DNA from: Glaciihabitans sp.
Lineage (GTDB): Bacteria; Actinomycetota; Actinomycetes; Actinomycetales; Microbacteriaceae
Direction of reading: 5' to 3'
Assembly: GCA_025464095.1 (NCBI GenBank)
Contig: JAODMF010000021.1
Location: 62,001-126,000 of the forward strand
Length of the DNA stretch: 64,000 nucleotides
Of the stretch, positions 1 to 64,000 are shown one piece after another. The first letter of the stretch is position 1. Every line of letters starts with the position of its first letter. A model generated the notes under the pieces. The model was not told where the DNA came from and searched no databases. It was given only the letters and a program-made list of their open reading frames with translations. The position numbers and the translations under genes are program-made.

Positions 1-200
1 GTCATGCTGGGCGCGGAAACGAGCTCGTGGTGAGCGAGATCGGCGGCACGGATCGGGCCGATCTTGCTCACGGTCGCGAGCGCGGAGAGCATGCCGTGGC
101 TGAGCCCGCCGCCGGCCGACCGGATGCGCCGGTTGATGCTCCCCGCAATAACGGCCAGGCGCGCGGCGACATCGTTCCGTGCCGGGGTCGCGGCGGTCAT
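1..200 (-). CDS. MarR-family transcriptional regulator, N-terminal part
   Basis: Only the first 66 codons are in the window; the gene runs off the left edge. The visible part (starting [15 protein letters not shown]) reads as the N-terminal helices and start of the winged helix of a MarR regulator, with [11 protein letters not shown] and [12 protein letters not shown] matching the H2-H3 region. Its ATG overlaps the stop of the upstream efflux gene as ATGA, so the two are probably translationally coupled. It likely represses the operon through the palindrome at 1946-1963 and may respond to a compound exported by the MFS pump. The family call rests on this partial sequence and the context. Confidence 0.7.
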
Positions 201-1927
201 CGGGTGGCCGTGAGCTCGGACTCGGGCGCGGCGTGCGCCGGCTCATCCGGGTGGACGAACTTCTTGCCCCGGGCGAGTGACGCTGCAGCGCCGATGAACG
301 ACATGACCGCCGCCGCAAGGAAAACGACCACCAGCCCGTCGTGGAAGGGACCCGAGATCAGCTGCGGGAAGAACTCCTTGCCGGTCAGCGCTGCAGCGTT
401 CGCGGACGACAGGTGATCGAGCGCCCCCGTCGGCTTGAGCAGCGCCTCTATTGGGTTGTAGCCGAGGAAGGCGGCGAACAGGCTCCCGACCGGCGGCGTG
501 TTCGCGACGCCGCTGGCGACGGCATCCGTCACCCCGTGCGCGGTGAGGCCGCTGCGCAGGGCCGCGGGCAGGTTTGCGGAGAGTCCGGCGACCATGAGCG
601 AGAAGAAGATGCCGATCGAGAGCGAGCTGCCGGCGTTGAGCATGGTGCCAGCCATGCCGGATGCCGAGCCCCGCTGGTTCGCCGGAACACTGTTCATGAT
701 CGCGGTGCGGTTCGGGGCGCTGAACAGGCCCGACCCGATCCCGTTCAGGCCGGTCAGCACCGCGAACTCCCAGTACTGGAAGTCCACCGGCAGGAACAGC
801 AGCGCGATGAACGTGACACCGACGAGCACGAGGCCGGCCGTCGAGAACGCACGGGCACCGAAGCGGTCGGAGAGGGCGCCGGATATCGGCCCAGCCACGA
901 GGAATCCGATCGTCAGCGGCAGCAGGTAGATGCCGGCCCAGAGCGGCGTGCTCTCGTAGCTGTACCCGTGCAGCGGCAGCCAGATTCCCTGCAGCCAGAT
1001 GATGAGCATGAACTGGAGGCCTCCCCGACCGATGGCCGCGAGCAGCCCGGAGAAGTTGCCGGTGGCGAACGCCCGGATGCGGAACAGCGAGACCGCGAAC
1101 ATGGGCTGCTCGGTGCGCATCTCGATGATCACGAACACGACCAGCAGCAGGATGCCGCCGATAATCCCGCCCAGAACCCACGGGTTGCCCCATCCGGTCG
1201 CACTTCCCCCGTAGGGCTGGATGCCGTAGGTGATGCCCGCGAGCAGGGCCGTCAGCCCGACGCCGAAGGTGATGTTGCCCGGCCAGTCCATTTTCGCCCG
1301 CGTGCGCTTGCCGTTGTCGTGCAGCGACGCGTAGCCCCAGACGGTGCCGATGACACCGATCGGGACGCTCACGATGAACACCGCGCGCCAGTCGATCCCG
1401 GCGAGCACTCCGCCGACGATCAGGCCGATGAAGCTGCCCGCGATGGCGGCGACCTGGTTGATGCCCAGCGCCATTCCCCGCTTGTTGGTGGGAAACGCAT
1501 CCGTCAGGATCGCAGTCGAAGTGGCCATCAGGGCCGCGCCGCCGACCCCCTGCACGAGGCGCCATGCAATGATCCACATCGCGCCGCCACCGCCATCGAA
1601 GGGGACGAAGACCAGCGCGATCGCCGCGATCGTGAAGATGGCGAAGCCGAGGTTGTAGACACGCACCCTGCCGAACATGTCGCCGAGCCGGCCGAAGCTC
1701 ACCACCAGAACCGCCGTGACGAGCGTGTATCCCATGATGATCCACAGCAGGTAGCTCACGTTGCCGGGCTGCAGCGGGTTGAGGTGGATGCCCGTGAAGA
1801 TGGCGGGGAGGGAGATCAGCACGATCGAGGAGTTGATCGTAGCGATCAGCATTCCGAGGGTGGTGTTGCTCAGGGCCACCCACTTGTAGTGCGGGCTGTC
1901 ACTGTGGAAAACGGCGGAGCGAGGCAT
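197..1927 (-). CDS. MFS drug/proton antiporter, DHA2 (EmrB/QacA-like), 14 TM
   Basis: The 576-residue membrane protein has the size and hydrophobic pattern of 14-helix DHA2 exporters. Motif A of the major facilitator family, GRLGDMFGR, is at residues 79-87, just after the second helix. The start ATG is preceded by AGAAAGG. The family expels drugs, dyes or antibiotics in exchange for protons. It is the first gene of a two-gene operon with a marR-type regulator, which is a common arrangement for inducible efflux. The substrate cannot be read from the sequence. Confidence 0.88.
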
Positions 1928-1945
1928 GGAAGCCTTTCTAGCTAA

Positions 1946-1963
1946 TTAGTTGTATACAACTAA
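1946..1963. promoter_or_regulatory. Probable MarR operator
   Basis: TTAGTTGTATACAACTAA is a perfect 18-bp palindrome located 18 bp upstream of the efflux gene start. MarR dimers bind palindromes of this length and typically sit on their own promoter. A possible -35 (GTGACG) and -10 (TGTATA) for the minus strand would place the palindrome over the -10. The palindrome is seen directly; the regulator pairing is inferred. Confidence 0.7.
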
Positions 1964-2042
1964 CTATATCGCGAACGTCACGGTGATGTGAATAGGCTCT
2001 AGGTCGACTCGCTTCGCAGGTTCATTCTCGGAAGGATCAGCC

Positions 2043-2978
2043 ATGTCCCGCATCTACAACGACATCACCGAGGTCTTCGGCAAGACACCCCTCGTGCGCC
2101 TCAACGCTGTGACTAAGGGACTGGGCGCGACGGTGCTCGCGAAGCTCGAGTTCTACAACCCGTCCGCGAGCGTGAAAGATCGGCTCGGGGTCGCCATCGT
2201 CGACGCCGCCGAGAAGTCGGGGGAGCTGAAGCCGGGCGGCACGATCGTCGAGGCAACCAGCGGCAATACCGGCATCGCGCTGGCAATGGTGGGCGCGGCT
2301 CGCGGCTACACGGTGATCCTGGCGATGCCGGAGACCATGAGCAAGGAGCGCAAGATGCTCCTGAAGGCCTACGGCGCAGAACTGATCCTGACGCCCGGCG
2401 GCGAGGGGATGCGCGGAGCCGTCAGCAAGGCCGAGGAGATCGTCGCCCAGACCCCCGGCGCTGTTCTCGCCAGGCAGTTCGGCAACGCGGCGAATCCCGC
2501 AATCCACCGCGCTACCACTGGCCCGGAGATCTGGGAAGACACGGATGGTGCTGTCGACATCTTCGTCGCCGGAATCGGCACGGGGGGAACAATCACGGGC
2601 GCCGGCAACTACCTCAAGGAACAGAAGCCGGGCCTCACGGTCGTGGCCGTGGAGCCGGAGGAGTCCGCCATCCTGAACGGTGGCGCACCCGGCCCGCACA
2701 AGATCCAGGGGATCGGCGCGAACTTCATCCCCGAGATCCTCGATCGCACCGTGTACGACGAGGTCATCGATGTGAACATCACCCAGTCCGTGGCAATGGC
2801 GCGACGCCTGGCGGCGGAGGAGGGCATCCTCGCCGGCATCTCCTCCGGCGCCACCGTGACGGCGGCGGTCGAACTGGCCGCGCGACCGGAAAACGCGGGC
2901 AAGACCATCGTCGTCATCGTCGCGAGCTACGGTGAGCGCTACCTGTCGACGGTCTTGTACGAAGACCTGGTGGACTAG
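2043..2978 (+). CDS. cysK: Cysteine synthase A (O-acetylserine sulfhydrylase)
   Basis: This PLP enzyme makes L-cysteine from O-acetylserine and sulfide. At 311 residues it is full length. The PLP lysine is K45 in SVKDR, the substrate loop TSGNTG is at residues 72-77, and the phosphate-binding glycine loop is GIGTGGT. Serine acetyltransferase (cysE) starts 13 bases after its stop, so substrate supply and use are co-expressed. An AGGAT ribosome-binding site precedes the ATG. Confidence 0.96.
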
Positions 2979-2991
2979 CGGGCCTGCGGCT

Positions 2992-3561
2992 ATGGCACTC
3001 TTTGCGCGAACGCGAGAAGACATCGCGAACGCGCAGCGGCGGGACCCTGCCGCTCGCGGCGGCTTCGAGGTCTGGCTCACGTACTCCGGGCTGCACGCGA
3101 TTTGGGGGTACCGGTTCGCGCACTGGTTGTGGCGCAGCGGCCTCAAGTCACTGGCGCGCTCTGTCTCGCAGTGGGTGCGGTTCCTGACGGGCGTGGAGAT
3201 TCACCCGGCCGCGATCATCGGGCGACGTTTCTTCATCGACCACGGGATGGGAACGGTCATCGGGGAGACGGCCGAGATCGGCGACGACGTGATGATCTAC
3301 CACGGCGTCACCCTCGGTGGCCGCAGTTCGGTGCATGAGAAGCGGCATCCGACGATCGGGAACGGCGTGGTCGTCGGTGCCGGTGCAGGCATCCTCGGTC
3401 CGGTCACGATTGGTGCGCGATCGATCGTCGGCGCGAACGCGGTCGTGGTGACGGATGCCCCGCCGGACTCGGTGCTGACGGGCGTTCCGGCGCGCCCCCG
3501 CCCGCGGAACGCGACCCGCGCCGCCGCCCAGACCTTCGCCGACCCCGACTTCTACATCTAG
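2992..3561 (+). CDS. cysE: Serine O-acetyltransferase
   Basis: It converts serine and acetyl-CoA to O-acetylserine, the substrate of the upstream cysK product. The 189-residue protein is the short actinobacterial form, with the left-handed beta-helix (hexapeptide) domain containing the catalytic DHGMG and [10 protein letters not shown] motifs and a C-terminal tail ending in DFYI. A C-terminal isoleucine is typical of serine acetyltransferases that dock into the CysK active site to form the cysteine synthase complex. I chose the ATG 13 bases after cysK; an upstream in-frame extension would overlap cysK. Confidence 0.94.
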
Positions 3562-3564
3562 CCC

Positions 3565-3650
3565 CTCCCCCTCACACGAGTTGCCCACTTTGGCCGGTAT
3601 GCCGGGCGAGATAGCGACACAAGTGGGCAACTCGTGTGAAGGGGGGCGGG
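3565..3650. repeat. Palindromic repeat, family C, copy 1
   Basis: Two 19-bp arms are perfect inverted repeats: TCACACGAGTTGCCCACTT at 3572-3590 and its complement at 3621-3639. They extend imperfectly into C-rich and G-rich flanks. The arm recurs at 7759-7824. The element begins immediately after the cysE stop and could also act as a transcription terminator or mRNA-stabilising hairpin. Confidence 0.85.
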
Positions 3651-3788
3651 AGACTTGACGATTCCGCGACTCTTTGGGCCGATTCCTCGACAGATGGGGA
3701 ACGACCTGTCTAGGGTGTGAGACACGACCCCACTCGGGGGGTGCATCCCACGTGCCGTAGCCGCACATCCCTAGGAGCTGTTCGAGTC

Positions 3789-6700
3789 ATGACCTGGCGC
3801 ACCCCCACAATCGCAATCACCACCGCCCTACTGCTCGGGATGTCGGCGCTCGCCGCCCCATCGGCTTCCGGGGCGACCCCCGACCATTCGATCGCCGAGG
3901 TTCAGGGCACCGGGGCCGCAACCCCGCTCTCCGGCACCGTGGTGACCGTGGAGGGCGTCGTCACCGCCGACTATCGCGGCGTGAGCAACTTCCGCGGACT
4001 GTTCGTGCAGTCGGCCACCTCGGCCGGCATCGACGGGGCGTCGGACGGGATCTTCGTCTACCTCAACCAGGCGAACCCCGCGGTGTCCATCGGCGACCTG
4101 GTGACGGTCACCGGCACCGCCGGCGAGAACGGCGGCCAGACCCAGATCACCGCGACGACCGCGGGCGCCGTCAGCCTGGTCAGCGCGAACGCCGGAGTGC
4201 CGGATGCGGTGAGCCTGCCCGCAGCGACCGTCGGCACCGCGCGCGAAAAGTTCGAGGGGATGCGCGTCGAGCTGACCGGGACCTACCTGCTCAGTTCAAC
4301 GCACCAGGTCTACAACTTCGGAACGCTCTGGCTGAGCGCTGGCAAGCTCGCCGTGAAGTCCACCGAGACGACGGATGCCGGCCCGGCCGCTGACGCGATC
4401 GCCGCCGCCAACCGTGCCAGCCGGCTGCTCGTCGATGACGGCTACAGCATCCGGGTCGACAATTCCGCGCACCCTGGCACGCAACCGTTCCTCTCCAAGG
4501 ACACCGTGGTCCGCGACGGGGACCGGTTCGTTCCGCCCGCACGGCCGATGATCCTGGGCGAGGGCTTCGGCGACTACCGGCTCGAGCCGAGCATCCCCAT
4601 CAATGACTCGAGCGCCGCCGCCTACAAGCCGACGTTCGAGACCCTGAACCCGCGCCCGGCCACCTCGCCGGAGGTCGGCGGCGACTTCGCTGTCGCGTCG
4701 TTCAACGTGCAGAACTACTTCACCGACTTCGGCGGCAACGCCCGCGGCGCGGCAAATGCCGCGGAGTTCGCCGTGCAGAAGTCCAAGACCATCGCCGGAA
4801 TCGTCGGGCTTGGCGCGAGCATCGTCACGCTCGAGGAGGTCGAGAATTCGATCAAGTTCGGGCATCCGGTCGACACCTCGCTCGCCGACCTGGTCGACGG
4901 CCTCAACGCGAAAGAAGGCGCCGGTACCTGGGCGTACGTGCCGACACCGGCAGCGCTTGCGGATGCCGCAGCCACGACCGACTTCATCACCAACGCCATC
5001 ATCTACAAGCCGGCATCCGTCACCCGCATCGGCGACAGCATCGCCGACATCGACGAGACCGTCTGGAACATCGCGCGCGAACCGATCGCGCAGACATTCC
5101 GGGTCGACGGCAAGGTCATCACGGTCATCGGTAACCACCTCAAGTCCAAGAGCGGAACGGGCACCGAGCCCGCCGACGGGCAGGGGCAGTTCACCGCGGA
5201 GCGGGTCGCGCAGGCGAAGAGCCTCGCTGCGTTCATCACGACGATCACCGAGGACCCGGCCAAGGGCAAGAACGTCATCTCGCTGGGCGACTACAACGCG
5301 TACGCGCAGGAAGACCCGATCCAGGCGCTCACGGATGCCGGGCTCGTCGACCTGGTTCCGACGAAGACCGACGACCAATACACCTACACCTTCGACGGCG
5401 AGGTCGGCTCACTCGACCACGCGCTCGTGACGAAGGCGCTCGCTGCATCCATCGCCGGCGTCGGCGTCTGGTCGATCAACTCAGCGGAGTGGAGCGATCG
5501 CGGCTACGCGTTCGGCGCCACGGAGGCGGGCACGCCATTCCGGTCGAGCGACCACGACCCGATCAAGGTCGGAATCACGGCGGCAGATCCGCCCGTGAAC
5601 ATCGACGTCGTGTCGATCAACGACTTCCACGGGCGCATCGAGGCCTCCTCTCCCGCGGCTGGCGCAGCAGTTCTCGGCGGCATGGTGAAGTCCTACCGCG
5701 CCGCGAACCCGAACACGCTGTTTGTCTCCGCTGGTGACAACATCGGCGCATCCACCTTCACCTCGTTCATCCAGGACGACCAGCCGACGCTGGACGCGCT
5801 GAACTCGATCGGGCTCGACGCAAGCTCCCTCGGCAACCACGAGTTCGACAAGGGGGCCAGCGACCTGACCGGGCGCATCCTCCCCCCGGCGAACTTTCCC
5901 TACCTCGCTGCCAACATCTATGACAAGGGCACCGAGACTCCCGCCTACGATGCCTATTCGGTGAAGCAGGTGGATGGGGTGTCGGTCGGATTCATCGGAG
6001 CCGTCACCGAGGAACTCCCCACGCTGGTGAGCCCCGCCGGAATCGCGAACCTGACGGTTGGCCCGATCGTGCCGGCCGTCAACCGCGTGGCGGACCAGCT
6101 TTCCGACGGCGACCCGGCCAACGGCGAAGCTGACGTTCTCGTGCTGCTCGTGCACGAGGGAGCCGCAACGGCAGACATCGCCGACTCGACCGGCGACACC
6201 GTTTTCGGCAGGATCACCTCGGGCGTCGACGCGAATGTGGATGCCATCGTCTCGGCCCACACGCACGTCACCTACAACCACCAGCTGCCCGTTCCCGGAA
6301 CCGACCGCACGCGGCCCGTCCTGCAGTCCGGCCAGTATGGCGAGAAGTTCGGACACCTGTCGCTCTCCGTGGATCCGCAGAGCCACAAGCTGCTGAGCAT
6401 CACCTCCGAGGTGAAGCCGCTGTTCGGCGCGTACCCGCCCGACCCGGCCGTGGCTGACATTGTCGCGGCGGCGGTGAAGGTCGCCGATGTGAAGGGTGCC
6501 GTGAAGGTCGGCGAGATAACCGCCGACTTCAACCGGGCATCCCAGTCCGCCAGCCCGTTCGCGGAGAACCGCGGCGGCGAGGCGACGCTCGGCAACTTCG
6601 TCGCGGACGTGCAGTTGTTCGCGGCGAAGGATGCCGGCGCGCAGGTCGCGCTGATGAACCCGGGCGGGCTGAGGGCAGACCTCAGGTTCGCCGGCACCGG

Positions 6701-7745
6701 AGCGACCGACCCGGACGGCAACGTGACGTTCAAGGAGGCGGCGGGTGTTCAACCCTTCGCCAACACGCTGGTCACCGAGACGCTCACGGGGGCGCAGCTG
6801 AAATCGGTGCTCGAGGAGCAGTGGCAGCCGGCCACTGCCAGCAGGCCGTTCCTGAAGCTGGGTGTGTCGAAGTCGCTGAAGTACACCTACGACCCCACGG
6901 CCGCGGCCGGCAGCCACATCGGCGCGATCTACCTGAACGGTACGGTCGTCGCCCCGGCCGACAGCGTCAAGGTGGTGGTGAACTCATTCCTTGCCAGCGG
7001 TGGAGACAACTTCGCGACCCTGGCATCCGGGTCAGGCAAGGCTGACAGCGGCAAGATCGACCTGCAGAGCATGGTCGACTACTTCACGACCCAGAAGACG
7101 GCGACTCCCGACTACGCGCAGCGTGCCGTCGGAGTGAAGCTCTCGGCGCCGGGCGCGAACGGGTACGCGCCGGGCGATTCGGTCACGCTGGACCTGTCGT
7201 CCCTGCTGTTCAGCAACGGCGAGCCGAACACCGGGACCGCGGTCGTCAGCTACGGCGGCGTGGAGCTGGGATCGGCGGCCATCGATCCGACGATCGTGCC
7301 GTCGACGGATGAGGTGGGCCGGGCATCCGTCACGGTGAAGCTTCCGGCGCAGGCGACCGGAGGCCTGCACGCACTGACGGTGACGGTGCCCGAGCGCGGC
7401 ACGTCCATCGACGTGCCCATCGAGATCACGGTTCCCCCCGTTGTCACGTCGCCGACGCACACGATCGGTGCACCGAGCAACCTGCTCGTTCGGGCTGGTA
7501 GCCCGGTGAAGTACTCGGTGCGGGTGACGACGGATGCCGCGGGCACCGTGCCGATCGGGACTGTCGCGGTGTTCGACCGGGGAACCCGGATCGCAACCCT
7601 CACACTCGGCGCGGGCGACAAGGGTCGTGGCTCCGTGGCGCTTCCCGGATTCTCGCGGGGACTGCACCTCCTGAAAGCGACGTTCCTCGGATCGGACACG
7701 CTCAAGCCGTCGTCGAGCATCACCGTTCCGCTGCTCGCCCTGTAA
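3789..7745 (+). CDS. Secreted ExeM/NucH-type nuclease fused to 5'-nucleotidase
   Basis: The protein has 1,318 residues. A Sec signal peptide (MTWRTPTIAITTALLLGMSA, with AxA sites after it) is followed by an OB-fold-like region. An endonuclease/exonuclease/phosphatase domain spans about 300-590 (FNVQNYF near 305, SSDHDPIK near the end). A UshA-like metallophosphatase starts near 604 (SINDFHG, then GNHEFDKG near 682). The 5'-nucleotidase C domain follows (GEATLGNFVADV near 928). A C-terminal Ig-like domain is at about 1218-1318. Together the activities would degrade extracellular DNA and dephosphorylate nucleotides, for phosphate or nucleoside scavenging. No LPXTG anchor is visible. The start follows AGGAG; an upstream in-frame ATG at 3717 would bury the signal peptide. 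Confidence 0.9.
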   Translation: MTWRTPTIAITTALLLGMSALAAPSASGATPDHSIAEVQGTGAATPLSGTVVTVEGVVTADYRGVSNFRGLFVQSATSAGIDGASDGIFVYLNQANPAVSIGDLVTVTGTAGENGGQTQITATTAGAVSLVSANAGVPDAVSLPAATVGTAREKFEGMRVELTGTYLLSSTHQVYNFGTLWLSAGKLAVKSTETTDAGPAADAIAAANRASRLLVDDGYSIRVDNSAHPGTQPFLSKDTVVRDGDRFVPPARPMILGEGFGDYRLEPSIPINDSSAAAYKPTFETLNPRPATSPEVGGDFAVASFNVQNYFTDFGGNARGAANAAEFAVQKSKTIAGIVGLGASIVTLEEVENSIKFGHPVDTSLADLVDGLNAKEGAGTWAYVPTPAALADAAATTDFITNAIIYKPASVTRIGDSIADIDETVWNIAREPIAQTFRVDGKVITVIGNHLKSKSGTGTEPADGQGQFTAERVAQAKSLAAFITTITEDPAKGKNVISLGDYNAYAQEDPIQALTDAGLVDLVPTKTDDQYTYTFDGEVGSLDHALVTKALAASIAGVGVWSINSAEWSDRGYAFGATEAGTPFRSSDHDPIKVGITAADPPVNIDVVSINDFHGRIEASSPAAGAAVLGGMVKSYRAANPNTLFVSAGDNIGASTFTSFIQDDQPTLDALNSIGLDASSLGNHEFDKGASDLTGRILPPANFPYLAANIYDKGTETPAYDAYSVKQVDGVSVGFIGAVTEELPTLVSPAGIANLTVGPIVPAVNRVADQLSDGDPANGEADVLVLLVHEGAATADIADSTGDTVFGRITSGVDANVDAIVSAHTHVTYNHQLPVPGTDRTRPVLQSGQYGEKFGHLSLSVDPQSHKLLSITSEVKPLFGAYPPDPAVADIVAAAVKVADVKGAVKVGEITADFNRASQSASPFAENRGGEATLGNFVADVQLFAAKDAGAQVALMNPGGLRADLRFAGTGATDPDGNVTFKEAAGVQPFANTLVTETLTGAQLKSVLEEQWQPATASRPFLKLGVSKSLKYTYDPTAAAGSHIGAIYLNGTVVAPADSVKVVVNSFLASGGDNFATLASGSGKADSGKIDLQSMVDYFTTQKTATPDYAQRAVGVKLSAPGANGYAPGDSVTLDLSSLLFSNGEPNTGTAVVSYGGVELGSAAIDPTIVPSTDEVGRASVTVKLPAQATGGLHALTVTVPERGTSIDVPIEITVPPVVTSPTHTIGAPSNLLVRAGSPVKYSVRVTTDAAGTVPIGTVAVFDRGTRIATLTLGAGDKGRGSVALPGFSRGLHLLKATFLGSDTLKPSSSITVPLLAL

Positions 7746-7758
7746 CCCCCCACACACA

Positions 7759-7824
7759 CACACGAGTTGCCCACTTTTGTCGCTATTTCGGCCGGGATAG
7801 CGACCAAAGTGGGCAACTCGTGTG
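7759..7824. repeat. Palindromic repeat, family C, copy 2
   Basis: Arms of 28 bp (7759-7786 and 7797-7824) pair with one mismatch around a 10-base loop. The outer 19 bases, CACACGAGTTGCCCACTTT, match copy 1 at 3572-3590. It begins 14 bases after the nuclease gene stop, preceded by a short CA repeat. Like copy 1, it sits directly downstream of a gene. Confidence 0.87.
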
Positions 7825-7868
7825 ATCGCCAGCGGTAGGTCGGCAGCGGCTTGTACTCTGGGATCGAC

Positions 7869-9671
7869 ATGACACCCGCCCTCTCCGTGCTCGAGAAGAC
7901 CTTCGGCTACAACTCCTTCCGCGGCCAGCAGGCGGAGATCATCCAGCAGGTCATCGACGGCGGCGATGCCCTGGTGCTGATGCCGACCGGCGGCGGCAAG
8001 TCGCTCTGCTACCAGATTCCCGCGCTGGTTCGGAACGGCACCGGCATCGTCATCTCCCCGCTCATCGCCCTCATGCAGGACCAGGTCGATGCCCTGTCCG
8101 CCCTCGGCGTTCGCGCGGCGTTCCTCAACTCGACCCAGGACGGCACCGAGCGGATGCGCGTAGAAGCCGCGTTTCTCGCGGGGGAGCTCGACCTGCTCTA
8201 CCTCGCTCCGGAGCGCCTCAGCGTCTCCTCGACCGTCGAACTGCTCGACCGCGGGCGCATCGCCCTCTTCGCGATCGACGAGGCACACTGCGTTTCCCAG
8301 TGGGGGCACGACTTTCGTCCCGACTACCTGCGGCTCTCGATGCTGCACGAGCACTGGCCGAACGTCCCCCGGATTGCGCTCACGGCCACCGCGACCGAGG
8401 TCACCCACGCGGAGATCACCAAGCGGCTCGACCTCGGCGGTGCGCGGCACTTCGTGGCCAGCTTCGATCGTCCGAACATCCAGTACCGCATCGAGTCGAA
8501 GAACCAGCCGCTGCAGCAGCTGCTGACCCTGCTTCGCACCGAGCATCCCGGAGACGCGGGCATCGTCTACTGCCTGTCGCGCGCATCCGTTGAGAAGACC
8601 GCCGACTTTCTCGTCGAGCAGGGCATTCCCGCCCTTCCCTACCACGCGGGACTCGACACGGCCGTGCGCCAGCGCAACCAGTCGCGGTTCCTGCGCGAGG
8701 ACGGCATCGTCATGGTCGCCACCATCGCCTTCGGCATGGGGATCGACAAGCCCGACGTGCGTTTCGTCGCCCACCTCGACCTGCCGAAAAGCGTCGAGGG
8801 GTACTACCAGGAGACCGGGCGCGCGGGCCGTGACGGGCTGCCATCAACCGCATGGCTGGCCTATGGACTGCAGGATGTCGTGCAGCAGCGCCGAATGATC
8901 GACCAGTCCGAGGGGGATCGCGCCCACCGCCAACGGCTCACCCAGCACCTGGATGCGATGCTCGCGCTGTGCGAGACGCTGGAGTGCCGGCGGGTGCAGC
9001 TGCTGGCCTACTTCGGCCAGGCATCCGACCCCTGTGGCAACTGCGACACCTGCCTCGCTCCGCCCGAGGGCTGGGACGGCACCATACCGGCCCAGAAGCT
9101 GCTGTCGACGGTCGTGCGCCTGTTCCGCGAGCGCAACCAGAAGTTCGGCGCCGGCCACATCATCGACATCCTCGTCGGCAAGCACACGCCGCGCGTCACC
9201 GAGAACGGGCATGACACGCTGACCACGTTCGGCATCGGCGCCGACCTCACCGATCAGGAATGGCGCGGCGTCGTGCGGCAGCTTCTCGCCCAGGGACTGC
9301 TCGCGGTGAACTCAGACGGGTTCGGAACCTTGGTGATCACGGATGCCAGCGCGGGAGTACTCGATGGCTCGCGACCGGTGCGCCTGCGCCGCGAGCCCGA
9401 CCGACCCGCCAAGGCCGCGAAGAAGTCCGCGGTGGCGTCATCCCTGCCGGGCGAAGCGGTTCCCCTGTTCGAGCGGCTGCGGGAGTGGCGTGCCGGGGCC
9501 GCGCGGGATCAGGGGGTTCCGGCGTACATCGTCTTCGGAGACGCCACTCTTCGCGGAATCGCACTCACCCGGCCGGCCACTCTCGCCGAGCTCGCCAGCA
9601 TCAGCGGCGTCGGGGAGAAGAAGCTGGACACCTACGGCGAGCAGCTGCTTGAGGTTGTTGCCGCGGGCTGA
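7869..9671 (+). CDS. recQ: ATP-dependent DNA helicase RecQ
   Basis: A 3'-5' helicase for recombination and replication-fork repair, 600 residues. Walker A (MPTGGGKS) is at 38-45, the DEAH box (DEAHC) near 137, and motif VI ([10 protein letters not shown]) follows. The RecQ zinc-binding cysteines (CGNCDTC) are near 390. An HRDC domain ends the protein (about 530-600), carrying the helix-hairpin-helix-like ISGVGEKK. The ATG at 7869 gives the usual N terminus; a TTG 18 bases upstream is possible. The gene lies between two palindromic repeats. Confidence 0.95.
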
Positions 9672-9785
9672 GCGGTTTTGGGGGCGCGTGCCTGCTCGTG
9701 GCTACCTATGCCTGCCCGAGCCCGTGCCTGGGCCTGCCCATTGCCATTGCCCGTGCCTGTGCGGGTTGCACGCGCACGTTGCACG

Positions 9786-9869
9786 TTGCAAATTCAGGAG
9801 ATCGCTGGAACATGTCGGCGTGTTGGGGCCGACACGCCGGGGCGCTCGCGCGATCTCCTGAATTTGCAA
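9786..9869. repeat. Palindromic element, family A, intergenic copy
   Basis: Perfect 20-bp inverted arms, TTGCAAATTCAGGAGATCGC at 9786-9805 and its complement at 9850-9869, enclose a GC-rich 44-base loop. Arms and loop both align with the element inside tilS at 17414-17501. The copy sits between the convergent recQ and trxA genes and could serve as a bidirectional hairpin terminator. The preceding bases 9672-9785 hold only low-complexity repeats of the word CGTGCCTG. Confidence 0.9.
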
Positions 9870-9913
9870 AACCCACAGGCAGAAGAGGGCGGGCTCAGAA
9901 CAGGGGGGGCGGG

Positions 9914-10288
9914 CTAGGGGGAGACGGATGCGCGCTGCGCCTCGATGTCCTTGCGAACGGTGTCCATGTCGAGATCCCGCACGGCGCCGATCACCTGGTT
10001 GAGGGTTGGTGCCGCGAGTGCCCCCGGCTGCGCGAAGACGAGAACCCCGTCGCGAAAGGCCATCAGGGTCGGAATCGAGGTGATCCCGGCCGCACTCGCG
10101 AGCTCGCGCTCGGCCTCGGTATCGATCTTTCCGAAGGTGATGTCCGGGTTCTTCTCGCTGGCCTCTTCGAAGACGGGCGCGAAGTTGCGGCACGGTCCGC
10201 ACCACTCCGCCCAGAAGTCGACGAGCACGATATCCGATTCGAGAACGGTCTTCTCAAAGTCATCAGCGGTCAGATTTACGGTAGCCAT
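9914..10288 (-). CDS. trxA: Thioredoxin
   Basis: A 124-residue thioredoxin-fold protein with the canonical WCGPC redox motif (C30 and C33) and the cis-proline in SIPTLM. It reduces protein disulfides using thioredoxin reductase. The C-terminal 15 residues extend slightly beyond a minimal thioredoxin. The start is ATG at 10288; a GTG immediately upstream is equally possible. It is a single gene, convergent with recQ. Confidence 0.93.
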   Translation of the reverse strand: MATVNLTADDFEKTVLESDIVLVDFWAEWCGPCRNFAPVFEEASEKNPDITFGKIDTEAERELASAAGITSIPTLMAFRDGVLVFAQPGALAAPTLNQVIGAVRDLDMDTVRKDIEAQRASVSP

Positions 10289-10386
10289 CACCCCAGCCTA
10301 ATCACGGACCTTTGGATCTGCCCCGTGTTCGAGGGCCGCGGTTCCTCTGGCCCGGGCGGAGGATCGCGGGTCGTACGATTGCTCCA

Positions 10387-10608
10387 ATGACCGATTCGGA
10401 GCGTTCGATTCCGCCGGGCTGGTACGAAGAGCCCGGCTCTGCGCGCACCCGCTGGTGGGATGGCGAGGCATGGACCGATGACGTGCGGGACAGTGACGCA
10501 TCCCCCGGGCGCAAGCGGAAAGCACAGCTCTGGATCGCGCTCGGAGTCGTACTGTTCCTGGCGCTCGGCATCGGCTTTCTGTTCATCGGCCCCGGCATCC
10601 TCTGGTAG
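10387..10608 (+). CDS. DUF2510 small membrane protein
   Basis: A 73-residue protein with an N-terminal DUF2510 motif (PPGWYEEP then RWWDGEAWTD), a basic stretch (RKRK), and one C-terminal transmembrane helix that fills the last 25 residues. DUF2510 domains are common at the ends of actinobacterial membrane proteins; their role is unknown. The ATG is 10 bases after a TCGTACGAT stretch. An upstream in-frame extension lacks the domain and looks non-coding. Confidence 0.78.
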   Translation: MTDSERSIPPGWYEEPGSARTRWWDGEAWTDDVRDSDASPGRKRKAQLWIALGVVLFLALGIGFLFIGPGILW

Positions 10609-10639
10609 CGCCCGCAGTCAGCGACCGTAGGGTGGATTC

Positions 10640-11533
10640 ATGACCTTCAACGACGACTCCAACCTGTCAGGCAAGGGCGTTCGTCGCTCCGGCGGTGGCG
10701 GAGGCGGGCGGCGCGGCGCGGTCATCGGCGGCGGCAGCGGACTCGTTGTCGTTGCGGTGGTCATCATTTCGTTGGTCAGCGGAGTCGACCTCACCGGCCT
10801 TCTCGGCGGGGGAACCGGCTCCGCCCCGACCGACAAGGGCACGAACCTGACCCAGTGCCGCACCGGCGCGGATGCCAACAGGAGCATCGACTGCCGCGTG
10901 CAGGGGGCGCGCGATTCGCTCGCCGACTACTGGACGGGGGAGGCGGCGACCCTCGGCGTGTCCGGCTATCACAACCCCGAGGTTCAGCTGTTCACGGGCT
11001 CAGTGGGCACAGGATGCGGCGACGCGACCAGTGCCGTCGGCCCGTTTTACTGCCCACCCGACCAGACCATCTATCTCGACACCGGCTTCTATGACGACCT
11101 GAAGACCCAGTTCGGCGCCACCGGGGGACCGCTCGCCCAGCTCTACGTAGTCGCGCACGAGTGGGGACACCACATCCAGAACCTCGAGGGAACGTTCGAG
11201 AAGATCGACCAGTCGGCGACGGGCGCAACATCCGACTCGGTTCGCCTCGAGCTGCAGGCGGACTGCTACGCCGGCTCGTGGGTGGCGGCCGCATCGAGCA
11301 CTACCGACGCGCAGGGCAACACCCTGCTGGAGCCGATCACGGATGCGCAGCTGAAGGACGCCCTGAATGCGGCGTCGGTGATCGGTGACGACCGCATCCA
11401 GCAACAGTCCGGCGGATCGGTGAACCCGGAAACCTGGACTCACGGCTCAAGCGCCGAACGCCAGCGCTGGTTCGCCCGCGGCTACAACGACGGCCCGAAG
11501 AAGTGCGACACCTTCAGCGCTGCCACGCTCTAG
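10640..11533 (+). CDS. ypfJ: YpfJ-family neutral zinc metallopeptidase
   Basis: The 297-residue protein has a glycine/arginine-rich cytoplasmic start and one transmembrane helix (about residues 28-50), then an external domain of the putative neutral zinc metallopeptidase family (PF04228). The zinc motif HEWGHH lies near residue 173, followed by LELQADCYAGSW, which supplies the third ligand. Family members are membrane-anchored proteases of unknown substrate. The start ATG is 31 bases after the DUF2510 gene, so the two may be co-transcribed. Confidence 0.9.
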   Translation: MTFNDDSNLSGKGVRRSGGGGGGRRGAVIGGGSGLVVVAVVIISLVSGVDLTGLLGGGTGSAPTDKGTNLTQCRTGADANRSIDCRVQGARDSLADYWTGEAATLGVSGYHNPEVQLFTGSVGTGCGDATSAVGPFYCPPDQTIYLDTGFYDDLKTQFGATGGPLAQLYVVAHEWGHHIQNLEGTFEKIDQSATGATSDSVRLELQADCYAGSWVAAASSTTDAQGNTLLEPITDAQLKDALNAASVIGDDRIQQQSGGSVNPETWTHGSSAERQRWFARGYNDGPKKCDTFSAATL

Positions 11534-11604
11534 CTGTTCCGAACCCCGAGCCTCCTGCAACGACTTCCGCGTGGAGGGACGCGTGACGGATGCCGAGGAA
11601 CGAT

Positions 11605-13617
11605 CTACTGGGACTGGATCGCCTCGTGCACGAACGGTCGTAAGAGCCGCATCTGGGTGAGGGTCCAGGCGCGCGTGAGGTGGTTGAAGTCGCGCCAGAC
11701 AAGTTGGCCGCTGTCGTAGACCGGGCACGTGCCGTTCTTGCACACGATACTCGTCGTGTTGAGGGTCGTGATCCCACGCTTCTCCAGCAGTGTGGCCACC
11801 GCATTGTGGAACGGAGCGAGGTTCTGCAACGTATTGGCCAGGGGAACCGCGCACCCCTTGAGGGTCGCTCCGAATCTCGCGAGGCAGTCATTCGGATCGG
11901 TCGGGAGTCTCGGGTTGTCGAGGATGATCGAGACCCGCCCCACGTACGGGCTCAGGGTGTCGAGGAGGGTGGTGTAGGACGCGGTCCAGATCGCGAGTTG
12001 CTTGCTCGCGGGCAGCAGCGTGCCATCCGGCGCGACGATGTGGTTGGCATACGCGTCCGACTGTGAAAGCACGACGCTCTGTGGCTTCAATTCCTTGATC
12101 AGCGAAAGCGTCTGGTGGCGGAAGCCGCCGCACCCTCGGTCGGTTGCCTTGCCGCCCCCGGTTGCGACGACTTTGATGGTGACAACGGGGCATGCCGCGT
12201 GCCGCAGAAAGACGAGCCGGACATGTTCCAACTCCGCAGCTTTGGCCATCGCCGCGCGCCAGTGGGACGCGTGCGAATCGCCGACGAGGAGCATGACGAC
12301 CGGGGAGCTGAGGTCACCCGATTCACAAATCACAGTTCCGCTCGGCAGCGGGGTCTTGCGATCGCAGGCGGTGACCAGCGCGGGGAAGCGCGCCCCGTTC
12401 AGATCGAGCTTGATGCCATCGACCACCGGGGATCCCGAGTTCTGGCCCGCCCAGATGGTCACAGCGGATGCCGCGGACACGGGCACCACTGCAATCAGGG
12501 CGACGACCATCGTGAGCGCCATCGATTTGACCAGTCGGGGGTGGAACCGGATCGGGTTCTCAAGGAAGTGGAACGACAGCGCCGCGACGCCGAGGGAGAG
12601 CGCCGCCGCGGGGATCGTCACCGCAAGGGAGTTATTGCCGAGCGCGAGCGGGATCAGCACGATGAAGGGCCAGTGCCAGAGGTACCAGGAGTAGGAAACG
12701 TCGCCGATCCACACGAATGGCTTGAGCGACAGGATGCGCGCGGGGATCGACGGGCGTTCGCTCGAGTTCCGCGGTCCCGCGAGGATGATCAACAGCGTGC
12801 CGACGACAGGCAGCAGCGCCGCGAGACCGGGGAAAACCGTTCCTGAGTTGATGACGAAGAGCGAGGTGAACAGCAGGGCCGCGCCGCCAAAGCCGGACAG
12901 GTTGCGGAGCCATCGAGAGAGCGAGAGATGCGGAAAGACCAGCGCCGCGATGCCCGCGAGGGCGAACTCCCACGCGCGAGTGGGCAGGAGGTAGAACGCC
13001 AGGTTGGGCTGCTTGACCGACAGGATGTAGGACAGGTAGAGGGAGACCGCCCCAATGATGAGGAACACCCAGACGAGGTGGAATCGCAGGCCGAGCTTCG
13101 ACTTGCGTGCCAGTGCCGCGACGATGAGGATCACGATCGGCCACAGGATGTAGAACTGCTCCTCTACACCGAGCGACCAGGTATGAATGAGCGGACTCGG
13201 CAGGGCGACATCCGCTGCGAAGTAGTCGGTTTGCTGGAACGCATAGCGAAAGTTCGACACGTAGAAGAGTGCGGACAGGGCTTCCTGGCCCAGGTTCACC
13301 CACCGCAGCGGGGACAGCACGAAAAGGCCCGCCACGAGCGTGGCGGCAACCATCGCCGCACTGGCCGGAAGCAATCGGCGCAGGCGGCGCGTCCAGAATC
13401 GGCCGAGGTGAAGTCGTGCATCAGACGCGTCACGCACGAGGAGCGTGGTGATGAGGAAGCCGGAAATCGCGTAGAAGACGTCGACACCGACAAATCCGCC
13501 GGGGATTGCTGAGATTCCCGCATGAAAGAGCACGACGGGAATGATCGCGAGAGAGCGCAGGCCGGTGATGTCGGGGCGGTGCCACGCGTGGGGTATGGGG
13601 GGATTACTGGCAGTCAT
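11605..13617 (-). CDS. OafA-type acyltransferase with SGNH domain
   Basis: The 670-residue protein has an N-terminal acyltransferase-3 membrane domain of about ten helices, including HAGISAIPGGFVGVDVFY, whose first histidine is the family's active-site region, and SLGVEEQFYILWP. The C-terminal extracellular SGNH domain carries GDSHASHW (nucleophile serine) and DFNHLT (Asp-His). Such proteins O-acylate exported glycans or peptidoglycan. The acyl acceptor is unknown. I chose the ATG at 13617; a GTG at 13680 would add 21 residues with no family resemblance. Confidence 0.9.
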   Translation of the reverse strand: MTASNPPIPHAWHRPDITGLRSLAIIPVVLFHAGISAIPGGFVGVDVFYAISGFLITTLLVRDASDARLHLGRFWTRRLRRLLPASAAMVAATLVAGLFVLSPLRWVNLGQEALSALFYVSNFRYAFQQTDYFAADVALPSPLIHTWSLGVEEQFYILWPIVILIVAALARKSKLGLRFHLVWVFLIIGAVSLYLSYILSVKQPNLAFYLLPTRAWEFALAGIAALVFPHLSLSRWLRNLSGFGGAALLFTSLFVINSGTVFPGLAALLPVVGTLLIILAGPRNSSERPSIPARILSLKPFVWIGDVSYSWYLWHWPFIVLIPLALGNNSLAVTIPAAALSLGVAALSFHFLENPIRFHPRLVKSMALTMVVALIAVVPVSAASAVTIWAGQNSGSPVVDGIKLDLNGARFPALVTACDRKTPLPSGTVICESGDLSSPVVMLLVGDSHASHWRAAMAKAAELEHVRLVFLRHAACPVVTIKVVATGGGKATDRGCGGFRHQTLSLIKELKPQSVVLSQSDAYANHIVAPDGTLLPASKQLAIWTASYTTLLDTLSPYVGRVSIILDNPRLPTDPNDCLARFGATLKGCAVPLANTLQNLAPFHNAVATLLEKRGITTLNTTSIVCKNGTCPVYDSGQLVWRDFNHLTRAWTLTQMRLLRPFVHEAIQSQ

Positions 13618-13708
13618 GCCCGTTTCAATCCAATCATCACGGAATCGAGTCGGAATGACCTCAGCGTTGAGAAGTCCCACCCCGGGTAGAAGCCCCGAGG
13701 CAGGACAG

Positions 13709-13781
13709 TGGCTCCGACGGGCGTCGATCCCGTGACCTCACGATTTTCAGTCGTGCGCTCTACCAACTGAGCTACAGAGCC
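13709..13781 (-). tRNA. tRNA-Phe (GAA)
   Basis: A 73-nt cloverleaf read on the minus strand, with acceptor GGCTCTG paired to CGGAGCC, D-arm AGCTCAGTTGGTAGAGC and anticodon loop CTGAAAA giving GAA. The 3' CCA is not encoded. First of three clustered minus-strand tRNA genes. Confidence 0.96.
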
Positions 13782-13839
13782 GTAGAAGTCGCCTCCTACT
13801 ACGCGAAAAGCCCCTCCTTGCGAAGAGGCTCAAGCGTTG

Positions 13840-13913
13840 CGACCCTGACCGGACTTGAACCGGCGACCTCCGCCGTGACAGGGCGGCGCGCTAACCAACT
13901 GCGCTACAGGGCC
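13840..13913 (-). tRNA. tRNA-Asp (GTC)
   Basis: A 74-nt cloverleaf on the minus strand. The acceptor GGCCCTG pairs with CAGGGTC (one G-U), and the anticodon loop CTGTCAC gives GTC. No CCA is encoded. It lies 58 bases from tRNA-Phe and 26 bases from tRNA-Glu, so a common transcript is likely. Confidence 0.96.
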
Positions 13914-13939
13914 TAGCTATTGAATTCTAGAAGTGTTTG

Positions 13940-14012
13940 TGACCCCAACGGGATTCGAACCCGTGTTAACGCCGTGAAAGGGCGCCGTCCTAGGCCACTA
14001 AACGATGGGGCC
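13940..14012 (-). tRNA. tRNA-Glu (TTC)
   Basis: A 73-nt cloverleaf on the minus strand, with acceptor GGCCCCA paired to TGGGGTC and anticodon loop CTTTCAC giving TTC. No CCA is encoded. It is upstream-most in the three-tRNA cluster. The 295 bases from here to the M23 gene contain no gene that I can support. Confidence 0.96.
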
Positions 14013-14219
14013 ATGTAGTTCAGAACGCCATAGCAACCGAGGGTCAAGCATACGGGTCTGCCTCGATTAACGCCAAACCTGCGAGATCGAGCGAAATCGC
14101 GCGGATGTCCACGGCATCCCGGGGTTCCGCCGGTAGGTTCAACTCGTCCTTGAAGCTTCGCGTATTCGGCCTCGGGGCCGCAACGAGTGGGCAATTCGCC
14201 CGCCCATTGTTACTGTTGG

Positions 14220-14233
14220 CACTGTTAACAGTG
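14220..14233. promoter_or_regulatory. Palindrome upstream of cell-wall hydrolase genes
   Basis: CACTGTTAACAGTG is a perfect 14-bp palindrome about 75 bases before the M23 peptidase start. Direct-repeat words TGTTAC, TGTGAC and TGTTAC surround it within 14208-14246. GTGAC/GTTAC repeats resemble sites reported for MtrA, a regulator of actinobacterial peptidoglycan hydrolases, but this link is only suggestive. Confidence 0.4.
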
Positions 14234-14307
14234 TGACTGGTGTTACTAAGGCGTCGGATCCTGGCGGCGGCCTGCATAAGAACAACACTGAACCGATTCG
14301 GGGATTC

Positions 14308-15552
14308 ATGAGCATCATGCGCATCGCGGGGGCGAAGCCACGTCCAGAGAACCAGCGGGCCCGGCGGCTGATCGCCATCGCGGCCACGATTGCCGTGCTC
14401 GTCACGGGCAGCATCGTTGCGGCCCCGGCAGACGACGCCGCCTTCGCCAAGGTCAAATACCCGACCTGGTCTGATGTCACGCGGGCGCGCAAGAGCGAAG
14501 CCGCGACGCGCGCCGAGGTCAAGCACATCAACCAGCTGTTGAGCAGCCTGAGCGCCACGGTGAAGAAGACGGAGGCTGCGTCGAAGCTCACCGGGCAGGC
14601 CTACCAGGAAGCCGACCAGGCCTTCTTCATCGCCGATTCGACAGCAACCAACCTGCAGAAGCAGGCGGATGCCGCCAAAAAGACCGCCCAGCAGTCTGCC
14701 CAGCAGGTGGGCCAGATCGTGGCGCAGATGGCCCGTGGCGGCGGCGATTTCTCGGTCAACCTGTGGTTGAGCGGAAGCGATGCATCGAACGTGCTCACCT
14801 CCGTTGGCCAGGCGAGCAAGTACTCCCAGCAGACAAACGACCTGTACGAGCAGGCGGTCCAGTCGAAGAACGCCGCGCAGTCGCTGACCGATCAGGCGGA
14901 TGTCGCCAAGGGCGTCCGCGAGACGGCGAAAGCTGCCGCTGAAGTGGCCTTCCAGAAAGCGCAGGTCGCTGCGGAGAAAGCACAGGCCGCGTACGAAGAG
15001 AACAAGACCCAGAGCGTCAAGCTCGCGGGCCTGCTCAAGGTGTTGACGGCAAAGCGCAAGGTCACCGAGAAGAAGTACCTGCACGGGCTCAAGATGCAGT
15101 ACGGCGCGGGCGCGAGCGTTGGGGCCGGTGCGGTCAGTTCCAGCGGCTGGGCGAAGCCAGCCAACGGCTACATCTCCTCCGGTTTCGGCTGGCGTGTTGC
15201 GCCCATTCCGGGAGTTCTCCCGTTCCACAGCGGCACCGACATCGCCGGCGGGTGCGGCGTGCCCATTTACGCTGCGCACTCCGGAACTGTTGTCTACGCG
15301 GGTTGGTACGGCACCTACGGCAACTTCATCCTGCTCGACAACGGCCTGAGCATCCAGACCGGGTATGCCCACATCGTGAACGGCGGAATCCTCGTCCGGG
15401 TCGGCCAGCACGTGGCGGTCGGGCAGAACATCGCGCGTACCGGCATGACCGGTGCCGCGACCGGATGCCACCTTCACTTCGAGGTGCGTATCAACGGTGT
15501 CGCCGTCGACTCGGTGCCCTTCATGCGCAACCGGGGCATCACCATTGGCTAG
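14308..15552 (+). CDS. Secreted M23 peptidase with coiled-coil domain
   Basis: The 414-residue protein has an N-terminal signal/anchor helix (about 19-39), then a long alanine/glutamine-rich coiled coil starting KYPTWSDVTRARKSEA, and a C-terminal M23 (LytM) domain. Zinc and catalytic residues are visible in HSGTDIAGGCG, YAHIVNGG and CHLHFEV, so the peptidase looks active. Such proteins cleave peptidoglycan cross-links during division, often held off by their coiled coil. The start is the ATG preceded by GGGGATTC. The next gene is a paralogue in the coiled-coil part with a different catalytic domain. Confidence 0.92.
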   Translation: MSIMRIAGAKPRPENQRARRLIAIAATIAVLVTGSIVAAPADDAAFAKVKYPTWSDVTRARKSEAATRAEVKHINQLLSSLSATVKKTEAASKLTGQAYQEADQAFFIADSTATNLQKQADAAKKTAQQSAQQVGQIVAQMARGGGDFSVNLWLSGSDASNVLTSVGQASKYSQQTNDLYEQAVQSKNAAQSLTDQADVAKGVRETAKAAAEVAFQKAQVAAEKAQAAYEENKTQSVKLAGLLKVLTAKRKVTEKKYLHGLKMQYGAGASVGAGAVSSSGWAKPANGYISSGFGWRVAPIPGVLPFHSGTDIAGGCGVPIYAAHSGTVVYAGWYGTYGNFILLDNGLSIQTGYAHIVNGGILVRVGQHVAVGQNIARTGMTGAATGCHLHFEVRINGVAVDSVPFMRNRGITIG

Positions 15553-15567
15553 GGGCGTACAGGAATA

Positions 15568-16773
15568 GTGCACCCCCGCAGGCGCCTCGTGGGGGCGGTC
15601 GTCCTGTTCGTCGTCGCAGCCCTCGGGGTGAGCGTCGGCGTGACCGGCCCTGCCTACGCGACGGAGTACCCGTCGTGGCAGGACGTACAGCGCGCAAAGC
15701 AGAACCAGGCCACCAAGAAGGCCGAGATCACCAAGCTGACCGGGTACCTGGCATCACTCGAGCAGCAATCCGCCGCGGCGGGCAAACTCGCGCTGCAGCG
15801 CGGCGAGGACTACAACGTTGCCCGCGATGCGCTGGGTGCGGCCACGGCAAAAGCGTCAGCGCTGACCGACCAGGCGGATTCGGCCCTGGCGCAGGCGCAC
15901 GCATCCGCGGCCCGCGTCGGCCAGTTGGTCGCACAGATGGCCCGCACCGGCAATGGCAACCTCAGCGTGGACCTTTTTCTGCAGGGAAGCGCCGCCGGGG
16001 ACCTGCTCAGCCAGCTCGGAATGATGAGCAAGCTGTCGCAGCAGTCCGCATCCGTCTACCAGCAGGCCGTTCTCGATCGCAATACCGCGCAGTCCCTTGC
16101 CGATGAGGCACACGTCGCCCAGACCGCGCGCGCTGCCCTCGCCTCGTCGGCGCAGGCAGCCCTGACCGCGGCCAACTCCGCCGCGGCTGCCGTGAAGCTG
16201 AAGGTGACCGAGCAGAAGAAGTTGTCGACCACCATGTACGCACAGCTCGCTTCGCTCAAGGGCCAGACGGCCAAAGAGGTGAAGGGATATCTCGCCGGAG
16301 TCGCCTGGGAGAAGGCGCAGGAAGCGAAGAACAAGCCGCCGACGGCTCCGCCGCCCGCCAATCCTCCGCCGGGGCCGCCGAGCGGATCGAAAGTCGACCG
16401 TGCGATTGCCTACGCGAAGGCCCAGCTCGGAGAGCCGTACGTGCTCGGGGGAATGGGTCCCTCCCAGTGGGACTGCTCCGGGCTTACCAAAGCGGCGTAC
16501 GCCTATGCGGGCGTGTACATCGGCACCCACTCCGCCACCGACCAGTACGACACGATGCGCGCAGACGGCAAGCTCGTTCCGATCGGCAGCATCCAGGCCG
16601 GCGACCTGCTGTGGTACTCGAGTGGCGGGTCGACGTCGGGCAGCAAGTATCACGTGACGCTCTACATCGGCGGCGGCAACATGATCGAGGCGCCGTACCC
16701 GGGCGAGGTCGTACGCATCCGCCCGGTTCGCTACGGCGACCTGGTTCCCTACGCGGGTCGACCGACCGGTTAG
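15568..16773 (+). CDS. Secreted NlpC/P60 peptidase with coiled-coil domain
   Basis: The 401-residue protein starts with a signal peptide ending near AYA-TEYPSW. A coiled coil follows, homologous to that of the preceding M23 gene (EYPSWQDVQRAKQNQA against KYPTWSDVTRARKSEA). After a proline-rich linker (PPTAPPPANPPPGPP) comes an NlpC/P60 domain with the catalytic cysteine in WDCSG and the histidine in YHVTLYIG. This organisation matches RipA-like endopeptidases that split daughter cells. It starts with GTG, 15 bases after the M23 gene stop, so the two are probably co-transcribed. Confidence 0.93.
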   Translation: MHPRRRLVGAVVLFVVAALGVSVGVTGPAYATEYPSWQDVQRAKQNQATKKAEITKLTGYLASLEQQSAAAGKLALQRGEDYNVARDALGAATAKASALTDQADSALAQAHASAARVGQLVAQMARTGNGNLSVDLFLQGSAAGDLLSQLGMMSKLSQQSASVYQQAVLDRNTAQSLADEAHVAQTARAALASSAQAALTAANSAAAAVKLKVTEQKKLSTTMYAQLASLKGQTAKEVKGYLAGVAWEKAQEAKNKPPTAPPPANPPPGPPSGSKVDRAIAYAKAQLGEPYVLGGMGPSQWDCSGLTKAAYAYAGVYIGTHSATDQYDTMRADGKLVPIGSIQAGDLLWYSSGGSTSGSKYHVTLYIGGGNMIEAPYPGEVVRIRPVRYGDLVPYAGRPTG

Positions 16774-16786
16774 TGAGGGCCAGCGC

Positions 16787-17281
16787 CTAGTGCGCGCCCT
16801 CGTCGGCGAGTTTCTTGATGCCCGCCTGCACGATGGCTTCGGCCTCGGCAGCGTTGCCCCAACCCTCGGTCTTGACCCACTTGCCAGGCTCGAGGTCCTT
16901 GTAGTGCTCGAAGAAGTGCTCGATCTCCTTGCGGGTGAATTCGGGGATGTCGTCGACATCCTGGATCCACGCCCAGCGCGGATCCTTCGCCTGCACGGCG
17001 ATCACCTTGGCGTCTGAGCCGCCGTCATCCGTCATGTTGAAGACGCCGACCGGGCGAACCGAAACGCCGACGCCGGGAAAGAGCGGGTAGTCCAGCAGCA
17101 CGAGCACGTCGACGGGGTCGCCGTCCAGGCCGAGGGTGTTCTCGAAGTAGCCGTAGTCGGTCGGGTAGACGAATCCGGTGAACAGCACGCGGTCGAGATA
17201 GACGCGGCCCGTGACGTGGTCGACCTCGTACTTGTTCTTGCTCCCCTTGGGGATTTCGATGACGGCGTCGTATGCGGCCAT
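16787..17281 (-). CDS. ppa: Inorganic pyrophosphatase
   Basis: A 164-residue family-I pyrophosphatase that hydrolyses PPi from biosynthesis. It carries the signature DGDPVDVLVL, with metal-binding aspartates, and the active-site KNKYEVD and YPTDYGY segments. It is transcribed divergently from tilS, with 46 bases between the starts. It ends 13 bases from the convergent NlpC/P60 gene. Confidence 0.97.
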   Translation of the reverse strand: MAAYDAVIEIPKGSKNKYEVDHVTGRVYLDRVLFTGFVYPTDYGYFENTLGLDGDPVDVLVLLDYPLFPGVGVSVRPVGVFNMTDDGGSDAKVIAVQAKDPRWAWIQDVDDIPEFTRKEIEHFFEHYKDLEPGKWVKTEGWGNAAEAEAIVQAGIKKLADEGAH

Positions 17282-17327
17282 GGTGGTGCTCCTCAGCTGG
17301 CGGTGAATGCTGCAATAACGTTACTGG

Positions 17328-18425
17328 ATGGACTCCGAGCGTCGACCGCGCCTCACAGCCGCCATGGCGGACGTGCGGCGTGCGGTGCGCGCGACCCTCA
17401 CCGATGCCCTTCCCTTTGCAAATTCAGGAGATCGCGCCACAGGCTCGGCGAGTCGGGCCAAACACGCCGGGAGCGCGCTGCAATCTCCTGAATTTGCAAA
17501 GAAAAGCGAGAGCGAGGGGCCGAGACTCGTGCTGGTCGCGCTCTCGGGCGGCCCCGATTCCCTCGCCCTCGCGGCCGCCACGGCGTTCGAGGCCCCGCGC
17601 GCAAACCTCCGCGCCGGCGCAGTCATCGTCGACCACGGGCTGCAGGCCGGTTCAGGGGATGTCGCGGCGCGCGCCGCGCAGCAGGCAACCGATCTCGGGC
17701 TGGAGCCGGTCCTCGTCCGCACGGTCACGGTCGGCACCGACGGCGGTCCGGAGGCCGCCGCGCGCACCGCGCGCTATGCCGCCCTGGCCTCGGCCGCGGC
17801 GGAAACGGGGGCAGCCGCCGTGCTGCTCGGCCACACCCTCGACGACCAGGCCGAGACCGTGCTGCTCGGCCTCGCCCGCGGCAGCGGTGCCACGAGCCTG
17901 GCGGGCATGGAGCAGGCGGTCGGCATCTATCTGCGGCCGCTGCTCCGCATCCGCCGGTCGACAACCGTGCAGGCATGCGCGGATGCCGGCCTCGTGCCCT
18001 GGACAGATCCGCAGAACGCAGACCCGGCGTTCGCTCGCGTGCGCGTGCGCGAGCGCGTGCTCCCCATGCTCGAAGCGGAACTCGGGCCGGGCATCGCGGA
18101 GGCACTGGCCCGCACCGCCGACCAGCTGCGCGAGGACGGGAACGCGCTCGACCACTTCGCCGAGGAGATCGCCGAGGAACTGGCCGAGATCGCAGAGGCA
18201 GGCATCTCGCTGCCGGTCGGCGCACTAGCCAGCAACCCGCCCGCGCTGCGCCAAAGGCTCATCCGCCTGGCGGTGCAGGGCGAATTCCACGTGACGCTGT
18301 CGCGGGCGCAGACGCTCGAGGTCGCGCGGCTCGTCACCGACTGGCACGGGCAGAAACCGGTGCATCTACCGGGCGTTAGGGTGGAACGGCAGGGAGCCCT
18401 GCTTCTCTTCACCGCCGCGGAATAG
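17328..18425 (+). CDS. tilS: tRNA(Ile)-lysidine synthetase carrying an in-frame palindromic insert
   Basis: TilS converts C34 of tRNA-Ile(CAU) to lysidine, which is essential for AUA decoding. The PP-loop SGGPDS is at residues 73-78, unusually far from the N terminus; about 30-45 is usual. The shift is explained by an 88-bp palindromic element that encodes about residues 29-58 (FANSGD ... SPEFAKK), between the N-terminal helix and the first strand. The remainder looks intact (VVDHGLQ, HTLDDQAET, RVRERVLP). The 365 residues end in a short C-terminal domain. It overlaps no neighbour and precedes hpt by 6 bases. Confidence 0.93.
   Translation: MDSERRPRLTAAMADVRRAVRATLTDALPFANSGDRATGSASRAKHAGSALQSPEFAKKSESEGPRLVLVALSGGPDSLALAAATAFEAPRANLRAGAVIVDHGLQAGSGDVAARAAQQATDLGLEPVLVRTVTVGTDGGPEAAARTARYAALASAAAETGAAAVLLGHTLDDQAETVLLGLARGSGATSLAGMEQAVGIYLRPLLRIRRSTTVQACADAGLVPWTDPQNADPAFARVRVRERVLPMLEAELGPGIAEALARTADQLREDGNALDHFAEEIAEELAEIAEAGISLPVGALASNPPALRQRLIRLAVQGEFHVTLSRAQTLEVARLVTDWHGQKPVHLPGVRVERQGALLLFTAAE
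17414..17501. repeat. Palindromic element, family A, inside tilS
   Basis: Perfect 19-bp arms, CTTTGCAAATTCAGGAGAT at 17414-17432 and its complement at 17483-17501, enclose a 50-base loop. The loop shares CTCGGCGAGTCGGGCC-like and ACACGCCGGG segments with the copy at 9786-9869. The element has no stop codon in the tilS frame or in the opposite-strand frame. Both strands encode the same FANSGD...SPEFAK pattern because of the palindrome. Confidence 0.9.
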
Positions 18426-18431
18426 GACCAC

Positions 18432-18983
18432 ATGCAACCCAGTGACGTCGCCGACGATCTGAGCGCGACCCTGCTCAGCGAGCAGCAGATCCGGGAGAAG
18501 ATCGCCGAGCTCGCGCGTCGCGTGGAGTCGGACTACGCCGGGGAGCGCCCGCTGCTGGTGGGCGTACTCAAGGGGGCCGTCATGGTGATGGCGGATCTCG
18601 CACGCGAGCTGAAGATGCACGTCGACCTCGACTTCATGGCCGTTTCCTCGTATGGCCTCGGCACGGAGTCGAGTGGTGTGGTGCGCATCCTGAAGGACCT
18701 GGACGCGGACCTCTCCGGCCGCCACGTTCTCATCGTCGAAGACATCATCGACTCGGGGCTCACCCTGGCGTGGCTGCGCGCAAACCTCGAGAGCCGCGGA
18801 CCGGCATCGCTCGAGATTTTCGCGCTGCTGCGCAAACCGGATGCCGCAAAGGTCAACGTCGACGTCAAGTACGTCGGCTTCGACATCCCCAACGAATTCG
18901 TCGTCGGCTACGGGCTCGACTACGCGGAGCAGTACCGCAACCTGCGCGGTGTCGGGGTGCTCGCGCCGCACATTTACTCGTAG
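18432..18983 (+). CDS. hpt: Hypoxanthine phosphoribosyltransferase
   Basis: A 183-residue purine-salvage enzyme that makes IMP or GMP from hypoxanthine or guanine and PRPP. The PRPP-binding motif VLIVEDIIDSGLT is clear, as are VGVLKGAVMVMADL near the N terminus and FDIPNEFVVGYGLDYAEQYRN, the conserved C-terminal segment. It lies 6 bases downstream of tilS and upstream of ftsH, the usual actinobacterial order. Confidence 0.96.
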   Translation: MQPSDVADDLSATLLSEQQIREKIAELARRVESDYAGERPLLVGVLKGAVMVMADLARELKMHVDLDFMAVSSYGLGTESSGVVRILKDLDADLSGRHVLIVEDIIDSGLTLAWLRANLESRGPASLEIFALLRKPDAAKVNVDVKYVGFDIPNEFVVGYGLDYAEQYRNLRGVGVLAPHIYS

Positions 18984-19054
18984 CCTCCCGCGCGAACGTT
19001 CGGATTACGCCCACGGCAAACATCCAGCGGCCGCATAGTTATAGGAGGGTACCC

Positions 19055-19081
19055 TTGCAGAACGTTACTGAAGGAAGGTGA
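19055..19081 (+). CDS. Possible 8-codon leader peptide upstream of ftsH
   Basis: A TTG-started frame encoding MQNVTEGR lies 4 bases after the strongest Shine-Dalgarno in the region (AGGAGGG, 19043-19049). Its TGA stop overlaps a GTG that can start ftsH (GTGA at 19078-19081). This looks like a leader peptide that could couple translation into ftsH. Only sequence context supports it; it could be a chance frame behind an RBS. Confidence 0.35.
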
Positions 19082-21120
19082 AGGGTCTCCCGGCCCGGAT
19101 CACTATGGATTTTAAGCGCATTCTTCGCGGTCCTCTGGTGTGGGTCGTTTTGGCGGTCATCGTCGTGTGGGTGGGCACGAGCCTTCTCACCGGTACCGGC
19201 TTCCGTGAGGTCACGACGCAGGACGGACTGAACCTGCTCAAGGGCAGCACCGTCTCCAACGCGAAGATCGTCGACGGCGAACAGCGCGTCGACCTCAAGC
19301 TCGACAAGGCCTACATCGCCGGCGGCACCAACTATGGCACGAGCGTGCAGTTCTACTACGCGGCTCCGCGCGGCACCGCGGTGGTCGCGGCGATCAGCGA
19401 TTCGACCGCCAAGTTCGACGACGCTCCCCCGGCCAACAACTTCCTCGGCTCGATCTTCGGGATCCTCGTTCCCTTCCTCCTCGTTGGCGTCATCTTCTAC
19501 TTCCTCTTCATGCGCATGCAGAGCGGCGGAAACCGCGTCATGCAGTTCGGCAAGTCCAAGGCGAAGCTCGTCAGCAAGGATGCCGCCAAGGTCACCTTCG
19601 CCGACGTCGCCGGTGTGGATGAGGCGATTGAGGAGCTCGAGGAGATCAAGGACTTCCTCAAGGACCCGGCCCGCTTCCAGGCGGTTGGCGCGCGCATCCC
19701 GAAGGGCGTGCTGCTGTACGGCCCTCCCGGAACGGGAAAGACCCTGCTCGCCCGCGCTGTCGCCGGCGAGGCTGGCGTTCCCTTCTACTCGATCTCCGGT
19801 TCCGACTTCGTCGAGATGTTCGTGGGTGTCGGCGCCAGCCGGGTTCGCGACCTGTTCACGCAGGCGAAAGAAAACTCACCGGCGATCATCTTCGTCGACG
19901 AGATCGACGCGGTCGGCCGTCACCGCGGCGCAGGAATCGGCGGCGGCAACGACGAGCGCGAGCAGACCCTCAACCAGCTGCTGGTCGAGATGGACGGCTT
20001 CGACGTCAAGACGAACGTCATCCTCATCGCCGCGACAAACCGCCCGGACGTGCTCGACCCGGCGCTGCTTCGCCCCGGACGTTTCGACCGCCAGATCGGC
20101 GTCGACGCTCCCGACCTGCAGGGACGTAAGCGCATCCTCGAGGTGCACGGCAAGGGCAAGCCGCTCGCCGCATCCGTCAACCTCGAAGTGCTCGCCCGCA
20201 AGACGCCCGGGTTCACCGGCGCCGACCTGGCGAACGTGCTCAACGAGGCCGCACTGCTGACGGCTCGCTCGAACGCCCAGCTGATCGACAACCGCGCGCT
20301 GGATGAGGCGGTCGACCGCGTCATGGCCGGCCCGCAGCGCCGCAGCCGCATCATGGCCGACAAGGAAAAGCTCATCACCGCGTACCACGAGGGCGGACAC
20401 GCGCTCGCTGCGGCATCCATGCGGCACACCGACCCGGTCACGAAGGTCACCATCCTTCCGCGTGGCCGCGCCCTCGGTTACACGATGGTGCTGCCGATCG
20501 AGGACAAGTACTCGATCACGCGCAACGAACTGCTCGACCAGCTCGCGTACGCGATGGGCGGCCGGGTGGCCGAAGAGATCGTTTTCCACGACCCGACCAC
20601 CGGGGCGTCGAATGACATCGAGAAGGCGACATCCATCGCCCGCCGCATGGTCACCGAGTACGGCATGAGCGCCGCGGTCGGATCCGTGAAGCTCGGCAAT
20701 GCAAGCGCTGAACCCTTCATGGGACGCGACATGGGCAACGGTCGCGACTACTCGGAGAACATCGCCGAGATGGTCGACGCCGAGGTTCGACTGCTCATCG
20801 AACAGGCCCACACCGAGGCGTGGGAGGTGCTGAACGACAACCGCGACATCCTCGACAAGCTGGCGACCGAGCTCCTGGAGAAGGAGACGCTCGACCACGA
20901 CCAGCTGGCCGAGATCTTCACGGATGTGCGCAAGCTGCCCGAGCGCCCGCAGTGGCTCTCCAGCAAGGAGCGCCCGCTGTCGGACCGCCCGCCGGTTGTC
21001 GTGCCTGCCAAGGCTCCCATCGACGCGGGTGTTGTCGACGGCGGTGTTCAGTCTGAGCCGCCGACGAAGCCCAAGCGCACGCCTCGTCCGCGCAAGTCTC
21101 CCGGCATAGCAACCGCCTGA
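19078..21120 (+). CDS. ftsH: ATP-dependent zinc metalloprotease FtsH
   Basis: A membrane-bound AAA+ protease that degrades misfolded membrane proteins and short-lived regulators. Two N-terminal helices bracket an external domain (first TM in [13 protein letters not shown]; second in [16 protein letters not shown]). The AAA domain has Walker A GPPGTGKT, Walker B IIFVDEID and the SRH arginines. The zinc site is HEGGH, with the later acidic ligand in [10 protein letters not shown]. The C terminus is a proline/lysine-rich tail. The start is either GTG 19078 (680 residues, RBS adjoining) or ATG 19105 (671 residues, [10 protein letters not shown], the usual family start). Confidence 0.96.
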
Positions 21121-21124
21121 CACC

Positions 21125-21706
21125 GTGCCTCCCATCGACACCGGACGCATCGAAGCGGCGGTCGCCGAGCTGCTCGCTGCGATCGGCGAGGACCCGACGC
21201 GCTCGGGTCTCGCCGATACGCCCCACCGGGTGGCGGAGTCATACGGTGAGTTCTTCGCCGGCGTGGGAGTGGATGCCGCGGCCCTGCTCAGCGGCGACGG
21301 CGAGCTCGAGTCGGCCGAGGGGGAGCGTGGTGAACTGGTGCTCCTTCGCGACATCCAGTTTCGCTCGATGTGTGAGCACCACCTGCTGCCCTTCACCGGG
21401 GTCGCGCACGTCGGCTATGTGCCGGCGGATCGCATCGTCGGGCTGGGCACGATCGCGCGCGTGGTCGAGACGATCTCGTCACGACTGCAGCTGCAGGAGC
21501 GCCTCGCCGAAGAGATCGCCGACGCCCTCGTCGAGGGCCTCGCACCCGACGGCGTGCTCGTCGTGCTGGATGCCGCGCACGGCTGCGTTACCACGCGCGG
21601 GGTTCGTCAACAGCTGAGCACCACCCTGACCGTCGCTTCCCGTGGCTCGCTCGGCGATCCCGCTGCGCGAGCGGAAGCCATTACGCTGATCGGATCCCAT
21701 GGCTAA
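21125..21706 (+). CDS. folE: GTP cyclohydrolase I
   Basis: The 193-residue enzyme opens GTP to dihydroneopterin triphosphate, the first step to folate. It has the zinc and active-site segments CEHHLLPF and HGCVTTRG. It starts with GTG 5 bases after the ftsH stop, and its end overlaps folP by 8 bases, so it belongs to a tightly coupled ftsH-folate operon. Confidence 0.97.
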   Translation: MPPIDTGRIEAAVAELLAAIGEDPTRSGLADTPHRVAESYGEFFAGVGVDAAALLSGDGELESAEGERGELVLLRDIQFRSMCEHHLLPFTGVAHVGYVPADRIVGLGTIARVVETISSRLQLQERLAEEIADALVEGLAPDGVLVVLDAAHGCVTTRGVRQQLSTTLTVASRGSLGDPAARAEAITLIGSHG

Positions 21707-22556
21707 GTCAGTCGTCAGCATCCGCCCCCAGCGCTCGGTCGGCCTGCAGCGGCCGCTGGTGCTGGGCATCCTCAACGTCACGCCGGACTCGTTCAGCGAT
21801 GGCGGGCGGTGGGAGGATGCCGCAGCGGCAATCGCACAGGGCGAACTGATGGCGAAACAGGGCGCCGATCTCATCGACGTGGGTGGCGAGTCCACCCGTC
21901 CAGGGGCGGAGCGGGTTGCTGCTCGCGACGAGCAGCGGCGCGTGCTCCCGGTGGTGGAGGCGCTCGTCGACCGCGGCATCCGGGTGAGCATCGACACGAT
22001 GAATTCGTCGACGGCACGCGCCGCGGCCAGGGCCGGGGCGGAATACGTCAACGACGTCTCGGGCGGCCTGGCCGACCCGGAGATGTTCCGGGTCGTGGCC
22101 GAGACCGGCGTGAAGTACATCGCGATGCACTGGCGCGGCCACAGCGACACCATGCAGGACAACGCGCACTACGACGACGTGGTCTCCGAGGTGCGGCAGG
22201 AACTCAAGGACCGCATAGCCGAGCTGCTCGTCTGGGGAGTCGACCCGGAGAACATCGTGATCGACCCCGGACTCGGCTTTGCGAAGACCGCCGAGCACAA
22301 CTGGAAGCTGCTGGCCGCCCTGCCCCGCCTCAACACCATCGGCTACCCCATTCTGATTGGCGCCTCCCGCAAGCGGTTTCTCGCCGGCCTGGTCGAGGAC
22401 AGTGCCACTCCGGAGGCACGCGACGCTCCCACGGCGCTGATCAGCGCCATGGCTGCGCAGGCCGGAGTGTGGGGCGTTCGCGTGCACGACATCCCCTCGA
22501 CGATGCGCGCCCTCGATGTCTGGTCGGCGTGGAACGCCGGGGCCGAACGTGGCTGA
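21699..22556 (+). CDS. folP: Dihydropteroate synthase
   Basis: The 285-residue TIM-barrel enzyme joins p-aminobenzoate to the pterin pyrophosphate and is the sulfonamide target. Signatures are GILNVTPDSFSDGG and GGESTRPGA at the N-terminal end, and DPGLGFAKT and GASRKRF later. Its ATG lies within the folE coding end, and its stop overlaps the folB start. Confidence 0.97.
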   Translation: MAKSVVSIRPQRSVGLQRPLVLGILNVTPDSFSDGGRWEDAAAAIAQGELMAKQGADLIDVGGESTRPGAERVAARDEQRRVLPVVEALVDRGIRVSIDTMNSSTARAAARAGAEYVNDVSGGLADPEMFRVVAETGVKYIAMHWRGHSDTMQDNAHYDDVVSEVRQELKDRIAELLVWGVDPENIVIDPGLGFAKTAEHNWKLLAALPRLNTIGYPILIGASRKRFLAGLVEDSATPEARDAPTALISAMAAQAGVWGVRVHDIPSTMRALDVWSAWNAGAERG

Positions 22557-22938
22557 GGAACGTGGCGCAGACGACGGCGGCGACCATCTGACCCTGACCG
22601 GCCTGCGCGCGACCGCCTTCCATGGCGTCTTCGAGCACGAGCGGCGCGAGGGCCAGGTGTTCATCATCGACCTCACGGTGTGGCTCGACCTGTCGGCTGC
22701 CGCATCCGGCGACGACCTGGGCAGCACCATTCACTACGGAGAGCTCGCCGAGGAGGTTGTCGGGGCGGTGGAGCGCGACCCTGTCGACCTGATCGAGACT
22801 GTCGCGCAGCGCATCGCCGACCTGGTTCTCGCCCACGATTCCGCGAACTCGGTGCGGGTGACCGTGCACAAGCCGAATGCGCCCATCACCGTGCCGTTCT
22901 CCGATGTGGCCGTCACGATTACGAGGAGCCGCGCGTGA
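22549..22938 (+). CDS. folB: Dihydroneopterin aldolase
   Basis: A 129-residue enzyme converting dihydroneopterin to hydroxymethyldihydropterin. Visible are FHGVFEHERREGQ, which contains the active-site glutamate, and TVHKPNAPI, which includes the catalytic lysine. GTG at 22549 overlaps the folP end by 8 bases; the stop overlaps the folK GTG as GTGA. An upstream in-frame start at 22516 would lie deep inside folP and is less likely. Confidence 0.94.
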   Translation: MAEERGADDGGDHLTLTGLRATAFHGVFEHERREGQVFIIDLTVWLDLSAAASGDDLGSTIHYGELAEEVVGAVERDPVDLIETVAQRIADLVLAHDSANSVRVTVHKPNAPITVPFSDVAVTITRSRA

Positions 22939-23438
22939 CCCGCGCCATCCTGTCGCTCGGGGCCAACCTGGGCGACCGGGAACAGACGATCCGGGATGCG
23001 GTGCGCGCCCTCCGAGCGCTGGACGGCGTCACCGTGAGCGCGGCCTCCGGCCTCGTCGAAACGCCCGCTTTGAAAGCCGCCGGCGTGGATGTCGACGCTC
23101 CCGCCTACCTGAACGCGGCCGTCGCGATCGAGACGACCCTTTCGCCGGAGGCACTCCTCGCCGCGCTGAACGGCATCGAGCGGGACCACGGGCGCGTGCG
23201 GGCGGAGCGGTGGGGCGACCGCACGCTGGACATCGACATTGTCACGATGGGCGGGCTCCAGCGGTCGGATGAGCGCCTGACGCTTCCGCACCCCCGCGCC
23301 GCCGAGCGCGCTTTCGTGCTGCGGCCCTGGCTCGAGATTGACCCGCACGCCGAACTGCCCGGGCTCGGACGGGTCGATACGCTTGTTTCGGCGACAACGG
23401 ATGAGGTTCGCCCCTACGCCGCGGAGGCACTGCTGTGA
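22935..23438 (+). CDS. folK: Hydroxymethyldihydropterin pyrophosphokinase
   Basis: HPPK transfers pyrophosphate from ATP to the pterin alcohol made by FolB, giving the FolP substrate. The 167-residue protein begins VTRAILSLGANLGDRE, the family N terminus, and has RWGDRTLDIDIV with the two metal-binding aspartates, then PHPRAAERAFVLRPW. It starts with GTG overlapping the folB stop and ends overlapping the next gene start. Confidence 0.96.
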   Translation: MTRAILSLGANLGDREQTIRDAVRALRALDGVTVSAASGLVETPALKAAGVDVDAPAYLNAAVAIETTLSPEALLAALNGIERDHGRVRAERWGDRTLDIDIVTMGGLQRSDERLTLPHPRAAERAFVLRPWLEIDPHAELPGLGRVDTLVSATTDEVRPYAAEALL

Positions 23439-23914
23439 CCCGAACCAAACCACTGAGCGTGATCGTCTACATCGCGCTCGGTGCGGCGGTCGGCTGGCTG
23501 CTGGAGATCGCTCTCATGGCGAGCGGGCTGCCCGTTGCCATCCCTCCCCTCACCGTTGGCATCGCCCTCGCGGTTCTCGGCGCACTCGTGGTCGGACTCG
23601 CGATCCCGGTTCGCCGCTCGGTGCGTGACCGCCAGCGCCAGATCGACCCCTTCTACGCGACGCGGGTCGTCGTGCTCGCCAAATCGTCGAGCATCGTCGC
23701 CGCGTTGGTCGTCGGTGGTGGCGGCAGCATCCTCGTCTTTCTCCTGAGCCGCTCGGTGATAGCGGCGGTAGGCTCGGTTCTGGCCGCGGGAGTGACCGCG
23801 GGCGGAGCGATCGCGCTTCTCGTGGCCGCGCTCATCGCGGAGAACATGTGCAGCATCCCGCCGGGTGACGACGACAAAGACGAAGACGATCCCGCACCCG
23901 TTCGACCGCATTGA
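23435..23914 (+). CDS. DUF3180 membrane protein
   Basis: A 159-residue membrane protein with about four helices and a cytoplasmic acidic tail (DDDKDEDD). Its sequence and its position right after folK match the DUF3180 family of actinobacteria, whose function is unknown. GTG start overlaps the folK stop as GTGA. There is a basic loop, RRSVRDRQRQ, between helices 2 and 3. Confidence 0.85.
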   Translation: MTRTKPLSVIVYIALGAAVGWLLEIALMASGLPVAIPPLTVGIALAVLGALVVGLAIPVRRSVRDRQRQIDPFYATRVVVLAKSSSIVAALVVGGGGSILVFLLSRSVIAAVGSVLAAGVTAGGAIALLVAALIAENMCSIPPGDDDKDEDDPAPVRPH

Positions 23915-23928
23915 GAGCCAGGACCATC

Positions 23929-24414
23929 GTGACCGACCGTCTCGAACTGCCCGGAACCACCTGGCGCCGCGTGTCCCCCAAGTACATCGTCGTCGACGTG
24001 GTCGGCTCGATCATCTCGGGAATCATGGCGACCGCGGTCACCAGCCTGCCCGCCTACTTCAGCCACGTCGCCTGGCTGTGGATCCTGCCCGCCGTGGTCG
24101 CGGTCATCTCGATCATCACGATCGCTTTCGTGCCGCGCCGGGTGAAGTCGATCGGCTACCAGCTGCGCGAGGACGACTTCATCTTTCGCCGCGGCCTCAT
24201 GTTCCAGCGCTTCGTGGCGGTGCCCTACGGCCGGATGCAACTTGTCGACATCAATCGCGGGCCGCTCGCGCGCGCTCTCGGGCTGAGCGAACTCAAGTTC
24301 GTCACCGCCGCCGCCTCGTCCGGGGTCGTGCTGCCGGGCCTCGTGCACGAGGACGCGGAAGAGCTGCGCGACAGGCTCGTTGAGCTGGCAGAGAGCAGGC
24401 GGGCCGGGCTGTGA
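23929..24414 (+). CDS. PH-domain membrane protein (YdbS-like)
   Basis: A 161-residue protein with two N-terminal helices (about 20-62) followed by a bacterial PH-like domain (bPH2): VKSIGYQLREDDFIFRRGL and then VPYGRMQLVDINRGPLAR, the family core. In Bacillus, YdbS and YdbT act as a pair that affects antimicrobial peptide sensitivity. The partner follows directly with a GTGA overlap. I prefer the GTG at 23929 behind AGGA; a TTG at 23911 would overlap the DUF3180 stop. Confidence 0.85.
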   Translation: MTDRLELPGTTWRRVSPKYIVVDVVGSIISGIMATAVTSLPAYFSHVAWLWILPAVVAVISIITIAFVPRRVKSIGYQLREDDFIFRRGLMFQRFVAVPYGRMQLVDINRGPLARALGLSELKFVTAAASSGVVLPGLVHEDAEELRDRLVELAESRRAGL

Positions 24415-26000
24415 GCGAGCCGACCGCCGTTCCGCACTTCGACCCAGGTACCGCGCCCGCAACGCGTCTCGCCGACGGAGAGTGGCATCGACTGCACCCC
24501 GCGACCCCGCTGCTGCGGGGCGGCATCGCCTTTCTTGCGATCATCGGTTTCGTCATCGCGAACCTGCGCGAGACGCTGGTCAACCTTCTCGTCGGTGGCC
24601 CGGGCAGGGCCAACGGCTACGACGGCGACCCGTTCGCGGTCCTGATCCAGCACCAACTCCTGCCCCTGGCCATCGGGGTACTCGCGCTCGGCCTCATCCT
24701 GTTCACCCTCGGCTTCTATGTCGCGTGGCGGATGCGCACCTTCCGCATCACCGACCAGGTCGTCGAAGTGCGCAGCGGCGTCCTCTTTCGTACCAATCGC
24801 AAGGGGCGGCTCGATCGCATCCAGGGCATCAACATCGTGCGGCCGCTGCTCGCGCGCCTGGTCGGCGCCGCGCGGCTCGAGATCGACGTCGCCGGACAGG
24901 ACGGCAACGTGCAGCTGGACTACCTGTCGTCGTCGATGGCGGACGACCTGCGCCGCGACATCCTGCTGCTGGCCTCAGGTACTCGGGCGCGGGAGGCCGT
25001 GGTCCCCGGCGCCGGAGCGAACACGGCGGCGCAGGCGACCAGCCGCGTCGGGGACTTCGTGTCGGCGCGCGCGTCTGATCTTCTCGCGCCGGAGCTCGAG
25101 CCCGGGCTCGCCCACCCCGACTCGGTGGTGAGGATGCACGTCGGCCGGCTGCTCGGATCGACGATCCTGCACGACCGCACCGTCATCTTCCTGGCGGTGC
25201 TCATCGGCGCCGGGGTGGCCTTCGCGACGACCCGCCAGCCGTATGCCCTCTTCGGGCTCGTCCCGTTCTTTCTCGGCCTCGGCGGTGTCATCGTCCGGCG
25301 GTTCACCAAGTCGCTTCGGTACTCGATTGCGGCGACGCCGGACGGCGTGCGCATCGGGTACGGTCTGCTCTCGACCAGCAATGAGACGCTGCCCCCGGGC
25401 CGCATCCACTCGGTCGAGGTGTTCCAGCCCATTCTCTGGCGCTTCGCGGGATGGTGGGAGGTGCGGGTCAACCGCGCAACGCGCCAGGGCCGGCAGGGGG
25501 CCAACGGGCAACAGAACACCACGATTCTTCCCGTCGGTAACCAGGACGACGTGATGGCCGTGCTAGCCCTGCTGCTGCCCGACCTCACCGACGAGCGGTC
25601 CCTCGCGCTGCTACGCCACGGGATTAACCGGGACAGGGGCGACGAGTACGTCACCTCACCACCGCGCGCCGCGGTCATCCGGTGGTTCTCCTGGCGGCGC
25701 AACGGATTCGCATCCGCTCCCGGAGCGGTGCTGTTTCGCAAGGGTGCCATCTGGCGCACCCTGGTGATTGCACCGGAGGCACGCGTGCAGAGCGTCGCGA
25801 TCTACCAGGGACCGTTGTTGCGCGTGCTGCGCCTGGCGACGCTCACGCTGCATACCGTTGCCGGTCCGATCACCGCGCGGCTCGGTGCGGTCGACCGGGA
25901 TGCCGCGCTGCAGTTCTTCGGCACGGTCGCCGCCGGCGTGGTCGCCTCGTCACGCTCCGACCGCTCGCACCGCTGGCGCCAGGGCGAGGCTCCCGCCTGA
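24411..26000 (+). CDS. PH-domain membrane protein (YdbT-like)
   Basis: A 529-residue protein with three repeats of a helix pair plus bPH2 domain. The repeats centre on DQVVEVRSGVLFRTNRKGRL, on SLRYSIAATPDGVRIGYGLL and on FASAPGAVLFRKGAIWRTL; each is followed by an IQGI/IHSVEV/VQSVAI strand. It forms a pair with the preceding YdbS-like gene. GTG start overlaps that gene; its own stop overlaps the next ATG (TGATG). Confidence 0.87.
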   Translation: MSEPTAVPHFDPGTAPATRLADGEWHRLHPATPLLRGGIAFLAIIGFVIANLRETLVNLLVGGPGRANGYDGDPFAVLIQHQLLPLAIGVLALGLILFTLGFYVAWRMRTFRITDQVVEVRSGVLFRTNRKGRLDRIQGINIVRPLLARLVGAARLEIDVAGQDGNVQLDYLSSSMADDLRRDILLLASGTRAREAVVPGAGANTAAQATSRVGDFVSARASDLLAPELEPGLAHPDSVVRMHVGRLLGSTILHDRTVIFLAVLIGAGVAFATTRQPYALFGLVPFFLGLGGVIVRRFTKSLRYSIAATPDGVRIGYGLLSTSNETLPPGRIHSVEVFQPILWRFAGWWEVRVNRATRQGRQGANGQQNTTILPVGNQDDVMAVLALLLPDLTDERSLALLRHGINRDRGDEYVTSPPRAAVIRWFSWRRNGFASAPGAVLFRKGAIWRTLVIAPEARVQSVAIYQGPLLRVLRLATLTLHTVAGPITARLGAVDRDAALQFFGTVAAGVVASSRSDRSHRWRQGEAPA

Positions 26001-26737
26001 TGGAGCGTTCCGGTCGACTCGGCGTAGGGATCATCGGCGCCGGTCGCGTTGGTCCGATTCTCGGTGCCGCGCTCGCGGGCGCCGGGCACGCCATCGTCGG
26101 CATTTCCGCGGTGTCTCAGCAGAGCCGCGACCGCGCCGAGGCGGTGCTGCCGGGAGTGCCGATCCTGGCCATTCCGGAGATCATCGAGCGCAGCGAACTC
26201 GTGATTCTCGCGGTGCCCGAGGCCGAACTCGCGAGCCTGGTCAGCGGACTGGCCGCGACGGGCGCCTGGCAGCCGGGCCAGCTCGTGCTGCACACGGCCG
26301 CGCCGTGGGGCACGGGCATCCTCGCGCCCGCAACCGCGCAGGGAGTGATTCCGCTCGCCATCCATCCGGCCATGGCATTCACCGGAACGAGCATCGACCT
26401 CGTGCGGCTGCGTGACAGCTTCTTCGCCGTTACAGCGCCCCGGGCAGTGCAGCCGATCGGGCAGGCGCTCGTGGTGGAGATGGGCGCGGAACCGATCCTC
26501 GTCGACGAAGCCGACCGGCCGGCCTGGGCCGAAGCGATAGCCATCGCAACGAGCTTCTCCGCCGCGATCGTCGCCCAGGCCACCGAGGCACTGAGCGCCA
26601 TCGGGATCGAGGCACCGGGCAGCATCCTCGCTCCACTGGTGCGCGCCTCGGTCGACAACGCGCTGGCCCGCGCCACGCCTACTACGATCGATCTCGGCTC
26701 GCTGCTGCATCCCGACGAGCCGGAGGACCTTTCGTGA
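26000..26737 (+). CDS. Rossmann-like/DUF2520 oxidoreductase-type protein
   Basis: A 245-residue protein with an N-terminal NAD(P)-binding Rossmann fold (VGIIGAGRVGPILGAAL) and a helical C-terminal DUF2520 domain (HPAMAFTG, then ATSFSAAIVAQATEAL). The family resembles ketopantoate reductase and usually neighbours panC, as here, where the stop overlaps the panC GTG. A role in pantothenate synthesis is plausible but inferred from context only. Confidence 0.85.
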   Translation: MERSGRLGVGIIGAGRVGPILGAALAGAGHAIVGISAVSQQSRDRAEAVLPGVPILAIPEIIERSELVILAVPEAELASLVSGLAATGAWQPGQLVLHTAAPWGTGILAPATAQGVIPLAIHPAMAFTGTSIDLVRLRDSFFAVTAPRAVQPIGQALVVEMGAEPILVDEADRPAWAEAIAIATSFSAAIVAQATEALSAIGIEAPGSILAPLVRASVDNALARATPTTIDLGSLLHPDEPEDLS

Positions 26738-27582
26738 ACACCGCCCGACCCGTTGTACTCACCACCATCGCCAGCACCCGCTCAGCGCTCGCCGACCGCG
26801 AGGGCGTCGTCCTCGTTCCCACGATGGGCGCATTGCACGCCGGCCACGTCGCGCTCGTCGAACGCGCGAAGCAGCTGGGCTCGCCCGTCGTCGTGTCGAT
26901 CTTCGTGAACCCGCTGCAGTTCGGCGCGAGCGAGGACCTCGACCGCTACCCCCGCACCCTGGACGCCGACCTCGACCTGCTGGCCGGGCTGGGCGTCGAT
27001 TTCGTCTTCGCCCCCACCGTCGACGAGATGTACCCGACGGGACCGTCCCAGACCCACGTCACCGCTGGCGGGGTCGGCAGCCTCTACGAGGGACGCTCCC
27101 GGCCCGGCCACTTCGACGGCGTGCTAACCGTCGTAGCCAAGCTGCTTGGCATCGTCCGGCCCCGACACATCCTGTTCGGACAGAAGGATGCACAGCAGGT
27201 GTTCCTCGTGCGCCGCATGGTCACCGACCTCAACTTCGACGTGGCGGTTCACACCGTCGAGACCGTGCGCGAAGACAGCGGCCTCGCACTTTCGAGCCGC
27301 AACCGGTTCCTCGACGCGAAAGAAAAGCGAGCGGCCCTTGGGCTCTCCCGCGCACTGGATGCGGCCGCGTCATCCGCGGATCAGGGCATCGACGCCGTGG
27401 TCGCCGCTGCCCAGTCCGCACTGATGGGCGAGTCGCTCGTTAAGCTGGACTACCTGAAGGTGGTCGACCCTGACACCTTCCTTCCCGTGGACGATCACTT
27501 CCGGGGACCCGCACTCGCGATCATCGCGGCGAGCGTCGGCTCAACGCGGCTGATCGACAACGAAACCATCTACGTGAGCTGA
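26734..27582 (+). CDS. panC: Pantothenate synthetase
   Basis: It condenses pantoate and beta-alanine with ATP. The 282-residue enzyme has the HIGH-like motif MGALHAGHVALV, FVNPLQFG, GQKDAQQV and DSGLALSSRNRFL of the nucleotidyltransferase fold. It starts with GTG overlapping the DUF2520 gene and ends 6 bases before lysS. No panB or panD gene is present nearby in the window. Confidence 0.97.
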   Translation: MNTARPVVLTTIASTRSALADREGVVLVPTMGALHAGHVALVERAKQLGSPVVVSIFVNPLQFGASEDLDRYPRTLDADLDLLAGLGVDFVFAPTVDEMYPTGPSQTHVTAGGVGSLYEGRSRPGHFDGVLTVVAKLLGIVRPRHILFGQKDAQQVFLVRRMVTDLNFDVAVHTVETVREDSGLALSSRNRFLDAKEKRAALGLSRALDAAASSADQGIDAVVAAAQSALMGESLVKLDYLKVVDPDTFLPVDDHFRGPALAIIAASVGSTRLIDNETIYVS

Positions 27583-27588
27583 GAGCGC

Positions 27589-29088
27589 ATGACTGACCAG
27601 ATCCCCGTGATTGCCGACGACGAACTGGAAGCCGACGAGCAGAAGCTGGTGCGCCTCGGCAAGCGCGAGCGCCTCATCGACTCCGGTGCCGGCGCGTATC
27701 CGGTATCCGTCGCGGTGACCGACACGATCGCCGGAGTGCGCGAGCGGTTTCCCGACCTCGACGTGGATGTCGCCACCGGACAGACCGTCGGCATCGCCGG
27801 CCGCGTCGTCTTTTTCCGGAACACCGGCAAGCTCTGCTTCGCGACGCTGCAGGCGGGTGATGGCTCGCGGATCCAGGCGATGGTCAGCCTTGCCGAGGTC
27901 GGCGAGGAATCGCTCGCCCGGTGGAAGGAATTCGTCGATCTTGGGGACCACGTCTTCGTCGTCGGCGAGGTCATCTCGAGCAGGCGCGGAGAACTCTCGG
28001 TGCTCGCGAGCGAGTGGCAGATCGCATCCAAGGCGCTGCGCCCGCTGCCGAACCTGCACTCCGAGCTCAGCGACGAGGCGCGCGTGCGCAACCGCTATCT
28101 CGACCTGATCGTGCGCGACCAGGCGCGCGTCGTGGTGCGGGCGCGGTCGGCCGTCAACGCGTCGATCCGCGCGACACTCACCGGGCACGACTACCTCGAG
28201 GTAGAGACCCCCATGCTGCAGACGATGCACGGCGGCGCATCCGCTCGCCCCTTCGTCACGCACAGCAACGCGTTCGATGCCGAGCTGTACCTGCGCATCG
28301 CGCCCGAGCTGTTCCTGAAGCGTGCCGTCGTCGGCGGCATCGAGCGGGTCTTCGAGATCAACCGCAACTTTCGCAACGAGGGCGCCGACTCGACGCACTC
28401 GCCCGAGTTCGCGATGCTCGAGGCCTACCAGGCCTACGGCGATTACAACCAGATGGCCGGCCTGACGCAGGAGATGATCCAGAACGCCGCCGTCGCCGTT
28501 TCCGGTACGCAGGTGGTGACCTGGGCCGATGGCACGGAGTACGACCTCGGCGGCGAGTGGGCACGGCTGCCGATGTACGAGTCACTGTCAGAAGCTGCCC
28601 AGGTCGAGATCACCCCCTCCACGCCGTACGACGTGCTGCTCGAGCACGCGACATCGCTCGGCATCGAGGTGAAGCAGCCCACCCACGGAAAGCTCGTGGA
28701 AGAACTGTGGGAGCACTACGTCAAGCCGACGCTGGTGCGTCCGACCTTCGTGACCGACTTTCCGATCGATACCTCACCGCTCGTGCGGGCGCACCGCGAG
28801 AAGGCCGGTGTGGTCGAGAAGTGGGACCTCTACATCCGCGGATTTGAACTGGCGACCGGCTACTCGGAGCTGGTCGACCCCGTGATCCAGCGCGAGCGAT
28901 TCATCGAACAGGCCGCGCTCGCGACCCGAGGCGACGTCGAAGCGATGCGCCTCGATGAGGAATTCCTGCGAGCGCTCGAATACGGGATGCCGCCAACCGG
29001 TGGCATGGGCATGGGCATCGACCGCCTGCTGATGGCGATCACCGGACTCGGTGTGCGCGAGACGATCCTGTTCCCCCTGGTGAAGTAG
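27589..29088 (+). CDS. lysS: Lysyl-tRNA synthetase, class II
   Basis: A 499-residue class-II enzyme with an N-terminal OB-fold anticodon-binding domain (about 60-170) and a catalytic domain with motif 2 [11 protein letters not shown] and motif 3 [11 protein letters not shown]. It charges tRNA-Lys. It is the last large gene of the ftsH-fol-pan block, and three small genes follow. Confidence 0.97.
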
Positions 29089-29099
29089 AGGATGACGAC

Positions 29100-29252
29100 G
29101 TGAGCGACAATGGCCAACTGCCCGGCGACGACAACAAGAAGCGGTTCGGCGGAGTCACCACCACTCGGATCGTGCTCTGGGTCGTCGTGGGCGGATTCGC
29201 GGTGTACCTGATCGTCGTCGGCATCATCGGCATCCTGGCGAAGGCGCAGTGA
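29100..29252 (+). CDS. Small single-helix membrane protein, 50 aa
   Basis: A GTG-started frame of 50 residues begins 11 bases after the lysS stop behind AGAGGATG. It has a hydrophilic, lysine-containing N terminus (DDNKKRFGG) and one transmembrane helix (about 23-46). Its stop overlaps the start of the next small gene (GTGA). No family is recognised. Codon use is typical of the region, and the coupled arrangement argues that it is real. Confidence 0.6.
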   Translation: MSDNGQLPGDDNKKRFGGVTTTRIVLWVVVGGFAVYLIVVGIIGILAKAQ

Positions 29253-29341
29253 ACCGGCGTTCGTCCCGCCTGATCATGGCCGTTGCCCTGATCGGCATCC
29301 TCGTGGTCGTGGCCGTCTTCACCCTGCTCGGCCAGCACTAA
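29249..29341 (+). CDS. Small single-helix membrane protein, 30 aa
   Basis: A 30-residue frame starting MNRRSSRLIMAVALI, with a basic start and one helix that fills the rest, ending LLGQH. The GTG overlaps the stop of the 50-residue gene by 4 bases. It is too short to assign, but it has the form of a small membrane protein. It might instead be a chance frame within the leader of the next gene. Confidence 0.45.
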   Translation: MNRRSSRLIMAVALIGILVVVAVFTLLGQH

Positions 29342-29364
29342 CCTGCGACGGGTACGCTGTGCTC

Positions 29365-29529
29365 GTGGATGATCTCTGGGACAACTGGCTCGTCGTGCTC
29401 GCGCCGACGGTGCTGGCCGGCGTGATCTTCTGGTGGGTTATGCGCGCAATCCTCCATGCCGACCGCACCGAGCGGAAGGTCTACGCGAAGATCGAGGCAG
29501 AGGAACGCGCCAAGCTCGAGCAGAGGTAG
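29365..29529 (+). CDS. Small conserved-type membrane protein, 54 aa
   Basis: A GTG-started frame (MDDLWDNWLVVLAPT), with one transmembrane helix (about 11-28) followed by a charged amphipathic tail (HADRTERKVYAKIEAEERAKL). The form, with a membrane helix and an ER-rich helix, resembles short proteins commonly found after lysS in related actinobacteria (memory, not searched). An alternative GTG lies 6 bases upstream. Confidence 0.6.
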   Translation: MDDLWDNWLVVLAPTVLAGVIFWWVMRAILHADRTERKVYAKIEAEERAKLEQR

Positions 29530-29586
29530 CGGCGGTTTTGCTGGCCCACGCCGCATAGTTGAGCAATCCACCCCTATGCTGTCTGC

Positions 29587-30243
29587 ATGTCACGTAGACC
29601 GCTTGTTCTGGCCCTGGCTGCACCCGTGCTCCTGCTGCTCTCCGGATGCGGTGTGGCCGCAGCGCCGAACGCGGCTCCGGCCGTGACCGTCACGCCTTCG
29701 GCCGCCGCCGCAACCACGGATCCGACCGCGACCCCCGCGCCGGCGGCAGCGATCCGCGCATCCAGCTATCTGGTGCAGGGCGCACTCGACAAGCCCGGGG
29801 CCGACGGCGACTGGTCCGCGCACTACGGTTTCTACACGGACTCCTCGAAGAGCGTTCGCTGCGACCTCTTCGTGTTCTCGGGCGACGCCCCAGCGGCGAG
29901 TTGCACGGTGCTGGCCGACTTTCTCGACTCAACCACCTACACGGTGCCGGGTTCGATCGACACGAGCTGCGACCAGTCGTCGTCGGCGCCCGCCGACGGC
30001 ACCGCCATGGGGATGGGTGGCCAGATCGCCAAGGGCGCCGGCTGGATCGGCTGCCAGGGCACGAACTCGGTGTCCGCCACGATCGCCCAGAAGACCAAAG
30101 TGCTGCCCGATGGCGCCACGCTCACCGTGCGGTTCATGAAGTGCACCACCCATACCGGCACCGCTCATTGCCAATTCACCGATTCGACCAATCACGCGTC
30201 GATCACCTTCGGACTGAACAGCGCCTCGTACACGAAGAGCTAG
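29587..30243 (+). CDS. Hypothetical lipoprotein
   Basis: A 218-residue protein with a lipoprotein signal peptide (lipobox LLSGC, cysteine near residue 21), a threonine/alanine/proline-rich linker, and a globular domain with six further cysteines that could form disulfides. No family is recognised. It stands alone between the small lysS-linked genes and a convergent aminotransferase gene. Probably surface-anchored. Confidence 0.72.
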   Translation: MSRRPLVLALAAPVLLLLSGCGVAAAPNAAPAVTVTPSAAAATTDPTATPAPAAAIRASSYLVQGALDKPGADGDWSAHYGFYTDSSKSVRCDLFVFSGDAPAASCTVLADFLDSTTYTVPGSIDTSCDQSSSAPADGTAMGMGGQIAKGAGWIGCQGTNSVSATIAQKTKVLPDGATLTVRFMKCTTHTGTAHCQFTDSTNHASITFGLNSASYTKS

Positions 30244-30267
30244 CCCTGACCAGGAACGGCCGAGCGA

Positions 30268-31530
30268 TCACTCGACCACTTCGGCGAGGCCCTCCATCAG
30301 CCGATCCGCGTCGGACCGGTCGAACACCAGCGGCGGTCGGATTTTCAGCACGGTGTTGTCCTTCCCCGTCTCTCCCAGCAGGATGCGCCGCAGCTTGAGC
30401 CCGTTTACCGCGGCAAGCGCCTGCTCCTCCGTGTCGAGTTCGACACCGATGAAAAGTCCGCTACCCCGGACATCGCGGATGCTGCCCCGCTCCGCCTGCA
30501 GCGCCCGCAGCCGTTCGAGCAGGTAGTCCCCGATCTCGCGCGCGTGCTCCACGAGCCCCTCGTCTCGCACGACGTCGAGCGTGGCCTGCGCCGCCGCGAT
30601 TGCGACGTTGCTGCCTCCAAACGTGTTGAAGTAGCGCGCGTGGCGGCCGAAGGCATCCACGAGTCCCGACCTCGCGACGACAGCGGCCACCGGGTAACCG
30701 TTGCCCATGGGTTTGCCGAGCGTGACGAGGTCCGGCGCCAGCTGGTGGCGGTCAAACCCCCACAGCCCGGTGCCCAGACGGCCGAACCCGGGCTGCACTT
30801 CGTCCGCGAGAAACAACCCGCCCGCGGCGTGGACCGCGGCGACGGCATCCGCCAGCCCGGGTGCGTCGGGCAGCACCCCGTCCGAGGCGAAGATCGTGTC
30901 GACGATCAGCGCGGCGGGCCGGATGCCGCTGCCCTCGAGCTCGGCGATGCTCGCGCGGACCGCGGCAGCGAAGTCGACCCCGGGGCGCGGAGCCGGCACG
31001 AACCGCACCCAGTCGGCGAGCGAACCCGGGCCGCCGAGGGACGGTGAGATTGCCGCGGTCTCCGTTGTCACGCCGTGGTACGCGTTGGCGGTGACGATGA
31101 CCCCGGTGGCACCCGTTGCCGTCTTCGCGATGCGGAGCGCCAGGTCGTTCGCCTCCGAACCGGTGCAGGTGAACATCACGTTGTCGAGGTGCGCAGGAAA
31201 GGTACCCAGCAGGTCCTCGGCGTAGTCGATGAGCGCGGCATCCAGGTATCGGGTGTGGGTGGTGAGCGTGGCCACCTGCCGCGCTATTGCCTCCGCCACC
31301 CTCGGGTGCGCGTGCCCGACGGACGGCACGTTGTTGTACACATCCAGGTAGTCGGTGCCGTCCGCGTCGAACAGGTGACTGCCTTCGCCGCGTACGAATT
31401 GCACTGGCTCGGCGTAGAACAGCCGATAGGCGCTGCCGAGGGCCCGCGCCCGCCGCTCGACGAGGCCGCGCAGCGGTGCATCCAAACCGTCGGTCGTTGT
31501 CGGGTCGAAGTAAGCGGTTGGTCCGATCAT
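30268..31530 (-). CDS. Class-III aminotransferase fold enzyme, probable phospho-lyase
   Basis: A 420-residue PLP fold-type-I enzyme. GSEANDLALR, AYHGVTTETAAIS, DEVQPGFGR and LGKPMGNGYP (PLP lysine) are all present. The segment YLDVYNNVPSVGHAHP resembles the AGXT2L-type phospho-lyases rather than ordinary transaminases. Its ATG overlaps the stop of a kinase-like gene (ATGA). In the mammalian pair, a kinase phosphorylates hydroxylysine and the lyase eliminates phosphate; a similar kinase/lyase pair acting on an amino alcohol is inferred here. Confidence 0.8.
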   Translation of the reverse strand: MIGPTAYFDPTTTDGLDAPLRGLVERRARALGSAYRLFYAEPVQFVRGEGSHLFDADGTDYLDVYNNVPSVGHAHPRVAEAIARQVATLTTHTRYLDAALIDYAEDLLGTFPAHLDNVMFTCTGSEANDLALRIAKTATGATGVIVTANAYHGVTTETAAISPSLGGPGSLADWVRFVPAPRPGVDFAAAVRASIAELEGSGIRPAALIVDTIFASDGVLPDAPGLADAVAAVHAAGGLFLADEVQPGFGRLGTGLWGFDRHQLAPDLVTLGKPMGNGYPVAAVVARSGLVDAFGRHARYFNTFGGSNVAIAAAQATLDVVRDEGLVEHAREIGDYLLERLRALQAERGSIRDVRGSGLFIGVELDTEEQALAAVNGLKLRRILLGETGKDNTVLKIRPPLVFDRSDADRLMEGLAEVVE

Positions 31531-32525
31531 CAGTTCTCCGTGTCGAGCAGGGCGGCGAGGGCGGCAGTATTGCCGTCTCGTGCCAGGGTCGTGGCCGCGC
31601 GATCGTCTGGATTTCCGCGACCGAGCCACCAGTTGACCAGGATGCGCTGGGCGAAGCGCGCGCCGGCCAGCGGCAGGATCACGCTCCGCTCCAGCGCGGA
31701 CAGCCCGGCGACTCGGCCGTAACCGTCAATGAAGGTTTCGAGCTCGCACCAGGTGTGCCCGCCCGGGAACAGCAGGTAGCTGGCGGCAACGGCGACATCG
31801 GCGACCCGCGCGGTGTGCACGGTGTCGCCGAAGTCGAGGATGCCGACGACGAAGTTCTCCGAGGCGGCATCCACGAGTACGTTGCCGGGGTGAAAATCGT
31901 TGTGGATCACCTGCATCGGCAGCTGTCCGGCATGCGGAAGAACGTCCCGCTCGAGTCGCCGCAGCGCTTCGGCGGCGGGTGCGTTGGGCAGGTCATCGAG
32001 CAGCGGCCGCAGGTCGGCCGCCCGCAGAACGTCCCAGGCGAACGGACGCGAAGCGGCCGGGTGGCTAAACCCCCGCAGTGCGCGCGAGAGGCGAGCGAGA
32101 GATCCGCCGAGTTGGGCGAGCTGGGTGTCGTCCGGCCGCAGCTGGTACAGCGGTGTGCCGGGAATCCAGTCCAGGAGGCGCGCGATGCGGCCGTCAACCA
32201 CGGGCTCGACGCGTCCGTCTGCAGAACGATGCACCCGCTGGAGCGGGAGTTCGGCATCCGAACCCGCCGCGTGCTGGAGCGCCGCGGTTTGCAGGTTGAT
32301 GGCGGCGGCGGGGTCGTCGGGATGGGCCACCTTCAGAACGAAGTCCGCGGTCGCCGTGACCAACCGGAAGCTGTCGTCACGTTCCGTGTCGAGTCGATCG
32401 GCTCTGGTTGCCGTGATGCCGAAGGTGTCGCGGGCGATGCGGACGGCGTCCGACTCGTCGAGGTGGGCGAAGGGGGCCGACTCGTACAGCCCGCCGCCGT
32501 CTGCAAACCCTGGGATGCTCGCCAC
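31530..32525 (-). CDS. APH-family small-molecule kinase
   Basis: A 331-residue protein of the aminoglycoside-phosphotransferase/choline-kinase fold with the catalytic loop HNDFHPGNVLV and the metal-binding ILDFGD. Translational coupling to the class-III enzyme suggests that it phosphorylates the same substrate, as hydroxylysine kinase does for its phospho-lyase. The N terminus is uncertain: GTG 32525 gives MASIPGF; an ATG at 32572 would add 16 residues. Neither has a strong ribosome-binding site. Confidence 0.78.
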   Translation of the reverse strand: MASIPGFADGGGLYESAPFAHLDESDAVRIARDTFGITATRADRLDTERDDSFRLVTATADFVLKVAHPDDPAAAINLQTAALQHAAGSDAELPLQRVHRSADGRVEPVVDGRIARLLDWIPGTPLYQLRPDDTQLAQLGGSLARLSRALRGFSHPAASRPFAWDVLRAADLRPLLDDLPNAPAAEALRRLERDVLPHAGQLPMQVIHNDFHPGNVLVDAASENFVVGILDFGDTVHTARVADVAVAASYLLFPGGHTWCELETFIDGYGRVAGLSALERSVILPLAGARFAQRILVNWWLGRGNPDDRAATTLARDGNTAALAALLDTEN

Positions 32526-32591
32526 CGTGCCAGCGTACTTCTGCGCGCCGCACCGGAAAAATGCGGTCCGCATTGTCGGTAGCCTGAAGGC

Positions 32592-33671
32592 ATGGGCAGA
32601 CGACGTTGGCGACCGTACGTGCTGGGCCTGATCGTGCTGGCCCTCGCGATCGCCATGTGCGTGTGGGTGATCAAGTCCGGGGCTCCGCAGGCGCTCGCGA
32701 CCATGCAGGCGAACTTCCAGCAGCAGTCGGCGATCGACCGGGCGATTGACCGGATTCACCAGCTTCCCGGCATCCAATCCGTTCAGGCGCAGCGCTCGGA
32801 TGCCAACCCCCGCGCACACGACGCGGATGGCCGCCGCGCCCACGTGCGGATCCAGGTTGCAACCAAGCCAGGGATCACCACCGCCCAGCTCGCCGCCGCC
32901 GCCCAGGCCATCCGCATTGCGTGGACCGACCCGAACCTGGCGAACACCGTCGGCAACGGCGTCATCTCGGTCCCGCGCGGCGCCACGTTCACCCTGACCG
33001 CCAGGCCCACGCAGAAGCAGCTCGCCAACGAGCTGAAGTACTGGGCCGCGGTCCAGGCCGCGACAGGCACCCCGCTCAACCTGACAATCGCTCCGGCGAC
33101 GGATGGTCCGGGTTACGCGCGCGTGCTGGCGCCGGTGAAAAACACCGCCGCCGCCACGACCGCATTTCTCTCGAACTACTCCAAGGTGTTGGCGGTTACT
33201 GACGTCTCGTCCGCGCATCCGTCGTGGACCATGCCCGGCATCAGGATCGACGGCAGCCTGCCGCCCGCCTCGCTCATCTCCCTGACCTCCAAGCTCACCT
33301 CGCTGGAGCCCCTGGTGCCACCGATCCCGGCGGATGGCGACCGAGGATTCGCCATCGAGTGGACACACGTCGGCAAGGGCGTCGCGCACGCGACGGTGGT
33401 CCTCTATGACCGCGACCCGAACAGCTTGAACGACTCACGCAACTGGAGCGCGGTGGTGGACTCGACGCGGGCCGTGATCGCGGCGAAGATCCCGTCCATC
33501 GGCATCCGGTACGTCGGCGCGACGAGCGGACAGTTGACGCTCGGCGGTTGCAAAGACACCGTCTCGACGGATGACCAGGACACGACGCTGGTGACCGCCC
33601 TGATGATTTCCGCGAGCGGCCTGCCCAAGAGCACCCTCGCGGGTCACTGCGTCGACGCCGCCACGAAGTAG
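32592..33671 (+). CDS. Hypothetical membrane-anchored protein
   Basis: A 359-residue protein with a basic start (MGRRRWRPY) and one N-terminal helix (about 9-28), then an external domain with two alternating alpha/beta halves (IHQLPGIQSVQAQR ... HVRIQVATKPG, then FAIEWTHVGKGVAHATV). The pattern IDRIHQLPG...VRIQV suggests ferredoxin-like repeats, but no family is recognised. The gene is divergent from the kinase gene. Its last 16 bases, including the stop, are repeated just downstream. Confidence 0.75.
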   Translation: MGRRRWRPYVLGLIVLALAIAMCVWVIKSGAPQALATMQANFQQQSAIDRAIDRIHQLPGIQSVQAQRSDANPRAHDADGRRAHVRIQVATKPGITTAQLAAAAQAIRIAWTDPNLANTVGNGVISVPRGATFTLTARPTQKQLANELKYWAAVQAATGTPLNLTIAPATDGPGYARVLAPVKNTAAATTAFLSNYSKVLAVTDVSSAHPSWTMPGIRIDGSLPPASLISLTSKLTSLEPLVPPIPADGDRGFAIEWTHVGKGVAHATVVLYDRDPNSLNDSRNWSAVVDSTRAVIAAKIPSIGIRYVGATSGQLTLGGCKDTVSTDDQDTTLVTALMISASGLPKSTLAGHCVDAATK

Positions 33672-33740
33672 CCTCCGCCTCCTTCGCCACGAAGTAGCCT
33701 CCGGCTCCTGGCGTGACCAGAACCCGCACGCCGAGCGAGC

Positions 33741-33758
33741 ATAACGCCTACGGCGAAC
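33741..33758 (+). promoter_or_regulatory. ClgR-binding site upstream of clpC
   Basis: ATAACGCCTACGGCGAAC matches the published Corynebacterium ClgR consensus WNNWCGCYNANRGCGWWS at every position. It lies 81 bases before the clpC start, where an activator of clp genes would be expected. ClgR activates clpC, clpP and other protease genes in actinobacteria; its control here is inferred from the match. Confidence 0.8.
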
Positions 33759-33838
33759 AGGGGCATCGAACCCGGGGTGCGCTGGTTAGTCTCTTTGTAT
33801 CGGCGCCGAATCCTGCCAGGCGCTCATGGGAGTGAAAC

Positions 33839-36319
33839 ATGTTTGAACGATTTACCGACCGAGCTCGTCGTGTCGTTGTGCTGGCCCAGGAAGAGGCCAA
33901 AATGCTCAACCACAACTACATCGGTACGGAGCACATTCTTCTTGGTCTGATCCACGAGGGCGAAGGTGTCGCTGCTAAAGCCCTCGAGTCGCTCGGCATC
34001 TCCCTCGATTCCGTTCGCGAGCAGGTCCAGGACATTATCGGCCAGGGTCAGCAGCAGCCGACCGGCCACATCCCCTTCACGCCACGCGCGAAGAAGGTAC
34101 TCGAGCTGTCGCTGCGCGAGGCGCTGCAGCTCGGCCACAACTACATCGGCACGGAGCACATCCTGCTCGGCCTCATCCGCGAGGGTGAAGGCGTCGCAGC
34201 ACAGGTTCTCGTGAAGCTGGGTGCCGACCTCAACAAAGTACGCCAGCAGGTCATCCAGCTTCTCTCTGGCTACCAGGGCAAGGAGGCGGTCGCCGTGGGC
34301 GGCAACGACGCGGCACCCGACAAGGGTTCGCAGATTCTCGACCAGTTCGGACGTAACCTCACGCAGGCTGCGCGCGACGGCAAGCTCGACCCGGTGATCG
34401 GGCGCGAGAAAGAGATGGAGCGGGTCATGCAGATCCTCTCCCGTCGTTCCAAGAACAACCCCGTCCTGATCGGGGAGCCGGGCGTCGGCAAGACCGCCGT
34501 CGTCGAAGGACTCGCGCAGGCGATCGTCAAGGGCGATGTTCCGGAGACGCTGAAAGACAAGCAGCTGTACTCCCTCGACCTCGGTTCGCTGATCGCCGGA
34601 AGCCGCTACCGCGGTGACTTCGAGGAGCGCCTGAAGAAGGTCACCAAGGAGATCCGCACGCGCGGCGACATCATCGTCTTCATCGACGAGATCCACACCC
34701 TGGTTGGTGCGGGTGCCGCCGAGGGCGCGATCGACGCCGCGAGCATCCTGAAGCCGCTGCTTGCCCGCGGCGAGCTGCAGACCATCGGTGCGACCACGCT
34801 CGATGAGTACCGCAAGCACTTTGAGAAGGATGCCGCGCTCGAGCGCCGATTCCAGAGCGTGCAGGTGCACGAGCCGTCGCTCCCGCACACCATCAACATT
34901 CTCAAGGGACTCCGCGACAAGTACGAGGCGTTCCACAAGGTCTCCATCACCGACGGCGCCATCGTCGCCGCGGCGAACCTCGCCGACCGCTACGTGTCCG
35001 ACCGATTCCTTCCTGACAAGGCCATCGACCTGATCGACGAGGCGGGCGCTCGCCTGCGGCTGTCGATTCTCTCGGCCCCGCCGGAGCTGCGTGAGTTCGA
35101 CGAGAAGATCGCGGTCGTGCGTGGCAAGAAGGAGGCCGCCATCGAGGACCAGGACTTCGAGAAGGCCGCATCCCTGCGTGACGAGGAGAAGAAGCTGCTC
35201 GGCGAGCGGCTGCGCCTCGAGAAGCAATGGAAGTCGGGCGACGTCGGCGCGAGTGGAACCGTGGATGAGGGAATCATCGCGGAGGTCCTCGCGGCTGCCA
35301 CCGGCATCCCGGTCTTCAAGCTCACGGAGGAAGAGTCCAGCCGGCTCATCTTCATGGAGAAGGCGCTGCACCAGCGCGTCATCGGGCAGGAAGAGGCCAT
35401 CTCCGTTCTCGCCAAGACGATCCGTCGCACCCGCGCCGGCCTGAAGGACCCGAAGCGTCCGTCGGGTTCGTTCATCTTCGCCGGCCCCACGGGCGTCGGA
35501 AAGACGGAGCTCGCCAAGGCGCTCGCGGAGTTCCTCTTCGATGACGAGAACGCGCTCATCTCCCTCGACATGTCGGAGTACGGCGAGAAGCACACGGTCT
35601 CGCGACTGTTCGGTGCTCCTCCCGGGTTCGTCGGCTTCGAAGAGGGCGGCCAGCTCACCGAGAAGGTGCGTCGCAAGCCGTTCTCCGTGGTGCTGTTCGA
35701 CGAGATCGAGAAGGCGCACCCCGACATCTTCAACTCGCTCCTCCAGATTCTGGAAGAGGGACGCCTGACGGATGGCCAGGGTCGCGTCGTCGACTTCAAG
35801 AACACCGTGATCATCATGACCACCAACCTCGGAACCAAGGACATCACGGGAACCCCGATCGGGTTCACGTCGTCCACCGACACCGCCACCGGTTACGACC
35901 GGATGCGCGGAAAGGTTGTGGAGGAGCTGAAGAAGCACTTCAAGCCGGAGTTCCTGAACCGCGTCGACGAGACGATCGTGTTCCCGCAGCTCAGCAAGGA
36001 CGAGCTGCTGCAGATCGTCGACCTGTTCCTCAAGCGGCTCAGCGAGCGCCTGATGGACCGCGACCTGACCATCGAGCTGACGCTCGCGGCCAAGGAGCAG
36101 CTCATCACCCTCGGCTTCGACCCGTCACTGGGTGCGCGTCCACTGCGCCGCGCCGTGCAGCACGAGATCGAGGACCGTCTCAGCGAGAAGATCCTGCACG
36201 GCGAGCTGAGCGCCGGTGACCACGTGCTCGCCGACTTCGTTGACGGCGCGTTCGTCATGACCACCTCCCGCCAGCCCGGTGCCCTTGAGCCCGAGGCAGT
36301 CGGAGTGGTCGAGGCCTAG
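33839..36319 (+). CDS. clpC: ClpC AAA+ chaperone/unfoldase
   Basis: The 826-residue Hsp100 unfoldase feeds substrates to ClpP. Two Clp-N repeats (each with [13 protein letters not shown]) cover about 1-145. D1 has Walker A GEPGVGKT, a UVR-like coiled coil follows ([17 protein letters not shown]), and D2 has GPTGVGKT and the sensor region [11 protein letters not shown]. The start ATG follows GGGAGTG. A ClgR box lies upstream and a strong hairpin terminator downstream, so clpC is probably monocistronic. Confidence 0.97.
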
Positions 36320-36337
36320 GCAGTTCCAGGCAACCGG

Positions 36338-36371
36338 CCCCGGTGATCGAGCGACGTCTCGATCACCGGGG
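36338..36371 (+). terminator. Rho-independent terminator after clpC
   Basis: A perfect 14-bp stem (CCCCGGTGATCGAG, 36338-36351, with its complement at 36358-36371) has a 6-base loop and is followed by CTTTTG. It lies 18 bases after the clpC stop. Confidence 0.88.
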
Positions 36372-36398
36372 CTTTTGCTGTCTCTAGACTTGGTGCTC

Positions 36399-36899
36399 GT
36401 GACCTTCACCGTCCGCCGCGCGCGCACCACCGACATCCTCGCCATCGAAGCCCTCGTCGAACCGCTGGTTCAGCGGCGCATCCTCCTCGGCAAAGACCGG
36501 GTCGTCTTCTACGAATCGGTCCAGGAGTTCCGGGTCGTCGAAGATGAGGCGGGCCGACTCATCGGGTGCGGTGCCCTGCACGTGATGTGGGAGGACCTCG
36601 GCGAAGTACGCACCCTCGCCGTCGCCGAAGAATGGCTGCACCAGGGGGTCGGGGGCGCCATCCTGGCCCGAATCGAGGCGGATGCCCGCGACCTCGGGCT
36701 CTCCCGTTTGTTCTGCCTCACCTTCGAGACATCCTTCTTCGGCCGTCACGGTTTCGAGGCAATCGGCGAGGATGTCGTCGCGCCGGACGTGTACGCGCAG
36801 CTCGTGCGCTCGCAGGATGACGGCGTCGCCGAGTTCCTTGATTTAAGCCGGGTAAAGCAAAACACCCTCGGTAACACCCGCATGCTCAAGATGCTGTAG
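36399..36899 (+). CDS. argA: N-acetylglutamate synthase-type GNAT acetyltransferase
   Basis: A 166-residue GNAT protein. It starts VTFTVRRARTTDILAIEALV, has VRTLAVAEEWLHQGVGGAIL as the acetyl-CoA motif (QGVGG) and ends HGFEAIGEDVVAPDVY. This agrees with the short actinobacterial ArgA (as in M. tuberculosis), which acetylates glutamate for arginine synthesis. GTG at 36399 is chosen because the terminator of clpC lies just before it. Confidence 0.85.
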   Translation: MTFTVRRARTTDILAIEALVEPLVQRRILLGKDRVVFYESVQEFRVVEDEAGRLIGCGALHVMWEDLGEVRTLAVAEEWLHQGVGGAILARIEADARDLGLSRLFCLTFETSFFGRHGFEAIGEDVVAPDVYAQLVRSQDDGVAEFLDLSRVKQNTLGNTRMLKML

Positions 36900-36912
36900 C
36901 TACCCTGAAGGC

Positions 36913-37518
36913 ATGTCGACGTTTCGCAACCCCGTCGGCCCGCAGCCCAGCGGTGTGTACTGGCGCCGCAGGCTCATCGTGGGCCTTGGTGCGCTGGCGG
37001 TCATTGTCGTCATCATCCTCCTGATCACCGCGCGCCCTGGTTCGGGCAAACCAACCGGAGCGCCCAGTGGCTCGCCGACATCCGCGGCCCCGAGCACGCG
37101 TCCGACCACCGCGGTGAAAGCGTGCGACCCGGCCAAGGTCAGCGTCGAGGCGATAACGGATTCGACCAGCTACGCCAAGGGCGCGCTGCCGAAGCTGTCG
37201 CTGAGCATCACCAACACCGGCACGGTTGCCTGCACCCTGCCCGCCGGTTCGGACAAGCAGGAATACCTCATCACCAGCGGCGCCGAGTCGATCTGGTCGT
37301 CGAAGGACTGCCAGAAGAACCCGGTACCGGCCACGGCCACCTTGCTTCCGGGCACCCCGGTCGGCGCGGGCCCGATCGAGTGGGACCGCACCCGCTCCAG
37401 CACGACCACCTGCACCAAGACGCGTCCCCAGGTGACTGCGGGCGGTGCCAGCTACCACCTCACCGTGGTCGTCGACGGGATCAGCTCGCCGAAGACCGTA
37501 CAGTTCGTGCTGAAGTAG
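36913..37518 (+). CDS. Hypothetical membrane-anchored protein
   Basis: A 201-residue protein with a short cytoplasmic start, one transmembrane helix (about 20-41), a proline/serine/threonine linker, and an external beta-rich domain with four cysteines (KACDP, VACTL, KDCQK, TTCTK). The Ig-like pattern LSITNTGTVACTLPAG resembles DUF4232-like exported domains; the call is tentative. It starts 13 bases after argA and is followed after 1 base by the SseB-like gene. Confidence 0.7.
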   Translation: MSTFRNPVGPQPSGVYWRRRLIVGLGALAVIVVIILLITARPGSGKPTGAPSGSPTSAAPSTRPTTAVKACDPAKVSVEAITDSTSYAKGALPKLSLSITNTGTVACTLPAGSDKQEYLITSGAESIWSSKDCQKNPVPATATLLPGTPVGAGPIEWDRTRSSTTTCTKTRPQVTAGGASYHLTVVVDGISSPKTVQFVLK

Positions 37519-37519
37519 C

Positions 37520-37906
37520 TTGGCCGAGATTTCACCCGACGGCGTTCCGGAGCTCGCGGCCGCGCTGGCGACGCAGGACGCCGTTGCGGTGGCGCTCGCG
37601 CTGCGCAACTCGGGGGTGCTGGTACCGCTGCTCCCGGTCGACGGACCGCCGCAGGTGCGCGTCTTCCGCCGCGGGGATGCCGACAGGTACATGCTGCTGC
37701 TCTTCTCGTCCCTCGAGTCCTATGCGGCGATGGCGCCAACACAGGATGACCAGCGGGCCACCCTGTACGGCGGCGCGGAGCTGCTCGACTTCCTCACGCA
37801 GAACGAGGGCGTGCTCGAAGCCGTCTGGTTCGACGTGGCCGGGCCGCACGCGATGCAGGCCGAGCCTCGCAACGTGATCGAGGCGCTGGAGTTGGGCGCC
37901 TCCTAG
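37520..37906 (+). CDS. SseB N-terminal-domain protein
   Basis: A 128-residue protein resembling the SseB N-terminal domain (VLVPLLPVDGPPQVRVF ... YMLLLFSSLESYAAM). The family is of uncertain function and is common as small cytosolic proteins in actinobacteria. The start is TTG, 1 base after the preceding stop. After its TAG stop the same frame stays open for a further 63 codons through a 54-bp tandem repeat. Confidence 0.75.
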   Translation: MAEISPDGVPELAAALATQDAVAVALALRNSGVLVPLLPVDGPPQVRVFRRGDADRYMLLLFSSLESYAAMAPTQDDQRATLYGGAELLDFLTQNEGVLEAVWFDVAGPHAMQAEPRNVIEALELGAS

Positions 37907-37928
37907 CGGCTGCTTGCGCTGCTGATCG

Positions 37929-38094
37929 TGGTGATGCTTGCGCTGAACCGACGCATCCTGTCGCTTGGCGCGGCCATGACGTTGGCGATGGTTGCGCCGA
38001 GCCGACGCTTCCTGTCGCTTGGCGCGGCCATGACGTTGGTGATGCTTGCGCTGAACCGACTTTTGTTGTCGCTTGGCGCGGCCCCAAGCGACAA
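37929..38094. repeat. 54-bp tandem repeat (minisatellite)
   Basis: Units start at 37959, 38013 and 38067, each with TGTCGCTTGGCGCGGCC, preceded by a partial unit from 37929. The period is exactly 54 bases (18 codons). The last unit ends in an 11-bp perfect hairpin (TTGTCGCTTGG at 38066-38076 with CCAAGCGACAA at 38084-38094) that could stop transcription from either side. It separates the SseB-like gene from the convergent DUF559 gene. Confidence 0.88.
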
Positions 38095-38118
38095 GTAGCG
38101 TCGGGTCAGCGGTCGCGG

Positions 38119-39039
38119 TCAGCGGCCCCGATCGAGTGCGGTCCGCAATTTTCCGAAGAGAACCGCGCTCCTTCGCAGCAATTCCCTGTCGACGCGGATG
38201 ACGCGCCACCCCTCCTCCATCAGGTCGTCCAGGCGACGGATGTCCACCGCGAACTGCGCAGGATCCTCCGCGTGCTGCCGTCCGTCGTACTCGAGAATCA
38301 CGCGCTCCCTCGGCCAGGTCAGGTCGCCGTGGGCGATCACCGCGCCGAAGCCGTTGCTTATGGGGAAGTTCACGACCGGCTCGGAAAAACCGGCACGGAC
38401 CACGAGCAGCCGCAGCATCGTCTCCCGCGCCGAGTCAGTGCCGGCGCGCATCAGGCCGAGAGCGGTGCGCAGGCGCGGGGTACCGCGCGCGCCCTTTCGC
38501 GCGGCCACCGCATCCTGCATCTGTTCGATGGATGCCAGCGGCGACTTTCGCCGGATGATTCCGTCTCCCATGATCACCAGGCTGTCGACTCCCATGGCCG
38601 TTGCGAGGCTGCACCAGGTGTCGATGGGACTGGTGACGCGGAGCCCGTTCGCCAGGGTCTGGACCTCGAATTCCGCAAGCTCGTGGCCAACGGTCAGCCG
38701 CGAGCGGGGTGCCCGGTCCGGCGCCGCGACGTGGAGGCGACCCGGGCGATAGCCCTCGGGCATCCGGAGGCCCAGGAGTTCCGCAGCGGTTGTATGGCTG
38801 AAGAACTGGGTCGGCGGCATGGTCCGCGAGTAGGCGAGGGCGAGCTGCGCGGTGGTGAGTGCCGGGGTGGTGAGTGCCGTTGTGGGAAGTACCGCGGAAG
38901 CCGGGGTGCGCACCCCGCGGAAGGTGACTGCCAGGTCCCGCGCGCGAAGTCGGCGCGGGCTGACTCCCAACTCGCGCGCCTCTTTCACGCTGAAGGAGCG
39001 GACGGGGAGTGGGTCGGGGAGGGGTGACGGGGTTCGCAT
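38119..39039 (-). CDS. DUF559-domain protein (AbiEi-like N terminus, Vsr-like nuclease fold)
   Basis: A 306-residue protein. The N-terminal third resembles the winged-helix of AbiEi-type antitoxin-like proteins (SVKEARELGVSPRRLRARDL). The C-terminal third is a DUF559/Vsr-like endonuclease fold, with VILEYDGRQHAEDPAQFAVDIRRLDDLMEEGWRVIRV holding the acidic and histidine residues. Such solitary proteins are abundant in actinobacteria, and their role is unknown. The ATG at 39039 lacks a clear ribosome-binding site. Its first 30 codons and promoter are tandemly repeated upstream. Confidence 0.78.
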   Translation of the reverse strand: MRTPSPLPDPLPVRSFSVKEARELGVSPRRLRARDLAVTFRGVRTPASAVLPTTALTTPALTTAQLALAYSRTMPPTQFFSHTTAAELLGLRMPEGYRPGRLHVAAPDRAPRSRLTVGHELAEFEVQTLANGLRVTSPIDTWCSLATAMGVDSLVIMGDGIIRRKSPLASIEQMQDAVAARKGARGTPRLRTALGLMRAGTDSARETMLRLLVVRAGFSEPVVNFPISNGFGAVIAHGDLTWPRERVILEYDGRQHAEDPAQFAVDIRRLDDLMEEGWRVIRVDRELLRRSAVLFGKLRTALDRGR

Positions 39040-39614
39040 CCGAAGATCGTGCCGTGGCGAGTCATCCGGTGGGCCGCAGTGCGGCCGAGTGGTGGTGAGC
39101 CGACGCGTGTTGTCGGCTGGGGAGGGCGGGAGCGACAACTGGTGTCGGGTCACAAGGCGACGCGAGAGCGGCGCGGGCTGACGCGCAATTCGCGCCTATT
39201 TCACGCTAAACGAGCGGGCGGGGAGTGGGTCGGGGAGGGGTGACGGGGTTCGCATCCGAAGATCGTGCCGTGGCGAGTCATCCGGTGGGCCGCAGTGCAG
39301 CTGAGTGGTGGTGAGCCGACGCGTGTTGTCGGCTGGGGAGGGCGAGAGCGACAACTGGTGTCGGGTCAGGGCGGCGCGGGAGCTGCGCGGGCTGACGCCC
39401 AACTCGCGCGCCTCTTTCACGCTAAACGGGCGGGCGGGGAGTGGGTCGGGAAGGGGTGACGGGGTTCGCATCCGAAGATCGTGCCGTGGCGAGTCATCCG
39501 GTGGGTCCGTGTGCGGCCGAGTGGTGGTGAGCCGACGCTTGTTGCCGGTTGGGGAGGGCGAGAGCGACAACTGGTGTCGGGTGAGCGCGGCGCGGGAGCG
39601 CCGCGGCAGCCGCG
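38953..39614. repeat. 216-bp tandem repeat of gene start plus promoter, three copies
   Basis: Three copies carry the same block: about 80 bases encoding the start of the DUF559 protein, and about 135 bases of upstream DNA. The start-codon positions (39039, 39255, 39471) are exactly 216 apart. Copy 2 has lost 2 bases (near 39187) and ends in TAG after 19 codons. Copy 3 reads open into copy 2. The array fills the 579-base gap between the DUF559 start and the radA stop; there is no other gene in it. Confidence 0.9.
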
Positions 39615-39618
39615 CGGG

Positions 39619-40974
39619 CTAGAACCCGGGCACGTCCACGCGCTCGGCGGTCGAGTTCGCGAACGCCTGCCGCATCGCCTCCCGCAGGTGCAACGACTCC
39701 GAGTCGAGCACCTGGCTGAATCCCAGGCGGCGAGCCTCCGCCACCCGCTGCTTCGACGATGACGCATGCCGGATCTCCCCGGCCAGGCTGATCTCGCCGA
39801 TGGCGGCCAGAGTCACCGGGAACGCCTTGTCCCGGTAGGCGCTGGCTATCGCCAGGGCGATGGCGAGATCGGCCCCGGGCTCCGTGACCCGGATGCCTCC
39901 CACGGTCGAGACGTACACGTCGAATTCCGAGAGCTTCAGGTTCGCTCGCCGCTCGAGTACCGCCAGCAGCATTGCAACCCGCGAACCGTCCACCCCGTTC
40001 ACGACTCGCCGGGGCTGCGGAGCGCCGGACTTCACGATCAGCGCCTGCACTTCGACCGGCAGCGCGCGCTTGCCCTCCAGCGCGATGGTCACGCAGGTGC
40101 CGCTCACCGGCTGCCGCGCGCGGGAGAGGAACAACCCGCTGGGGTCCGCCACCTCCGCGATGCCGTCGCCGGTCATTTCGAAGCAGCCGACCTCGTCGGT
40201 GGGGCCGAACCGGTTCTTGAGAGCGCGAATAAACCGCAGAGACGTCTGGCGGTCGCCCTCGAACTGGCAGACGACATCCACGAGGTGCTCCAGCAGCCGC
40301 GGCCCGGCGATCGTGCCGTCTTTCGTGACGTGGCCGACGAGGAGAACGGGGAGGTTGCGGTCCTTGGAGACGCGGATGAGCGTCGACGCGACCTCGCGCA
40401 CCTGCGACGGCCCTCCCGCGAGCCCGTCGATGAGGGAGGACGACACCGTCTGCACGGAGTCAACGATCACCAGCTGCGGCTTGACCTCATCGATCTGCCC
40501 GAGGATCACGGCGAGATCCACCTCCGCGGCCAGGTACAGCAGGGGCTGGAGGGCGCCGGTTCGGGCCGCGCGCATCCGCACCTGGTTCACCGACTCCTCG
40601 GCCGAAACGTACAGCACGCGCATCCCGTTCGAGGCAGCGCGCGACGCGACCTCGAGCAGCAGTGTCGACTTGCCAACGCCCGGTTCCCCGGAGAGCAGGA
40701 TGGCGGCCCCCGCGACGATCCCGCCGCCGAGCACCCGGTCGAACTCCGCGATGCCGCTCGGCCAGTGGGTCACCTCGTCCGCTCCGATGTCGGTGATCGG
40801 CTTGGCCGCGCGGGCGGCGCTCACCCGGACCGGCACCACGGCGCGCGCGGAGACCGCGTTTTCCGCGTTGTCGATGACCGTGCCCCAGGACTGGCATTCG
40901 CCGCAGCGGCCGACCCACTTGACGCTCGTCCAGCCACACTCGGTACAGCGGTAGTTCGACGAGACTCGGGCCAT
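39619..40974 (-). CDS. radA: DNA repair protein RadA (Sms)
   Basis: A 451-residue RecA-like ATPase that drives branch migration in recombination. An N-terminal zinc finger (CTECGWTSVKWVGRCGEC) is followed by Walker A GEPGVGKS, the RadA motif KNRFG and a C-terminal Lon-protease-like domain. It lies 9 bases downstream of the SGNH hydrolase gene on the same strand. Its last codons abut the tandem-repeat array. Confidence 0.96.
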   Translation of the reverse strand: MARVSSNYRCTECGWTSVKWVGRCGECQSWGTVIDNAENAVSARAVVPVRVSAARAAKPITDIGADEVTHWPSGIAEFDRVLGGGIVAGAAILLSGEPGVGKSTLLLEVASRAASNGMRVLYVSAEESVNQVRMRAARTGALQPLLYLAAEVDLAVILGQIDEVKPQLVIVDSVQTVSSSLIDGLAGGPSQVREVASTLIRVSKDRNLPVLLVGHVTKDGTIAGPRLLEHLVDVVCQFEGDRQTSLRFIRALKNRFGPTDEVGCFEMTGDGIAEVADPSGLFLSRARQPVSGTCVTIALEGKRALPVEVQALIVKSGAPQPRRVVNGVDGSRVAMLLAVLERRANLKLSEFDVYVSTVGGIRVTEPGADLAIALAIASAYRDKAFPVTLAAIGEISLAGEIRHASSSKQRVAEARRLGFSQVLDSESLHLREAMRQAFANSTAERVDVPGF

Positions 40975-40983
40975 CCTGAAAGC

Positions 40984-41727
40984 CTAGGTGGAGCCCCCGT
41001 CACGACGGCGGAGCGCCGCATCCACCGGGGGAAAGAAGGCCCTTGCCCACGCCGTGTAGCCGCGGTCGTTGGGGTGGAACAGGTCGCCGGCGAACTGCGT
41101 CATCATGCCCCAGGCACCCTGGCGACGGCTCACCCGGTACAGGGGCACCACCGTCTCGAAGCCGCGTTCGGCCGCCAGCCGGTGCAGGATGCGGTTGGCG
41201 GCTCGCACCCGCGTTTCCCGTGGCGGGAGATAAAAAGAGGGCACGTCGGAGACGATCGCGGTGTCGGGCAGCTGGGCGTAGAGGCGCCGCAGGTCTTTTT
41301 CGAAGGCGGTCTCATCGAACGCCGCGATGTTGTTCGCGCCGATCATGACGGTGAGGATGTCCGGCTCCAGCGCCGCGATCTGCGGAAGCTGGGTGGTGTA
41401 CGCGCCGTAGATGGTCGCGCCGCTCACGCCGAGATTGACCACTCGAACGCTCTTGCCGGTCGTCTCGTGGACGTGCTTCGCAATCTCGCCGACATAGCTG
41501 CGGAACGGTGCACTCGCGCCGATCCCTTGGGCGGTCGAGTCGCCGATCGCCACGTAGAGCAGCTCGCCGGGCCGCTCCCCGTACTCCTGCCACCACGCCG
41601 CGTTCTGGGGAAAGGATCCGATCAGCCGCGGCCCATAGGTCCGCTGGCGCAGCAGCAGGTAGCGCGCCCATAAGAAGACGCCCGCCGCCACGGTGACGGC
41701 TGCGACTATACGAACGAGGATGAGCAT
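40984..41727 (-). CDS. SGNH/GDSL-family hydrolase, membrane-anchored
   Basis: A 247-residue protein with an N-terminal helix (about 3-22). The GDSL-type blocks follow: AIGDSTAQGIG (nucleophile serine), NLGVSGATI, IGANN, and FHPNDRGY (Asp-His). These esterases or lipases act on lipids or acylated glycans. It is probably co-transcribed with radA. Confidence 0.88.
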   Translation of the reverse strand: MLILVRIVAAVTVAAGVFLWARYLLLRQRTYGPRLIGSFPQNAAWWQEYGERPGELLYVAIGDSTAQGIGASAPFRSYVGEIAKHVHETTGKSVRVVNLGVSGATIYGAYTTQLPQIAALEPDILTVMIGANNIAAFDETAFEKDLRRLYAQLPDTAIVSDVPSFYLPPRETRVRAANRILHRLAAERGFETVVPLYRVSRRQGAWGMMTQFAGDLFHPNDRGYTAWARAFFPPVDAALRRRDGGST

Positions 41728-41799
41728 ATATTCAGATTATCGATGGGCCGCGGGTGTGGCCGGTTCCTGAGCGTCGGTCCGCTGGTACAGGATGAGGTA

Positions 41800-42675
41800 A
41801 TGAAGCAGTCGACGTTCACCCTCCCGTCCAGCCGCCGCGTCGGTGTCACGGAGTATGGCAACCGGGATGCGAAGCACACGATCGTGTTCGCGCATCCGGC
41901 CCCCGGCTCATCCTTCTTCGATCCCGCCCCAAAGGCAACGGCCCCGCGCGACCTCCGCGTCATCGCGCTCGACCGGCCGGGCTACGGGCCGTCCGAGTTG
42001 CTCAACGGCGGTGCCGCGACGGTGGCGAGGGCCGCCGAGGACATCGCCGACTACCTTGTCGCGCAGAACATCGAGAAGGTCGGGATCGCCGGCTGGTCCG
42101 CGGGCGGCCGCATCGCGCTTGCTTTCGCGGCCGCGCATCCGGAGCTCGTCGACCGCGTCGCCGTCATCGCGACGCCTGCACCCGACGACGAGGTGCCGTG
42201 GGTCGGCGACGTGAATCGCGCGATGCTCCAGCCGCTGAAGCGGCTCTCCGCAGAGGAAGCGACCGCCGCGCTCACCGCGACCTTCGACGGCGTTTTCACC
42301 GACCACCCGAACCCGGAAGACAGCATTGCGACGCTCGCGACACCCGAGGTGGACGCCGAGTCGCTCAAAGCCGCGCGCAAGCGCCTGCTCGCGATGCTGG
42401 AGCGCGCCTTCGAGCAGGGCAACGCCGGGATGGCTGCGGACATCGTGAGCTACACCCTGCTGGACCTCGGTTTCGATCTCGCCGACGTGAAAGCGAAGAC
42501 GTTGCTGATCTATGGAGCGCAGGATGCGCTGATCGGCCAGGCCCACGCATCCTGGTACAAGGATCACCTCTCGGATGCCCGCATCGAGATGAACCCGCAG
42601 GCCGGCCACCTCGCGATTGTGCCCGCCTGGGAGCGCGTCCTGTCGCATCTCGCGCCCGGGTCGAAGGCGCGCTAG
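41800..42675 (+). CDS. Alpha/beta hydrolase
   Basis: A 291-residue alpha/beta-hydrolase. It has the oxyanion segment FAHPAPGSS (HP variant of HG), the nucleophile elbow GWSAGG, the acid in YGAQDALI and the histidine in QAGHLAI. The substrate is unknown. The ATG at 41800 behind GATGAGG is preferred over an upstream in-frame ATG at 41743. It is the last gene before the tRNA-Ser insertion site. Confidence 0.88.
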   Translation: MKQSTFTLPSSRRVGVTEYGNRDAKHTIVFAHPAPGSSFFDPAPKATAPRDLRVIALDRPGYGPSELLNGGAATVARAAEDIADYLVAQNIEKVGIAGWSAGGRIALAFAAAHPELVDRVAVIATPAPDDEVPWVGDVNRAMLQPLKRLSAEEATAALTATFDGVFTDHPNPEDSIATLATPEVDAESLKAARKRLLAMLERAFEQGNAGMAADIVSYTLLDLGFDLADVKAKTLLIYGAQDALIGQAHASWYKDHLSDARIEMNPQAGHLAIVPAWERVLSHLAPGSKAR

Positions 42676-42696
42676 TCGTGTACTAAACTCATCCCC

Positions 42697-42784
42697 GGAA
42701 CCGTGTCCGAGCGGCCGAAGGTGCAACTCTCGAAAAGTTGTGTGGGTGTTGAGCCCACCGTGGGTTCAAATCCCACCGGTTCCG
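42697..42784 (+). tRNA. tRNA-Ser (CGA)
   Basis: An 88-nt class-II tRNA with acceptor GGAACCG paired to CGGTTCC, anticodon loop CTCGAAA (CGA) on stem CAACT/AGTTG, and a long variable arm. CCA is not encoded. Its last 12 bases, CCACCGGTTCCG, recur at 53538-53549, marking it as the attachment site of the adjoining island. Confidence 0.95.
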
Positions 42785-42875
42785 CTCTTTTCTCCCGCTT
42801 CTGTGCCCGTTTGGGACAACCGTTCCCGGGCGCGCGGGAACATTCGTCTCCGCAGGGCCCACACGCGGGGCGTCA
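42773..42875. repeat. Left flanking direct repeat (attL-like), family D copy 1
   Basis: A 103-base segment that begins in the 3' end of tRNA-Ser and matches 53538-53640 at 98 of 103 positions without gaps; the first 48 bases are identical. Inside is a palindrome-rich core (TGTGCCCGTTTGGGACAAC, then CCCGGGCGCGCGGG) that is also present at 60483-60564. Confidence 0.9.
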
Positions 42876-42895
42876 GGCATAGGCAACAGAATGGC

Positions 42896-42931
42896 AAAAG
42901 TGTCCTGCTGCGCAGGCAGCAGGACACTTTT
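42896..42931 (-). terminator. Hairpin terminator after btpA/sgcQ-like gene
   Basis: A perfect 16-bp stem (AAAAGTGTCCTGCTGC at 42896-42911 with its complement at 42916-42931) has a 4-base loop and A/T ends that give a U-tract on either strand. It lies 16 bases after the BtpA-family gene stop (minus strand) and isolates island transcription from the tRNA. Confidence 0.88.
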
Positions 42932-42947
42932 CGAACGCCGATTGAGG

Positions 42948-43775
42948 TTAGACGCTCGCGCCCAGGGTGGAACGGAACTCGCGGACGGCCGACATCAGCT
43001 CCTCGACTCGCGGCTGCACCGCTCGGTTTGCGAACTGGCCGTCCTTCTTGAAGTACGTCCCAACAACAGCTCCGTCAGCTATGGAGAGCTGCTCGCTGAC
43101 GTTGTGTGCCCGTACGCCCGTGTTGACGAACACGGGAACGGTTCCCGCTGCGTCCTTAACGATCTTCAGAGACTGTGTGTCCGTAGGTGCCCCAGCCGTG
43201 AGTCCGGACACGCAGATTGCGTCGGGCAGCGTCGCGAAGACGGTGGTTTCGGCGATGGACTTCAAGTCGCGGCCGCCCAGGTACTGCGCAGACTCCGGAA
43301 CGATGTTGAAGAACAGCTTGACTTCGGCTGCGCCGACGCGTGCCCTGTGGCGGGCTACCTCGCCGACGTTGGTGTTCCAGAGCCCGAAGTCGCTGGCGTA
43401 GACGCCTGTAAAGATCTCGCGCACGAACTGGGCGCCGGTCGCGACGGCAAGATCGATTGAGGCGGTTCCGTCCCAGAGCACGTTCACGCCGTAGGGCACT
43501 GAGAACTCGGGAAGGAGTTCGCCGATGATGCGCGCCATCGAGATCGCGGTGATGGGCTCTGTCTTGGTGAGGTAGGGCAGGCTGAACTCATTCGACACCA
43601 TAACCGCGTCGACGCCACCTGCCTGGAGGGCTTCGAGCTCGCCCTTGGCGCGGTCGACAACCGCCGAAATTCCCGCCTTCGAGTCATAGCCGGGGTCACC
43701 CGGAAGAGCCGCCAGGTGAAGCATCGCGATAATGGGCTTCGGTGCGTCGAAAACCTCACTGAGCCAGTTAGTCAT
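42948..43775 (-). CDS. BtpA/SgcQ-family TIM-barrel protein
   Basis: A 275-residue protein of the BtpA family: PIIAMLHLAALPGDPGYD, AVMVSNEFSLPY, GVNVLWDGTASIDLAVATGAQFVRE and PVFVNTGVRAHNV with later VGTYFKKDG. The E. coli homologue SgcQ sits in the sgc sugar cluster; the enzymatic activity of this family is not established, so I do not assign one. It follows the DeoR gene by 57 bases on the same strand, and a strong terminator ends the unit. Confidence 0.9.
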   Translation of the reverse strand: MTNWLSEVFDAPKPIIAMLHLAALPGDPGYDSKAGISAVVDRAKGELEALQAGGVDAVMVSNEFSLPYLTKTEPITAISMARIIGELLPEFSVPYGVNVLWDGTASIDLAVATGAQFVREIFTGVYASDFGLWNTNVGEVARHRARVGAAEVKLFFNIVPESAQYLGGRDLKSIAETTVFATLPDAICVSGLTAGAPTDTQSLKIVKDAAGTVPVFVNTGVRAHNVSEQLSIADGAVVGTYFKKDGQFANRAVQPRVEELMSAVREFRSTLGASV

Positions 43776-43832
43776 TGAATGAATTGCCTTTCGCTTGTGT
43801 GTTGAGCTGTTTGAGATCGAGGAAGCAGTTGG

Positions 43833-44612
43833 TCACGACTGCGTCGACGTGGCGAAAATTACATCGACGCCCAAAGACGCGGCAGCGATGAGTGTCGGGT
43901 CCTGCGGAGTGCCATCGGTCACTATGGCCGATGCGGCGCTGAGGGGGGCCACGTTCATGAAGTGGGTCTGTCCGAGCTTGCTTTGGTCCGCTGCAACGAT
44001 GAGACGATCAGCCGCTCGGATGGAAGCCATCTTCACGTACCCCTCTTCGCGGTGGTAGTCCGTGAAGCCACGGACCGGATCTACCCCGGAAATCCCCATG
44101 ATGAAGGTCTCCAAGTTGTAGCGGGAAACCGAGTCGACGGCGTCAGGCCCGATAAGGCTGAGCTCGCCCGGTCGAATATTGCCGCCGGTGAGGATGATGG
44201 AAGTGTTGGGCTCCTCGGCCAGTTCGATCGCGACCAAGGTACTCGGTGTGAGAATTGTCAGCCCCAGGTCTTTTCCGCGAATGGCTCGAGCCACCGCGAG
44301 CACGGTGCTTCCGCTGTCCAGGATCACTGACTCACCAGGGGAGAGCATGGTCACGATCGATTCCGCAATCAGCCTCTTGTGCTCGCTGGCCGACTCCGAG
44401 CGAACTGCGAATGGCGGTTCCTGGGCCTTGCCCACCGCGATAGCACCGCCGATGACTTTTCGCACGACGCCCTCGGACTCAAGGACCTCGATATCGCGGC
44501 GGATCGTCATCTCCGACACGCCGAACTCGGCGGCGAGCTCCCTGAAGAGCACCTCGCCGGACTTTGCAACCCGTTGGCGGATGGTTTCTTTGCGTGCTGC
44601 GACGGTGGTCAT
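43833..44612 (-). CDS. DeoR-family transcriptional regulator (SgcR-like)
   Basis: A 259-residue DeoR repressor. The N-terminal helix-turn-helix is in LFRELAAEFGVSEMTIRRDIEVLE, the inducer-binding DeoRC domain follows, with DSGSTVLAVARAI and LIVAADQSKLG. Members usually sense a sugar phosphate. It is transcribed with the SgcQ-like gene and divergently from the ABC operon; repeated TGTGAAAC words between them are candidate operators. Confidence 0.93.
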   Translation of the reverse strand: MTTVAARKETIRQRVAKSGEVLFRELAAEFGVSEMTIRRDIEVLESEGVVRKVIGGAIAVGKAQEPPFAVRSESASEHKRLIAESIVTMLSPGESVILDSGSTVLAVARAIRGKDLGLTILTPSTLVAIELAEEPNTSIILTGGNIRPGELSLIGPDAVDSVSRYNLETFIMGISGVDPVRGFTDYHREEGYVKMASIRAADRLIVAADQSKLGQTHFMNVAPLSAASAIVTDGTPQDPTLIAAASLGVDVIFATSTQS

Positions 44613-44629
44613 CCTTCTCCCTACGTTGC

Positions 44630-44644
44630 TGTGATTGTTTCACA
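44630..44644. promoter_or_regulatory. Candidate DeoR operator, regulator side
   Basis: TGTGATTGTTTCACA is an imperfect palindrome 18 bases upstream of the deoR start. Read on the minus strand it gives TGTGAAACAATCACA, sharing TGTGAAAC with the second site at 44815. It is well placed for autoregulation. Confidence 0.55.
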
Positions 44645-44814
44645 ATGTCCTCGACTGCACAATCTGATCACGTGGGTGATACGAAGCTCCATCTGCACGC
44701 GGCTGCTAGTTGAAATCGTTGGTACCACTGACATCCGGGCCAAGGGGCGGCCGATAAAGGCACTGGAAGAGCGGGAGAAAATGCTATTGCGTAACATCCC
44801 GGAAACCTCTACGG

Positions 44815-44844
44815 TGTGAAACTGTAACAACGCATCGTTACAGT
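44815..44844. promoter_or_regulatory. Candidate DeoR operator, ABC-operon side
   Basis: TGTGAAACTGTAAC at 44815-44828 overlaps a perfect inverted repeat, ACTGTAAC (44821-44828) and GTTACAGT (44837-44844), with 8 bases between. It lies 107 bases before the permease start. The rest of the 338-base gap 44613-44950 contains no gene. Confidence 0.55.
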
Positions 44845-44950
44845 GCTCGAAGTTGCGTTCAGCGACCGCATCGTTCCGAAGCGGCTGAATGGCTCGGGCA
44901 CATCACGGTGATCGAGCATCGACGATCACATGAAGGAAGGGAACTGACTC

Positions 44951-45976
44951 GTGACGGTAACCAGCCCAGCCAAGTCGAAAATGACAGGCTTGCGCGCACC
45001 CTCTGAGGTCGGAATCTTCACAGTTCTGATACTTGTCGTGGTGATTTTGTGCATCATGTCTCCCAGCTTCCGGACCTTCAGCAACGCACTCAGCCTGTTG
45101 CTCAATGGAGCAGTGATCGCGTTCCTCACTCTGGGCCAGATGCTGGTTCTGCTCACGGGCGGCATCGATCTCTCCGCCGGGGCCACCGTGGCCTTGACCG
45201 GTGTGGCCGCCGCCATGGCCATGGCCTACGGCGCTCCCTGGTGGGTCGGGGTCATCGTGGCGCTCGCATTGGGCCTATTGGTCGGCGCTGTCAACGGGTT
45301 CATCATCCACTACGGGCGGGTTCCCGCCTTCATTGCGACCTTCGCGATGATGGGCGTGGCATCGGCCATTCCTATGGTGTTGACGAATGCTGCGTCTCTC
45401 ACAGTCGTCGATGGCGCATTCTCTGTCATCGGTCAAGGCAAGATCCTGAGTGTTCCAGTTCCGGTTGTGTTGCTCGGCGTGGCAGCCTGCATCGTTGCAG
45501 TGGCCCTCGCGCGCACCAAGTTCGGCGTGCACGTGTACGCGATGGGCGGGAGCGCTCCAGCTGCCCGGCTTGCGGGAATCAACATCGGTCGAAACATCGT
45601 CACCGTGTATGCACTGTCGGGGTTCTTCGCTGCCATCGGTGGACTCATCCTGACTTCACGCCTGATGGTCGGGTACCCGAGTGCGGGACTCGGGAACGAA
45701 CTGTTCTACTCCATCGCTGGCGCAGTCGTCGGAGGTGTGAGCCTCTTCGGCGGTGTCGGCACCGTCGGCGGAGCGATGATCGGTGCCGTTCTCATCGCAA
45801 CCGTCACCAACGGTCTCAACGTCCTCAACGTCAACAGCTATTGGCAGTCATTCGTGATCGGGATCATCATCCTTGCCGGTGTCTTCTACGACACCAACCG
45901 GGCCCGTCTTCGTGGCATTCCCCTCGCCAAGCGGCTCTACGCGCTCACCCGTCGCGGCTCAAGTTCCGACGCATAG
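44951..45976 (+). CDS. ABC sugar importer permease (RbsC family)
   Basis: A 341-residue integral membrane protein of the carbohydrate-uptake-2 family with about ten helices. Family motifs are LTGGIDLSAGA and GAVVGGVSLFGGVGTVGGAMIGA. It starts with GTG behind GAAGGGAA. It is the first gene of the plus-strand island operon, preceding the binding protein and ATPase, so the importer is complete (one permease forming a homodimer). Confidence 0.94.
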   Translation: MTVTSPAKSKMTGLRAPSEVGIFTVLILVVVILCIMSPSFRTFSNALSLLLNGAVIAFLTLGQMLVLLTGGIDLSAGATVALTGVAAAMAMAYGAPWWVGVIVALALGLLVGAVNGFIIHYGRVPAFIATFAMMGVASAIPMVLTNAASLTVVDGAFSVIGQGKILSVPVPVVLLGVAACIVAVALARTKFGVHVYAMGGSAPAARLAGINIGRNIVTVYALSGFFAAIGGLILTSRLMVGYPSAGLGNELFYSIAGAVVGGVSLFGGVGTVGGAMIGAVLIATVTNGLNVLNVNSYWQSFVIGIIILAGVFYDTNRARLRGIPLAKRLYALTRRGSSSDA

Positions 45977-46051
45977 GCCCCCTGACTCCTCGAAGCCGAA
46001 TCGCGCTTCGCAGGATGCACCACCCAAACACAGTAGGAAGGAACAAGCGTC

Positions 46052-47074
46052 ATGAAGAAGAAGACTGCCCTTGTGGCCTCGATGGTCACAGCGGTCACCC
46101 TCGCGTTGCTGCTGGCGGGCTGTACCCCGCCAGCAACCTCCACTTCCGGAGCCGGCATCGTAGGCGCCACTGCAACCGGTACCGTCAAGGCCACCAAACT
46201 CCCCCAATCGTGCAAATCGGCCAAGCCCGTCATCGGGGTCGCGTTGCCGGATACCACCAACCCCTACTACGTCGCGATGCGCCAAGGCTTCCTCGACGCC
46301 GGCGCGAAGGATGGTTTTAATGCGGTTGTCGCGGTGGCGAACGACGATGACGCCACTCAGCTCGCCCAGGTGCAATCCTTCATCCAGCAGAAGGTCTGCG
46401 CTGTCGCGCTGAACCCGGTCAACTCGGGTCCGGGTGCAGCATCCGTGAAGGCCCTGAACGATGCGGGCATCCCTGCATTCACCGTGAATCTGCTGGTCAG
46501 CGGGTCCGACCTGAAGACTCAGGGCGCGCACATCACCCAGTTCGTCGGAGCTGACCAGGTGCAAGGTGGCCGGGCCCAGGGCGAGCAGGCGGTCAAGGAC
46601 TTCGCCGGCACACCGATCGTCACCGGAATCGTCGGATTCCCGAACTCCGTGACCGCGAACCAACGAGACGATGCCTTCACAAAGGCGCTCGGCAGCAAGG
46701 GCACTATCAAGACGAAGGTCGATGGAAAAGCTGACCCGAACGTCTCCCTTCAGGTGACCACGGACATGCTGCAGGGCAACCCCGACATCAACGTGGTGTT
46801 CGGTGACACCGGACCCGCGGTACTCGGCGCAATTCAGGCAGTCAACCAGCTCGGACTCGCTAAGAAGGTCTCCGTGTACGGCTTCTGTGCCGCGAACACC
46901 GCCTTGAAGGGCGCGTACAAGTCCTGCGTCGCGCAGGAGCCGGCCGTCTACGCCGCCACCGTGGTGAAGAGCATTCGGAGCTACGTCGACGGCAAGTCCA
47001 TCGAAGCCACTATCCTCGTGCCCGTCATCTCATTCGTGACCGGCGGAAAGCCCGACGCAACCCAGCTCGGCTAA
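46052..47074 (+). CDS. Sugar-binding lipoprotein of ABC importer
   Basis: A 340-residue periplasmic-binding-protein-4 family lipoprotein. The lipobox is LLAGC (cysteine near 24), after which KPVIGVALPDTTNPYYVAMRQGFLDAG opens the first domain. It would capture the sugar at the cell surface for the adjoining permease. Three cysteines late in the protein (FCAANT, KSCVAQ) may form a disulfide. A good GTAGGAAGGAA site precedes the ATG. Confidence 0.92.
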   Translation: MKKKTALVASMVTAVTLALLLAGCTPPATSTSGAGIVGATATGTVKATKLPQSCKSAKPVIGVALPDTTNPYYVAMRQGFLDAGAKDGFNAVVAVANDDDATQLAQVQSFIQQKVCAVALNPVNSGPGAASVKALNDAGIPAFTVNLLVSGSDLKTQGAHITQFVGADQVQGGRAQGEQAVKDFAGTPIVTGIVGFPNSVTANQRDDAFTKALGSKGTIKTKVDGKADPNVSLQVTTDMLQGNPDINVVFGDTGPAVLGAIQAVNQLGLAKKVSVYGFCAANTALKGAYKSCVAQEPAVYAATVVKSIRSYVDGKSIEATILVPVISFVTGGKPDATQLG

Positions 47075-47177
47075 CGAACACACCTCCAAGAGACAGGCAC
47101 AGGACATGCCAGATTTCATCACTCCGAGCCCTTCCACGCCACCAGCGTCGGGTCCCGGAACACAAGAAGGATCTGGC

Positions 47178-48686
47178 ATGTCCAGCCTGTCGCTTCGGAA
47201 CCTGAGACGGTATTTCGGTGACACTCACGCTCTTGACGGAGTGGACATCGATATCCCCACCGGCTCCCTGACTGCTTTGATCGGACATAACGGCGCGGGA
47301 AAATCGACCCTGCTCCGCATCTTGTCCGGTGCGGACAGGCCGGACAGCGGATCGCTGATCCTCGATGGCCGAACGACTCAGTTCAAAAGCCCCAACGATG
47401 CCCTCGGTCAAGGGGTGAGCGCGGTCTATCAAGAGCTGTCGATGGTTCCCGGACTGTCCGTCGCCCAGAACATATTTCTCGGGCACGAGGAGACGTCCGG
47501 CGGATTCCTCACCCGGCGAGCGATGAACGCGCAGGCGACCGAGCTCTGCGCCCGCTTTGATATCCCCGTCGACGTCACCACATTGTTGGGTGAACTCCCC
47601 GTTGCCCAGCGCCAGCTGATCGAGGTGGCGGCAGCGGTGAATCGCAAGGCCCGCTTTCTGCTGCTCGACGAACCCACCACGGCACTCGAAGCCAGCCAAG
47701 TGGACAAGCTCCTCAGCACGGTCACTTCCATTGCACGTGCAGAGAATCTCGGTGTGCTCCTCATCGACCACAAACTCGACGAGGTCTTCGCCTATTCCGA
47801 CCACATCGTGGGCCTCGCCAACGGCCGACGGATCCTGGATGGCGCGACCTCCGAGCTGACTCGGCAGGACGTAGTGGACGCCATCGTGGGCAGCCATTTC
47901 GAAGAGAACACGGCGTCCCGGCGTCCGCAAAAGGCCGCCACCATGGGTGAGCCCGTCCTGACCGCGAAGGGCCTCACGACCGCGCGACTGACCGACGTCA
48001 ACGTCACCGCTCGTGCTGGCGAAGTCGTTGCCCTATACGGGCTGATGGGAGCCGGTCGCACGAGCTTCCTTCGCACCGTCGCCGGACTGTACTCTGCCGA
48101 GTCCGGCTCGATCCAACTCGGGAACCATGCCTACGCCCCCAAATCGGTGCGTGCAGCAAAGCGCGCGGGAATCGCCTACGTCTCCGAAGAACGCAAGGTC
48201 GACGGAATCATCCCCAATCTCGGCGTATACGACAACGTAGGCATCTCGGTGCTCGACAGATTCTCCGCCCTCGGGTTCATTGACAAAGGGAAGGTTCGGC
48301 ACGCGGCGGCCCAGAGGCTCGCCTCCATGCAAACCCACGGAGACCTCACCAAGAGCATCGCCTCGCTTTCAGGCGGAAACCAGCAGAAGGCGCTCCTGGC
48401 TCGCGCCTTCCTCCAAGAGCCCAAACTCCTCCTTCTCGATGAGCCGACCAAGGGCGTTGACATCGGTGCGAAAGCCGAGATTCACGCGCTGATCCGACGC
48501 CTCGCAAGCGAAAGCGGAACCGCCGTGATCGTTGTCACCAGCGAAGAGGAAGAGGCCCTCACCCTTCCCGACTCGATCTATATCTTCCAAGACGGCACCT
48601 GCAGCAGAGGGCGACTCGACCCAGCAGATCTCACGGTTGCCGACCTCAAAAAACTGGCCTGGCTCGAAGAGACCCCAGCTCCATGA
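47178..48686 (+). CDS. ABC sugar importer ATPase, double domain (RbsA family)
   Basis: A 502-residue protein with two ATP-binding cassettes. The first has Walker A GHNGAGKST, and its signature region is degenerate (GELPVAQRQLIEV). The second has a weak Walker A (GLMGAGRTS), typical of RbsA, and signature LSGGNQQKALLA with Walker B LLLLDEPTKGVD. The ATG at 47178 behind AAGGAT is preferred; an ATG at 47106 would add a 24-residue unstructured start. Its stop overlaps the kinase gene ATG. Confidence 0.93.
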   Translation: MSSLSLRNLRRYFGDTHALDGVDIDIPTGSLTALIGHNGAGKSTLLRILSGADRPDSGSLILDGRTTQFKSPNDALGQGVSAVYQELSMVPGLSVAQNIFLGHEETSGGFLTRRAMNAQATELCARFDIPVDVTTLLGELPVAQRQLIEVAAAVNRKARFLLLDEPTTALEASQVDKLLSTVTSIARAENLGVLLIDHKLDEVFAYSDHIVGLANGRRILDGATSELTRQDVVDAIVGSHFEENTASRRPQKAATMGEPVLTAKGLTTARLTDVNVTARAGEVVALYGLMGAGRTSFLRTVAGLYSAESGSIQLGNHAYAPKSVRAAKRAGIAYVSEERKVDGIIPNLGVYDNVGISVLDRFSALGFIDKGKVRHAAAQRLASMQTHGDLTKSIASLSGGNQQKALLARAFLQEPKLLLLDEPTKGVDIGAKAEIHALIRRLASESGTAVIVVTSEEEEALTLPDSIYIFQDGTCSRGRLDPADLTVADLKKLAWLEETPAP

Positions 48687-50170
48687 CCGTCGTGGCCGGG
48701 GTGGATTCGTCGACCCAATCCTGCACTGTCGCGCTCTACGAAAGCGCTTCTGGAACGTTTCTCGGCACCGGCACGGCACGGCATCCGTCGACCACCCCAC
48801 CGGTCAGCGAACAGAACGGCGACGACTGGTGGCGCGCTTTCCAGCTTTCCCTCGGACGCGCGTGCGAGAACGCCGGGATCAGCAGCCACGAAATCCGGGG
48901 GATCTCAGTCGCGGCGCAATACCACGGCCTCGTCGCTCTCGACGAAAACGATGAGCTCGTTCGCCCGGTGAAGCTCTGGAACGACACCACGTCCAATCCG
49001 CAGGCCGCGGAATTGGTCCGACAGAAGCCTCAAGGATGGTGGGCGCGTGAGGTCGGGTCCACCCCGACCGCTGCATTCACCATCACGAAGGTCGCCTGGC
49101 TCGCGGAGAACGAGCCGGCAAACTTCCGGAAAACCCGCACCGTGCTGATGCCGCACGACTGGCTCACCTTTCGATTGACTGGCCGAAAGGTCACCGATCG
49201 CGTCGATGCTTCCGGAACAGGGTACTTCGACGCTGCGCGAGAGACCTGGCGTTACGACATCCTCGCCGAAGTCGACGACACGATCGACTGGCATGAACTG
49301 CTCCCCGAGGTACTCGGCCCCGACGAGCCGGCTGGTCATGCGGAAACCCAGGCAGCGCGCGAACTCGGACTGCTCCCGGATACCGTCGTGGCCTGCGGAA
49401 CGGGGGACCAGGCGGCCGCCGCACTCGCCCTCGGGCTGGATGGCACGGGCGCTGCGATCTCCCTTGGCACGTCTGGAACCGTCATCACTAGTTCTACCCG
49501 AGCGGTTTACGATCCTGCCGGCGAGATCAACGTAACCGCGAATGCCCAAGGCGGATTCCAGCCCATCGCCGTCCTGCTGAACGCAGCCAAAGTCACCGAC
49601 ACCTTCGCTCGCATCCTCGGTGTCGATCACCTTGAGCTCTCGAACCTCGCCCTCGCTTCCCAGCCGGGGTCGGCCGGACTCCCGACCCTTGTCGCCTACC
49701 TCGACGGGGAGCGAACCCCTGATCGACCGACGGCGCGTGGACTGATGGCCGGCATCTCCACCTCCACGACTCGAGAAGACATGGCCCGCTCGGCCTTCGA
49801 AGGGGTCGCATTCGGCCTGCGAGCAGGTCTGGATGCCATCCGGCGAATCGGCCTCACCATCGACGGACCGCTCCTGCTCACGGGGGGAGCGGCAATCTCC
49901 GAGGCGTACCGAACGGTACTCGCCGACGTGTTCGAGTCGGATGTGTCCGTCGTCGAGGGCAATACGAGTCTGGATGTCGCTAGAGGTGCAGCCATCCAGG
50001 CCGCTGCCGCGCTCGGCGCAAGCAGCGTCACCGTCGTGAAAGCCGCATGGCGACGTCCGTCCCGCATCGTCGCGAGCCCCGACAGCCAGACCGCAGACCG
50101 CACCCGTCTCGCCTACCGGCGCTACCTCACCGTCCGCGACAATCGCGACTTCGACGGTCTCTTCGCCTGA
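48683..50170 (+). CDS. FGGY-family sugar kinase (xylulokinase-like)
   Basis: A 495-residue kinase of the FGGY family, closest in motifs to xylulokinase: VAGVDSSTQSCTVAL, VAAQYHGLVALDE, GTGDQAAAALALGL, GTSGTV, DGERTPDRPTARG and GGAAISEAY. It would phosphorylate the imported ketose or polyol at the cost of ATP, which an ABC importer, unlike a PTS, does not do. Its ATG overlaps the ATPase stop. Confidence 0.92.
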   Translation: MTVVAGVDSSTQSCTVALYESASGTFLGTGTARHPSTTPPVSEQNGDDWWRAFQLSLGRACENAGISSHEIRGISVAAQYHGLVALDENDELVRPVKLWNDTTSNPQAAELVRQKPQGWWAREVGSTPTAAFTITKVAWLAENEPANFRKTRTVLMPHDWLTFRLTGRKVTDRVDASGTGYFDAARETWRYDILAEVDDTIDWHELLPEVLGPDEPAGHAETQAARELGLLPDTVVACGTGDQAAAALALGLDGTGAAISLGTSGTVITSSTRAVYDPAGEINVTANAQGGFQPIAVLLNAAKVTDTFARILGVDHLELSNLALASQPGSAGLPTLVAYLDGERTPDRPTARGLMAGISTSTTREDMARSAFEGVAFGLRAGLDAIRRIGLTIDGPLLLTGGAAISEAYRTVLADVFESDVSVVEGNTSLDVARGAAIQAAAALGASSVTVVKAAWRRPSRIVASPDSQTADRTRLAYRRYLTVRDNRDFDGLFA

Positions 50171-50198
50171 TCCCCTTCCAGCTATCTAGGAGAATCCC

Positions 50199-51317
50199 AT
50201 GACCACAACTTCACCGACCACAGAATTCGATCTGGCACGAACGCTGAAGCAACTCTGCGCAATCGGGGCCCCATCCGGCCACGAAGACCGACTTATCGTG
50301 TTCGTCAACGACTGGCTGACAGAACGCGGGCTCACCCCGACGATCGACCGACTCGGCCAGATTACTGTCTCGTTCCCGGGTAGCGATCCCGAGGCCAACA
50401 GCGTTCTGGTGTCGGCGCATCTCGATCAACTCGGTCTCGTGGTGTCGAATGTGGACGCCAATGGGTACGTCAGATTCGAACGGCTCGGCGGCGTGCCCGA
50501 GCGGGTACTGCCCGGCACGCGAATCGTCATCCATACGTCGAAAGGCGACGTCCCCGCCGTGGTCGGCCTGAAATCCCACCACCTCACCCCGCCGGAAGAC
50601 AAGTACAAGGCCCTGCCGACGGCCTCGCTCTACCTCGACCTGGGCGCAGACAGTGCCGCCGCCGTCGAAGCCCTCGGAGTGCGGGTCGGCGACCCCTGCG
50701 TCTACGAGTTCAGCTGGACCGAGCTCGACGGGGGCCGCTTCTCCACCACCTCACTGGACGACCGACTCGGAGTGGCGGCGCTGCTCGCACTCGTCGAGCG
50801 GCTCATTGATGCCTCCCCAGCAGGCACCGTCCACGTTGCCTTCACCACTCAGGAAGAGTTCCACGTTCGCGGAACTCTTGCTCTCATCCAAAAACTCGAC
50901 CCGGACATCGTCATCAACGTCGACGTGGCTCCGGCCGCAGACACTCCTGATCTGGCAGGCGCGACCGCTGTCAAGCTCGGCGAAGGTCCCGTGCTTAACC
51001 GGCTCTCGTTCCACGGACGGGGCACTCTTGGAGGACTCATCCCTCATCCGGCACTGCTCGAGGCCGCAGACGCCGCCGCCGCGGCTGTGTGCGACAGCTT
51101 CCAATATGAAGTCATCATCGGGCTTATCAACGACGCCGCCTTCGTGCCGATGGCGTCCGGCAAGGGAATCGCGACGATGGGAGTGGCCATTCCCACCCGC
51201 TACACCCACAGCCCGATCGAGACCGCGCAGCTCACCGACCTCGAACAGACCGTGATCCTGCTCGAACGTCTCGCTGGCGACTGCGCAAGCCTCAACCTGG
51301 AACGTCCACGATTGTGA
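50199..51317 (+). CDS. M42-family peptidase/aminohydrolase (SgcX/FrvX-like)
   Basis: A 372-residue M42 metallopeptidase. Expected two-zinc ligands are all visible: His in SAHLDQLG, Asp in LDDRLG, Glu-Glu in TTQEEF, Asp in VNVDVAPAADTP and His in RYTHSP. In classic M42 enzymes the first motif is HxDEIG, here HLDQLG. The E. coli homologue SgcX is part of the sgc cluster. A natural substrate within this pathway is unknown. The ATG follows AGGAG, and the stop overlaps the epimerase gene (GTGA). Confidence 0.9.
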   Translation: MTTTSPTTEFDLARTLKQLCAIGAPSGHEDRLIVFVNDWLTERGLTPTIDRLGQITVSFPGSDPEANSVLVSAHLDQLGLVVSNVDANGYVRFERLGGVPERVLPGTRIVIHTSKGDVPAVVGLKSHHLTPPEDKYKALPTASLYLDLGADSAAAVEALGVRVGDPCVYEFSWTELDGGRFSTTSLDDRLGVAALLALVERLIDASPAGTVHVAFTTQEEFHVRGTLALIQKLDPDIVINVDVAPAADTPDLAGATAVKLGEGPVLNRLSFHGRGTLGGLIPHPALLEAADAAAAAVCDSFQYEVIIGLINDAAFVPMASGKGIATMGVAIPTRYTHSPIETAQLTDLEQTVILLERLAGDCASLNLERPRL

Positions 51318-51964
51318 CCCGGCTGTTCGCTTCGCTGACCAGCATCGATGTCGGCGAACTCGTGCCCATCATCGAGCGGCTCGAAGAAGCCGGAGTCGAC
51401 GGCTTTCATATCGACCTTTCCGACGGTGTGTTCACGCCCGGCCTGCTCTTCGGCCCCAACGTGGTCAAGGCTGTATCCACGCGAACCACACTTCCGGTGG
51501 AGGCACACCTGATGACAACCAATCCAGATGTGTACGTTCAGCCACTTGTCGATGCGGGGGCGCTGCGGGTGTCCTTTCACTGGGAAGCGACGCTGTACCC
51601 CTGGAGAACCGTGTCGATTCTCGAGAAGGCGGATTGCGCGGCCGGAATCGCCTTCAACCCCGCCACGCCCGTGCCGGATCTCTCCTATCTCATGCACTCC
51701 GTGGCTTTCGTCAACCTGCTCACAACCGAACCTGACGTCGCGGGAGAGAAACTCCTGCCGACGATGGCCGAACGGGTGAGCCGATTTCGTTCTCTTCTGC
51801 CCGAGACGATCGCCATCGAGGTCGACGGGGGCATCGAGGCGACCTCCGCAGGGGCATTGATCACTGCTGGCGCCTCCGAGGTCGTGATGGGCAGATCACT
51901 GGTGTCCTCTCCCGATCCGAGAGCTGTAATTGCGGCGGTAAGGGCCATCCCCGTGTCGCATTGA
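51314..51964 (+). CDS. Ribulose-phosphate 3-epimerase-like protein (SgcE-like)
   Basis: A 216-residue TIM-barrel protein of the RPE family. Metal ligands appear in FHIDLSDG, AHLM and VDGGI, with FHWEA as the phosphate-side motif, so it should be active on a ketose phosphate. Divergence from housekeeping RPE (HIDLSDG for HxDVMDG) suggests an epimerase for another sugar phosphate, as with SgcE and AlsE. GTG start overlaps the M42 gene. Confidence 0.88.
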   Translation: MTRLFASLTSIDVGELVPIIERLEEAGVDGFHIDLSDGVFTPGLLFGPNVVKAVSTRTTLPVEAHLMTTNPDVYVQPLVDAGALRVSFHWEATLYPWRTVSILEKADCAAGIAFNPATPVPDLSYLMHSVAFVNLLTTEPDVAGEKLLPTMAERVSRFRSLLPETIAIEVDGGIEATSAGALITAGASEVVMGRSLVSSPDPRAVIAAVRAIPVSH

Positions 51965-52048
51965 GATCGTCGGGAACATCACCAATCTGATCGTCGATAG
52001 TCACTTCCACTGCCTGGCGTGGAGGTTTTTGAAAGAGTCGAGAAAAAA

Positions 52049-53521
52049 ATGACAGAAACTGACCCTCAATCGCAGCACGGCGCCGAGTATGCACCGCTGA
52101 ACCGTGACGAGGAGCTGTGCTTCCAGACCGTGGGCGAGCTCGAAGCAGCTCTCGACCGCGGCGACTTCACGAGCGAAGAGCTCACCCTCCTGCACCTGCA
52201 GCGAATTGATCGACTGAACCCGCAGATCAATGCGTATGTGACCGTGCTGGCCGAGCAGGCGCTCGAGTCTGCGAAGAGGTCTGATGATCGTCGGCGTGCC
52301 GGTGAGAAATCCGGCAGCCTCGATGGGATCCCGGTGTCTGTGAAAGATGTGGAGCCGATGGCGGGAGTGCGCTTCACAATGGGCGGACTCGTTCCGATGA
52401 GTGACCACGTGTCGAACCTCGATCCGGACCACGTGAAAGCGCTGCGCGACGGAGGAGCAGTGATCCTCGGTAAGACGAACGGTCCCGAGCTGGGGCACAA
52501 AGGAACCACGGACAACCTTCTCTTCGGCCCGACGAAAGCTCCGTTCGACTTGCGGTACAACGCCGGCGGCTCGTCGGGAGGGGCAGCGGCTGCAGTTGTC
52601 GCCGGGCTCGCAGTGGTCAGTCAGGGATCGGATGGCGGCGGTTCACTGCGCATCCCCGCCGCAATGACAGGATCGGTCGGCTACAAGGCTTCTTCTTTGC
52701 GAGTTCCCGAGGTGCGACGCCCGAACGCATTCCAGGCGCTGTCACCCTTTCAAACGATTGGCATGATCGGCCGGACCGTCGCGGACACCCGTACGGCGAC
52801 CAATCTCCTCGCCCGACACGTGTCTCGTGATCCGTTCTCGTGGCCCTTCCCCGTGGTCGCCGAAACCCAGTCCTCCGTGAGAATCGGATTCGATCCCCGA
52901 TTCGGCAACTTTCCCATTGCGAACGATGTGGCAGTTGCGACGGCCGAACAGATGACAAAGCTGTCGAGATCGCTTCACGTCGAGGACCTCCACGTCGGCC
53001 TTCCCGACTATGCCGAACTCGCTGAACTCTGGGTGCGATTGATCTCCGTGCAGACGGCCGTGCTCGCAGAAGATTTCCGAGCATTCGGAGTCGATCTTCG
53101 AGGCAAGGACCGCGACAGCATTCCGCCCGAACTGGCCCGCGAGATCGAGATCGGGGATCGGATGTCCGCCGTTGACAACTCACGGGATCAAGAATTCAGG
53201 ACGCGAGTCCTCGACGCGATCGAGGATGCTTTCGAGGTGGTGGACATCATTGCGACGCCGACCCTCTGCGTTGCAGGCGTGCGCAATGGTGAACGGGGTC
53301 GCACGGTCGGTCCGAGCGACGTGGAGGGCATGCCCACCGAGACGACAATCGGTTGGACCCTGACGTTCCCGGTGAACTTCAGCGGGCATCCGGCCATCAG
53401 TATCCCGATCGCCACCACAGCCGACGGCCTCCCTATTGGGCTTCAGCTTGTTGGGCGACGCGGATCAGACGAGCTACTGCTTCATACCGCGGAGAGCATC
53501 GCGCGTCTCCTCGCTGCCTGA
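52049..53521 (+). CDS. Amidase-signature family hydrolase
   Basis: A 490-residue amidase-signature enzyme. The Ser-cisSer-Lys triad is readable: lysine in VSVKDVE, cis-serine in GGSSGGAAAAV, and nucleophile in GSDGGGSLRIPA. The C-terminal end is the usual SIPIATTADGLPIGLQLVG. It lies 84 bases after the epimerase gene and is the last gene in the island; the same-strand placement suggests it serves the same pathway. The start ATG at 52049 is preferred; a GTG at 52019 would add 10 residues. Confidence 0.9.
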   Translation: MTETDPQSQHGAEYAPLNRDEELCFQTVGELEAALDRGDFTSEELTLLHLQRIDRLNPQINAYVTVLAEQALESAKRSDDRRRAGEKSGSLDGIPVSVKDVEPMAGVRFTMGGLVPMSDHVSNLDPDHVKALRDGGAVILGKTNGPELGHKGTTDNLLFGPTKAPFDLRYNAGGSSGGAAAAVVAGLAVVSQGSDGGGSLRIPAAMTGSVGYKASSLRVPEVRRPNAFQALSPFQTIGMIGRTVADTRTATNLLARHVSRDPFSWPFPVVAETQSSVRIGFDPRFGNFPIANDVAVATAEQMTKLSRSLHVEDLHVGLPDYAELAELWVRLISVQTAVLAEDFRAFGVDLRGKDRDSIPPELAREIEIGDRMSAVDNSRDQEFRTRVLDAIEDAFEVVDIIATPTLCVAGVRNGERGRTVGPSDVEGMPTETTIGWTLTFPVNFSGHPAISIPIATTADGLPIGLQLVGRRGSDELLLHTAESIARLLAA

Positions 53522-53537
53522 TTGCACCACCAGGTAT

Positions 53538-53640
53538 CCACCGGTTCCGCTCTTTTCTCCCGCTTCTGTGCCCGTTTGGGACAACTGTTCCCGGGCGCGC
53601 GGGCACATTCGTCTGTGCAGGGCCCACACGCGGGACGTCA
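53538..53640. repeat. Right flanking direct repeat (attR-like), family D copy 2
   Basis: This copy reproduces the last 12 bases of tRNA-Ser and 91 bases beyond it, with 5 mismatches to 42773-42875. Its final TCA is the stop codon of the minus-strand histidine kinase. It lies 16 bases after the amidase stop. Confidence 0.9.
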
Positions 53641-54927
53641 TCCGGGCGTGACTTCGCTCGCCGGCAGCACCAGGGTGAACCGGGTGTGGGGCGAACGTTC
53701 GGACAACAGCAGGCGACCGCCCTGGTCGTGGGCCAGCCGCAGGGCGAGAGAGAGCCCGAGACCGCTGCCGCCCGCGCCCGACACACCGCTGACGAAAATG
53801 TCGTCGGTGGCGGCGACCGTCCCGCCCTCATCTTCCACGTCGATCGCGACCGAGCCGAAGCTGTTCCGGGCGCGCAGCACGACGGCACCGGCTCCGTGGC
53901 GCTCCGCATTGTCGAGCAAGGCGTCCAGAATCTGGCCAACCGCCGACGCGACGCCCACGAATGCGGGCAGGTCGGTGGCCAATTGCGTACGCAGTGGGCG
54001 GCCCTGTGCGGCGAAGATGCCCCGCCAGCGCAGCGCCGCCGCATCGAGCAGAGACGCGGCATCCAGCGCAGTACCGTGCAGGGGTCCCCGCGCGAGCTGG
54101 ATCATGTCGTCGATCGTCGAGTTCAGGGCATCCGCCCGCTCGATCGCAACGCTGATCGCGGCGGCCTGCACCTCCGCCGACGCGCCGTGAGCCTGTTCGA
54201 GCACCGCTCGAAGTCCACTCAGCGGCGTTCGGAGCTGATGTGATGCTTGCGCGGCCATCGTTCGTTCCCGCTCGACCAGTTCGCCCAGTCGTACCGCGGT
54301 GGAATTGAGGGCGGTCGCGACCTGGTCGATTTCAGCGAGGCGGGATGGCATCATCCGCACGCTGAAATCGCCGGACCCCAGCGCACTCGATGCCTCCGCG
54401 AGCGCGGACATCGGGCGAGTGATCCGTCGAGACAGCGCTCGAGCCGAAAGGATGCCGATGGCCAATGCCCCCGCGGCCGCGACCACCATGATTGCCCAGG
54501 CGGCGATTACCCGCCCCCACACCGCCGACGCAGGAAGTGACGCGCGAATCGCGCCGGTAACCCTTTCCGTTGCGCTGAGCGGAACGACCGACACCATGTC
54601 TCCGGCCACGTCGCCCTCGCTGGACCGGCCGAGCAGCGCCTTGAGCACGACAGCATCCGCGGATCGCGGTCCCGTGCCCGATACCCGATTGCCGGTTTCG
54701 TCGTAGAGGGTCAACCGAACCCCTCCGGCCGCGCCCGGAAGCTCGGTCAGGTCAGACGACGAGAAGCCGGGATCGACGAGCACCGCCGCGCGGAGAGCTT
54801 CGCGCTGCAGGGTTGCGCGCGCGTCGGCCTGGAACAGGGTGAGCACCGCGATCGCAAGTGGAACAAGAAAGAGCACGAGCGCAACGAACGTGCTTGTGAG
54901 GGCGACGTTGAGGATGCGGCGGTTCAT
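53638..54927 (-). CDS. Sensor histidine kinase
   Basis: A 429-residue kinase with two helices (about 9-33 and 139-160) flanking a short external sensor, a HAMP segment (RRITRPMSALAEAS), the phospho-accepting H in ASHQLRTPLSGL, N-box DNAERHG and the glycine-rich GGSGLGLSLAL. Its partner regulator is likely the response regulator at 59735-60460, separated from it by an ABC cassette. It is divergent from the lipoprotein gene. Confidence 0.92.
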   Translation of the reverse strand: MNRRILNVALTSTFVALVLFLVPLAIAVLTLFQADARATLQREALRAAVLVDPGFSSSDLTELPGAAGGVRLTLYDETGNRVSGTGPRSADAVVLKALLGRSSEGDVAGDMVSVVPLSATERVTGAIRASLPASAVWGRVIAAWAIMVVAAAGALAIGILSARALSRRITRPMSALAEASSALGSGDFSVRMMPSRLAEIDQVATALNSTAVRLGELVERERTMAAQASHQLRTPLSGLRAVLEQAHGASAEVQAAAISVAIERADALNSTIDDMIQLARGPLHGTALDAASLLDAAALRWRGIFAAQGRPLRTQLATDLPAFVGVASAVGQILDALLDNAERHGAGAVVLRARNSFGSVAIDVEDEGGTVAATDDIFVSGVSGAGGSGLGLSLALRLAHDQGGRLLLSERSPHTRFTLVLPASEVTPG

Positions 54928-55064
54928 TCGTACACGGTAACTTCCCCGGATGCCGAGTCAGTTGATACCCAGCCAGAGTTTGCCGTGCGCTTACCTTCTG
55001 AGAGGAATCCGCTGTACCGCCGCTGCCTAGCGTGGGGAACACACCCACACAGCAGGAGGTTTCG

Positions 55065-55706
55065 GTGCCCGAACGACAGGTTTCCCCACGAGAGCCCAGC
55101 AACCGGCGTGCGGTGCGTATCGCCGCCCTCGCCGCAACAATCGCGGTGCTCGCCACGCTCACCGCCTGTACTGCAGCTCCGGCCACCGGTGCGCCGAGCC
55201 CGTCCAGCGTTCCATCGGCATTCCCGACCGAGGTCAGTCCGCCCGGCGATGTTCCCGACACCCAGGCCTACGTCGCCTACACCGCACCCGACGGCAGTTT
55301 TTCGCTGAAGGTTCCCGAGGGATGGGCGCAGTCGACCACCGGATCCAGCACGACGTTCACCGACAAACTGAACTCGGTTGCGCTCGAATCCACCGCCGCG
55401 ACGAGCGCACCTACCGTCGCATCCGCGAAAGCCAAGGAGCTGGCGCATCTCGCCGCGGTGCTCCCCAAGTTCTCCCTGACGACGGTCACGACCTTCACGC
55501 GCCCCGGCGGTCGAGGCGTCATGGCGACCTACCTCGCCGATTCCGCGCCGAGCCCGGTCACGGGATCGGTGGTTCGGGATGCCGGCGAGTTGTTCCTGTT
55601 CTGGAAGAACGGAAAGCAGGTCGCCGTGACCCTCACCTCCCCGCAGGGGGCGGACAACGTCGACCCATGGAACATCGTCACCCGATCCTTCCTGTGGCTG
55701 AAGTGA
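55065..55706 (+). CDS. Hypothetical lipoprotein linked to ABC cassette
   Basis: A 213-residue protein starting with GTG after AGGAGGT. A long basic start precedes the hydrophobic signal with lipobox LTAC, then a serine/proline linker, and a beta-rich domain (YTAPDGSFSLKVPEGWAQ), similar in shape to PsbP/DUF1795-like exported domains. Its stop overlaps the following ATPase start, so it should work with the transporter, perhaps as a substrate or signal binder. Confidence 0.78.
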   Translation: MPERQVSPREPSNRRAVRIAALAATIAVLATLTACTAAPATGAPSPSSVPSAFPTEVSPPGDVPDTQAYVAYTAPDGSFSLKVPEGWAQSTTGSSTTFTDKLNSVALESTAATSAPTVASAKAKELAHLAAVLPKFSLTTVTTFTRPGGRGVMATYLADSAPSPVTGSVVRDAGELFLFWKNGKQVAVTLTSPQGADNVDPWNIVTRSFLWLK

Positions 55707-56380
55707 GTGCCGCGGTGACACCCGCGCTCGAGGCGCGCGAGCTTTTCCGCTTCTTCCGCTCGGCCGACGAGGAGACACTCGCCCTGCGCGGCGTTTCCCT
55801 TGCCGTGGATCCGGGCGAGATCGTCGCGGTAACCGGGCCTTCCGGCTCCGGCAAGTCGACCCTGCTTTCCTGTCTCGCCGGCCTCGACGAGCCGGCAGGT
55901 GGATCCGCCTGGGTTGCCGGCGAGCGCATGAGCCATCGCCCGGAAGCGGAGCGTGCCGCCCTGCGCGCCCGCTCGGTCGGGGTGCTGTTCCAATCCGCCA
56001 ACCTGTTTGGGCATCTCTCCGTCACCGGCAATGTCCGTCTGGCACAGCAGATCGTCGGCGGCACGCCAGCATCGGATGGCACGGCCGAGATCATCGAGCG
56101 AGTCGGGCTTACCGCGCGCGCCCACGCACTGCCGTCCCAGCTATCGGGCGGCGAAAATGCACGTGCGGGACTCGCCGTCGCGCTCGCCAACAACCCGCCC
56201 GTGATCCTCGCCGATGAGCCGACTGGCGAGCTCGACGGCAGCACCGAGAATCGGCTGCTCGACCTGCTCCGGAGCCGTGCCGACAGCGGCGCAGCCGTGC
56301 TGGTCGTCACCCACAGCCCCGACGTGGTTCGGCATGCTGACCGCGTCATCGAACTCCAGGACGGACGGATGCTCTCGTGA
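55703..56380 (+). CDS. ABC transporter ATPase (LolD/MacB type) 1
   Basis: A 225-residue ATPase with Walker A GPSGSGKST, signature LSGGENAR (the usual Q replaced by E) and Walker B VILADEPTG. It is the first of two ATPases next to one large FtsX-like permease. GTG 55703 overlaps the lipoprotein stop; nearby GTG codons at 55694 and 55712 are alternatives. Overlaps the next gene by 4 bases. Confidence 0.92.
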   Translation: MSAAVTPALEARELFRFFRSADEETLALRGVSLAVDPGEIVAVTGPSGSGKSTLLSCLAGLDEPAGGSAWVAGERMSHRPEAERAALRARSVGVLFQSANLFGHLSVTGNVRLAQQIVGGTPASDGTAEIIERVGLTARAHALPSQLSGGENARAGLAVALANNPPVILADEPTGELDGSTENRLLDLLRSRADSGAAVLVVTHSPDVVRHADRVIELQDGRMLS

Positions 56381-57081
56381 GTGAAACTGCCGCGCTCTTT
56401 TCAGCGAAAGCCGCCGGGCACACCTACGGCGCCGACGACACCGCGGTTGTCGCCGTGCGCGACGTCACCTGTTCGGTCATGTCGGGTAGCCGGATCGCGC
56501 TCACCGGCCCGTCCGGATCGGGGAAATCCACGCTGCTGCACATGATGGCGGGGCTGGAGCAGGCGACGCGCGGCTCGGTGAGCTGGGATGCGCTCGGCGG
56601 GCATCCGGCCGGACGTCCGGACCAGGTCGGCGTCATTTTCCAGGGCATCAGCCTCATCCCGTCGCTGGACGCGGTGCAGAACGTGGCGCTGCCGCTGGTC
56701 ATCGACGGAATGCCGTACGAAGAAGCGCAGGAACGGGCTCGGGATGCGATCGGCCGGCTAGGACTCGATGCGCTTGCCGCCAAACTTCCGGACGAGCTCT
56801 CCGGTGGCCAGTCGCAGCGCATCGCGGTCGCACGTGTGCTCGCCGCCGGGCCAAAGCTGATCCTCGCGGACGAGCCCACAGGCCAGCTCGACCGCGCAGC
56901 CGGCATCCACGTCATCGACGTGCTCATCGAGACCGCCGACCAACTGGATGCCGCCCTGGTCGTAAGCACGCACGACCGCACGATAGCCGCCCGGTTCGCA
57001 TCCCGCTGGACCATGCATGACGGCGCACTCACCTCGATGACAGCATCCAACGAAGACCCAATCGACAGGACAACAGAATGA
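56377..57081 (+). CDS. ABC transporter ATPase (LolD/MacB type) 2
   Basis: A 234-residue ATPase with Walker A GPSGSGKST, signature LSGGQSQRIAVA and Walker B LILADEPTGQLD. It may heterodimerise with the preceding ATPase to power the single permease. GTG start and 4-base overlaps on both sides indicate strict co-translation. Confidence 0.92.
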   Translation: MSETAALFSAKAAGHTYGADDTAVVAVRDVTCSVMSGSRIALTGPSGSGKSTLLHMMAGLEQATRGSVSWDALGGHPAGRPDQVGVIFQGISLIPSLDAVQNVALPLVIDGMPYEEAQERARDAIGRLGLDALAAKLPDELSGGQSQRIAVARVLAAGPKLILADEPTGQLDRAAGIHVIDVLIETADQLDAALVVSTHDRTIAARFASRWTMHDGALTSMTASNEDPIDRTTE

Positions 57082-59738
57082 TCAGCATCTGGCTGCGGGG
57101 GCTCATCACGAGACGCCCGGGCGCGCTCATCGCAACCGTGGCGGGCGTCACCATCGCGGTGGCTCTTCTCGCCAGCCTTGGCTCGTTCCTCGCCTCCGCC
57201 CAGGCGTCGATGACGGTGCGTGCCGCATCCGGTGTCGCCGTCGACTGGCAGGTGCAGGTCGCCGCCGACGCGAAAATCGCCGCGGTGCAGTCGACGGTGA
57301 AAAGCGCGCCCGGGGTTACGGCCGCGCTGCCGGTCGGTTTCGCGCAGACCTCCGGGCTCAGCGCGACTACCCAGGGCACCACCCAGAACACCGGCAGTGG
57401 TGTCGTCCTCGGAATTCCTTCGAACTATGCCGCGACGTTCCCGGGTCAGATCCGCTTTCTCACCGGCGCGCGGGATGGCGTGCTCATCGCCCAGCAGACC
57501 GCATCCAACCTTCACGTGGCGCCCGGTGACGTCGTTGCCATCCGCCTCACCGGAACAAAGCCCGTGACGGTGACCGTCGCCGGAGTGGTGGACCTGCCAC
57601 AGGCTAACTCCCTGTTCCAGACGGTCGGCGCTCCGGTATCCGCACAGCCGACCGCTCCGCCGGACAACGTGCTGTTGGTGCCCGAGTCCGTCTTCGCGAA
57701 GATCAGCGCAGCCGTCACGCCGGTGCACCCCGAGCTGGTCTCCCACCAGCTGCACGTCGCCCGATCGCACGCGCTACCCTCAGATCCCGCGGTGTCATAT
57801 GTGAGCGTCACAGAAGCGGCTCACAACCTCGAAGCCAAGCTCGCCGGAGCTGGCCGCATCGGGGACAACCTCGGTGCATCCCTCGATGCGGCACGCGGCG
57901 ACTCCAGCTACGCCACCGTCCTGTTCCTGTTCCTGGGACTGCCCGGCGCGGTGCTGGCCGGCATCCTGACCGTCGCCGTCGCGAACTCCGGGGCTGACCG
58001 CCGACGGCGCGAGCAAGCTCTTCTGCGCACCCGCGGCGCCAGCCCGCGGCTAGTTGCTCGTTTGGCCACCGCGGAGGCGCTGCTCGTCGGCGTCATCGGG
58101 GGTGCCATCGGTCTCGGCCTGTCGGCGATTGTGGGCGCCGTCGTTTTTGGATCCGCGAGCTTCGGGGCGTCCCCGCTGAGCGCCATCCTCTGGCCTGTTG
58201 GCGCGTTCATCGCCGGCCTCGCCATTGCCGTTCTCGCGGTCGTGTTGCCGGCTGTGCGTGACTTCCGATCCATCATCGTCAGTGATGCACGTGCGCAGAT
58301 CAGCCGCCGTCGCAAGCCGCTCTGGATGACCATCTACCTCGACTACCTCCTGCTCGCGGTCGCCTCCATCGTGCTGGTCATTACGACGCAGGCCGGATAC
58401 TCCCTGGTTCTCGCGCCGGAGGGCGTGGCATCCATCCAGGTGAACTACTGGGCGTTCTTCGGGCCGGGGCTCCTCTGGATCGGTGCGGGCCTGCTCACCT
58501 GGAGGTTGTCGAACTTTGCGCTCAGCCGAGCGCCACGCGCGCTGACCCGGTTCGTTCGACCGGTGACTGGAAACCTTGCGCCGATCGCCGCGGCCTCCAT
58601 GTCGCGGCAGCGTTCGCTGCTGTCCCGGGCGATCGTGATGTTCGCCCTTGCCCTCGCCTTTGCCGGCTCGACGGCGATCTTCAACTCGACGTACCAGCAG
58701 CAGGCCGAGGTGGATGCCCGCCTCACGAACGGTGCCGACGTCACGGTCACGGAGCCACCCGGCTCCGCCGTTCCGCCGTCGGCTGCCTCATCCATTGCCG
58801 GGGTCGCGGGGGTGAAATCTGTTGAACCGTTGCAGCACCGGTACGCGTATGTCGGCAGCGACCTGCAGGACCTCTTCGGCGTGAGAGCGTCAAGTATCGC
58901 TGCGGCGACGTCCCTGCAGGACGCCTACTTCCAGCAGGGGACAGCGGCCCAGCTGATGGCAAAGCTCGCGGCGCAGCCGGATGCGATCCTGGTCAGCGCG
59001 GAGACCGTGAAGGACTTCCAACTGCATTCCGGCGAGACGATCAACCTTCGGCTGCAGAACAGCGTGACGAAGAAGCTTGTTGCAGTTCCATTCCGGTACG
59101 TGGGGGTGGCGAACGAGTTTCCGACCGCGCCGAAAGACAGCTTCTTCATCGCCAACGCGGACTACGTCGCGAAAATGACTGGTGACGCATCCGTTGGCGC
59201 TTTCCTGGTCAACACGGGCGGGCAGTCCACGGATTCCGTTGCCGCGTCGCTCAAGCAGAAGCTGGGCACGACCGCAAGCGTCGTTCCGATCGGTGCGGCA
59301 CGGTCATCCGTCGGTTCCAGCCTCACGTCGGTGGATCTCGCCGGTCTCACCCGCGTTGAGCTGGCGTTCGCGCTGCTGCTCGCGGCTGCAGCGGGTGGAC
59401 TGGTATTTGCCCTCGGACTGGCAGAACGCCGCAGAACGTTCGCGATCGCGAGCGTGCTGGGCGCAAGCCGCCGGCAGTTGCGAGGATTGGTGCTCGCGGA
59501 AGCGGCTGCGATCGCGGTCGGGGGCGCGATCGCCGGCGTCCTGCTGGGCGTCGTCCTTTCGCAGATGCTGGTCGCGGTGTTGACGGGCGTCTTCGACCCG
59601 CCGCCGACAATCCTCACCGTTCCGGTCGGGTACCTCCTGGTCACCGCCGTGATTGCGCTTGCGGCGATTGCCGGCGCCGCGCTGCTCTCCGCGCGAGAAT
59701 CCCGGCGGCCGGCGATCGAAACCCTGCGGGATATCTAG
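57078..59738 (+). CDS. FtsX-like ABC permease, large
   Basis: An 886-residue membrane protein with an N-terminal helix, a large external domain, a first FtsX/MacB helix group (about 275-400), two central helices near 415-475, a second external domain and a final FtsX group (about 775-880). The duplicated layout is that of LolE/BceB-like permeases that extrude lipids or peptides or act mechanically. Its stop overlaps the convergent response-regulator stop as CTAG. Confidence 0.9.
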   Translation: MISIWLRGLITRRPGALIATVAGVTIAVALLASLGSFLASAQASMTVRAASGVAVDWQVQVAADAKIAAVQSTVKSAPGVTAALPVGFAQTSGLSATTQGTTQNTGSGVVLGIPSNYAATFPGQIRFLTGARDGVLIAQQTASNLHVAPGDVVAIRLTGTKPVTVTVAGVVDLPQANSLFQTVGAPVSAQPTAPPDNVLLVPESVFAKISAAVTPVHPELVSHQLHVARSHALPSDPAVSYVSVTEAAHNLEAKLAGAGRIGDNLGASLDAARGDSSYATVLFLFLGLPGAVLAGILTVAVANSGADRRRREQALLRTRGASPRLVARLATAEALLVGVIGGAIGLGLSAIVGAVVFGSASFGASPLSAILWPVGAFIAGLAIAVLAVVLPAVRDFRSIIVSDARAQISRRRKPLWMTIYLDYLLLAVASIVLVITTQAGYSLVLAPEGVASIQVNYWAFFGPGLLWIGAGLLTWRLSNFALSRAPRALTRFVRPVTGNLAPIAAASMSRQRSLLSRAIVMFALALAFAGSTAIFNSTYQQQAEVDARLTNGADVTVTEPPGSAVPPSAASSIAGVAGVKSVEPLQHRYAYVGSDLQDLFGVRASSIAAATSLQDAYFQQGTAAQLMAKLAAQPDAILVSAETVKDFQLHSGETINLRLQNSVTKKLVAVPFRYVGVANEFPTAPKDSFFIANADYVAKMTGDASVGAFLVNTGGQSTDSVAASLKQKLGTTASVVPIGAARSSVGSSLTSVDLAGLTRVELAFALLLAAAAGGLVFALGLAERRRTFAIASVLGASRRQLRGLVLAEAAAIAVGGAIAGVLLGVVLSQMLVAVLTGVFDPPPTILTVPVGYLLVTAVIALAAIAGAALLSARESRRPAIETLRDI

Positions 59739-60460
59739 GATCCCGCGGGGGCGGTATCCATTCGGTAGCCGTGCCCTCGCAGGGTCACGATCTCAGGAAG
59801 AGTGGACAGTGCGTCGCCGCCGGCCGCCTCGGCAGCCAGCCGAAGTCGGCGGCGGAGCGCAGCCACGTGAACGTCGAGGGTCTTGGTGGAACCAAACCAG
59901 TTGGAATCCCAGACGTCGGCCATCAGTTCCTCCCGGCGGATGGCGACACTCGGCTCTCGCGCGAACCGGGCAAGCAGGTCGAACTCTCTGGCCCGCAGCT
60001 CGACTTCCGCGCCGCCAACGAGCACGCGCCGACTGGCGATGTCCACTCTCAGCGAGCCGAATTGCAGGGGGATCGACGCGCTCTCGGCCGCGGTGCCGCT
60101 CGATCGCCGCAGGTGCGCGCGAATCCGGGCAAGCAGCTCGATCACGACAAATGGTTTGACGAGGTAATCGTCCGCGCCCGACTCGAGGCCGGACACGATG
60201 TCGAGTTGGGCGTCCCTGGCCGTGAGAACGACGATTACGGCGGAGGGCAGCATCCCGCGAAGCTCCCGGCACACGAACAGCCCGTCGACGTCGGGCAGCC
60301 CGAGATCGAGCAGCACGAGGTCAGGCGCATCCGCGCGCGCAGCGGCCATTCCCGCGCGGCCTGTTGCGCACAGGGTCACGGTGTACCCGTTGGCAGCAAG
60401 TGCGGATGAGAGCGTCGACCCGATGGTGGCGTCGTCCTCGATCACGAGCAGGCGCGGCAT
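59735..60460 (-). CDS. OmpR-family response regulator
   Basis: A 241-residue two-domain regulator. The receiver has the acidic pair (EDD), the phospho-aspartate in VLLDLGLPD and the lysine in VKPF. The C-terminal winged helix ends KTLDVHVAALRRRLR...VTLRGHGYRM. It is likely paired with the histidine kinase at 53638-54927 to control the ABC cassette between them. A repeat copy lies just upstream of its start. Confidence 0.93.
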   Translation of the reverse strand: MPRLLVIEDDATIGSTLSSALAANGYTVTLCATGRAGMAAARADAPDLVLLDLGLPDVDGLFVCRELRGMLPSAVIVVLTARDAQLDIVSGLESGADDYLVKPFVVIELLARIRAHLRRSSGTAAESASIPLQFGSLRVDIASRRVLVGGAEVELRAREFDLLARFAREPSVAIRREELMADVWDSNWFGSTKTLDVHVAALRRRLRLAAEAAGGDALSTLPEIVTLRGHGYRMDTAPAGS

Positions 60461-60482
60461 TTCTGAAGTGTACCCGGCGGTT

Positions 60483-60564
60483 GGTTCCGCTTCTGTGCCC
60501 GTTTGGGACAACTGTTCCCGGGCGCGCGGGCACATTTGTCTCCGCCGGGCCCATACGCCGGGCG
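60483..60564. repeat. Dispersed repeat, family D copy 3
   Basis: It begins GGTTCCGC followed by TTCTGTGCCCGTTTGGGAC and the CCCGGGCGCGCGGG core, matching the island-flanking repeats but lacking the 13 bases TCTTTTCTCCCGC. It is not next to a tRNA and lies between two minus-strand genes, within 22 bases of the response-regulator start. Confidence 0.85.
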
Positions 60565-60579
60565 CGGGTGCGCGGGCAG

Positions 60580-61659
60580 CTACGCCCGCGCCACGGCCAG
60601 GCCCAGCCACCCTGCCAGCGAATCGATCTGCTCGTCGACGGCGTCCCGAATCGCAGGGGTGAAGGGCTCGTCCTGGTGGACGGCGCGCACGGAGAACACA
60701 CCGCGTTTCGGCTCGGAACGAGCATCCACTTTGCCGACGAGTCGATCGTTGTGCAGGATCGGCAGGGCGAACTGCCCCCAGAGGCGCTCCTCGGCGGGCT
60801 TGTACATCTCGAGCAGATAGTCGAACTCGAAGACGTGGGCGAGGCGCTCGCGGTCCGTCACCAGCCGGTCGAACGGGGAGAGCAGCGCCGTACGCCCGTC
60901 GAACTCGCGGTCGAGTTGGCTCGGGTCGACACGCCACTTGCCGGGAGCGCCGTCGATCGTGACCGGCTCGCCCACCAGGTCGACGTTGTGCAACTCGGCA
61001 GGGACGATGGATGTGCCGTCCCGCACGATCCCGAACGCCGTGAGGATGCGCTCACTCCGGATGCGGTGGGCCTCCTCGACCGGCACCTCCTCCACCTCGG
61101 GGAACACATTCTCGGCCAAGTCCCAGATGCGCAGCCGCCCCCGGCGGCCCACCACCGCCAGGTCGCCCGACATGTGGAGGCACTGCAGCATCATGCTCAC
61201 GTTGCGGTTGTTGTTCCAGCCGCTCGACGGCCACGGCACGGCGGCGCCGTCGGGAATGTCGCGCGAGGTGAGCGGACCCTCCTCGGCGATGCGGTCCAGG
61301 ATGGCGCGCCGAAACCGCGCGTTCGGCTCCATCCAGCGCCGCGCGCCGGTGCGGTCGGCCCAGGTGCGCATCCCCGCGGTGAAGAGTGCCAGGTCTTCCA
61401 TTGGCCGCAGCATCCAGTCCCGCTCGAAGAGCCGGCCCTCGGAAAGCGCTCGGTCGGCGTCGCCTGCGCGGTACGACGAGCCAAGGCGGACCCACGCGAT
61501 GTGATCCGCCGCGGGGGCCACCGCGGGCGTGAGCTCGACCCGCAGCATCGCCAGGGCCCGCACGACGGACTCCAGATCGGCCACCGGCGTGGCATCCAGC
61601 ACGGATGCGCGCACGGCGATCTGCCGGGCTTCTTCGAGCGACAACCGGGAGCGCGCCAT
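60580..61659 (-). CDS. YcaQ-like winged-helix DNA-binding protein
   Basis: A 359-residue protein of the HTH_42/YcaQ (AlkX) family. It starts with an RLSLEEARQIAVRA segment, has AWVRLGSSYR and GWNNNRNVSMMLQ in the middle, and ends in EERLWGQFALPILHNDRLVGKVDARSEPKRGV, the family's C-terminal block. Members have DNA glycosylase activity towards crosslinks in some cases. The minus-strand start is ATG with no strong neighbour. Confidence 0.85.
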   Translation of the reverse strand: MARSRLSLEEARQIAVRASVLDATPVADLESVVRALAMLRVELTPAVAPAADHIAWVRLGSSYRAGDADRALSEGRLFERDWMLRPMEDLALFTAGMRTWADRTGARRWMEPNARFRRAILDRIAEEGPLTSRDIPDGAAVPWPSSGWNNNRNVSMMLQCLHMSGDLAVVGRRGRLRIWDLAENVFPEVEEVPVEEAHRIRSERILTAFGIVRDGTSIVPAELHNVDLVGEPVTIDGAPGKWRVDPSQLDREFDGRTALLSPFDRLVTDRERLAHVFEFDYLLEMYKPAEERLWGQFALPILHNDRLVGKVDARSEPKRGVFSVRAVHQDEPFTPAIRDAVDEQIDSLAGWLGLAVARA

Positions 61660-61712
61660 GACCTTACGATACGGTCAGCGGCTGACCTGGCCCATCGGCG
61701 TGCTGCAGCGGC

Positions 61713-62063
61713 TCACCTGTCCGTGAGGGGACCCAGCCGCACGGCGCGAGCGTCCGCGCCATCCGTACCTTTCAGTTCGACCAGGATCGTGTGGGTCGGA
61801 GTCGACCCGATGTTCGTGCCGGCGTGGGTCTGCGCCGGGAGCCAGAGAGCGGCCCCGCTCGAGAGCTCGACGTCGCGGGACTCGTCGCCATTCGACAGCC
61901 GACGCTGAAACTCCGACAGGGTGATCATGACGGTGTTCGGATGGCGGTGGGGCGTCGTCTGCGTGCCCGGCTCATCCCGGTACTCGAGAACGCGCACAAA
62001 ATCGTTCTCCCACAGGGTGCGGTAGTGATCGGGGTTCGTCGTCGTGGGGTCGTCGTCGATCAT
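61713..62063 (-). CDS. Cupin-domain protein
   Basis: A 116-residue single-cupin protein: WENDFVRVLEYRDEPGTQTTPHRHPNTVMITLSEF supplies the HxH metal site, and QTHAGTNIG the later histidine. Many such small cupins are metal-dependent isomerases or sensors; the substrate is unknown. The ATG at 62063 is chosen, since the longer frame upstream has no cupin character. Confidence 0.82.
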   Translation of the reverse strand: MIDDDPTTTNPDHYRTLWENDFVRVLEYRDEPGTQTTPHRHPNTVMITLSEFQRRLSNGDESRDVELSSGAALWLPAQTHAGTNIGSTPTHTILVELKGTDGADARAVRLGPLTDR

Positions 62064-62135
62064 TGTCGAACGGTACTCCCGGGGGTGTCGGAATGCATCC
62101 GCTTTACACTGGGAGTTCCTCACGAAGGGACAACA

Positions 62136-62378
62136 ATGCCGAAGCTTCACTATGCGGGCCAGACATTCGAATTGGTCGCCACCGCCGACAGCGAGGATCT
62201 CGCCAGTCGAATAGACGAGGCACTTACCGCTGGGCGTGCGCTCGTTGCCAATACGAAGGTCCCTACGAACATGATCCTGGGGCTTACTCCGCTCGCCAAC
62301 GGCAATGACCTGATCTTCAGCTTTAGCGCGTCCGTTCCCATCGCGATCGAGAGCGACGGACCGGGGACGCCCCGCTAG
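62136..62378 (+). CDS. Hypothetical protein, 80 aa
   Basis: An 80-residue soluble protein starting MPKLHYAGQTFEL, behind GAAGGGA. It has a beta-alpha-beta pattern, with TADSEDLASRIDEALTAGRALV as the helix. No family is recognised. It lies divergent from the cupin gene and 220 bases before a histidine kinase; those 220 bases hold a short TTGGGG/CCCCAA hairpin (62498-62513). Confidence 0.65.
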   Translation: MPKLHYAGQTFELVATADSEDLASRIDEALTAGRALVANTKVPTNMILGLTPLANGNDLIFSFSASVPIAIESDGPGTPR

Positions 62379-62598
62379 CGCCGACCCACGTTCCCGCCGG
62401 CTCGGGACAACCGCGACCGGGCTCGTCTGTCGCAGGCGGGCGCGGAAGCCCGCCCGGCGGGATCCCCGGCGGCCTGTACGGGGACTGTTGCCCCGAATTG
62501 GGGGCGGCCCCAACTGGAGCGCCCCGCGGATTGCCACCTACGCTCGGAGGAGGTGTCGACGCTGCATCGCGCGCGGCGACACCCTCGGGGGAGAGTAC

Positions 62599-64000
62599 GT
62601 GTTGAGCACTCAGGCCGCTTCGGCGCCGGCTCGAGTACGACCGCGCCCGGATGAGCGGCCATCAGCTGAGCCCCGTGGCATCCGGGTTTCAAAGACAACC
62701 GGCTGGCTATTGTGGGTCACTGCCGCGTTGAACGTGGCGTTTCTGGTCGGCCTGATCCTCACCGAGGGTTCCCCCAACCCATTCGTCAACGTGTGGTTGT
62801 CGGAGGCGACTCAGTGGGTACCCATCGGCATCTTCTGGCTCGTCGCGGTCCGCACCGGGTTCACGCGGCTCGAAGTCGTGCTCGCCGCCGCCGGCGTCAC
62901 CCTGTCCGCGGTGGGCGACACCTACTACTCGCTGGCGATGGACAGCAAAGGCTACCTGCCGTTCCCGTCGGTCGCTGACATCGGGTACCTGCTCTTCTAT
63001 CCGCTCCTGCTTGCCGCGGTAGTGGTGCTCGTGCGTGGCCAGTCGGTGCGCTTCTCGCGCTCCATGGTGCTCGACAGCACGGTCGCGTCGCTGGGCTCCG
63101 CCGCGGCCCTGGCCGTGATTCTTGGTCCGGTGCTCACGGATGCGTCGAGCGGGTCGTCATTCTTCGCCGACGCCGTCGCGGCGGCGTACCCGTTATTCGA
63201 CCTCATCCTGATCGCGGTGATCGTCGGCATCACTGCCTCGCCCAGGCTGAGGGTCGGACCGCGCTGGATCGCCCTCACGCTCGGCCTGGTCGTCTTCACT
63301 GTCGACGACATCGTCTATGCACTCCTCGAGCACACCGACTCCTACGTCTCGGGTACGCCGATGGACGCAGGCTGGGCGATCGGGCTCGCGTTGATAACCT
63401 GGTGGGTCGACGGGATCGGTCGCCCGCCTCGCCCGGCACGGCCACGCCGCGAATCGCGCCTGGTGCTTCCCGTGCCCGCGTTCGCCGTTGCGGCGGGGCT
63501 CGGCGTTCTCCTCTACGGCACCCAGGTCCGGATCAGCCCGCTGGCGCTCGTGCTCGCGGCGGCCACGGTGGGCCTTGCGGCCGTACCGGTCATGTTCCGG
63601 CAGGGGGTGCTCAGCCGCCTGCTGGTCGGCCAGGAAAAGGTGCTGCGGCAACTCAGAGAGCTGGACCGGGCGAAGAGCGAAATGATCGTCACGCTCAATC
63701 ACGAGCTGCGCACCCCGCTCACCTCCATTCGCGGCTACCTCGAGATGGTGCTCGACGGCGACGGCGGACCCGTGCCGGAGGAGGCTGAACGGATGCTGCA
63801 GGTCGTCGGCCACAACACCGCGCGACTTCAGACCCTGGTCGACGACATGCTGATAATTTCGCGGCTCGACGCGCAGGTCGGGCCGCCCATCCGATCATCC
63901 GTCGACCTCGATGAGGTGCTTCGACGTGTGGTTACCTCCGCGCAGCCGTTCGCGAAGTCGAGGAACGTCGACCTCGCGGTCGAGTGCGGTGACGTGTCAT
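62599..64000 (+). CDS. Membrane histidine kinase, 5' part
   Basis: A GTG-started frame runs to the right edge (467 codons) without a stop. About eight to ten hydrophobic segments cover residues 35-340, then a dimerisation helix with the phospho-accepting histidine in TLNHELRTPLTSI, and the beginning of the ATPase domain is cut off. GGGGGAG precedes the start. The sensor is a polytopic membrane domain without a recognised ligand motif, so it may sense the membrane state. The gene continues beyond the window. Confidence 0.85.
   Translation, partial: MLSTQAASAPARVRPRPDERPSAEPRGIRVSKTTGWLLWVTAALNVAFLVGLILTEGSPNPFVNVWLSEATQWVPIGIFWLVAVRTGFTRLEVVLAAAGVTLSAVGDTYYSLAMDSKGYLPFPSVADIGYLLFYPLLLAAVVVLVRGQSVRFSRSMVLDSTVASLGSAAALAVILGPVLTDASSGSSFFADAVAAAYPLFDLILIAVIVGITASPRLRVGPRWIALTLGLVVFTVDDIVYALLEHTDSYVSGTPMDAGWAIGLALITWWVDGIGRPPRPARPRRESRLVLPVPAFAVAAGLGVLLYGTQVRISPLALVLAAATVGLAAVPVMFRQGVLSRLLVGQEKVLRQLRELDRAKSEMIVTLNHELRTPLTSIRGYLEMVLDGDGGPVPEEAERMLQVVGHNTARLQTLVDDMLIISRLDAQVGPPIRSSVDLDEVLRRVVTSAQPFAKSRNVDLAVECGDVS

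Follow-up and report, generated by a model that had tools for sequence, protein, structure and literature searches.

To our knowledge, and in open-access papers, palindromes read in frame inside housekeeping genes are known mainly from Rickettsiales. The RPEs of Rickettsia measure about 150 bp and nearly half of them lie inside genes (PMC10969869), and WPE-like inserts occur in addA, addB and priA (PMC4224334). Here, we analysed a 64,000-nt stretch of DNA from Glaciihabitans sp. (the window), in which an 88-bp palindrome lies within tilS. A first-pass annotation of this DNA had likened the palindrome to the Rickettsia elements and knew of no named equivalent in Microbacteriaceae; we, too, found no published name or description in open-access papers, and use MPE, for multi-copy palindromic element of Microbacteriaceae, as a convenience name.

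An MPE is an inverted pair of arms separated by whole helical turns, often having a dyad at its centre; the core of its arms is GGAAAYTCAGGA, and in the subfamily of this genome GCAAATTCAGGA. In our judgement, the tilS insert is quite probably a copy of such an element, which normally lies between genes and whose arms would be bridged by a putative protein, the encoded peptide being a tolerated passenger.

The palindrome inside tilS

The palindrome (CTTTGCAAATTCAGGAGAT...ATCTCCTGAATTTGCAAAG, 88 bp) stands exactly at 17414-17501, where the first-pass annotation had placed it, and, as also claimed there, the tilS frame is continuous through it, with the PP-loop 3′ of the insert. The features concerned are as follows.

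17328..18425, plus strand: tilS, tRNA(Ile)-lysidine synthetase, 365 aa, an intact frame with the palindrome inside (Pfam and structure alignment)
17343..17399, plus strand: conserved N-terminal helix RPRLTAAMADVRRAVRATL, 5′ of the palindrome (alignment; helix predicted for residues 11-27)
17414..17501, plus strand: in-frame palindromic element, residues 30-58 (repeat family match; missing in orthologues)
17414..17435, plus strand: left arm CTTTGCAAATTCAGGAGATCGC (arm comparison with the subfamily)
17446..17469, no strand: central dyad CGGCGAGT-CGGGCCAA-ACACGCCG, a degenerate version of the subfamily centre CGGCGTGT...ACACGCCG (subfamily comparison)
17481..17501, minus strand: right arm, an inverted copy of the left arm, reading CTTTGCAAATTCAGGAGATTG on the minus strand (arm comparison)
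17544..17561, plus strand: PP-loop motif SGGPDS of TilS, 3′ of the insert (alignment)
9786..9869, no strand: intergenic copy, 80 bp between arms as in the tilS copy (arm search)

The window has four occurrences of the arm core, GCAAATTCAGGAGAT, where 0.63 would be expected, and none of 100 shuffles reached four. The homology proposed for the intergenic copy at 9786-9869 was confirmed, about 100 nt aligning between the two copies at 76% identity. In the plus-strand frame of tilS, the palindrome encodes F30-ANSGDRATGSASRAKHAGSALQSPEFA-K58, about 29 residues; of the earlier proposal of an insert at residues 29-58, the insertion stands, and the boundaries had to be corrected to about 30-58. The minus strand through the palindrome gives the same two arm peptides, and both strands are open as had been claimed, a minus-strand ORF (17321-17767) yielding FANSGD...SPEFAK across the element.

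The gene product matches Pfam ATP_bind_3 (PF01171, 2.8e-33) and the TilS domain (PF09179, 2.6e-07), and solved TilS structures align with it from residue 62 onward. A codon-usage gene caller set the start of tilS after the palindrome; the start at 17328 is the better one, because the helix upstream of the palindrome, RPRLTxAxADVRRAVR, is conserved across TilS of the family. The insert sits between this helix and the PP-loop strand. When the window's TilS was aligned with 22 other TilS sequences (23 in total), 20 of the 22 proved to be without the NSG...PEF insert, as the annotation had anticipated for orthologues free of the repeat, and some linkers are only about 10 residues long, a length kept by the linker of G022. 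Comparable inserts are present only in G021 and G023, both as variants of the same palindrome: TilS of G023 carries VGNSGD...SPEFPT (71 bp, the remaining elements of that genome measuring 69-70 bp), and tilS of G021 has three nested arms per side, in 45-nt steps. TilS linkers in the family do vary in length and sequence, which might suggest that the residues belong to TilS itself or result from an assembly error; however, the DNA is a member of the repeat family along its whole length, and the independent assemblies of G021 and G023 carry the same kind of insert. On these grounds, both possibilities were rejected as scarcely credible.

An AlphaFold model based on the 23-sequence alignment gives TilS a pLDDT of 89 overall and, because the insert scores about 45-50 versus 84-98 for the flanking helix and strand, the insert lies in the linker and probably forms a flexible loop. 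In a separate case, tilS of G008 (L068), from another genus, carries four in-frame tandem copies of GFETGAGAPSST at a different loop, preceding GGPEAAAR; this may be a further repeat family in frame.

Copies in this genome and across Microbacteriaceae

The assembly containing the window (2.50 Mb, 29 contigs, 83% complete) holds 15 copies of an 80-bp subfamily, and all 29 arm matches fall in pairs. Measured from GC to GC, 14 of the 15 copies are exactly 80 bp long and one is 79 bp; by the codon-usage gene caller, the tilS copy is genic and the other 14 are intergenic. The subfamily arm reaches to about (CCC)TTTGCAAATTCAGGAGATYGC, and the copies have the centre CGGCGTGT-loop-ACACGCCG in common; therefore, whole units have been copied in this lineage. 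A second, sister subfamily, with arms GGAAATTCAGGG and a length of about 91 bp (mostly 90-92), contributes at least nine further copies. An exact pattern search found eight of these, one in tlyA on contig C12 and seven on contig C3, within about 38 kb around era, leuA, glyS, dusB and dnaG; a looser search added one more copy of this type, 80 bp long and adjoining a C3 copy.

C3:354-393 kb of this genome (loci L163, 5000-19001, and L164): cluster of the GGAAATTCAGGG subfamily, seven copies plus the looser 80-bp copy

In the tlyA gene (L165, 5851-6525), the arms of the element (6188-6289) lie 102 bp apart around a sequence aligning as native TlyA, the right arm amounting to six extra residues and the left arm replacing native residues. 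A nucleoside kinase gene of G022 (L113, 12772-13398) likewise has arms 92 bp apart around a stretch aligning as native protein, with no clear insertion. Simple unit insertion therefore cannot explain these two pairs. From their sequences, it seems that certain arm pairs formed around DNA already in place and not through the insertion of a unit.

The window contains other repeats as well. Two copies of an unrelated palindromic family (3562-3652 and 7748-7838), with arms CACACGAGTTGCCCACTT and a length of about 67 bp, have an inner stem and a general layout like that of the tilS element. A 54-bp tandem repeat (37929-38090), a 216-bp direct repeat (38942-39605) and a dispersed 103-bp repeat (42773, 53538 and 60465) are each present in three copies.

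Recurrence of the arms in related genomes, which the annotation had expected, was found as well, the 15 copies described above being matched by a sister family across Microbacteriaceae. An exact search of relatives with this genome's own arms returned no arm pairs, because the relatives use GGAAAYTCAGGA, recognised from their TilS proteins. Of 110 family genomes sampled, 12 have elements with GGAAAYTCAGGA arms in one spacing range and 10 have them in the next; such elements are present in at least 14 Microbacteriaceae genera besides that of this genome, a count that adds contigs of Agromyces allii, Salinibacterium and Glaciihabitans to the 110 genomes. Across 84,980 species, an exact-arm scan gave matches in Microbacteriaceae only. 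Phage and plasmid collections held no arm-element matches beyond chance, and an origin from phages or plasmids was rejected on that account; the sole IMG/VR match (L152, 59 bp, GC 45%) is probably due to chance.

Many copies cluster at the conserved era, leuA, recO, glyS, dusB, dgt, dnaG, nadAB region, as seen in G023, G029, G070, G106 and the second subfamily of the present genome, and by gene order in G060. Concentric nesting of arms occurs in G021 and G029, where arms of the same orientation are spaced by steps near 33, 44, 55, 66 and 88 bp. Nesting two or three deep, with the left-hand arms in plus and the right-hand arms in minus orientation, was observed in tilS of G021 (L077), at G021 C1:1921722-1922026 and at G029 C12:133949-134266, the steps between nested arms being near multiples of 11 bp. 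As to a position of the cluster at the replication terminus, GC skew sampled along G021 did not switch clearly, and a search of its first 20 kb yielded no dnaA.

Across all loci read, with gene calls in the relatives made in this analysis, 10 elements lie inside genes, 9 overlap them and 130 are intergenic. In-frame copies supported by family models occur in tilS of three genera and in hrpA, menD, nadB and smc: the copy in hrpA breaks the alignment with E. coli HrpA at residues 205-241, where one residue stands, that in menD lies in an inter-domain linker, and that in smc is at about residue 940. In translation, the left arm of genic copies gives NSG or EIQ/ETQ, and the right arm gives PEF or LNF. 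Tabulated as the annotation had proposed, genic insertions thus use two left-arm and two right-arm frames, and no copy supported by a family model uses the TGA frame of the right arm.

These in-frame copies in unrelated genes, together with the targeting of the same tilS linker in three genera, are what one would expect of a Rickettsia-type coding palindrome, one selected for, or specialised in, entering genes and specifying a peptide with a role. The genic share, however, is small; one genic copy in 15 has a probability of about 1e-12 under an assumed 88% coding content, more than one frame is used in each arm, and the TilS insert is predicted to be unstructured and is unconserved among the aligned sequences, so that we consider this reading very doubtful. 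The Rickettsia likeness drawn in the first-pass annotation survives for the mode of insertion, in frame and into unrelated housekeeping genes, but not for membership, and the comparison can be held as an analogy.

The tilS inserts of this genome, G021 and G023 might also descend from a single ancestral insertion, followed by loss or homogenisation, which would be compatible with the insert being an MPE copy; this genome and G021 do group, weakly, on the TilS tree (86/77). Yet each genome carries in tilS an insert of its own resident subfamily (GCAAATTC at 80 bp in this genome; GGAAACTCAGGAGATCC at 71 bp for G023; the nested 45-nt arms for G021), and G123, a congener of G021, has a TilS without the insert. 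The match with resident subfamilies therefore favours separate insertion or local conversion, and a single event can be put forward only tentatively.

Helical spacing and independence of the arms

From GG to CC, the 152 tabulated elements measure 59 (one, on a doubtful viral contig), 68-71, 79-83, 90-92, 100-102 or 111-113 bp, with none between; the two independent search ranges span 52-113 bp with no gap, and the IMG/VR match is kept, counted once, in these lengths and in the phase statistics. The lengths have a period of about 10.7 bp, one turn of DNA (Rayleigh R 0.90 for the 152 elements). Reduced to 35 genome-by-class values, they again give R 0.90, with p<=3e-4 by simulation, which serves as a guide only because elements within length classes are related by descent. 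The same length classes recur across many genera with unrelated interiors. This helical quantisation of the elements is new here.

Could the paired arms be selected as RNA structure, in the form of a processing site, stabiliser or terminator? A perfect 19-bp stem with a very stable predicted RNA fold (z -6.7 and below) would fit such a hairpin, as would gene context: relative to all intergenic gaps of at least 100 bp, the elements are enriched between convergent genes (33 of 130 versus 45 of 303 gaps) and depleted between divergent genes (14 of 130 versus 71 of 303). However, left-right complementarity is no better than that of arms swapped among elements that share genome and length, and therefore the paired structure is not what is conserved; covariation between the arms is absent in every part, with z from -2.0 to 1.2 in all segments and 0.5 for positions 13-17. 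In addition, length steps of one DNA turn are meaningless for a hairpin loop, no Rfam family was matched at the gathering threshold, and there is no T run 3′ of the stem. On the absence of arm covariation and of an Rfam match, we regard selection for an RNA hairpin as unlikely and set it aside, although with so stable a fold some role as RNA is conceivable.

Taken together, helical phase and the lack of covariation make the arms look like duplex sites held by one protein assembly rather than a selected hairpin. The quantisation is a direct, testable pointer to this putative protein, which would bear on how such palindromes spread and on why their ends are conserved while their interiors drift.

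Origin of the tilS copy and comparison with known systems

MPEs normally stand between genes, mostly at gene 3′ sides, and we propose that a putative protein binds both arms as duplex on one face of the helix and bridges them. Whole units have been copied within the genome, presumably by a transposase-like or a recombination route, and one such copy has come to lie in tilS. Three features explain its survival there: the frame bypasses the only stop of the right arm (TGA), the net length is divisible by three, and the target linker, from the N-terminal helix to the PP-loop strand, varies freely in length. Most likely, the enzyme simply tolerates the peptide as a passenger.

Spread by a transposase acting on MPE ends is plausible, because short transposons are said to need helical phase for the pairing of their ends; in 1994, Goryshin reportedly found that the transposition of short IS50 derivatives depends on helical phase, which might explain the phase of MPEs. 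We infer mobility rather than observe it directly, because no target-site duplication, Y1 transposase or autonomous parent was found. Whatever the offset and length tried, flanks were about as alike as those of shuffled partners, and the insertions may be too old for a target-site duplication to persist. The search for a Y1 transposase (PF01797) gave no match in this genome (83% complete) and was positive in 5 of 14 control genomes; no autonomous parent element or parent transposon was found.

It is also conceivable, though we lean against it, that MPEs are sites of a putative DNA-bridging protein whose arm arrays organise the chromosome, with selection or a dedicated process setting the arms and the tilS insert being a stray. 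Under this possible but less favoured scheme, arms would sometimes be nested two or three deep in helical register. The array would perhaps be densest around era-leuA-recO-glyS-dusB-dgt-dnaG, and arm pairs might be set around existing DNA, even in genes. We prefer the reading of the tilS insert as a copied MPE carrying a passenger peptide, and compare it below with described systems.

In the lac and gal operator pairs, two duplex sites are bridged by a repressor, and their spacing must keep the helical phase. Unlike these operators, MPEs number dozens of copies per genome and are rarer in divergent intergenic regions. They resemble MITEs in being small, with terminal inverted arms (12-20 bp), without coding capacity of their own and copied within the genome; they differ from them in having no target-site duplication, no parent transposon that we could find and, in relatives, mostly unrelated interiors. 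Among REP-type systems, which include BIMEs, REPINs and the GTAG- and CGTC-tagged REPs, MPEs are like REP dimers in layout and genomic position, and MPE arms often begin TGTC, as do some CGTC repeats, in a paper whose text leaves actinobacteria unmentioned (PMC3733652). CGTC-REP units, however, are hairpins with a stem of 8-9 bp and a loop of 4-5 nt, whereas MPE arms do not fold (0 to -0.1 kcal/mol), and REPs and REPINs are mobilised by RAYT, a Y1 transposase (PF01797) of the kind absent from our search of this genome. Like RPEs and WPEs, MPEs are short multi-copy palindromes, some of which are read in frame as part of unrelated housekeeping genes (PMC10969869, PMC4224334). They are set apart from RPEs by description, being 59-113 bp long (80-88 in the subfamily of this genome), mostly intergenic, helically quantised and found in a high-GC actinobacterial family, to which in-frame palindromic insertions, seen in tilS of three genera as well as several further core genes, now extend.

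Follow-up and report, generated by a model that had tools for sequence, protein, structure and literature searches.

The window, a 64,000-nucleotide stretch of Glaciihabitans sp. DNA, contains a tRNA-Ser (CGA) gene (42697..42785, + strand; ARAGORN and Rfam), whose 3' end forms the left edge of a putative genomic island. A 103-bp direct repeat situated there (42773..42875, +) resembles attL, its first 13 nt being the tRNA-Ser 3' end. The attR-like copy (53538..53640, +) is 95% identical and also carries the tRNA-Ser 3' end. The cargo between the two repeats, which is newly delimited here, is exactly nine genes. The GC content of this segment is 62.1%, compared with 67.7% and 67.6% in the flanks; edge repeats containing a tRNA 3' end, combined with such a deviant composition, characterize a tRNA-site genomic island. 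No integrase match occurs among the nine genes, and the repeat body is found elsewhere in the host genome too, which counts against the island reading. A search for an empty site via the right-flank gene found none; across 39 other genomes it yielded a single match, at the order level and with 38% identity.

Two of the nine genes lie on the minus strand and encode a BtpA/SgcQ-family protein (42948..43775) and a DeoR/GlpR-type regulator (43833..44612; HTH_DeoR and DeoRC). The plus strand carries an RbsC-type ABC permease (44951..45976; PF02653), an RbsB-type substrate-binding protein (46052..47074; PF13407), an RbsA-type ABC ATPase with two ABC domains (47106..48686; two stretches of PF00005), an FGGY kinase of the xylulokinase type (48683..50170), an M42-family metallohydrolase (50199..51317), an SgcE-type epimerase with the RPE fold (51314..51964; PF00834), and an amidase-signature hydrolase (52019..53521; PF01425, 286 bits). 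These seven genes are tightly spaced, with two 4-bp overlaps and gaps of 28–75 bp; one overlap packs the M42 and epimerase genes together inside the operon. The nine open frames are confirmed at the coordinates given by the first-pass annotation, all family matches exceed the Pfam cut-offs, and both the gene identities and the nine-gene grouping that it described are correct. A 24-bp palindrome with 8-nt arms and an 8-nt spacer (44821..44844) lies between the divergent operons as a candidate operator, and a second palindrome is located at 44908–44929. A loose pattern of the first palindrome is absent from the DeoR upstream regions of 105 other BtpA loci, and a conserved operator was rejected.

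The BtpA protein belongs to its family by both models applied (PF03437, 284.2 vs 30 bits; TIGR00259, 304.6 vs 153.4 bits) and shares 61% identity with E. coli SgcQ and 76% with the BtpA of a PTS-type cluster in a Salinibacterium metagenome-assembled genome (MAG). It scores 163.4 bits against the photosystem I factor equivalog NF045918, which requires more than 400, and that assignment was rejected. No solved structure of the family was found by sequence, and no BtpA relatives were found in viral contigs. The predicted model (pLDDT 88.6) is a phosphate-binding TIM barrel, and its nearest structures are phosphate-binding barrels, among them hexulose-6-phosphate synthase, KDPGal aldolase, RPE, and HisF. 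All 999 matched chains have Z of at least 8, the best reaching 19.0 and the fiftieth 17.3; since these matches are numerous and similar in score, no single relative is claimed. A lysine-type aldolase is unsupported: the lysine common to all 150 compared sequences (K243) comes after strand 8, none in strands 4–6 is fully conserved, and the candidate K153, where strand 5 begins, is present in 74%.

In the tree, the epimerase clusters with SgcE and with two further epimerases that are PTS-linked, apart from ordinary RPE and AlsE; its placement with SgcE instead of the Pantoea and Erwinia RPE has a support of 94/92. Its loop reads TEPDVAGEK in place of the NPGFGGQ type. A housekeeping ribulose-phosphate 3-epimerase was rejected on this loop, on the TIGR01163 score (157.3 vs a cut-off of 212.6 bits), and on a second, ordinary RPE gene located elsewhere in the host genome. 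The M42 protein (PF05343, 220.6 vs 23.2 bits) keeps the conserved His/Asp/Glu motifs, which we take to be metal-binding, and forms a clade (100/99) with SgcX and 11 of the 12 other BtpA-linked M42 proteins. It is 61% identical to the M42 of an RbsABC-type BtpA locus (L186), and no match at E 1e-30 was found in 248 other genomes of the host's family. The amidase may be accessory because such matches near BtpA are rare (6 of 174 loci). The regulator is of the same DeoR family as SgcR but only 29% identical to it over 214 residues; against DeoR proteins adjoining other actinobacterial BtpA genes, identity is mostly 52–65%. Thus, of the four non-PTS sgc proteins previously proposed for this locus, SgcQ, SgcE, and SgcX stand at the subfamily level, and the regulator is the distant one. 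The joint presence of these three subfamilies is one mark of an sgc-type system, and the island is a new version of this already known, unsolved pathway.

No match to PTS IIA, IIB, or IIC models, as for SgcABC, occurs within 33001–63000. The kinase exceeds the NCBI xylulokinase cut-off (TIGR01312, 405.5 vs 380.25), and xylulokinase activity is predicted from this score. A ribose importer was rejected, as the binding protein reaches 73.8 of the 337 bits required by NF007936 and its ribose pocket is partly lost. N13, N64, R141, F214, and Q235 are kept, and the changes are D89N, R90L, S103A, N190T, and D215C; D89, R90, N190, and D215 are ribose-site residues (PMC2630998). The importers of other RbsABC-type BtpA clusters were likewise rejected as equivalents: of 16 pocket sites most are different, the 19 compared proteins having E89, A/S90, W141, and W235. 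Two permease genes occur in 20 of the 22 clusters vs one here. The closest relatives found for the importer and the kinase come from clusters that lack BtpA and M42, on plasmids of Pantoea, Erwinia, Duffyella, and Rhizobium, where the permeases are 55–56% identical to that of the window. The window's importer/kinase cassette, with its non-ribose-like pocket, is thus a separate recruitment. The transported compound therefore need not demand SgcQ or SgcX, and the earlier expectation that the cluster could identify the sgc substrate is weakened.

The wider sample comprises 174 BtpA loci, 134 of them well-scoring, with 33 BtpA-less FGGY loci as the control. Among the well-scoring loci, FGGY kinases are present in 96 of 100 ABC-type vs none of the PTS-type clusters, the latter sample being three loci; thinning at 70% BtpA identity leaves 24/24 vs 0/2. 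The swap between a PTS and an importer with a kinase therefore recurs, and the earlier proposal that such a replacement is functionally coherent holds, since the kinase follows ABC import. M42 or the unrelated M29 is found in 20 of 22 RbsABC-type BtpA loci vs 0 of 33 control loci (10/12 of the former after 70% thinning). At 60% thinning the M42/M29 contrast is 4/5 vs 1/7 (p 0.07). The M42 and M29 genes alternate among BtpA clusters, and annotated BtpA loci also hold a PIG-L deacetylase and a gamma-glutamyltransferase-family gene. A grouping by chance is unlikely because BtpA recurs with FGGY, M42/M29, DeoR, and importers across several phyla, in comparison with the control loci. In the co-occurrence check suggested earlier, M42, epimerase, FGGY, RbsABC, and BtpA occur all together only in the window among the 174 loci.

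The best explanation, with a probability of about 0.75, is a self-contained catabolic island, horizontally acquired at the tRNA-Ser 3' end, that carries a pathway of the sgc type, with an ABC importer and a kinase standing in for the sugar-specific PTS. A small neutral polyhydroxy compound other than ribose would enter through the importer (binding protein, permease, and ATPase). The kinase, judging from its family and the presence/absence pattern, would phosphorylate a terminal carbon, the job of the PTS in E. coli sgc. Subsequently, the SgcE-type epimerase and the predicted BtpA barrel would convert the sugar phosphate to a central metabolite, and DeoR, by analogy with its family, probably represses the divergent operons until sugar phosphate accumulates. 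In the weakest step, the SgcX-type M42 and the amidase might cleave amide bonds in the substrate or an intermediate, in the simplest form splitting a sugar conjugate to release its amino compound; this step is possible at clearly less than even odds. The overall explanation is supported by the subfamily assignments, the FGGY and M42/M29 patterns, the PTS-type cluster in another actinobacterium (the Salinibacterium MAG), the BtpA fold, the repeats and GC content, and the second RPE. It is weakened by the uniqueness of the five-part set, the M42 unmatched in the other genomes of the host's family, the BtpA-less cassette relatives, the small PTS sample, the missing integrase, the repeat body elsewhere in the genome, and the 60%-thinned contrast. 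The first-pass interpretation is partly supported; it did not mention the M42/M29 alternation, the tRNA island, or the Salinibacterium cluster.

A sharper form of this explanation takes the substrate as a sugar-amide conjugate (an amino-acid glycoside, an Amadori compound, or an N-acyl amino polyol), from which M42 and the amidase would release the nitrogen part while the phosphorylated sugar is handed onward. This form is a tentative one, rather less probable than not. Unrelated amide hydrolases do recur beside BtpA (M42 in 14, M29 in 25, and amidase in 6 of 174 loci), to which annotated loci add the PIG-L and gamma-glutamyltransferase-family genes; against this, the MalEFG-type clusters, the largest BtpA group, have an SDR in 67/74 and M42/M29 in only 3/74, and according to PMC13343008 E. 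coli sgc mutants have no growth defect on the tested substrates, including 190 Biolog carbon sources. Alternatively, RbsABC, the xylulokinase, and the epimerase may form an ordinary cassette for a pentulose or pentitol that stands by coincidence beside BtpA and M42, which would serve something else. The kinase score and the plasmid relatives, in which the kinase and importer lie near RPE or RPE-like and SIS isomerase genes, agree with such a cassette, but the SgcE grouping of the epimerase, the overlap of its gene with M42 inside the operon, and the loss of four ribose-site residues make it unlikely. Improbable, too, is BtpA as a retro-aldolase releasing dihydroxyacetone from a ketose phosphate. 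DhaK-like genes occur in 12 of 22 RbsABC-type BtpA loci (in locus L083, DhaK and DhaL score just below the cut-offs) and aldolases are among the nearest solved relatives of the fold; nevertheless, DhaK is near only 1 of 74 MalEFG-type loci and absent from all three PTS loci and from the window, and strands 4–6 have no invariant lysine, the candidate K153 included.

Beyond the island, BtpA/SgcQ could mark a widespread but hitherto undescribed branch of carbohydrate catabolism, with one BtpA phosphosugar reaction fed by several upstream routes: a PTS, an ABC importer and kinase with M42 or M29, or an ABC importer with SDR and kinase. The M42/M29 'aminopeptidases' would then be dedicated enzymes acting on sugar-amide conjugates and not peptidases, a joint proposal whose odds we place a little short of even. 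Such a comparison puts forward an enzymatic function for BtpA-family proteins and for the whole M42 'peptidase' clade. Moreover, the soluble binding protein and soluble kinase of the ABC-type cluster lend themselves to compound-library screening, as a membrane PTS does not, so the island offers a new handle on what the unsolved E. coli pathway consumes.

The sgc substrate is still called unestablished in a July 2026 paper (PMC13343008). In the single literature collection searched, nothing linking BtpA with FGGY, or SgcX with M42 aminopeptidase, was found, an absence from print that is unproven. E. coli sgc (sgcXBCQAER) shares with the window BtpA, the SgcE-type epimerase, the SgcX-clade M42, and a DeoR-type regulator; in the window, however, RbsABC and FGGY stand instead of SgcABC, an amidase is added, the gene order is divergent, and the regulator is the distant relative described above. 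RbsABC + M29/M42 + FGGY + BtpA + DeoR clusters of spirochaetes, Actinomycetes, Chloroflexota, and Bacillota share the importer and kinase families, a metallo-aminopeptidase-type gene, BtpA, and DeoR, but differ in the pocket, the permease number, and DhaK; an RPE-family gene is present only in L083 and L093, both with the ordinary loop. The plasmid cassettes of Pantoea, Erwinia, Duffyella, and Rhizobium, ordered kinase-rbsC-rbsB-rbsA, lack BtpA and M42 but resemble the window in the importer and kinase (40–46% identity outside RbsC), most pocket residues, and a nearby RPE or RPE-like gene. A Gat-like PTS, an SDR, and HxlB are further members in Pantoea and Erwinia, as is an SIS isomerase in Rhizobium.

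The gene cluster that the first-pass annotation had read as an ABC-importer version of E. coli sgc, with RbsABC and an FGGY kinase in place of the PTS and an amidase added, is confirmed, and the nine genes named at 42948–53521 are all open frames with strong family matches. BtpA and the DeoR regulator are encoded on the minus strand; the other seven genes form a compact run on the plus strand, divergent from these two, in the order RbsC, RbsB, RbsA, FGGY, M42, epimerase, and amidase. The kinase scores above the NCBI xylulokinase cut-off (405.5 vs. 380.25); the epimerase falls below the RPE cut-off (157.3 vs. 212.6), and the binding protein below that of RbsB (73.8 vs. 337). A perfect, terminator-like 16-bp inverted repeat with a 4-nt loop is situated at 42896–42931, just 3′ of the BtpA gene.

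The nine genes are the only cargo between two copies (95% identical) of a 103-bp direct repeat, at 42773–42875 and 53538–53640, whose first 13 bases form the 3′ end of a tRNA-Ser gene (42697–42785). The GC content of the cluster is 62.1% vs. 67.7% and 67.6% in the flanks, and GC3 is 0.70–0.80 in the cluster genes, 0.86–0.91 in three left genes, and 0.78–0.81 in two right genes. Because the repeats carry the tRNA end, enclose only these genes, and bound a region of deviating GC, the cluster resembles the complete cargo of an island acquired at the tRNA gene. No integrase is present among the nine island genes. The repeat body without the tRNA part (about 78 bp) has a third copy at 60487–60564 (92%) and four further copies on other contigs of the same genome (79–83%), and is a dispersed repeat. 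An empty tRNA-Ser site was not seen via the right-flank gene, which gave one match, 38% identical, among 39 other genomes.

Recurrence was followed in 174 BtpA loci, comprising 80 named genome loci, 80 of 99 further places, five loci from relatives, eight plasmid loci, and the window; families were detected within 10 kb using models from the window and neighbor proteins, with score limits of our own setting and some loci cut by contig ends. The 134 loci with a BtpA score >330 were sorted by importer. With RbsABC only (n = 22, including the window), FGGY occurs in 21, DeoR in 19, the M42-unrelated aminopeptidase M29 in 14, DhaK in 12, M42 in six, and SDR in none; with MalEFG only (n = 74), FGGY and DeoR each occur in 71, SDR in 67, M42 in three, and M29 in none. 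All four loci with both importers contain FGGY and three contain M29; the three PTS loci contain three epimerases, two M42s, and no FGGY; and the 31 loci in which no importer is seen contain FGGY in 23, M29 in eight, and M42 in one. M42 is found in 14 and M29 in 25 of the 174 loci, never both in one locus. Since many MalEFG loci are from Mycolicibacterium, the set was pruned with a 70% BtpA identity threshold, leaving 59 loci, of which 34 score >330. M42 or M29 then occurs in 10 of 12 RbsABC loci and two of 12 MalEFG loci, FGGY in all 24, and SDR in none and nine, respectively; neither of the two PTS loci has FGGY. At 60%, M42 or M29 occurs in 4/5 vs. 1/7 (p 0.07) with zero PTS loci left, the M29 association being partly post hoc because M29 was first noticed in the same data. 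As a control, 40 of 52 listed regions around lower-scoring FGGY places, with glycerol-kinase-like top scores excluded, contain FGGY over the limit in 33, RbsABC in six, and M42 or M29 in none; they derive from one class (Actinomycetes), whereas the BtpA set spans several phyla.

As to whether the five families cluster elsewhere, the answer is divided: the broader module recurs in other genomes, but M42, epimerase, FGGY, RbsABC, and BtpA all together occur in the window only, among the 174 loci. Two spirochaete loci (L083 and L093) have M29 in the set, together with an RPE-family gene that retains the NPG-type loop. Among individual loci, M29 accompanies BtpA in L014, L030, L034, L056, L080–L084, L139, L140, L179, L180, L195, and L196, among others; L201 (G1356:C72) has two tandem BtpA genes; and the Promicromonospora locus L078 combines three amidase matches with MalEFG, SDR, and FGGY. 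The Rhizobiales plasmids L124 and L126 carry a BtpA of 60–61% identity with a PIG-L deacetylase, a Gfo/Idh/MocA oxidoreductase, a sugar-phosphate isomerase, and an alpha/beta hydrolase, and no FGGY kinase is annotated in the stretch shown.

Of the 40 rows in the M42 tree, 12 derive from BtpA loci other than those of the window and SgcX. The window, SgcX, 11 of these 12, and L132 and L096 form a 15-row clade (support 100/99, with program warnings of long branches, among them SgcX, L092, L147, L132, and L096, and of unusual composition for L185 and L186); for L132 and L096, no BtpA was seen on their short contigs (9.6 and 8.6 kb), where M42 lies <2 kb from an end. L218 is the sole BtpA-locus M42 outside, together with FrvX and YpdE, other E. 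coli M42 proteins that also sit in PTS gene sets, and 22 further M42s, with no BtpA beside the 22 within the 1–2 kb flank examined. Among 13 rows compared by motif, an aromatic residue follows the EE motif in 8/9 clade members vs. 0/4 others. A search of 248 other Microbacteriaceae genomes gave no match to the window M42 at E 1e-30; the 61%-identical relatives of this protein, L185 and L186 (the latter the closest row), belong to other families of the class.

The AlphaFold model of BtpA (38 sequences, pLDDT 88.6) is an eight-stranded barrel, placed by Foldseek and a second aligner near the phosphate-binding barrels PcrB, RPE, hexulose-6-phosphate synthase, KDPGal aldolase, HisF, and DHPS (best Z 19.0, rank 50 17.3), although fold likeness by itself is no proof of function. 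H20, D56, N62, R119, D185, S190, D234, and K243 are ≥97% conserved in 150 sequences. Because BtpAs at least 74% identical to that of the window occur with RbsABC, MalEFG, and PTS import, a single BtpA reaction shared downstream of several import routes may be inferred.

In the RbsB comparison, six positions are included that we take to be further pocket positions. A common pocket signature, E89, A/S90, W141, and W235 (E. coli RbsB numbering), is present in the binding proteins of 19 further RbsABC-bearing BtpA loci, and the window differs from it. Ten of the pocket positions compared are from PMC2630998. The relatives of the window importer and kinase are located in cassettes on plasmids of Pantoea, Erwinia, Duffyella, and Rhizobium (RbsC 55–56%, binding protein 41–46%, RbsA 43–46%, and kinase 40–45% identity), sharing P9, N13, Y15, Y16, N64, N89, L/I90, R141, T190, F214, and Q235 with the window and differing at 103, 132, 137, 164, and 215; a Rhodococcus plasmid kinase is 48% identical. 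The Pantoea cassette and a set of Gat-like PTS genes (IIC scoring 320.6 bits, below the Gat model's threshold of 542.2) diverge from each other, with RPE (224.3 over 212.6), SDR, and 6-phospho-3-hexuloisomerase (208.7 over 160) as further neighbors; Erwinia and Duffyella have the same neighbors by annotation, the Duffyella stretch ending at IIC. Beside the Rhizobium cassette lie genes for a SIS-domain protein and an RPE-like protein, each scoring below its cut-off. A window-like importer and kinase are side by side with a PTS in L244, L246, and L247 (Pantoea, Erwinia, and Duffyella), where kinase-rbsCBA and the PTS form a double import set. The annotation splits RbsA into two genes in Duffyella and FGGY into two overlapping ones in Rhizobium sp. 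L51/94 (L245). BtpA and M42 are absent from all five plasmid loci scanned (these four genera and Rhodococcus), the strongest result against the proposal that the transported compound alone demands SgcQ and SgcX.

For E. coli, PMC5797941 suggests that sgcXBCQAER is a single unit repressed by SlyA that includes a PTS of unknown sugar specificity. Since identity by itself cannot place the window epimerase (34% to SgcE over 185 residues and 32% to Rpe of MG1655), trees were built. With 16 rows, it groups with the E. coli and Salmonella SgcE proteins and with the epimerases encoded in the PTS-type clusters L092 (Chloroflexota MAG) and L051 (Salinibacterium MAG), apart from ordinary RPE/AlsE (100/97); with four plasmid relatives added (20 rows), the same five remain together at 94/92, under the program's star, and the exact position of the window epimerase is unsure because its branch is long. 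The five share T[TS]EP[DE], and the ordinary enzymes shown carry an NPGFGGQ- or EPGFGGQ-kind loop. In L092, a PTS enzyme I gene follows the sgc-type cluster, so the general PTS part travels with it.

The interpretation of the first-pass annotation is partly supported: the likeness to sgc and the recurrence of the module speak for it, and the idea that the cluster could identify the sgc substrate is weakened. The cluster is a new variant of the sgc kind, and it makes the sgc question testable with soluble proteins. Compared with sgc of MG1655 (L231), it has in common a BtpA 60.9% identical to SgcQ, an SgcE-group epimerase, and an M42 of the SgcX clade (31% identity to SgcX), whereas the regulator is just 29% identical to SgcR.
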